Below, one piece after another: positions 1 through 21,495 of a stretch of 21,495 bases of DNA. The stretch's first letter is position 1; each line of letters begins with the position of its first letter. Both the position numbers and the translations under genes were made by a program. The notes beneath the pieces are model-generated. The model was not told the DNA's origin, did not search any database, and saw nothing but the letters and a program-made list of their open reading frames with translations. Location: positions 1-21,495 of IMG/VR virus record IMGVR_UViG_3300028738_000082. One strand, 5' to 3'. This DNA is from a virus.

Positions 1-124
1 AATCAAAGTTCCGTGTATTTATCCACCATGACTGACAATAATCCGTACCTTGAAGTTCTGAAACTTTTTTCATAGCAAAATATACCTCTCTTGCTTCTTT
101 ATTTATTTCATTTCTTGTTTTCAT
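1..124 (-). CDS. Partial hypothetical protein, N-terminal 41 residues
   Basis: A leftward reading frame begins with ATG at 124 and runs off the left edge of the window without a stop. It starts MKTRNEINKEAREVYFAMKK and contains a CQSWW segment near the cut end. Its ATG overlaps the stop of the upstream gene as ATGA, the same coupling seen between other genes of this operon, which supports it as a real translated gene. Function is not recognisable from 41 residues. Confidence 0.6.
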   Translation of the reverse strand, partial: MKTRNEINKEAREVYFAMKKVSELQGTDYCQSWWINTRNFD

Positions 125-438
125 ATCTTTTCATAAATAATTAATATTACATTTTTCCTTTGTATGTCATGTCCCCAATTACGGCACATGGCATTAAAAA
201 TATCTTCAATCGGTTTGTTGTAAATAAGCAGCGATAAGCATTGTGCGATCGGGCTGTTTATCGGAATTACCGTTTTTTCAACTATCCGCACCAAAATGGG
301 AGGATCATTAATCGTTTCCAGTACAGCTCCTTTTTCTAACCGCAATACCCAGTCATTCTTATACCAGCCATAAGGTACAAGCATTGCCTGTAATTTGCAG
401 TCGGTATATAGATGCTCAATAATTTTGTTGACTTGCAT
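121..438 (-). CDS. Hypothetical protein, 105 aa
   Basis: A leftward gene of the early operon. Its stop overlaps the next start by 4 nt (ATGA). Its own start at 438 lies 23 nt inside the end of the preceding gene; an internal Met at residue 19 (start near 384) would avoid that overlap, so the start is uncertain. The product is mixed polar and hydrophobic, with no signal peptide or membrane helix. I recognise no family motif. It ends with a short basic/hydrophobic tail, and the operon context suggests an accessory role in the replication/recombination module. Confidence 0.6.
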   Translation of the reverse strand: MQVNKIIEHLYTDCKLQAMLVPYGWYKNDWVLRLEKGAVLETINDPPILVRIVEKTVIPINSPIAQCLSLLIYNKPIEDIFNAMCRNWGHDIQRKNVILIIYEKI

Positions 439-991
439 AATACTCAGTTAATCCTCGGCAAATAAATTTCCATATTTTGAATCCCTGTGGGAAGTCGGTT
501 GAATCCAATCGTAATGCTTCCATTCGCATATCCTCGATAAATTCCAGCATTTTGAGTTTCTGACCATTGAGTTTTATATGCTCATTACATTTTTCGTCAC
601 CGTAAAAGTAATCCTTAGCTAAATTGACATCAACCCCGATACCATCCTTCACACCTTTTCGGTAATAGACATTGGCGAGTGCAGCAGCTCCAGTTTGGAT
701 TGATTTACCTGCAACCTGAGCATCCATTAAAACCTTACCTGCGCTCGCACGTATTTTGATTAAAAACATGGTATTTAGCGCACAGTAAAATTCTAACTTT
801 AACGCTTTTCCATCTTCGTCAAATATGAACTTATACTCGGAAGTTGGGTTATTTTCGTCAAGAAATTGTTGCGACATTTCAGCCGAATACAATTCCGCGC
901 TATCTTTCACGCCCTTGCGATACATATACTCACAAAGGCGAGAGAAACAGCGTAGGACGTTGTATTTGTTAGGGATAGGGTGTAAGCTCAT
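416..991 (-). CDS. Hypothetical protein, 191 aa
   Basis: A leftward gene overlapping the upstream gene by 4 nt at its start. No catalytic motif is recognised. Two similar short segments, YMYRKGVKDS near residue 23 and VYYRKGVKDG near residue 108, suggest an internal repeat, possibly two copies of a small fold. The C-terminal part is rich in charged helical sequence and aromatics (KIWKFICRGL). There is no signal peptide or transmembrane segment. It belongs to the early operon of mostly small accessory proteins; function unknown. Confidence 0.65.
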   Translation of the reverse strand: MSLHPIPNKYNVLRCFSRLCEYMYRKGVKDSAELYSAEMSQQFLDENNPTSEYKFIFDEDGKALKLEFYCALNTMFLIKIRASAGKVLMDAQVAGKSIQTGAAALANVYYRKGVKDGIGVDVNLAKDYFYGDEKCNEHIKLNGQKLKMLEFIEDMRMEALRLDSTDFPQGFKIWKFICRGLTEYYASQQNY

Positions 992-1251
992 AAAACAGGA
1001 GGTGATACAAAAATCAAATTACTTGGCAATACTTCTATAACCTTACCATCTGGCAATTCAACAAGTGCAACTGTATAATTTCCGAATCCTTCATTCGATT
1101 CTTCCATTGCAGATGCCCATTGGTGAAATATGCCTTCACGCGTAAAATCAGTCTCCCAGCAATTTGTTCCATCTTGAATTACAGTAAGGTGAAATTCCGT
1201 TTTAGAAACTTTTATCGCTGGAATCCATTTTCTAAATAATACTTTTCTCAT
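988..1251 (-). CDS. Hypothetical protein, 87 aa (start revised to MRKVLFRKW)
   Basis: A longer frame could start at 1275, but that adds only MGIKRKVK and would overlap the upstream 59-aa gene by 22 nt. The ATG at 1251 lies 2 nt after that gene's stop and gives MRKVLFRKWIPAIKV, a start that looks natural, so I choose it. The product is small and soluble, with a WETDFTREGIFHQW segment and a C-terminal VALVELPDGKVIEV hairpin-like stretch typical of small beta-rich phage proteins. Similar short proteins occur in Bacteroidetes phages; function unknown. Confidence 0.65.
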   Translation of the reverse strand: MRKVLFRKWIPAIKVSKTEFHLTVIQDGTNCWETDFTREGIFHQWASAMEESNEGFGNYTVALVELPDGKVIEVLPSNLIFVSPPVL

Positions 1252-1253
1252 TT

Positions 1254-1433
1254 TTACTTTTCTTTTAATTCCCAACCATTAAGTCGGTACGTTTCTTTTT
1301 CTGCTTCTCCTTTTGTAAAATACGGCTCTGGTAATTTGCGCCCATAGGATGAAGTACCTATATATTCCATCTCAAATATATACCAGTTGTACCCCATCCT
1401 GTCGTAAATGTATTTAGGCTTGCTGTCGGGCAT
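1254..1433 (-). CDS. Small hypothetical protein, 59 aa
   Basis: This short gene fills the gap between the coiled-coil protein gene (ends 1436) and the gene starting at 1251. ATG at 1433 gives MPDSKPKYIYDRMGYNWYIF and continues to TAA at 1254-1256. It starts 2 nt after the upstream stop and ends 2 nt before the downstream start, exactly the operon spacing seen elsewhere here, which is the main support. The product is aromatic-rich (many Tyr and Trp) with an acidic/basic C-terminus ending in WELKEK. Function unknown. Confidence 0.65.
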   Translation of the reverse strand: MPDSKPKYIYDRMGYNWYIFEMEYIGTSSYGRKLPEPYFTKGEAEKETYRLNGWELKEK

Positions 1434-1435
1434 GG

Positions 1436-2887
1436 TTAAAGTTTATTAATTTCGCCTTTAGCCCATTTTTTGAATCCGCTAAATTTAGCCAAGATGTCTT
1501 GAACGAGTAAATCTGAATCCTCACCAATTGGCGTGCCCATTACAAACCCATCAATCCATGCGGTGAGCTTTTCTTTCTTGGGTGCTTTTTCAAGTAGAAG
1601 CTTTGCATTTTCTTCGTCTTGTTTTTTCACCATCTCTTTCCGGTCAAACTCCCATTGCAATTCTGCGCCTTTTTTCACTTCGGCAAGCTCTTTCGCATAT
1701 TCAGTATCTGGCATATTTCGCATTTTATCGTAATCACGAATAAACACGATATATGGGCGAAGTTCTTTGTCGCGAGATTCGAGTTTTGCTACTCGTACTT
1801 TTTCGGCATCTGCTGTAGCTTGTTGTTGCGCAATAATTTCGTCTTGGCGTTTTTTCTCGGCGGCAGTTTTTTCTTCTGCTGCAATCCGGGCATCATTCAT
1901 AATTTTCGCATCTTTTACCACTTGCATTTCATAAGCCACTTGTTTCGCTTCTTCTGCGGCAATTTTTGCATCTGATTCGGCTTTTTGTTTGGCAAGTTCC
2001 GCAGCAGCCTTCTCCTGTTCGATGCGGAGAATTTCAGATTGTTTTTTGATTTCAGCTTCTTTCTCTTCCGCAACTTTTTGCAAACGTTCTTTTTCGGCAA
2101 GTTCGGCTTTTTTGAGGTCGGAGATTTCTTTGACAATATCCTTAACGTTTAAATCAAACGTAACGTTTTCTAAGTCGCAAAGGTCTTTGTAACTGTAACT
2201 TATCTCACCGTACTTAAAGTTTTCATTTAAGTATACCAACCCAGTTCCAGCCAAAATTTCAAACCTTTGTTGGTCACGTTGCTTGCGAATTTCTGCCAAT
2301 CGTACCTTTTCTTGTGCTTCTTTTTCAGCCCAAATAGCATCTTCTTTTGCCTTGACCAATCCAGCTAAAAATACATCAAACGATGCATCGGACATGTATT
2401 CAATTTCTTGGCGGGTAATTTCAGGAGCGACAGAAGCAAGTTTTAATAAGTGCGTTTGTACCTTTAACTCATGCTGTTCAACTTCGTAACGTTCAGCAGT
2501 TTTTTCTTTGTATTCAGCCGAAAGTTCAATTTCTTTGAATAGGATCTGCATAGTCTGTTTTGCTTTCAACCAAAGTTTATCCTCGGTTTGATATGAAAGC
2601 ATTTTATCCTGTACTTCATCTCGCTTACCATTGAACACTTTTTCGGCAGCAAGTCGGGCGTTTTTAGCATTCAGTCGAGCTGTTTTAGCTAAGTTCATAC
2701 CCATTTTATCCGATGGGTCTTTTACGACGATTGAATCAACTTGATTTTTCCAGTCCGCTGTGCCAGAGAAAATCTGTGTTAATACGTTATTTACTTCTGC
2801 ACGTTTCTCTTCGGAAACTTTAAGTGCGATTGCCTGCACTTCTTCGGGAAGGACTACGACTGGTAGGGTGGTTTCTGTTTGTTTCAT
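1436..2887 (-). CDS. Long coiled-coil recombination-module protein, DUF1351-like
   Basis: 483 residues, dominated by Lys/Glu/Ala heptad-like sequence. The N-terminal part (residues about 60-140) carries a repeated R/K-rich pattern (KTARLNAKNARLAAEKV, then a K-x-E-rich helix) resembling the phage DUF1351-type proteins found beside YqaJ nucleases and single-strand annealing proteins. Residues about 215-255 form a short non-helical patch (GTGLVYLNENFKYGEISYSY). From about 255 to 380 it is almost pure charged coiled coil. The C-terminus has a small predicted fold with WIDGF and FKKWAKGEI. It sits two genes downstream of the YqaJ-type exonuclease. Likely role (inference): partner or scaffold in phage recombination. 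The DUF assignment is from pattern memory. Confidence 0.6.
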   Translation of the reverse strand: MKQTETTLPVVVLPEEVQAIALKVSEEKRAEVNNVLTQIFSGTADWKNQVDSIVVKDPSDKMGMNLAKTARLNAKNARLAAEKVFNGKRDEVQDKMLSYQTEDKLWLKAKQTMQILFKEIELSAEYKEKTAERYEVEQHELKVQTHLLKLASVAPEITRQEIEYMSDASFDVFLAGLVKAKEDAIWAEKEAQEKVRLAEIRKQRDQQRFEILAGTGLVYLNENFKYGEISYSYKDLCDLENVTFDLNVKDIVKEISDLKKAELAEKERLQKVAEEKEAEIKKQSEILRIEQEKAAAELAKQKAESDAKIAAEEAKQVAYEMQVVKDAKIMNDARIAAEEKTAAEKKRQDEIIAQQQATADAEKVRVAKLESRDKELRPYIVFIRDYDKMRNMPDTEYAKELAEVKKGAELQWEFDRKEMVKKQDEENAKLLLEKAPKKEKLTAWIDGFVMGTPIGEDSDLLVQDILAKFSGFKKWAKGEINKL

Positions 2888-3312
2888 TTTGATTTGATGG
2901 TTATTTGTAATTCTTCATTTTTTAATGCGAAAAATAGGTTTTGAAGTTGGTGTAGATAGTTAGGAATACAGCAAAATACACCAAAGTCATAACCAGAATG
3001 GGTGAAGTTTTCATCTAATTCAGTTTTTGTATTAAATGTTACCGCACCTAATTTTTCATGTTGATATTGACCAATATCCACACATTCAAACCCGCACCAT
3101 TCCGTTATGACTTCATGTGTTATGACTATTGGACAAACCATTCTTAATTGTAGATCGATACAGGGAGCCTCCCGCGTGTAAAATCCGGGTTTATAATTTT
3201 CGTACATTTTAACCGATCCGTTTTTGCACACCGATATATCATCGACCCTAAAAACAAATCCGCTAGTATCAGTAAGATAGTTCCCATGTCTTAATTCTTC
3301 TGCTTTTATCAT
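2884..3312 (-). CDS. Bacteroidetes-phage small protein, YLHQLQNLFFAL family
   Basis: 142 residues beginning MIKAEELRHGNYL, with a Gly/Val-rich beta stretch after it, a central section around VITHEVITEWCGFE, and a C-terminal YLHQLQNLFFALKNEELQI. This start/middle/end pattern (a 'GNY' opening, then ITEEW..FGF, then VHQLQNLYFALTGEEL) is a family I recognise as very common in Bacteroides and flavobacterial prophages, where it has no known function. It overlaps both neighbours by 4 nt, so it is translationally coupled to the exonuclease gene upstream and the coiled-coil gene downstream. Confidence 0.75.
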   Translation of the reverse strand: MIKAEELRHGNYLTDTSGFVFRVDDISVCKNGSVKMYENYKPGFYTREAPCIDLQLRMVCPIVITHEVITEWCGFECVDIGQYQHEKLGAVTFNTKTELDENFTHSGYDFGVFCCIPNYLHQLQNLFFALKNEELQITIKSK

Positions 3313-4073
3313 ATTTCAATTTTTAAAACATTAATCATTTCTAAATCTTTACCTGACTTCAGATACGCATCGGCATATCTAATTCGCTGTTCGATAGTCC
3401 GAATTTCAACAATAAGTTCATCCCTCGAAAATTCAAATAACAACCCTCGTGTCGGGTCGGTAACGCTTCGTAAATCCCAAGGATTATCATCAATTTGTGG
3501 GAGATATTTCAGTAGGAATATAGTTTCGACATTAGGATAAGCAAGTAATTGCGCAGCCATTTGCCAGATATGCTCCTTTTTTGCCATATCACGCTTTGTC
3601 ATTAAGTCTAATGTTGGTGAAAAATAACGAACTGTATTTTTGCGACCAACAACACATTTTACTTCGACAAGGGATGCTATGTTGCGCTTTATATAATTAT
3701 CGTAAGTTACATTCTCCACATCCCATACACCATTCATCACAAACGCATCAGGACTAACTCCGAACATCAAATCAGGATACGGTTCCTCAAATACCTTCTC
3801 AGTAAAATCGCTTTCGCAATGCAAGATATTTAATTCAGGTTTATTAGACCGAATCCACTCAATACCATAAGGTTCATTTTCGATTCCAAGTTGCATTGGT
3901 CGTGCATAAACTGGTGGTGTTGGTTCTCCTGTCAACCTTTGGTACTGCAATTCGTAAAGGTAGTCGATATTACCTTCAATCCATTTCCCACTTGCTGACA
4001 TTAATTTATCAGCGTTTGATGCGGAAAATTTGCCTACTTTATGTAAAAACCATTCACGTTCTTTAGTTTCCAT
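3309..4073 (-). CDS. YqaJ / lambda-exonuclease family nuclease
   Basis: 254 residues with the ordered motifs of the YqaJ-type viral recombinase (PD-(D/E)XK superfamily). REWFLHKVGKFSASNADKLM near the N-terminus is the conserved helix and substrate-binding opening. GIENEPYGIEW supplies the early acidic residue, VSPDAFV the metal-binding Asp, and LVEVKC the ExK catalytic pair; a Gln-rich helix (HIWQMAAQLLAY) follows. Length fits the family. The enzyme would resect double-stranded DNA ends to give single strands for phage annealing recombination. No RecT, ERF or Bet annealing protein is obvious nearby. The divergent gap to the upstream gene is only 4 nt, so it is co-transcribed. Confidence 0.9.
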   Translation of the reverse strand: METKEREWFLHKVGKFSASNADKLMSASGKWIEGNIDYLYELQYQRLTGEPTPPVYARPMQLGIENEPYGIEWIRSNKPELNILHCESDFTEKVFEEPYPDLMFGVSPDAFVMNGVWDVENVTYDNYIKRNIASLVEVKCVVGRKNTVRYFSPTLDLMTKRDMAKKEHIWQMAAQLLAYPNVETIFLLKYLPQIDDNPWDLRSVTDPTRGLLFEFSRDELIVEIRTIEQRIRYADAYLKSGKDLEMINVLKIEI

Positions 4074-4077
4074 TTTC

Positions 4078-4578
4078 TTATGGCGTTAATAGTTTCTTTT
4101 CCATTTCTTCTGATACATCCGCAACCGCTTTTAGTTCAGCCATTGTATGAGTTTTCAGGTATTCAACCGTTTTGGCTAAGTCGGCATCGGTTACTTTCGG
4201 TTTCACTTTTACTGGCTCGGCAGGTGCTTTTGCGGGAAGTTTTGAGATTCTCAGTCCAACCGTTTCCCCACCATCTGTCACATCCTTGCATTTTTCCTTG
4301 GTCAATCGGACAGGATAATTTTTGAGTTCGTCAATGTTTTCATTCCCAGATAATTTGAACAACCTCTTGCGGTTGGTTGGATTGAGAATCATCGGCAAGG
4401 TCGTGTAGATATTCGGCTCAAAATATGCGACCCAAACACTTTTTTCGGAACGTCCGGCAACTTCTTCTGATTCCTTAAATTTTATTTCTCGGATAACTAT
4501 GTAGGGAATATCGTTTCCCCCAGGAAGCATTTCGCATCCACTGTGCGTAATTTTCGATCCAGTTCTGTAATGTGTCAT
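4078..4578 (-). CDS. Recombination-module protein of unknown function, 166 aa
   Basis: The N-terminal 110 residues look beta-rich and contain PMILNPTNRKRLFKLSG followed by PVRLTKEKC. This resembles a widespread small phage protein whose core reads roughly LNKTNAK.I.KLTG...W.GK.I.LY, usually encoded next to recombination nucleases. The C-terminal 40 residues (ADLAKTVEYLKTHTMAELKAV) form a separate small helical tail after an Ala/Pro/Lys-rich linker. The gene lies 4 nt upstream of the YqaJ-type nuclease, so a role in handling single-stranded DNA or helping the nuclease is plausible but not shown. No annealase signature is visible. Confidence 0.6.
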   Translation of the reverse strand: MTHYRTGSKITHSGCEMLPGGNDIPYIVIREIKFKESEEVAGRSEKSVWVAYFEPNIYTTLPMILNPTNRKRLFKLSGNENIDELKNYPVRLTKEKCKDVTDGGETVGLRISKLPAKAPAEPVKVKPKVTDADLAKTVEYLKTHTMAELKAVADVSEEMEKKLLTP

Positions 4579-4581
4579 AAT

Positions 4582-4767
4582 TTACTCCTCTTTTAAGTAA
4601 TAATTATTTTTATACAATCGTATCTTAATCCATTTGGATTCATCTTTCAAGTCCTTATCAGACCACGACCGAGACATTTTATTTAGTTCTCGGTGCTGTT
4701 CTGACGAAACCAACTCCCCACTTTTGGAGAGTCGGTTTATTTCTGTTGCGAGTTCGGTTCGGGTCAT
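4582..4767 (-). CDS. Small hypothetical protein, 61 aa
   Basis: A small, highly charged, probably helical product (MTRTELATEINRLSKSGEL) with a basic/aromatic C-terminus (KIRLYKNNYYLKEE). Its ATG overlaps the stop of the preceding gene (ATGA), and its stop is 3 nt before the next start. This tight coupling supports expression. No family recognised. Confidence 0.6.
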   Translation of the reverse strand: MTRTELATEINRLSKSGELVSSEQHRELNKMSRSWSDKDLKDESKWIKIRLYKNNYYLKEE

Positions 4768-5201
4768 GGCTTTTTCTTCTTTTTAAGCGTTTCCAATTCG
4801 TTAACACTTTCAACCGTTTGGTCGTGCATAACCTTATCTTCGGCAAGAATGATCGCATCGGATATAGTGTTTTGCCTCTCCACATCCTTCACTCTTGCCA
4901 TCCTTTTAGCAGACCGTTCAATTATCCTGTAAAATTCAGTTACCAACTTTGCATCGTGAAACATCCACGCTGTCAGATATTGCGCCCGGACTAATTCGGT
5001 CAATTCATCCATACATTTGTTTGCGACAAGGTAATTTACCATTCCTGCTTCAAATGTAGTTGAGGCATACCATACTCCCCATGTTTTACTTGCGGATTCA
5101 AGATGGACGAAATCAGGTTCGATGGTTACACGATAAATGACTTCTTTGTCCCTGAATAATTCGATAATGTTTGCTTTTTGTTTCTTTTTGAATAGTGACA
5201 T
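4764..5201 (-). CDS. Hypothetical protein, 145 aa
   Basis: A soluble, mostly helical protein. It starts MSLFKKKQKANIIELFRDKE, has a short beta section (VIYRVTIEPDFVHL), then long amphipathic helices with many Arg/Lys, and ends in a run of lysines (LKKKKKP). The two Lys-rich ends suggest nucleic-acid contact, but no defined motif is present. It begins 1 nt after the end of the upstream 264-aa gene and overlaps the next gene by 4 nt. Unknown function within the early operon. Confidence 0.6.
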   Translation of the reverse strand: MSLFKKKQKANIIELFRDKEVIYRVTIEPDFVHLESASKTWGVWYASTTFEAGMVNYLVANKCMDELTELVRAQYLTAWMFHDAKLVTEFYRIIERSAKRMARVKDVERQNTISDAIILAEDKVMHDQTVESVNELETLKKKKKP

Positions 5202-5202
5202 A

Positions 5203-5997
5203 TTATTTTGAGTTTGGTGATTTAATTTTATCTAGCTCGACTTCTGCTTCTTGCGCTGTTTTGAATATAAGTCCATCTTTCATCCGACGTTCATCGACAC
5301 TATGCTCCGCCCATGTACTATTAATAGTTATTATTGAATAGTACCTTTCGTTGAGTTTTGGCATCCACTTTTTCTCCCTTATCTTATCCGTGTCGAAATC
5401 GTATTCAAAACCAAGTTCGGAAAGTTCGGCTTGGAATTGGGTGGGAGTGAGGATTTGAATAATGGAATAGTCGGAGTTAAAGGCTAATGATGTATTTGAC
5501 CCAACCATGTTCTGATTGTAAATATAATCCCCTTTATTTTTTATATTGCCAAACTCGCTTTTCCCACCATGCACGAAAAGTAGCTCCCTACTATTAACAT
5601 AAGATATAACCTTCACACAATCCCCCACTTTTGGCTCAACCTTCAAATCCTCAATGCAAAGTTTTTCTGCATTCCATTGTTTACCGGCTTTGGCGAGGGC
5701 ATCGAAAAGGAGTTGGGCTTCGGAAGGGGTGGCAAGGCGATGAGGTTCATTCCACCAATTGTAATTACAATCGCAATTCGCATCCCCATCATCGTACAAT
5801 CTAAAGTGACAAAGATTACTGTCATCTGGGCCGTGCCTTTTCAATAAAATAATAGCCCTAGCACATTTAATTATATCCCCATTCTTAAACTCAACCTCAA
5901 CCTTCGCTTTTTCAAACTTCGTAATAATCATATCTCCATCTTGTTCGATAGAAATTTCGGTGCAACCATCAGGAATGCGAAATGTTTGTTTTTTCAT
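5203..5997 (-). CDS. Bacteroidetes-phage conserved hypothetical protein, 264 aa
   Basis: First gene of the leftward operon, starting 27-33 nt from the predicted transcription start. It appears to be built of small modules. The N-terminal section starts MKKQTFRIPDGCTEISIEQ. The middle has HRLATPSEAQLLFDALAKAG, a phrase I recognise from many Bacteroides phage proteins (LATPEE..LFDALAKEGKRWNAE). A small beta domain follows (VGDCVKVISYVNSREL), and the C-terminus (WMPKLNERYYSI...FKTAQEAE) matches another common Bacteroidetes phage motif (WKPK.GE.YYYI...F.T.EEAE). No catalytic residues are evident. Such proteins are usually annotated hypothetical; the role is unknown. Confidence 0.7.
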   Translation of the reverse strand: MKKQTFRIPDGCTEISIEQDGDMIITKFEKAKVEVEFKNGDIIKCARAIILLKRHGPDDSNLCHFRLYDDGDANCDCNYNWWNEPHRLATPSEAQLLFDALAKAGKQWNAEKLCIEDLKVEPKVGDCVKVISYVNSRELLFVHGGKSEFGNIKNKGDYIYNQNMVGSNTSLAFNSDYSIIQILTPTQFQAELSELGFEYDFDTDKIREKKWMPKLNERYYSIITINSTWAEHSVDERRMKDGLIFKTAQEAEVELDKIKSPNSK

Positions 5998-6029
5998 ACT
6001 TCTTTTATTTTTCTAATTAATAATCGCTA

Positions 6030-6037
6030 CAAAGATA
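6030..6037 (-). promoter_or_regulatory. Candidate leftward promoter of the early operon (-7 box)
   Basis: Read on the minus strand, 6037-6030 is TATCTTTG, a perfect match to the Bacteroidetes -7 consensus TAnnTTTG. It sits about 33 nt before the first leftward gene (start 5997). I see no TTTG at the expected -33 distance, so it may be weak or activator-dependent. Confidence 0.5.
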
Positions 6038-6092
6038 ATACATAACACTCAACTTTGGTGCTACAAAATTATTTATTTATGATTTATTATTA

Positions 6093-6100
6093 TATCTTTG
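6093..6100 (+). promoter_or_regulatory. Candidate rightward promoter of the portal operon (-7 box)
   Basis: TATCTTTG at 6093-6100 matches TAnnTTTG and lies only 6 nt before the portal ATG at 6107. Starting transcription the usual 4-8 nt after this box would give a leaderless or nearly leaderless mRNA. The -33 position shows only an AT-rich TTAT. The box is also why a TTG start at 6098 is rejected for the portal gene. Confidence 0.5.
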
Positions 6101-6106
6101 CCCACA

Positions 6107-7657
6107 ATGAGTAAAATACGCCCATATTTACAGAAAACTATCTGGACTAGGAGAGCATCTTCGGATGTTTACTTTAAGCCAGAAGTCGCTTCATTCCTCC
6201 ACACACAGGAAATGACCTTCGACATGGCTAATGTATATAGAATGACTCAACAGGATTTTATGGATGAGCTTCACCCTTCATCTCATAAAATAAATAGCGT
6301 CAGGTTTAGGTCGATGCGCGTCAAAACTAAATACAACGAAGCTACTCAAAAGCATGAATTTGATGGTTACGAAGATGTAGAACGTGTATCTATTGGTATT
6401 CAAGAAGCAGATAGACGACACAAAGTTACGCATACGTTTGGCAGACCTATGTGGTTCGGTGCTGAAGGTAAGGATGAAAAGAATAGCGAGCTTGTGACCA
6501 ATTTCAATATGTATTGGAATATGGCAGGTATGACGGATGCGCTATCTGTGTGGGGTAAATCTCTATTCGGAACTGCCGATGCTGCAATTTACTTGTACAA
6601 GACAGAATCCGGCGATATTCAATATAAAGTATTTTCATACGAAAAAGGGGACGTGTTTAATTATACTAAAGATGAAAATGGGGATGATATTTTCGTAAGA
6701 ATGATTAAGGTCGACAACATCCAAACCGTTGAAATATATGGAAAAACACACGTTGACGTATGGGTTAATAATACTCAATCAAAAGATGTTTTGGACATAT
6801 TTAATCGGGTAGTGCAAAAGCTTAAAGGAAGAATAATCACAAGCTCAGAAGATGGATTTGACCAAATATCCCATACAGCACACGGATTAACTCAATGTCC
6901 AATAATGTACTGGCGTTTACCTGATGTAATTTGGGGTAACGGACAAGATGTATTGGAACGTATAGAACGTATATTATCCGACCTTGGAGAAAATAATAAA
7001 TATTACGCTTATCAAATTCTTTTTATTGCTGGTGCTGTAATGAACCTTCCTGCTGTCGGAAAGATGGGCAAGGTTGTTGCCAGTAAATCAACCGATGGAA
7101 AAGCTGAAATACTTAGTCCCGCAAACGCAAGTGATACATTTACACTCGACCTAAATACAAACTTTGAATTACTGTGGGAAACGCTTGGAATGGTAGTCTT
7201 AGACCCGAAAGATTTAAAAGGAGGTGACTACTCAGGTGCGTTTATCAAGAATCTATATTGGAGAGAAGTACAGTGGAGCACCAATATGATTGCTGAATTA
7301 CGACCTGCATTTACGAAGTTGATTTCAATTTTTAAAGAATTGGTTTCAATAATTGAAAACGACAAAGGGTATAATAAAATAAAAATGACTTTCCAACTTA
7401 CTCCATTTGTGCCTAAGAACGAACTTGAAGAAGTTACCATGATAACGACTGCTAAAGCTGCTGGGTTAACATCTGTGCAGACTGGATCAGGCGAATTGGA
7501 TTTCAACAACCCTAGAGAGTTTGAGAGATTGCAAGAAGAAACTGCGAAAAAAGCGGAAGCAGATGCAAAGGTAGCGGAAACTAAAACGCCCGTGATAGCC
7601 AATACGCCGGCAGCCGACCCACTATTGAAGATAGACAATAAATTAAAAACTAAATAA
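6107..7657 (+). CDS. Phage portal protein
   Basis: 516 residues if begun at the ATG (MSKIRPYLQKTIWTRR); a TTG three codons upstream lies inside the promoter box and is rejected. The protein forms the dodecameric DNA channel at the capsid vertex. Support: length typical of SPP1/HK97-like portals; an N-terminal region with repeated short beta segments and a wing-like centre (HVDVWVNN); a helical hub with DVLERIERILSDLGENNKYY; and the late section GGDYSGAFIKNLYWREVQW leading to a long stem-like helix (AELRPAFTKLISIFKELVSI). An Ala/Lys/Pro-rich flexible tail follows. It is the first gene of a virion operon. I recognise it as the portal of Bacteroidetes siphoviruses; the identification rests on fold-like pattern and context. 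Confidence 0.75.
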   Translation: MSKIRPYLQKTIWTRRASSDVYFKPEVASFLHTQEMTFDMANVYRMTQQDFMDELHPSSHKINSVRFRSMRVKTKYNEATQKHEFDGYEDVERVSIGIQEADRRHKVTHTFGRPMWFGAEGKDEKNSELVTNFNMYWNMAGMTDALSVWGKSLFGTADAAIYLYKTESGDIQYKVFSYEKGDVFNYTKDENGDDIFVRMIKVDNIQTVEIYGKTHVDVWVNNTQSKDVLDIFNRVVQKLKGRIITSSEDGFDQISHTAHGLTQCPIMYWRLPDVIWGNGQDVLERIERILSDLGENNKYYAYQILFIAGAVMNLPAVGKMGKVVASKSTDGKAEILSPANASDTFTLDLNTNFELLWETLGMVVLDPKDLKGGDYSGAFIKNLYWREVQWSTNMIAELRPAFTKLISIFKELVSIIENDKGYNKIKMTFQLTPFVPKNELEEVTMITTAKAAGLTSVQTGSGELDFNNPREFERLQEETAKKAEADAKVAETKTPVIANTPAADPLLKIDNKLKTK

Positions 7658-7664
7658 AAACACA

Positions 7665-9110
7665 ATGAACCACCAACCACCAAAACCAAAAAAACTTATT
7701 GTAGCTATTTTTAACTACAATCACAACGAAAACGCCCAGCGGTTAAAGGAAATTTTTCAGCCGTACTTCCCGACTTACATTTTCGATTCAGGGTCTTCTC
7801 CTGAATGTCCGAACGCCATCCATTATGAAAACATCTACTACGGTGGCATGCTTAATGAACTTATTAAAAAAGGCAAGAATTATGAATGGTGTTGCCTAAT
7901 CACATCGGATGTAGAGATTGCTGACGAAATGGTGAAAGCCATTCCTGAAAGAATGATGCAGGTGTGGAATAACCCACAAGCAGGCAATTATCAACCATCT
8001 TGTGTTCATCAGGGGCGTTCACATGACTATGGATACAATAAGTCCACTGGAAACTTCCGTTCCGTGCCCTACTTTGAAGGGTGGTTCCAAATGTTTAGGA
8101 CAAGTTTGGGATTTTCGGTGGACTTATCTTTAAATCGCATAGGTTGGGGAACTGACCTTTACTTGTGTAAGCGCGCACGAAACAAAGGACTAATAAATAT
8201 AGTCGATGATGCCGTAGCTGTATTGCACCCAAGAGAAACTGGATTCAGTAATTATGAAGCTAATCAGCAAATGTTGGCATGGAAAGCGACTCTACCTGAT
8301 TTTGAAAACCAAATTAAAACCGGTATCGGTATAATCTGTTACGAGGGTACTGAGCACTTACGGGAGATCATAGAGGAGATCCGTGATGAGGTTGACCACA
8401 TAGTATTGCTTTGGTCAGATAAAAGTTATATGGGTAAAGACTGCGACCCAATGGACAAGGATGAGACGGACCGACTTATACTCGATGGGCTGGTTGACAA
8501 TATTATCGAATTTCCAGTTATTTCTTACGTCCCTCCTCGTGAACAAGAAACCATCCGACGTAACCAGGGACTTGCATACTTCCAATCTATCGGAATTGAT
8601 TATGCTTTGATTATGGACTCAGACGAGTTCTACCATAAAAAGGAGTTTCATTCAGCAAAAGAGGTTGTACGACAATGGCTGCCACAAGCTACATATTGCT
8701 ATTACAAAAATTACTACAAGTATAAAAACTGTGAGCTTCAGGATGATTGCTTTCCAACTCCGAGAGTAGTTCCATTCTTGTGTCATACGTCACAACGGTT
8801 CAAGTTTGATATTCCGTTCGCAAATCCGTCCGACCCAACACGTAGGATGTGGACTCATTGTAATATATTCTTCCAAAAGGAGCAAATTACAATGCGTCAC
8901 TGGAGTTGGATACGGAAAGATATTCGCAAAAAGATTTTAAACTGGTCCAGTATAGATGTATTCCCGAAACACGAAATAGACGAAATGATTGATTATTTTG
9001 AAAAGTTCGATGTAAATCAAACAGTGACGAGAATACCGCACAAGATTTTAAAGAATAAGGTTGGAGTAAAATTTGATGAAGATGGCAGAAACGAAGATAC
9101 ACGAATTTGA
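7665..9110 (+). CDS. Protein with two glycosyltransferase-like (GT-A) halves
   Basis: 481 residues. The first half begins with a Rossmann-like strand (KKLIVAIFNYNHNENAQRL) and has TSDVEI at residues 80-85 in the position of a GT-A DxD-type metal site, followed by a W/G-rich acceptor region (YFEGWFQMFRTSLGF...GWGTDLYLC). The second half restarts at about residue 215 with GIGIICYEGTEHLREIIEEI and carries IMDSDEFY, with the DSD triad at residues 318-320, the classical nucleotide-sugar/metal motif of family 2-type enzymes. It has no signal peptide or membrane helix, so it should act in the cytoplasm. Being between the portal gene and other virion genes, it may glycosylate a virion protein; host surface or DNA modification are alternatives. 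Substrates unknown. Confidence 0.7.
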   Translation: MNHQPPKPKKLIVAIFNYNHNENAQRLKEIFQPYFPTYIFDSGSSPECPNAIHYENIYYGGMLNELIKKGKNYEWCCLITSDVEIADEMVKAIPERMMQVWNNPQAGNYQPSCVHQGRSHDYGYNKSTGNFRSVPYFEGWFQMFRTSLGFSVDLSLNRIGWGTDLYLCKRARNKGLINIVDDAVAVLHPRETGFSNYEANQQMLAWKATLPDFENQIKTGIGIICYEGTEHLREIIEEIRDEVDHIVLLWSDKSYMGKDCDPMDKDETDRLILDGLVDNIIEFPVISYVPPREQETIRRNQGLAYFQSIGIDYALIMDSDEFYHKKEFHSAKEVVRQWLPQATYCYYKNYYKYKNCELQDDCFPTPRVVPFLCHTSQRFKFDIPFANPSDPTRRMWTHCNIFFQKEQITMRHWSWIRKDIRKKILNWSSIDVFPKHEIDEMIDYFEKFDVNQTVTRIPHKILKNKVGVKFDEDGRNEDTRI

Positions 9111-9468
9111 TCCGGTAATATATCCAAGAAAATTATGGGTATGTGTGAATGCTACCAAGGAGAGTTTATGTACCACATTTGAATTTGACGGAACTGAAGC
9201 TGGAATCGAGGAATCTTTAAGGAAAAATTCAGCAGCAGTTTGTTCGGTTACTCGAATATCGGATGATTCTGTTGGGGTATTGGTATTCACAGCACATAAG
9301 GCATGGCTAATAGGTTCGGTTATAGCTCACGAATCTGTCCATGTAGCAGATTACTACTTTGAAGGACTAAGTATGACAGCACAGACGTTTGAATGCGGTA
9401 ACGAGCCATACGCATATCTTGTTGGTTGGGCTGCAAAATGTATTAATCAGGCGAGAATAAGTAAATAA
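9076..9468 (+). CDS. HExxH-motif protein, putative zinc metallopeptidase-like
   Basis: 130 residues from ATG 9076 (a TTG at 9073 and an ATG at 9082 are alternatives); all starts overlap the end of the glycosyltransferase gene. The key feature is VIAHESVHVADYYFEGL: H85-E86-x-x-H89, a zinc-binding HExxH helix, with a possible third ligand in GNEPYAY (Glu110). The N-terminal half is beta-rich (LWVCVNATKESL, VGVLVFTAHKAWLIG). Very small HExxH proteins of this kind, with AHE.VH..D and NEPYAY segments, are familiar in Bacteroidetes phages without a defined function. Capsid or tail protein processing is possible; there is no experimental basis in the sequence. Confidence 0.65.
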   Translation: MKMAETKIHEFDPVIYPRKLWVCVNATKESLCTTFEFDGTEAGIEESLRKNSAAVCSVTRISDDSVGVLVFTAHKAWLIGSVIAHESVHVADYYFEGLSMTAQTFECGNEPYAYLVGWAAKCINQARISK

Positions 9469-9488
9469 AAACTAAAAAAAATAAATAT

Positions 9489-9683
9489 ATGCTAACCACC
9501 CTAGGAAGAAATAAACCAAACGGCAAAACTGCCGCAGTAATTGAAAATATAGACGGCAGTGTCTACCTGAATACCTACAAACAAAAGAACGGAATGTCCG
9601 ACTTCTCTAGTTTAGTTGAATCCGTATTGTTAGACGATGCAAGAATTAATTCTATTGTTGAGTATTACAATAGACTAAAGTAA
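9489..9683 (+). CDS. Small hypothetical protein, 64 aa
   Basis: Last gene of the portal operon, 20 nt after the HExxH gene and followed by a terminator. It starts MLTTLGRNKPNGKTAAVIEN and ends with an acidic/hydrophobic helix (LVESVLLDDARINSIVEYY). It contains no Cys, signal peptide or membrane helix. Position and clean codon content support it; function unknown. Confidence 0.55.
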   Translation: MLTTLGRNKPNGKTAAVIENIDGSVYLNTYKQKNGMSDFSSLVESVLLDDARINSIVEYYNRLK

Positions 9684-9716
9684 ATAAATTATATATTCTG
9701 GTTTTTCCATTTTTCG

Positions 9717-9754
9717 TACCCAAGTTGCTTGTGAAAGTAGTTTGGGTATTTTTT
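9717..9754 (+). terminator. Intrinsic terminator of the portal operon
   Basis: Stem TACCCAA (9717-9723) pairs with TTGGGTA (9742-9748), followed by TTTTTT to 9754. It separates the portal operon from the promoter of the large non-coding RNA. Confidence 0.8.
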
Positions 9755-9777
9755 ATATGTTAAAGTTTCGATGAATG

Positions 9778-9809
9778 TTTGGAAAATAGAAAAATGTGAT
9801 ATATCTTTG
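9778..9809 (+). promoter_or_regulatory. Consensus Bacteroidetes promoter of the large RNA
   Basis: TTTG at 9778-9781, a 20-nt spacer, then TATCTTTG at 9802-9809: both elements and spacing match the Bacteroidetes -33/-7 consensus. Predicted start is near 9814-9816. No reading frame follows for 900 nt on this strand, so it drives a non-coding transcript. Its sequence is closely similar to the promoter at 10649-10680. Confidence 0.8.
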
Positions 9810-10306
9810 TGGCATCAAAATTCGTTTGATGTTTATTTGAAATTTCGTAAGACGAGGGGGCGGTTCCCTCCAGCTCCACACAATGTCAGTTATTGTAGCT
9901 AACCTGTCGCTTTAGTACAGTTCAATGTGTTTATCGAGCATGGTCGGTTTAAGGGGCTGATATAGTTATTGATTACGGACAGAGTAGGGTAGAAGGAGAA
10001 TTTTGTTAGCTATAAAAGGCAAAACTATCAACACGTTTAATGCACCGCTTAGAGCAGTAGCGTAAGACCGCAAGGGAGCGAAATCCACGAACATCAGGGT
10101 GAAAGTCCCTGTTATTTGAGACTTAAAGTATTTTTGGAGGTTGAATCAAACATAGCGGTTGTCATTGTCTTGACTACGATACGGGGATGTTTGCAAATAA
10201 GAATATGTTATACCTCACTAGATTTAGTAACATATTTGGAGTATGGTTGATTCGTAATATTCATAACCATATTTGCGAAAACGACTGACACCGATAATTC
10301 GGTAAA

Positions 10307-10378
10307 TGGGACGATAGCTTAATAGGCAAAGCAGCGGACAACTAAGCCGTTTATGTGGTTCAACTCCACGAGTTCCAC
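10307..10378 (+). other. tRNA-like domain inside the large RNA
   Basis: Folds as a cloverleaf. The acceptor is TGGGAC/GTTCCA (10307-10312/10372-10377). The D arm is GCTT/AAGC with an 8-nt loop containing GG (10317-10332). The anticodon-like arm is AGCGG/CCGTT (10333-10337/10347-10351) with a 9-nt loop. The T arm TGTGG/CCACG has a canonical TTCAACT loop (10354-10370). The anticodon loop is abnormal: it has 9 nt, or 7 nt with A in place of U33, and no encoded CCA follows. A working decoder is therefore unlikely; it is either a decayed tRNA or a tRNA-mimicking structural element. Confidence 0.6.
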
Positions 10379-10574
10379 AATCCACAGAGCAGAATCAAAG
10401 CGTTGAGAGTTCAAGAGTAAAACACGCCCAATATGTAAATAGGCAGAAGGGAACGGAAAAGCACGGTAAGGTAACACAAAGTAAGGTAGGTGCATTAAAG
10501 GTGAATATGGTAGAATTTGAGCTAAAATTCGATGAACGCAGCGAGTAATCGCAAAAGAAATGTCGTAAGACGAG

Positions 10575-10610
10575 CCCCACACTGGGTATTGCAGTGTGGG
10601 GTTATTTTTT
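10575..10610 (+). terminator. Intrinsic terminator of the large RNA
   Basis: A 10-bp perfect GC-rich stem, CCCCACACTG (10575-10584) with CAGTGTGGGG (10592-10601), has a 7-nt loop and is followed by TTATTTTTT. It is one of the strongest terminators in the window. Confidence 0.9.
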
Positions 10611-10648
10611 ACCATAAACATATAATTTCCTTAAATAAATATAAAACG

Positions 10649-10680
10649 TTTGGAATATAAAGAAATGGGTTGTATCTTTG
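10649..10680 (+). promoter_or_regulatory. Consensus Bacteroidetes promoter of the small-gene operon
   Basis: TTTG at 10649-10652, a 20-nt spacer, TATCTTTG at 10673-10680, followed by TGG as in the large-RNA promoter. The predicted start near 10686 leaves a leader of about 23 nt before the ATG at 10709. Confidence 0.75.
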
Positions 10681-10708
10681 TGGGGTAAAAAATAAATACA
10701 ACAAAAAA

Positions 10709-10867
10709 ATGAAAAAATTTAAGAAAGGCTATTTTAATAAATTAATTAAGAGGGAAACGATAAAAATTAAACCTGCTTCATCATCTCCATTGAATATGGT
10801 AGATGCACCACTTTTTGCTTCGAGCGTAGGGGTTTTAAGGAGACTCTATCCAATTAATTCAAAATAA
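10709..10867 (+). CDS. Small basic hypothetical protein, 52 aa
   Basis: The frame is open upstream to a TTG at 10670, but that lies within the promoter -7 box, so the ATG at 10709 is taken as the start. It begins MKKFKKGYFNKLIKRETIKI, a strongly basic N-terminal half, followed by a Ser/Pro and hydrophobic half (PLFASSVGVLRRLYPINSK). No family recognised. It is the first gene after a consensus promoter and 6 nt before the next gene, which supports expression. Confidence 0.55.
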   Translation: MKKFKKGYFNKLIKRETIKIKPASSSPLNMVDAPLFASSVGVLRRLYPINSK

Positions 10868-10873
10868 AGCTAT

Positions 10874-11083
10874 ATGACAAAACAAGAAGTAATCGAATTA
10901 ATTGAAGCTGGACAAGAAGTCAAAACAGTTACCGATGCCCTTGGATTTTACACATTCTACATAGAATCGATGGGTTTAGGCTTATGTGCATATCACCACA
11001 GTAACGCCGATATGTGTAATGGAACTTGGTTTCAGGTGCAAGAGAATGATGAAATATTAAATATAATTTTAACACCGCAATAA
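10874..11083 (+). CDS. Small hypothetical protein, 69 aa
   Basis: Starts MTKQEVIELIEAGQEVKTVT, an amphipathic helix, then an aromatic beta-rich section (GFYTFYIESMGLGLCAYHH) and an acidic end. It contains two Cys and two adjacent His but no recognised metal motif. It is the middle gene of a three-gene operon, 1 nt before the next start codon. Function unknown. Confidence 0.55.
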   Translation: MTKQEVIELIEAGQEVKTVTDALGFYTFYIESMGLGLCAYHHSNADMCNGTWFQVQENDEILNIILTPQ

Positions 11084-11084
11084 A

Positions 11085-11351
11085 ATGGAAGGTACACTTA
11101 TAAGGCTTAAACGCAAAGAAAACATTGACGGAAGAACTGATTCCGAAGTAGCCGATGCAATGATACAGAGTATGGCAAAGCAACTTATCGCTGATGGTTA
11201 TTTGAGGTTCTGGAAATCCGAAGGTAAAATGGAAGCTGAAATGGACATCGCGGACGATACTTTAAGATTACCTGCGTGGGGTAGAGAATTATGGAATCCG
11301 TACAGTAAAGAAGAAACGGGAAGTGAAGCTGTTTGGAGAAAGAATAAATAA
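11085..11351 (+). CDS. Small hypothetical protein, 88 aa
   Basis: The product begins MEGTLIRLKRKENIDG, has a helix AMIQSMAKQLIADGYLRFW and an acidic centre (EMDIADDTLRLPAWG), and ends in a polar tail. The helix followed by DTLRLPAW resembles short Bacteroidetes phage proteins, but I assign no function. It is followed at once by the terminator at 11358-11384, which closes this operon. Confidence 0.55.
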   Translation: MEGTLIRLKRKENIDGRTDSEVADAMIQSMAKQLIADGYLRFWKSEGKMEAEMDIADDTLRLPAWGRELWNPYSKEETGSEAVWRKNK

Positions 11352-11357
11352 TAAAAT

Positions 11358-11384
11358 AAGAGCATCCTAACCCGATGCTCTTTT
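11358..11384. terminator. Bidirectional terminator, left copy
   Basis: AAGAGCATC (11358-11366) pairs with GATGCTCTT (11374-11382). It has T residues on the right, and an A-rich left flank supplies T residues for the opposite strand. It ends the small-gene operon. Confidence 0.75.
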
Positions 11385-11486
11385 ACCACCCAGAATATAA
11401 ACCAGCATAGTCGCTTTCGTTAAACTCAACCTAAACCTCTTTCCTCTCTTTCCCGTCCAACACAAATATCACACGCTATATCAATG
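11383..11486 (-). pseudogene. Terminase large-subunit 3' fragment, inactive
   Basis: Read leftward, this fragment encodes the same C-terminus as the intact terminase (ESDYAGLYSGW then stop) but has two in-frame TAG codons, one replacing the Tyr of ALIYR and one replacing the Glu of EVEF. Ten codon differences from the intact gene are synonymous against four amino-acid changes. It therefore seems to have diverged as a working gene (probably in a related phage) before being cut off and decaying. Nothing upstream of the CATTGATATA segment matches the terminase. Confidence 0.85.
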
Positions 11487-11510
11487 TCGAATGGTGTTTA
11501 TCATCTTGAT

Positions 11511-11531
11511 TATTAATTATTAATTATTAAA
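11511..11531 (+). repeat. Short tandem repeat TATTAAT x3 in the helicase leader
   Basis: Two exact copies of TATTAAT and a third ending in A lie 18 nt before the helicase start codon. AT-rich Bacteroidetes leaders often look like this. No TAnnTTTG box is seen nearby, so the promoter of the helicase gene remains unidentified. Confidence 0.4.
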
Positions 11532-11548
11532 TTTAAAACAAAATTATT

Positions 11549-12079
11549 ATGAAAACAACTTGGAAAGAATTTATTGAATGGGCTATACCCAATGAAATTG
11601 AAAGAGAAGCGTTTCGAGTATTTGTAAAGAATGCGATTACTGGAGTCTGCAACGATAAAGCGATGTTATTGTTCGGAAGTGGAGCTAACGGTAAAAGTGT
11701 ATTAGCCAATTTGCTTTGCAATATAGTTGGAGAGTCTGGTTTTGTAGATAGTGGCTGGATAAGCCGTTCTTTGCCGTTAATAGAAGGAACACGTATCATG
11801 TTTATTGATGATGGTCTTAATGGGTTGGTCAACTATGATATTTTGGAAGGCATTATTGATAAGTCACCAATCTATATTGAGGGTCATGGAGAATACGCAC
11901 GAGTATTAACAGATTTTCCGAGTATTATTATAGTTGAAAATAAATTACCAAAATTCGATGGTGTACTAAGTAGGTCATTTATCATAAATATGCCAAACAT
12001 TCCAGAGAAGCCAAATCCACAACTTTTATCGGAGCTTATTGAGGATTTAGATACGATAAAAGAATGGTTTTTAGCATAA
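11549..12079 (+). CDS. Stand-alone SF3/D5-type helicase core
   Basis: 176 residues. Walker A is GSGANGKS at 43-50, and Walker B is RIMFIDD at 82-88 with the double Asp. A sensor-type IIIVENKLPKF follows, then LSRSFIINMP with a candidate arginine finger. This is the order of superfamily 3 / poxvirus D5-like phage and plasmid primase-helicases. Those proteins are normally 400-900 residues with an N-terminal primase and C-terminal winged helix; here only the ATPase core is present, beginning with a short helix (MKTTWKEFIEWAI). It would hydrolyse ATP and possibly unwind DNA as a hexamer. Its position among virion genes, flanked by terminase-derived repeats and terminators, marks it as a cassette-like insertion. 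Confidence 0.75.
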   Translation: MKTTWKEFIEWAIPNEIEREAFRVFVKNAITGVCNDKAMLLFGSGANGKSVLANLLCNIVGESGFVDSGWISRSLPLIEGTRIMFIDDGLNGLVNYDILEGIIDKSPIYIEGHGEYARVLTDFPSIIIVENKLPKFDGVLSRSFIINMPNIPEKPNPQLLSELIEDLDTIKEWFLA

Positions 12080-12080
12080 A

Positions 12081-12215
12081 ATAAAATAAGAGCATCACCC
12101 CCGATGCTCTTTTACCACCCAGAATATAAACCAGCGTAATCAGATTCCGTAAACTCGACCTCAATTTCTTTTCTTGCCTTACCATCAAGCACAAATATCA
12201 TACGATATATCAATG
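12081..12215. repeat. Right copy of the diverged direct repeat
   Basis: Terminator hairpin plus the last 104 nt of the intact terminase gene; partner of 11351-11486. Confidence 0.85.
12088..12111. terminator. Bidirectional terminator between helicase and terminase genes
   Basis: AAGAGCATC (12088-12096) pairs with GATGCTCTT (12103-12111) around a 6-nt loop. The flanks are A-rich on the left and have a short T run on the right. It lies exactly between two convergent stop codons and can serve both strands. Confidence 0.8.
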
Positions 12216-13803
12216 CATCCATGTAGTCAGGAGAATATCCGAATCTATCCTTAAATTCGTCTTTTGATTTATAGTAAAATTTATTTCCTTTCATTGTTCT
12301 GCGAAATTCATCGGACTCCTCTATAAAGATATTAAGTATTTCCTTGCCGCTCTTCTTCTTGCCATGAGGAAATAATCTATCTTTATCAACTACACATGAT
12401 ATTTGGCCAGTTTCAAGCATATATTGAGCCTTTCCCATTAATTGTGACCTAACGTTATAGTACAATTCCATCGTTACTGCATTGCCTGCCTCATCGTACT
12501 CTTGTATGGGTCGCATATTCGATGTTATTGGTCTACCATCCGTATAACCTTTAAGGTAAAAGCCAATCCCAGTCGCATCGAATGACATATTTTGAATTGG
12601 CACTTTATAATTATTAAGCGTTGCTTTTATCCATAATTCCAATTCTTTAGGATCTCCCTCAAAGTTTTCGACAGCAATTATAGTCAACTCTTTCCATATA
12701 AATAAAACGCAATTATCACCACCTCCTGCAACATCTAATGATGCATACATCGTTTCGCCCGGCTTATACGGATTAGTCCATATATCTTTTACCATTTGGC
12801 GAGATACCATTGCCATTCCTTCAGTTTCGGCATTCCAATCTTCATCAAATAATTTTCTAGTTTCCGTATCCCCAAGATTAAAGATGTTTGCTGCGTGTTT
12901 CCCTTTCGTAGCAGATAATAATACCATGTTTTCGGACATCTTACAAGGTCTGAATGTAATGCTCATTACAAAATCTTCGGCTACCATACCTTTTGCTTTT
13001 AAATCCTCTGGCACTATGATGTGAGCCTTTTGCATAACTTCTTCTCTTGTGTCTCCCCATATTATATCCTTAACCGAGTCCCCACCGATTTTCGCATAAC
13101 GAACCTTTTCTATCCTCTCAGGGATTACACGTCCATTTTCGTCAATCCACCAGTCAATCAACTGACGAGTAAAGTGGTGTGAATTGGTGTTAAATGTCAT
13201 TATAAATTTTGGCGGTACTTTTGAGCTATCACGATTTCGACTTAATAGGTAGTTTATAATTTTCCAATCATGGTCTGTCGCTTCATCTATAAATATGGCT
13301 GAGTTTTGAAAGTTCTTGAATTTTTCTTGTGCATCGAAATAACCCTTTTCTGTCTCTGCCGAAAAATTAGCGTGAGTAAAAGTAACCGATGTTCCCCATA
13401 TCGGCCATGAGAAAGTAGGGTTATCGCTGCCTGTAAATTCTGACCCGCCAAAATCAAAAACTCTTTTAGCATCGTCTATAATTGTTCCAGAACCGCCCTT
13501 AGTTGCTATAAGTTGTTTTTTTACAATAAGACAACCATATCCCTTTCTGTGAATACCATCCAATGCTTTTAATAGGAGCCCCAAGGTTTTACCCCCACCT
13601 GGCTGCCCACCCAGTAGTATAATGTCGGCAGGAGAGGTGAACATAAATTCCTGCAATCCCTCTTGTGGAATATAGTCTACATTATCTCTGACTTCAACTC
13701 CATTGACAAAAACCTTACCCGCTTTTTGTACAGTACCTTTTTCTCGTATTACCTTCGGATATAACTCCGGCCACTCAGCAAACTTATTTTTCAGAATTAT
13801 CAT
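12112..13803 (-). CDS. terL: Terminase large subunit
   Basis: 563 residues from the ATG at 13803 (MIILKNKFAEWPELYP). A frame extending to 13872 would run through the promoter, so it is rejected. The N-terminal ATPase has Walker A GGQPGGGKT at 65-73 and Walker B AIFIDEAT at 169-176, followed by a coupling-like TFNTNS. The C-terminal RNase H-like nuclease has ASLDVAGGGDNC as the first acidic motif, MSFDATGIG as the second, and YSPDYMDALIYR as the last. Length is usual. The enzyme translocates DNA into the prohead and cuts concatemers. It is unusual in being transcribed opposite to the portal and capsid genes. Its 3' end exists in a second, broken copy at 11383-11486. No small terminase gene is recognisable. 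Confidence 0.92.
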   Translation of the reverse strand: MIILKNKFAEWPELYPKVIREKGTVQKAGKVFVNGVEVRDNVDYIPQEGLQEFMFTSPADIILLGGQPGGGKTLGLLLKALDGIHRKGYGCLIVKKQLIATKGGSGTIIDDAKRVFDFGGSEFTGSDNPTFSWPIWGTSVTFTHANFSAETEKGYFDAQEKFKNFQNSAIFIDEATDHDWKIINYLLSRNRDSSKVPPKFIMTFNTNSHHFTRQLIDWWIDENGRVIPERIEKVRYAKIGGDSVKDIIWGDTREEVMQKAHIIVPEDLKAKGMVAEDFVMSITFRPCKMSENMVLLSATKGKHAANIFNLGDTETRKLFDEDWNAETEGMAMVSRQMVKDIWTNPYKPGETMYASLDVAGGGDNCVLFIWKELTIIAVENFEGDPKELELWIKATLNNYKVPIQNMSFDATGIGFYLKGYTDGRPITSNMRPIQEYDEAGNAVTMELYYNVRSQLMGKAQYMLETGQISCVVDKDRLFPHGKKKSGKEILNIFIEESDEFRRTMKGNKFYYKSKDEFKDRFGYSPDYMDALIYRMIFVLDGKARKEIEVEFTESDYAGLYSGW

Positions 13804-13820
13804 AAATAAGAAATTTTCTA

Positions 13821-13828
13821 CAAATATA
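13821..13828 (-). promoter_or_regulatory. Candidate terminase promoter (-7 box)
   Basis: On the minus strand 13828-13821 reads TATATTTG (TAnnTTTG), 18 nt before the terminase ATG at 13803. No TTTG is at the expected -33 distance. It faces the capsid promoter with overlapping upstream DNA. Confidence 0.5.
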
Positions 13829-13836
13829 ATACAAAA

Positions 13837-13868
13837 TTTGCAGATACATATTTTTTGCAATATATTTG
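13837..13868 (+). promoter_or_regulatory. Consensus promoter of the capsid-tail operon
   Basis: TTTG at 13837-13840, 20 nt, then TATATTTG at 13861-13868: full match to the Bacteroidetes consensus and the same spacing as the two promoters near the large RNA. Predicted start is about 13874, giving a leader of about 50 nt. Confidence 0.75.
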
Positions 13869-13925
13869 CCACCTATAATACCACGAAACACGTAGTATGC
13901 TCAAATTAAACTAAATAGAAACCCT

Positions 13926-14624
13926 ATGAAGTTCACCGCTTTAAACGCCAAGGAAAGCATCCTTGCAAAATTGGGAAGCACCCGAAAACTTAGTGACCGA
14001 AGTATTGATGAAATGATTGTAAATGCGATGGCATTTGCTAGTGAAGAAACAGAGTTAGCAGACTTTTTAAAGAATGCAGAACCGATGTTTGTAACCGCTA
14101 ATGGAAATCTTATCAAAGAACAATCAGATTTTGTCAAAGATTGGGAAACTAAAAACCCGAAACCAGCAACACCGGCAGCAGTCCTACCAGTAACACCTAC
14201 AGGCGGATTAACAGCCGAACAGGTAGCAGCAATTGTAACTAAGTCACTTGAACCATTTGCATCAAAGCTTGGCGAAATTGATACACAGCGTACAACTGAA
14301 TCTATTTTTACTCAGGCGCAAAAAGCATTTCTTGGCACAAACAAGCTTGATGAAACAAACGAGCGTGTAAAGCTTATTAAGGAACGTGTTTTTTCAACGG
14401 TGAAAGCTACTATCGGGAAGGATTCAAAAGTGGAAGATATTACCGCTACCATGAAATCCGAATTTGATGATTTGGTGAAAATTGCAGGAGTTGATACTCC
14501 TTACATTCCAGCCGAAGCATCAGGAGGACACGGAAACGCGGATGATGCCCAATTTGCAGGAGCAATTAAAACGCTCCAAGGGTTAGGCAAACTTCCTACA
14601 CTAGAACCCGCAAAAACAAATTAG
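13926..14624 (+). CDS. Putative scaffolding / capsid assembly protein
   Basis: 232 residues, acidic and Ala/Lys/Thr-rich, with a flexible Pro-rich linker (NPKPATPAAVLPVTPTGG) at about 75-92 separating an N-terminal helical part from a long helical C-terminal half (EQVAAIVTKSLEPFASKLGEI). It is immediately upstream of a decoration-like protein and the major capsid protein, the usual place for a scaffold. No protease triad is visible. The assignment rests on position and composition, not on a sequence motif. A structural capsid accessory protein is the alternative. Confidence 0.5.
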   Translation: MKFTALNAKESILAKLGSTRKLSDRSIDEMIVNAMAFASEETELADFLKNAEPMFVTANGNLIKEQSDFVKDWETKNPKPATPAAVLPVTPTGGLTAEQVAAIVTKSLEPFASKLGEIDTQRTTESIFTQAQKAFLGTNKLDETNERVKLIKERVFSTVKATIGKDSKVEDITATMKSEFDDLVKIAGVDTPYIPAEASGGHGNADDAQFAGAIKTLQGLGKLPTLEPAKTN

Positions 14625-14649
14625 TATTAACTTAACAAATTAACAAAAC

Positions 14650-15297
14650 ATGGGCTTTTTAAATCTAGGAGGTTTTGATGTAAACGCATCTGCCTCTCAA
14701 TCATTCGGTGGGTTTATCCCCATATGGATGGCACAGGAAGATATAGGCGTTTTACCAGGTGGAGGTCAGCTTGCAGCCGAATATCTGGTTGCGAATACTA
14801 TAATTCCAGCAGGAACACCTATTTACCAGGCATCCATTGGTGGAGTACAAATTCCGCTTGAAGTTTTTGAACTTACTGCTGATGTTTCTACTGCCGATAC
14901 TAATATTACCATTAAAAAAGGTAATCTTGGAACAGTACCAACATCCAGTCATATATTTATGGTAGCACCCGCATCAGGTATAACTGGTAAAGCTGCTGTA
15001 AATACAGCCGTTGCTATCAACGCATCGGGTTACTACGATGTAAGTATTTCTGCAAATGCAATTGGAGCTGCAACTGCCGGTGATTATCTGGTATTTGGCG
15101 CATCTGCTAATGCTGCTGCTATTATGAAAGCACCCGCAAATGGGCTACTTTTGCATGATTGTGTTATTGGTATAGGAGCTATCGCAGCACACCTTACGAT
15201 TGTATGGGATGGTGAAGTATTGGAAGATCGTATTCCAACAGTTCCCGCAAACATCAAGGCTCTATTGCATGATATCAAATTCATTAAAGAACTATAG
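14650..15297 (+). CDS. Head fibre / capsid decoration-like protein
   Basis: 215 residues, low in charge and rich in Ala/Gly/Ile/Thr, mostly beta. It starts MGFLNLGGFDVNASASQSFG and ends with WDGEVLEDRIPTVPANIKAL followed by a LLHDIKFIKEL tail. This opening and ending resemble proteins annotated as head fibre (phi29 gp8.5-like) just before the capsid gene in Bacteroidetes phages; that comparison is from memory. It probably binds the outer capsid surface. Its stop is 2 nt before the capsid start, so the two are coupled. Confidence 0.55.
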   Translation: MGFLNLGGFDVNASASQSFGGFIPIWMAQEDIGVLPGGGQLAAEYLVANTIIPAGTPIYQASIGGVQIPLEVFELTADVSTADTNITIKKGNLGTVPTSSHIFMVAPASGITGKAAVNTAVAINASGYYDVSISANAIGAATAGDYLVFGASANAAAIMKAPANGLLLHDCVIGIGAIAAHLTIVWDGEVLEDRIPTVPANIKALLHDIKFIKEL

Positions 15298-15299
15298 CC

Positions 15300-16490
15300 A
15301 TGAATACTTACCCAACCGCAACATACGACTTATTGGCTGGCGCACTAGGTGTGAACAGCGCATATAAACTCCAAGGTTTCTTGGATACTGTGATGGCAAG
15401 CAAATACAATTCCGCACAATGGGATGGTTTTAGTTTTGCTCCGGCAATGCAACTCGATTTTACTTACGAGCAAATTCAGAAAGAGTTGAATCTTTATAAA
15501 ATGGCAACTTACGTGTCTAACGATGCCGATGCTATTCCTGATGGAACAAAGGGATTTACCCTATCAACAGGTAAAATTCCTCGTCAGAAAAAAGTTCAAT
15601 TTTACGATGAAGATTCTTGGCGTAAACAAGCAATTCTTAATCAAATGTATGGTGCTGCGGCTGATTCCGCATTATCAAACGCACTTGCTGAATTGTTCAA
15701 TAGAGTTGATTATTTGATTGGTGGTCATACAATGGCTATCACTTATCAACGTCACCAAATGGTATCTGCTCATCAATTGGAACTTACCAATACAAACAAC
15801 CCTCGTGGTATTAAAGATGTTTTCTCTGCTAACGTACCTGCTGCCAATATAACTACGTTAACAAGCACTAAACGTTGGTTTACTACCAATACGAGTGGAG
15901 TATATACAGTAGACGGTGCTGCAAGTAATCCAATTCAGGACTTGACAGATATGATTTATACTGCTGAACTGAAAGGTATTACTGCTAAACACTTTGAAAT
16001 TGACCGCTTATATGCCCGTCAAATTGCCAATCATCCAAAGATTATTGCTGCAATCGGCGCATATTTGTATCCAATGTCAGAAACAGTTTCGCAAGCAGCC
16101 GCTACCGGTTTAATTCAACTTGAAAAGAGAATGCAGATTCTTGGAGAAATCTTAGGATGCCCATTCACTTTGATTGACAGTATTGTAAACACTGAAAAGA
16201 CGGTGAAAACGAATAATGTGTTGACACTGGAAGATACTCAAATCCGGTCATTTGCAGATAACGTTATCGTTCTTGTACCAGATGGACAATTGGGAGAAAT
16301 TTTAGCTGTTCAGCCTTTTGCTGCTACAGGTGCATTATCAACCGCTTCTTATTACGGTGGTAGATTACTGATGACTGTAACCGCTGATCCTAAACGCAAG
16401 ATTCAACAGTTTGATACGGAAATGACTACTTTGTTAGTTCCTGACAAACCAAAATTCATGTGGTACTTACACCCTTACGCATCGGCTTAA
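15300..16490 (+). CDS. Major capsid protein
   Basis: 396 residues beginning MNTYPTATYDLLAGALGVNS, then a long arm-like region (LNLYKMATYVSNDADAIPDG) and a shell domain including PRQKKVQFYDEDSWRKQAIL. The C-terminal half carries LYARQIANHPKIIAAIGAYL, and VTADPKRKIQQFDTEM lies near the end. This matches the major capsid proteins I recognise from Bacteroides siphoviruses (LLAGALGVNSAYKLQ and PAMQLDFT are shared phrases). It is presumably HK97-fold and assembles the icosahedral shell around the scaffold. No N-terminal delta domain with an obvious cleavage site is seen. It sits between the decoration-like and adaptor genes in canonical order. Confidence 0.85.
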   Translation: MNTYPTATYDLLAGALGVNSAYKLQGFLDTVMASKYNSAQWDGFSFAPAMQLDFTYEQIQKELNLYKMATYVSNDADAIPDGTKGFTLSTGKIPRQKKVQFYDEDSWRKQAILNQMYGAAADSALSNALAELFNRVDYLIGGHTMAITYQRHQMVSAHQLELTNTNNPRGIKDVFSANVPAANITTLTSTKRWFTTNTSGVYTVDGAASNPIQDLTDMIYTAELKGITAKHFEIDRLYARQIANHPKIIAAIGAYLYPMSETVSQAAATGLIQLEKRMQILGEILGCPFTLIDSIVNTEKTVKTNNVLTLEDTQIRSFADNVIVLVPDGQLGEILAVQPFAATGALSTASYYGGRLLMTVTADPKRKIQQFDTEMTTLLVPDKPKFMWYLHPYASA

Positions 16491-16493
16491 CCT

Positions 16494-16844
16494 ATGACAA
16501 TCAACCAATATCTACAGGCAACTCTCACTAATTTCACTTTTTCAGACGTTTTTATTGAAAAAGCATTACTGAAATATGGAATTACAAGTGGCGCAGATGC
16601 CGCAGATATTGGTGAACGGGAAAGGGATTTAAGCGAGGCAGAAATGTGGGATGCTGCTGCCGGATTTATTTCTGGCGGCGGTGGATTGGTAAAGATTGAT
16701 AACAGGAGTGTTGGAAATTCTTCTTTTTCTGCAACTCAAAGCGACCGTGCTGCTTGGCGTAGTAAGGCGGATGCATTGAGAGCTAAATGGGGAGAAGTTT
16801 CAGTAGATAGTGGAATTATTTATGATGCATCTAACTTATGGTAA
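16494..16844 (+). CDS. Head-tail adaptor (DUF6706-like)
   Basis: 116 residues, mainly helical, with a start (MTINQYLQATLTNFTFSD) and centre (GERERDLSEAEMWDAAAGF) resembling the small helical adaptor proteins found straight after the capsid gene in Bacteroidetes phages. Such proteins form a dodecameric ring under the portal. The last residues overlap the next gene by 7 nt. The DUF6706 link is from memory and not certain. Confidence 0.6.
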   Translation: MTINQYLQATLTNFTFSDVFIEKALLKYGITSGADAADIGERERDLSEAEMWDAAAGFISGGGGLVKIDNRSVGNSSFSATQSDRAAWRSKADALRAKWGEVSVDSGIIYDASNLW

Positions 16845-17185
16845 TAGATAGCTCTATATTCTATCCTGACACTTGCGTAATATCAAGGTTCGATGGATCA
16901 ATCAATGCAAGTACTGGAGACGAAATTCCTACTTCTGTGTATTCAGGAATATGTGGGTTTAATTTAAATCATACCGGAGATACTGCATTGAATGGATTAG
17001 AATACACAAGTGCCCCAAAAATAATCATACCGACCTACGATGTACTATTCAAGGTTAACGATACCGTTATTGTAACTTGTTGGTCAGGGAGGATTATTAA
17101 GGGGACACTTAAAAATTATGATCCGTGCAATTATCCGGGAATGACAGGTGCAACAATTTGGTTGAAACAAGGACAAGATGAGTAA
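16838..17185 (+). CDS. Head closure / stopper protein
   Basis: 115 residues, nearly all beta, with a small-barrel look (FYPDTCVISRFDGSINASTG, PTYDVLFKVNDTVIV, GRIIKGTLKNYDP). Size, composition and its place between the adaptor and gp10-like genes match gp16 (SPP1)/head-closure proteins, which plug the portal channel until tail attachment. It overlaps both neighbours slightly. No stronger motif is available. Confidence 0.6.
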   Translation: MVIDSSIFYPDTCVISRFDGSINASTGDEIPTSVYSGICGFNLNHTGDTALNGLEYTSAPKIIIPTYDVLFKVNDTVIVTCWSGRIIKGTLKNYDPCNYPGMTGATIWLKQGQDE

Positions 17186-17618
17186 ATTTTCTGCACAAAA
17201 TGCATCTATTGTCGGTTCTAAAATGAACGGAGGTGGTTACTTTGCCAACATCCAGAAACTTCGATTAGTAGCCGATGAAATAATGCAAATTGGCAGAGAG
17301 TCGATACCTTACGATACTGGAAATTTAATGGACAGTACGGGAATTGGAATTTATATAGATGGAGTCTTAATTGATTTCAGATATGAAAACCAAGCCAATG
17401 TACCGCAAACATTTCATGGACAAGTAGTATGGGGAAAAGACAAACTTGACAAAGCATTAACTCTTGGAGCATCTATTTATAATACTGGCGTTTGGATAGT
17501 GCTGTTTTCTACAGTTCCTTATGCAATATATCAGGATAGATTAAGTGGGTTCTTTACAGACGTAATGAAATCAAATATGAAATACCTTGTTTTATCTCAA
17601 TTTAAAACGAAATTATGA
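17178..17618 (+). CDS. HK97 gp10-like head-tail connector protein
   Basis: 146 residues. The typical gp10 signature is present: an early helix (QKLRLVADEIMQIGRE), then SIPYDTGNLMDSTGIGIY, where PxDTGxL is characteristic, and later VPYAIYQDRLSGFF near the C-terminus. Proteins of this family join the tail to the head or complete the tail. It overlaps the stopper gene by 8 nt and the tail terminator gene by 4 nt. Confidence 0.75.
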   Translation: MSKFSAQNASIVGSKMNGGGYFANIQKLRLVADEIMQIGRESIPYDTGNLMDSTGIGIYIDGVLIDFRYENQANVPQTFHGQVVWGKDKLDKALTLGASIYNTGVWIVLFSTVPYAIYQDRLSGFFTDVMKSNMKYLVLSQFKTKL

Positions 17619-18040
17619 GCGCAGTTCCATTAAATATAGATGTATCAACTCCACTAAGAACCTTGATGGCTTCTGCCGGTGCTGATTGTTCGATTTATGT
17701 AAATGGCGGATTACCTAGTTCTGGATTGCCTGCTTCGTTTATCTTAATTGAGCCAAACGGAGGAATTAAAACCAACGCTAGTAAATTCGGAAATGCATTC
17801 TGCGTTTTATCAGTTTCGATTTATGTTGCATTACTGTCGAATGGCGCAGTTAACCCGACCAAAGAAGATATACTTCTTGGCAAATTTCAATCACTGTTTC
17901 AGTCCGTAATAAAAACCACAGTGGGGTCAAATCATTTTACCTATGAACTTTCGGCAAATCCAATGATGTATTCAGGGAAAAGTCTAATTTCAGGGTACTC
18001 AACAAAAATATTAAACGTAAATTGTTTTATAAACTATTAA
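17615..18040 (+). CDS. Tail terminator-like protein
   Basis: 141 residues, starting MSAVPLNIDVSTPLRTLMAS. The core is alternating beta strands and helices (SFILIEPNGGIKTN, FCVLSVSIYVALLSNGAV), with strands reappearing at the C-terminus (YSTKILNVNCFINY). Size and position between the gp10-like gene and the tail-tube gene are those of gpU/gp17-type terminators, which cap the tail tube and form its interface with the head. Sequence alone does not prove it. Confidence 0.6.
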   Translation: MSAVPLNIDVSTPLRTLMASAGADCSIYVNGGLPSSGLPASFILIEPNGGIKTNASKFGNAFCVLSVSIYVALLSNGAVNPTKEDILLGKFQSLFQSVIKTTVGSNHFTYELSANPMMYSGKSLISGYSTKILNVNCFINY

Positions 18041-18052
18041 AAAATTAAAATT

Positions 18053-18649
18053 ATGGCTAATACAATTGGATATTTTCATACGACGCTCGACGCTATCTTC
18101 AACGGAGTAGGCGATGTAGTAACGTTTGATACCGTAATAGATGCATCTTATGGTGCATTATCACTCTCCGGTCTTGCCAATGGTAAATCGTTGGGAAATT
18201 TGTATAACGGAACTGCAAAATATACCGGTTCTGCTCCGACTATCACTAATTTGAAGAACGAGCAAGGCGCGGCTGTTTACAGTTACCCAGAAGATGGAAC
18301 ATTTTCTTTTGAAGTTGTTGTCATGGGATTGAATACTGAAAATGTTGTTAAGTTCTTAAAAGGTGCAACTGTTACATCTTCGGATTCTTCTATTTCTTGG
18401 CAGGGTGCAGGTGCTGTTCATACAGGTTTTGGAGATGCTGTTGCATCTCAATTCATGCCAGTTTCTTGGCTTAACCGAGAAAAAACTATGGCAGTTACAT
18501 TCCCTAAAGCACTTGTTGTTGCTACTCCGATAGATCAAGAAAAAGGTATTGGACTGAAATTGACATTTACTGCTCAGTTGATTCCAAAAACTGCAACGAT
18601 GAACACGTTCATTATCTCTTCCGGAGTTACTGTGAATTATACTGCATAA
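18053..18649 (+). CDS. Major tail (tube) protein
   Basis: 198 residues, almost entirely beta with many Gly/Ser/Thr/Val. It opens MANTIGYFHTTLDAIFNG and contains YPEDGTFSFEVVVMGLN and an extended loop region around SQFMPVSWLNREKTMAVTF; the C-terminus is TMNTFIISSGVTVNYTA. It directly precedes the terminator and the chaperone/tape-measure genes, the standard position. The subunits stack as hexameric rings to form the siphovirus tail tube. Confidence 0.7.
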   Translation: MANTIGYFHTTLDAIFNGVGDVVTFDTVIDASYGALSLSGLANGKSLGNLYNGTAKYTGSAPTITNLKNEQGAAVYSYPEDGTFSFEVVVMGLNTENVVKFLKGATVTSSDSSISWQGAGAVHTGFGDAVASQFMPVSWLNREKTMAVTFPKALVVATPIDQEKGIGLKLTFTAQLIPKTATMNTFIISSGVTVNYTA

Positions 18650-18670
18650 CTTCCAGTAAAAACCAAAGTA

Positions 18671-18709
18671 AAAGCAGGGTGGGCGGTTTAACCTACTCTG
18701 CTTTTTTTT
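18671..18709 (+). terminator. Terminator after the tail-tube gene
   Basis: AAAGCAG (18671-18677) pairs with CTGCTTT (18698-18704). A partly paired GG..CC interior and a run of eight T follow. Placed after the most abundant tail gene, it probably lowers expression of the genes downstream. Confidence 0.75.
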
Positions 18710-18735
18710 ATTGAACTAAAACCACCCAAAAAAAT

Positions 18736-19203
18736 ATGGCGACCACTAAAGACAATTTACTATTACAGCAAATAGAAAATAATGACCTAGTCATTACATC
18801 TCTAGGAAGCAAAAAGATTAAGATCCGCAGGCTTGGAAATTCCATTGCTGCAAGGTTTGATAAATATACAGCGGAGGCTGAAATATCATATACAGAAAAT
18901 GGACTTCTGATAAATATGTCCAACAACAGAAAGTTAGTTCCTAAATGCGTATCGTTACTAATATTACACGGATGGTTGAAGGTGCATTTATTCCATTGGA
19001 TTTATTGGAGATACTTAGATATAAAATATACCCAGAAAGAACTAGGAGAGCCATTAAAAGGAGGACTTAGCATGGGGGAGTACAATGGCTTGTTGACCAA
19101 TTTGGTTTGCCTTCAGGACAACAGCCAGATAATCCAAAGAGCGACGAAGGGGCTTATCAGGAATACAGTTCTCGCACAAAACTCGGAAGCAGAAACCAAA
19201 TAA
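18736..19203 (+). CDS. Tail assembly chaperone, upstream frame (gpG-like)
   Basis: 155 residues starting MATTKDNLLLQQIENND. The helical, hydrophobic centre, CVSLLILHGWLKVHLFHWIYWRYL followed by an acidic turn, resembles a phrase I know from Bacteroides tail chaperones (roughly LMLLN...K..LFYWIYWRWLY..); the stretch quoted here spans residues about 76-100. It lies between the tail-tube and tape-measure genes, like lambda G. The protein binds the tape measure during tail assembly. Its last 43 codons overlap a second open frame by a -1 shift; see the next two entries. Confidence 0.65.
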   Translation: MATTKDNLLLQQIENNDLVITSLGSKKIKIRRLGNSIAARFDKYTAEAEISYTENGLLINMSNNRKLVPKCVSLLILHGWLKVHLFHWIYWRYLDIKYTQKELGEPLKGGLSMGEYNGLLTNLVCLQDNSQIIQRATKGLIRNTVLAQNSEAETK

Positions 19204-19466
19204 TAATCGAGTTATACGGAGCAATAACCCCTTATACGGTTTATAGATACTGGTGGGTCGATAGTATCGCAAAACAGACTATCATGCTCTTGGATAAATC
19301 CGGCTTACGCAAAAAAGGGTCAATTCCACCGGACCCATCAAAACAGGTGGAGCAATTAAGTCAAGAACAAGTAACAAACGTTCTTGCATCATTTGGAATT
19401 GGTACACAAGCCGAAACCGAAGAACAGAAAGTTGAACGGATAAGAAACAAATTTAATAACGAATAG
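19071..19466 (+). CDS. Tail assembly chaperone, downstream -1 frame (GT-like extension)
   Basis: This frame is open from 19071, just after a stop at 19068-19070, to the stop at 19464-19466. It contains no ATG or GTG in its first 200 nt; the only early alternative start is TTG at 19107, without a ribosome binding site. It is thus best explained as the -1 frameshift extension of the gene before it, giving a fusion of about 243 residues. It carries VQWLVDQFGLPSGQQPDNPK, then NQIIIELYGAITPYTVYRYW, and an acidic charged tail. This mirrors lambda G/GT. The exact junction is inferred. Confidence 0.6.
   Translation, partial: HGGVQWLVDQFGLPSGQQPDNPKSDEGAYQEYSSRTKLGSRNQIIIELYGAITPYTVYRYWWVDSIAKQTIMLLDKSGLRKKGSIPPDPSKQVEQLSQEQVTNVLASFGIGTQAETEEQKVERIRNKFNNE
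19074..19080 (+). promoter_or_regulatory. Candidate -1 frameshift site GGGGGAG
   Basis: In the zero frame it reads G-GGG-GAG. It is the only heptamer between 19071 and the stop at 19201 where both tRNAs could plausibly re-pair after slipping back one base. It sits right at the start of the -1 open window. It is weaker than the classical GGGAAAG. Confidence 0.45.
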
Positions 19467-19468
19467 TT

Positions 19469-21495
19469 ATGGCAGGCGAAGAAGAATTGATTTTCCCGAT
19501 GCATCTTGATTTAGATGTTACTAATTTTTCTGCTGATTGGGCAAAAGTAGAACCTGAATTACAGGCGATTATTGACGCAAAACCTATATATGCTAAGATA
19601 AATATAGATGATGCTGCGTTGAAAGCGGCTGTTTCTAATTTGTCTAAACTTCAAGCGGGAGGAATTAAACCAGGTTCTCCGGCCGATGCCAGAATGATGA
19701 TCGCCAATGAAAAGGCAAAGGCTGTCGCACTTGCCGCCACAACCAAAGCCATCAATGCTAATGCTATCGCTACTGATAAAGGTAGAATTGCCGCCGCCAA
19801 TGCTGAAAAAGCTGAAATAGCACTTGAACGTGCGAAACAACGAGGTATATCTGCCGTTAATACCCAGAACAAAATGTATCAAGCTCAGCGAGGTGTTCTT
19901 AATGGACTTTCTCAAATGGCTATGAACTATGTTTCGGTAATGGGCGCATTCAATCTTGGGCAGAATATAATCAAAGTTACCGCTGAATTTGAAATGCAGA
20001 AAGTAGCTCTTGGTGCAATCATTCAAAATAAACAGGCTGCTGATAAATTATTCTCACAGGATGTTGAACTTGGGTTGAAATCTCCATTTCAAATAATGGA
20101 TTTGGTGAAATACACCAAAGAGCTTGCCGGGTTTAGAATTGAAACTGACCAATTATTTGAAACTACAAAACGACTGGCGGACGTTTCTGCAGGTGTAGGT
20201 ACGGATATGTCTCAAATCGTATTGGCTTATGGTCAAGTAAAGGCAGGTACAGTCCTAAATGGAAAAGAACTCCGGCAATTTACATACGCAGGTATTCCGA
20301 TGTTACAAATGCTTGCAGATAGGTTTACTATCCTGCAAGGAAAAGCTGTGTCTACTGGGGATGTATTCAAAATGGTTACTCAACGATTGATTAAATTTGG
20401 TGATGTAAAAGCCGTATTTGAGGCTATGACCAATGCGGGTGGTGTATTTTTTAACATGCAGGAAATTCAATCTCGAACATTAAAAGGGTCTTTATCCAAC
20501 TTGGTTGATGCCTACCAAAAAATGTTCATGGAAGTGGGTAATGCCAACATGGCTCCATTGAAATCCACCGTAGATGGCATGAAGGATTTGATGGCGAATT
20601 GGGAAACTGTTGGGAATGTTATAACTACTGCGGGGGTTGCTTATGGTGTTTCAAAGTTGTCAATGATGGCATATAATACCGTACTTGGTGAATCGAATGC
20701 AAGAATGCTGGAGTCCATTGGTTCTGATAATGCAAAACAAGCATCGTTACTAAGGGTGCAGTCTAGGTATATGGCGTTGAATGACGTAGAATCTGCTAGA
20801 ATAACACTGGGTAAAAGTATAACCGGAGCACAAATATCTGAATTGATGTCTACTGATAAGTTGTCAAAGGCATCTGCGCTAAGACTTGTTTATCTTGGGA
20901 AAACTACAGAAGCGCAAAGGGCAGCAATGGTTACTACAGGAAAAGTAGCAGAATCCGAGGTTGCATTAGCTATGGGTAAAAGATTAACCAATGCACAATC
21001 CCTTGTGTATAATCAATCCCTTGGTAGTTTAATTACAGCAAGGGGTACAGAGAAATTGTCGTTATGGGAGCTGAATACAGCAGAAATTCAGCAATTCAAA
21101 ACAAGGACATTACTATTAGCTCAAACTGGAACTTTGTCTGCCGGTAATAGAGAAAATGCCATAAGCATTGGCCTAGTTACCGAAGCCGAACTAGTCGGAG
21201 CAGCATCAACCAAAGCCTATTCTGGAGCGTTTGGTGGTTTAATGCGGGGTGCAGCTATAGCCACTGCTGGAATTAAAGCCTTCGCAGCATCAATTTGGGC
21301 TACCGTTACCGCAATGGCTCCAATGGCAATAGCAATGGCTGCCATCTATGGTGGATACGAATTGGTAATGTCATTAACATCGGCTGAAAGAGAACGCAAG
21401 AAACAAATAGAAGAAACCGCAAAGGCTGCATTGTCTTATACAACAGAACTAAAAGAGGCGTATAATTCAGTAAAGAATATCGTTGAAAGTGGGTT
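19469..21495 (+). CDS. Tape measure protein, N-terminal part (runs off the window)
   Basis: Open from ATG 19469 to the window end, 675 codons without a stop. It begins MAGEEELIFPMHLDLDVTNF, followed by an Ala-rich helical section (residues about 60-140). The conserved tape-measure N-domain follows: LGLKSPFQIMDLVKYTKELA, then GVGTDMSQIVLAYGQVKAG and ELRQFTYAGIPMLQMLADRF at about 200-290. Toward the cut end there is a long hydrophobic Ala/Gly/Met segment (IWATVTAMAPMAIAMAAIYG), typical of membrane-active tape-measure regions. It sets tail length and helps DNA entry. It starts 2 nt after the -1 chaperone frame, in standard order. Confidence 0.9.
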   Translation, partial: MAGEEELIFPMHLDLDVTNFSADWAKVEPELQAIIDAKPIYAKINIDDAALKAAVSNLSKLQAGGIKPGSPADARMMIANEKAKAVALAATTKAINANAIATDKGRIAAANAEKAEIALERAKQRGISAVNTQNKMYQAQRGVLNGLSQMAMNYVSVMGAFNLGQNIIKVTAEFEMQKVALGAIIQNKQAADKLFSQDVELGLKSPFQIMDLVKYTKELAGFRIETDQLFETTKRLADVSAGVGTDMSQIVLAYGQVKAGTVLNGKELRQFTYAGIPMLQMLADRFTILQGKAVSTGDVFKMVTQRLIKFGDVKAVFEAMTNAGGVFFNMQEIQSRTLKGSLSNLVDAYQKMFMEVGNANMAPLKSTVDGMKDLMANWETVGNVITTAGVAYGVSKLSMMAYNTVLGESNARMLESIGSDNAKQASLLRVQSRYMALNDVESARITLGKSITGAQISELMSTDKLSKASALRLVYLGKTTEAQRAAMVTTGKVAESEVALAMGKRLTNAQSLVYNQSLGSLITARGTEKLSLWELNTAEIQQFKTRTLLLAQTGTLSAGNRENAISIGLVTEAELVGAASTKAYSGAFGGLMRGAAIATAGIKAFAASIWATVTAMAPMAIAMAAIYGGYELVMSLTSAERERKKQIEETAKAALSYTTELKEAYNSVKNIVESG

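Follow-up and report, generated by a model that had tools for sequence, protein, structure and literature searches.

A probable short RNA operon in a Bacteroidota phage: a circularly permuted tmRNA gene with a downstream tRNA-like element

The tmRNA is an RNA that rescues stalled ribosomes and tags the incomplete protein. In phages, it can be encoded in a circularly permuted form with two pieces: 53 two-piece cases have been described among phage genomes (PMC9004378), and further permuted tmRNAs of phages are documented in PMC11915505. In the two-piece pathway, a segment is excised, CCA is added, alanine is attached by way of the G3·U70 pair, and the RNA then acts with SmpB in rescue and tagging (PMC11915505). 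Phage DS6A carries a tag-less tmRNA-like RNA that is reported to be a decoy or inhibitor of the host tmRNA (PMC11915505). Permuted tmRNAs are already annotated in records of crass-like phages, and several such records carry them without annotation. These genes are found in the Loutivirinae, Uncouvirinae and Boorivirinae (cr60_1, cr53_1, cr52_1, cr114_1, cr125_1, cr115_1, cr10_1). The permuted tmRNAs of aquatic phages (L106, L115, L147 and others; compare Melnitz, PMC9004378), referred to below as alpha-type, form a comparison class.

The DNA analysed here (the window) is a single virus record of 21,495 bases, in which genes of the portal, terminase large subunit (TerL), major head and tape-measure proteins surround the interval 9778–10610. 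Among the relatives of the TerL and head genes that have a recorded host, the nearest infect Parabacteroides, Bacteroides and Phocaeicola (Bacteroidales), so the host very probably belongs to Bacteroidota. No open reading frame of 50 or more residues is present on the plus strand between 9683 and 10670, and the frames found there are short and all on the minus strand. The interval is bracketed by an intact promoter and an intact terminator, both on the plus strand. The promoter, found by a pattern scan, is of the Bacteroidetes −33/−7 type (TTTGG...TATATCTTTG, 9778–9809) with the layout TTTG-N20-TATATCTTTG; the pattern TTTGN{17,23}TANNTTTG occurs five times in the window, versus 1.4 occurrences expected. 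The same 32-nt layout heads the syntenic RNA blocks of two related phages, L004 (12464–12433) and L005 (13347–13316). The intrinsic terminator (10573–10610) consists of a hairpin with 12 pairs (10573–10603) followed by a run of T. Another promoter of this type (TTTGG...TATCTTTG) lies directly past the terminator, at 10649–10680, upstream of small ORFs at 10670–11351. A preliminary description of this DNA had pointed to the promoter, the terminator, the lack of a rightward reading frame of note and a tRNA-like element, all of which are borne out, and its view that the interval is a separate non-coding RNA gene of about 800 nt, transcribed independently and containing such an element, looks right; the excess of folding that it also described is not found (see below). 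Most likely, the interval is a short operon of RNA genes in a Bacteroidota phage, with a two-piece tmRNA followed by a tRNA-like element.

The 5′ half of the interval is a permuted tmRNA gene. The Rfam model tmRNA_permuted (RF04321) covers 9819–10065 with a score of 51.3 bits (cut-off 47, E = 1.3e-7, whole window searched) and is the sole above-threshold Rfam match in the whole-window search, while alpha_tmRNA, with a score below its cut-off, spans the T-arm, acceptor and D region as well. The tRNA-like domain, which is complete, is made up of a 5-bp T-stem, a 7-bp acceptor stem, a 7-bp P2 helix and a GAC linker arranged in permuted order, with all 19 pairs formed. The acceptor piece opens with the 3′ strand of P2 (TTCGTAA, 9844–9850), which is followed by the GAC linker (9851–9853), the T-arm GAGGG-GGCGGTT-CCCTC (9854–9870, 5/5 pairs), the acceptor 3′ strand CAGCTCC (9871–9877) and the discriminator A9878; no CCA is encoded. 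Next comes an intervening segment (9879–9952), which is flanked by the 3′ and 5′ strands of the acceptor stem and, judging by this position, would be excised. The coding piece opens with the acceptor 5′ strand GGGGCTG (9953–9959), which lies downstream of both the T-arm and the acceptor 3′ strand and was assigned by the Rfam alignment, a descriptor search and covariation. It forms 7/7 pairs with 9871–9877, G3·U70 among them. A D-loop-like segment, ATATAGTTATTGA (9960–9972), leads to the 5′ strand of P2 (TTACGGA, 9973–9979), which forms 7/7 pairs with 9844–9850, compensatory relative to other phages, and so joins the two pieces beside the GAC linker. All these features are on the plus strand. 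In the sequence alignment, the D-loop-like segment is diverged from the usual AAATAGGATCGA: its motif is TTATTGA in place of GATCGA/TTTGA, the position of the conserved UUCGAC/GAUCGAC motif reads ATTGAT, and its A.ATAG part fits the GGCGGTN class of T-loops.

The descriptor, which used the pairings plus GG, GAC and G3·U70 only, fits once in 43 kb (the window, both strands) and not at all in 860 kb of shuffled window sequence, and it also picks out genes of crass-like phages, one gene of a Chryseobacterium phage and L147. A standard tmRNA (RF00023) was considered and rejected: the T-arm begins 164 nt upstream of the tag, not 3′ of it, and the model gives no above-threshold match. ARAGORN reported only the tRNA-like element and no tmRNA in the interval, and permuted tmRNAs of Bacteroidota phages are therefore easily missed.

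Related gut phages have the same kind of gene, and that of the window is a further permuted tmRNA, unusual in a few respects. Of the matches to RF04321 at 28–38 bits in a set of 296 Bacteroidota genomes, the five that were examined all proved to be standard tmRNA genes, so a single true permuted tmRNA, L149 (G245), counts among these genomes. It is located on a Bacteroidota chromosome, adjoins genes of tRNA-Met and tRNA-Ile, and encodes the tag GKVIQMNNAPVRLAA. A blastn search from L149 led to permuted tmRNAs of crass-like phages and of a Chryseobacterium phage (MA9V-3), several of which are annotated as tmRNA or SsrA. The tmRNA of Cellulophaga phage Calle_1 was rejected as a permuted homologue on account of its standard order. 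On the same Rfam model, the tmRNAs of these Bacteroidota phages score 37.5–64.7 bits, which makes the 51.3 bits of the window typical. Like the window, they have the permuted order, in several cases with the T-stem GAGGG/CCCTC, a resume codon GG(C/A), a tag that ends in LAA, LVA, IAA or AVA and, in the sequences inspected, no encoded CCA. They differ in having TTCGACT-like T-loops in place of GGCGGTT, whereas the D-loop of the window is of the ATATAG type and its predicted transcript is much longer, with long spacers. L149 shares with the window the length and pattern of the tag, an identical T-stem and acceptor, and a motif after the tag; unlike the window, it has the T-loop TTCGACT and tRNA genes upstream, not downstream, of the tmRNA. 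Alpha-type tmRNAs resemble the window in the GGCGGTN T-loop with an A.ATAG-type D-loop and in the same acceptor stem, but in the sequences inspected they encode CCA, and they have ANDNFAP..ALAA-like tags and scores of 65–125 bits. Searches with the block itself returned weak local matches only (blastn of the whole block against phages, no close nucleotide homologue), and three DNA patterns drawn from its arms had no match in IMG/VR.

The T-loop class GGCGGTN marks permuted tmRNAs. The T-arm pattern occurs in at least 119 viral stretches; among the matches listed, 112 of 119 have the acceptor 5′ strand downstream (permuted) and none has it upstream (standard). Rescoring of 15 of the T-arm loci gave 65–125 bits for the permuted-tmRNA matches listed. 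GGCGGTN loops occur together with A.ATAG-type D-loops and TTCRANT loops with NNNGG-type D-loops, the window belonging to the first class; contact between the two loops would lead one to expect this association. In a comparison of 20 phage sequences, the GAC linker is identical and G3·U70 is present in all 20, the T-stem and acceptor pairs are all standard, and compensatory changes, which include changes in the T-stem, are found in 7 of 12 pairs, a count obtained with our own script from a hand-set alignment of selected sequences, part of them found by the same descriptor, and ignoring phylogeny. At the base of P2, the window, L147 and cr115_1 have U-A where the others have C-G. The preliminary description had looked to homologues in Bacteroidetes phages for compensatory changes in its hairpins; such homologues were indeed found among Bacteroidota phages, in the form of permuted tmRNA genes, with compensatory changes located in the stems of the tmRNA instead of the hairpins stressed there.

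The tag frame (10018–10065, plus strand) encodes GKTINTFNAPLRAVA, beginning with GGC at 10018, which is preceded by CTATAAAA, and ending with TAA at 10063; its end coincides with that of the Rfam match. Both the small hydrophobic C-terminus and the resume codon are where they are expected in a tmRNA tag. The tags of Bacteroidota phages open with GG(C/A) 59–62 nt into the coding piece, and that of the window would open at 65 nt; from this comparison, GGC 10018 is the probable resume codon, and the tag frame and C-terminus hold whichever codon serves. These phage tags end in LAA, LVA, IAA, VAA or AVA, the last common to the window and cr10_1. The tags of the window and L149 are equal in length, share the resume codon GGC, and have the residues G, K, I, N, A, P, R and A in common, each in the same place. 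The segment after the tag (10066–10125) is probably the 3′ part of the coding piece. It contains a hairpin, CAGGG..CCCTG (10095–10111), found by a hairpin scan, and is similar by eye to its counterpart in L149 (GGGAGCGAAATC versus GGGGAGAGCGAAATC). The window combines an alpha-like T-loop with a Bacteroidota-like tag, which makes it useful for tracing the trade of phage tmRNA genes across phyla; this combination and the long predicted transcript are unusual.

From the observed sequence, structure, conserved pairing, homologues and tag frame, we infer that the RNA functions in ribosome rescue and tagging with the host SmpB; the steps from transcription and processing to charging, rescue and phage benefit are drawn by analogy. 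A single precursor of about 795 nt would be made from its own promoter, containing first the permuted tmRNA (~9815–10125) and then the tRNA-like element (10307–10378). Enzymes of tRNA processing would excise 9879–9952, as in known permuted tmRNAs, and CCA would be added behind A9878, with the acceptor and coding pieces held together by the acceptor stem and P2. Host alanyl-tRNA synthetase would charge the tmRNA via G3·U70, and the charged RNA would enter ribosomes stalled on broken mRNA together with host SmpB and EF-Tu. Translation would then restart at GGC 10018, GKTINTFNAPLRAVA would be appended, and the ribosome would be released at UAA; the phage would benefit if ribosomes stay usable during decay of host mRNA.

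Because the D-loop motif is diverged, decay and an inhibitory role have to be weighed against the rescue function. An RNA that acts as a decoy or inhibitor of the host tmRNA, with the tRNA-like domain alone being of importance, would fit this divergence and a host that presumably owns a tmRNA, but DS6A-type RNAs lack a tag, whereas here the tag frame is kept, with a resume context like that of Bacteroidota phages and a degron-like end; we regard such a role as quite improbable. Decay, i.e. a formerly working operon of permuted tmRNA and tRNA that is now a pseudogene kept in its slot by chance, is unlikely, yet the better of these two alternatives. It would account not only for the D-loop but also for the lack of sequence conservation between the block and its counterparts in L004 and L005 and for the state of the tRNA-like element. 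The latter (10307–10378, plus strand) is called tRNA-Ser(act) by ARAGORN and matches the Rfam tRNA model with 32.1 bits (cut-off 29), in line with the preliminary description, and fails features of functional tRNAs: two inner acceptor pairs are mismatched, and position 33 is A, not U. Against decay, every one of the 19 pairs in the tRNA-like domain is preserved, compensated pairs in P2 and the T-stem among them, the tag frame is unbroken and has a plausible C-terminus, both promoter and terminator are preserved, and the score is on par with that of other Bacteroidota phages. A weak tRNA (31.5 bits) also lies directly behind the tmRNA of cr60_1, so such elements may be usual in these phages.

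The spacers on either side of the tRNA-like element (10126–10306 and 10379–10572) comprise about 370 nt together. It is rather improbable that the ~480 nt past the tmRNA (10126–10605), tRNA-like element included, are a functional RNA in themselves, in which case the unalignable syntenic blocks in L004 and L005 would represent rapidly evolving forms of a single RNA machine, not spacers of a tRNA/tmRNA operon.

The preliminary description had proposed a diverged member of the giant ornate RNAs GOLLD and ROOL, or a new class of this kind. On such a reading, the tRNA-like parts would be passengers. The size of about 800 nt, the phage origin, the internal tRNA-like element and the tRNA slot of the relatives do recall these RNAs, but their elaborate conserved folding is not evident here. 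The MFE z-score of the interval relative to shuffles is −1.97 with the terminator and −0.5 without it, and apart from the terminator and the tRNA-like element, the sub-regions have MFEs that are no lower than the shuffled mean or differ from it by less than 0.7 s.d. The many perfect hairpins reported earlier are no more numerous than expected by chance, and thermodynamic stability was dropped as evidence for a structured RNA. The longest exact long-range helix (11 bp, 10036–10046/10489–10499) was likewise dropped, being equalled or exceeded in 5 of 60 shuffles. The comparison with Rfam that had been suggested, tmRNA models included, gave tmRNA_permuted and tRNA above their gathering scores, and no GOLLD, ROOL or other family at E ≤ 10 in 9700–10700 besides tmRNA, tRNA and chance matches. 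With the tmRNA accounting for the 5′ third, an ornate RNA is highly improbable. The reading as a discrete non-coding gene with a tRNA-like element stands, and the tempting call of a giant RNA is corrected by the permuted tmRNA.

The position of the operon is shared by related phages. In L004 (TerL 90% identical) and L005 (63%), the flanking genes are retained and enclose an ORF-poor block with the same promoter layout, which holds three good tRNAs in L005, tRNA-Ile(tat), tRNA-Ser(tga) and tRNA-Ala(tgc), and a single weak tRNA-like element in L004. The slot beside the terminase gene is therefore best read as the site of the tRNA/tmRNA operon of this lineage, its content apparently turning over quickly; the window thus defines a terminase-adjacent slot that holds tRNAs or a tmRNA in related phages. 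RF04321 has no match in L004 or L005, alignments of the three syntenic blocks score no higher than shuffled controls, and the slot of a more distant relative, L016, contains neither tRNA nor tmRNA. On the minus strand 3′ of the block, L004 (~11860–11770) and L005 (~12485–12395) have a conserved element, GCCGTAGC...TAAGCCTACGG.GATGGAC.GCTACTCCTGA.CCG.TAGGCTTAT, that resembles a structured RNA or terminator and was not seen in the window. Adjoining the intact terminase gene, the window contains an incomplete second copy of the terminase 3′ end (82% identical) beside a fragment of a primase/D5-like helicase (11350–11486 and 11549–12079). The homologue of this fragment is placed elsewhere in L004 and L005, which points to a local rearrangement. 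Upstream, 7665–9110 encodes a 481-residue protein of no known family, the second half of which is similar to proteins from the 540-kb Lak phages of Prevotella.

In L173 (cr56_1; 518–1099) and also in L162 (cr113_1), an endonuclease gene lies on the opposite strand within the intervening segment of the permuted tmRNA; in cr56_1, it sits between the segment with P2 and the acceptor side and the coding piece (GGGGCTAAACGG at 1172), and the T-arm of this copy was not located. In L165 (cr114_1), an intact tRNA (571–642, 63 bits) occupies the intervening segment, with the T-arm at ~534 and the coding piece from 721. RAGATH-9 and RAGATH-20 RNAs (Rfam) are found just 5′ of the permuted tmRNA in crass-like phages: L156 (71–228 and 1163–1264), L163 (42–144), L164 (314–482), L165 (47–214) and L166 (255–434).
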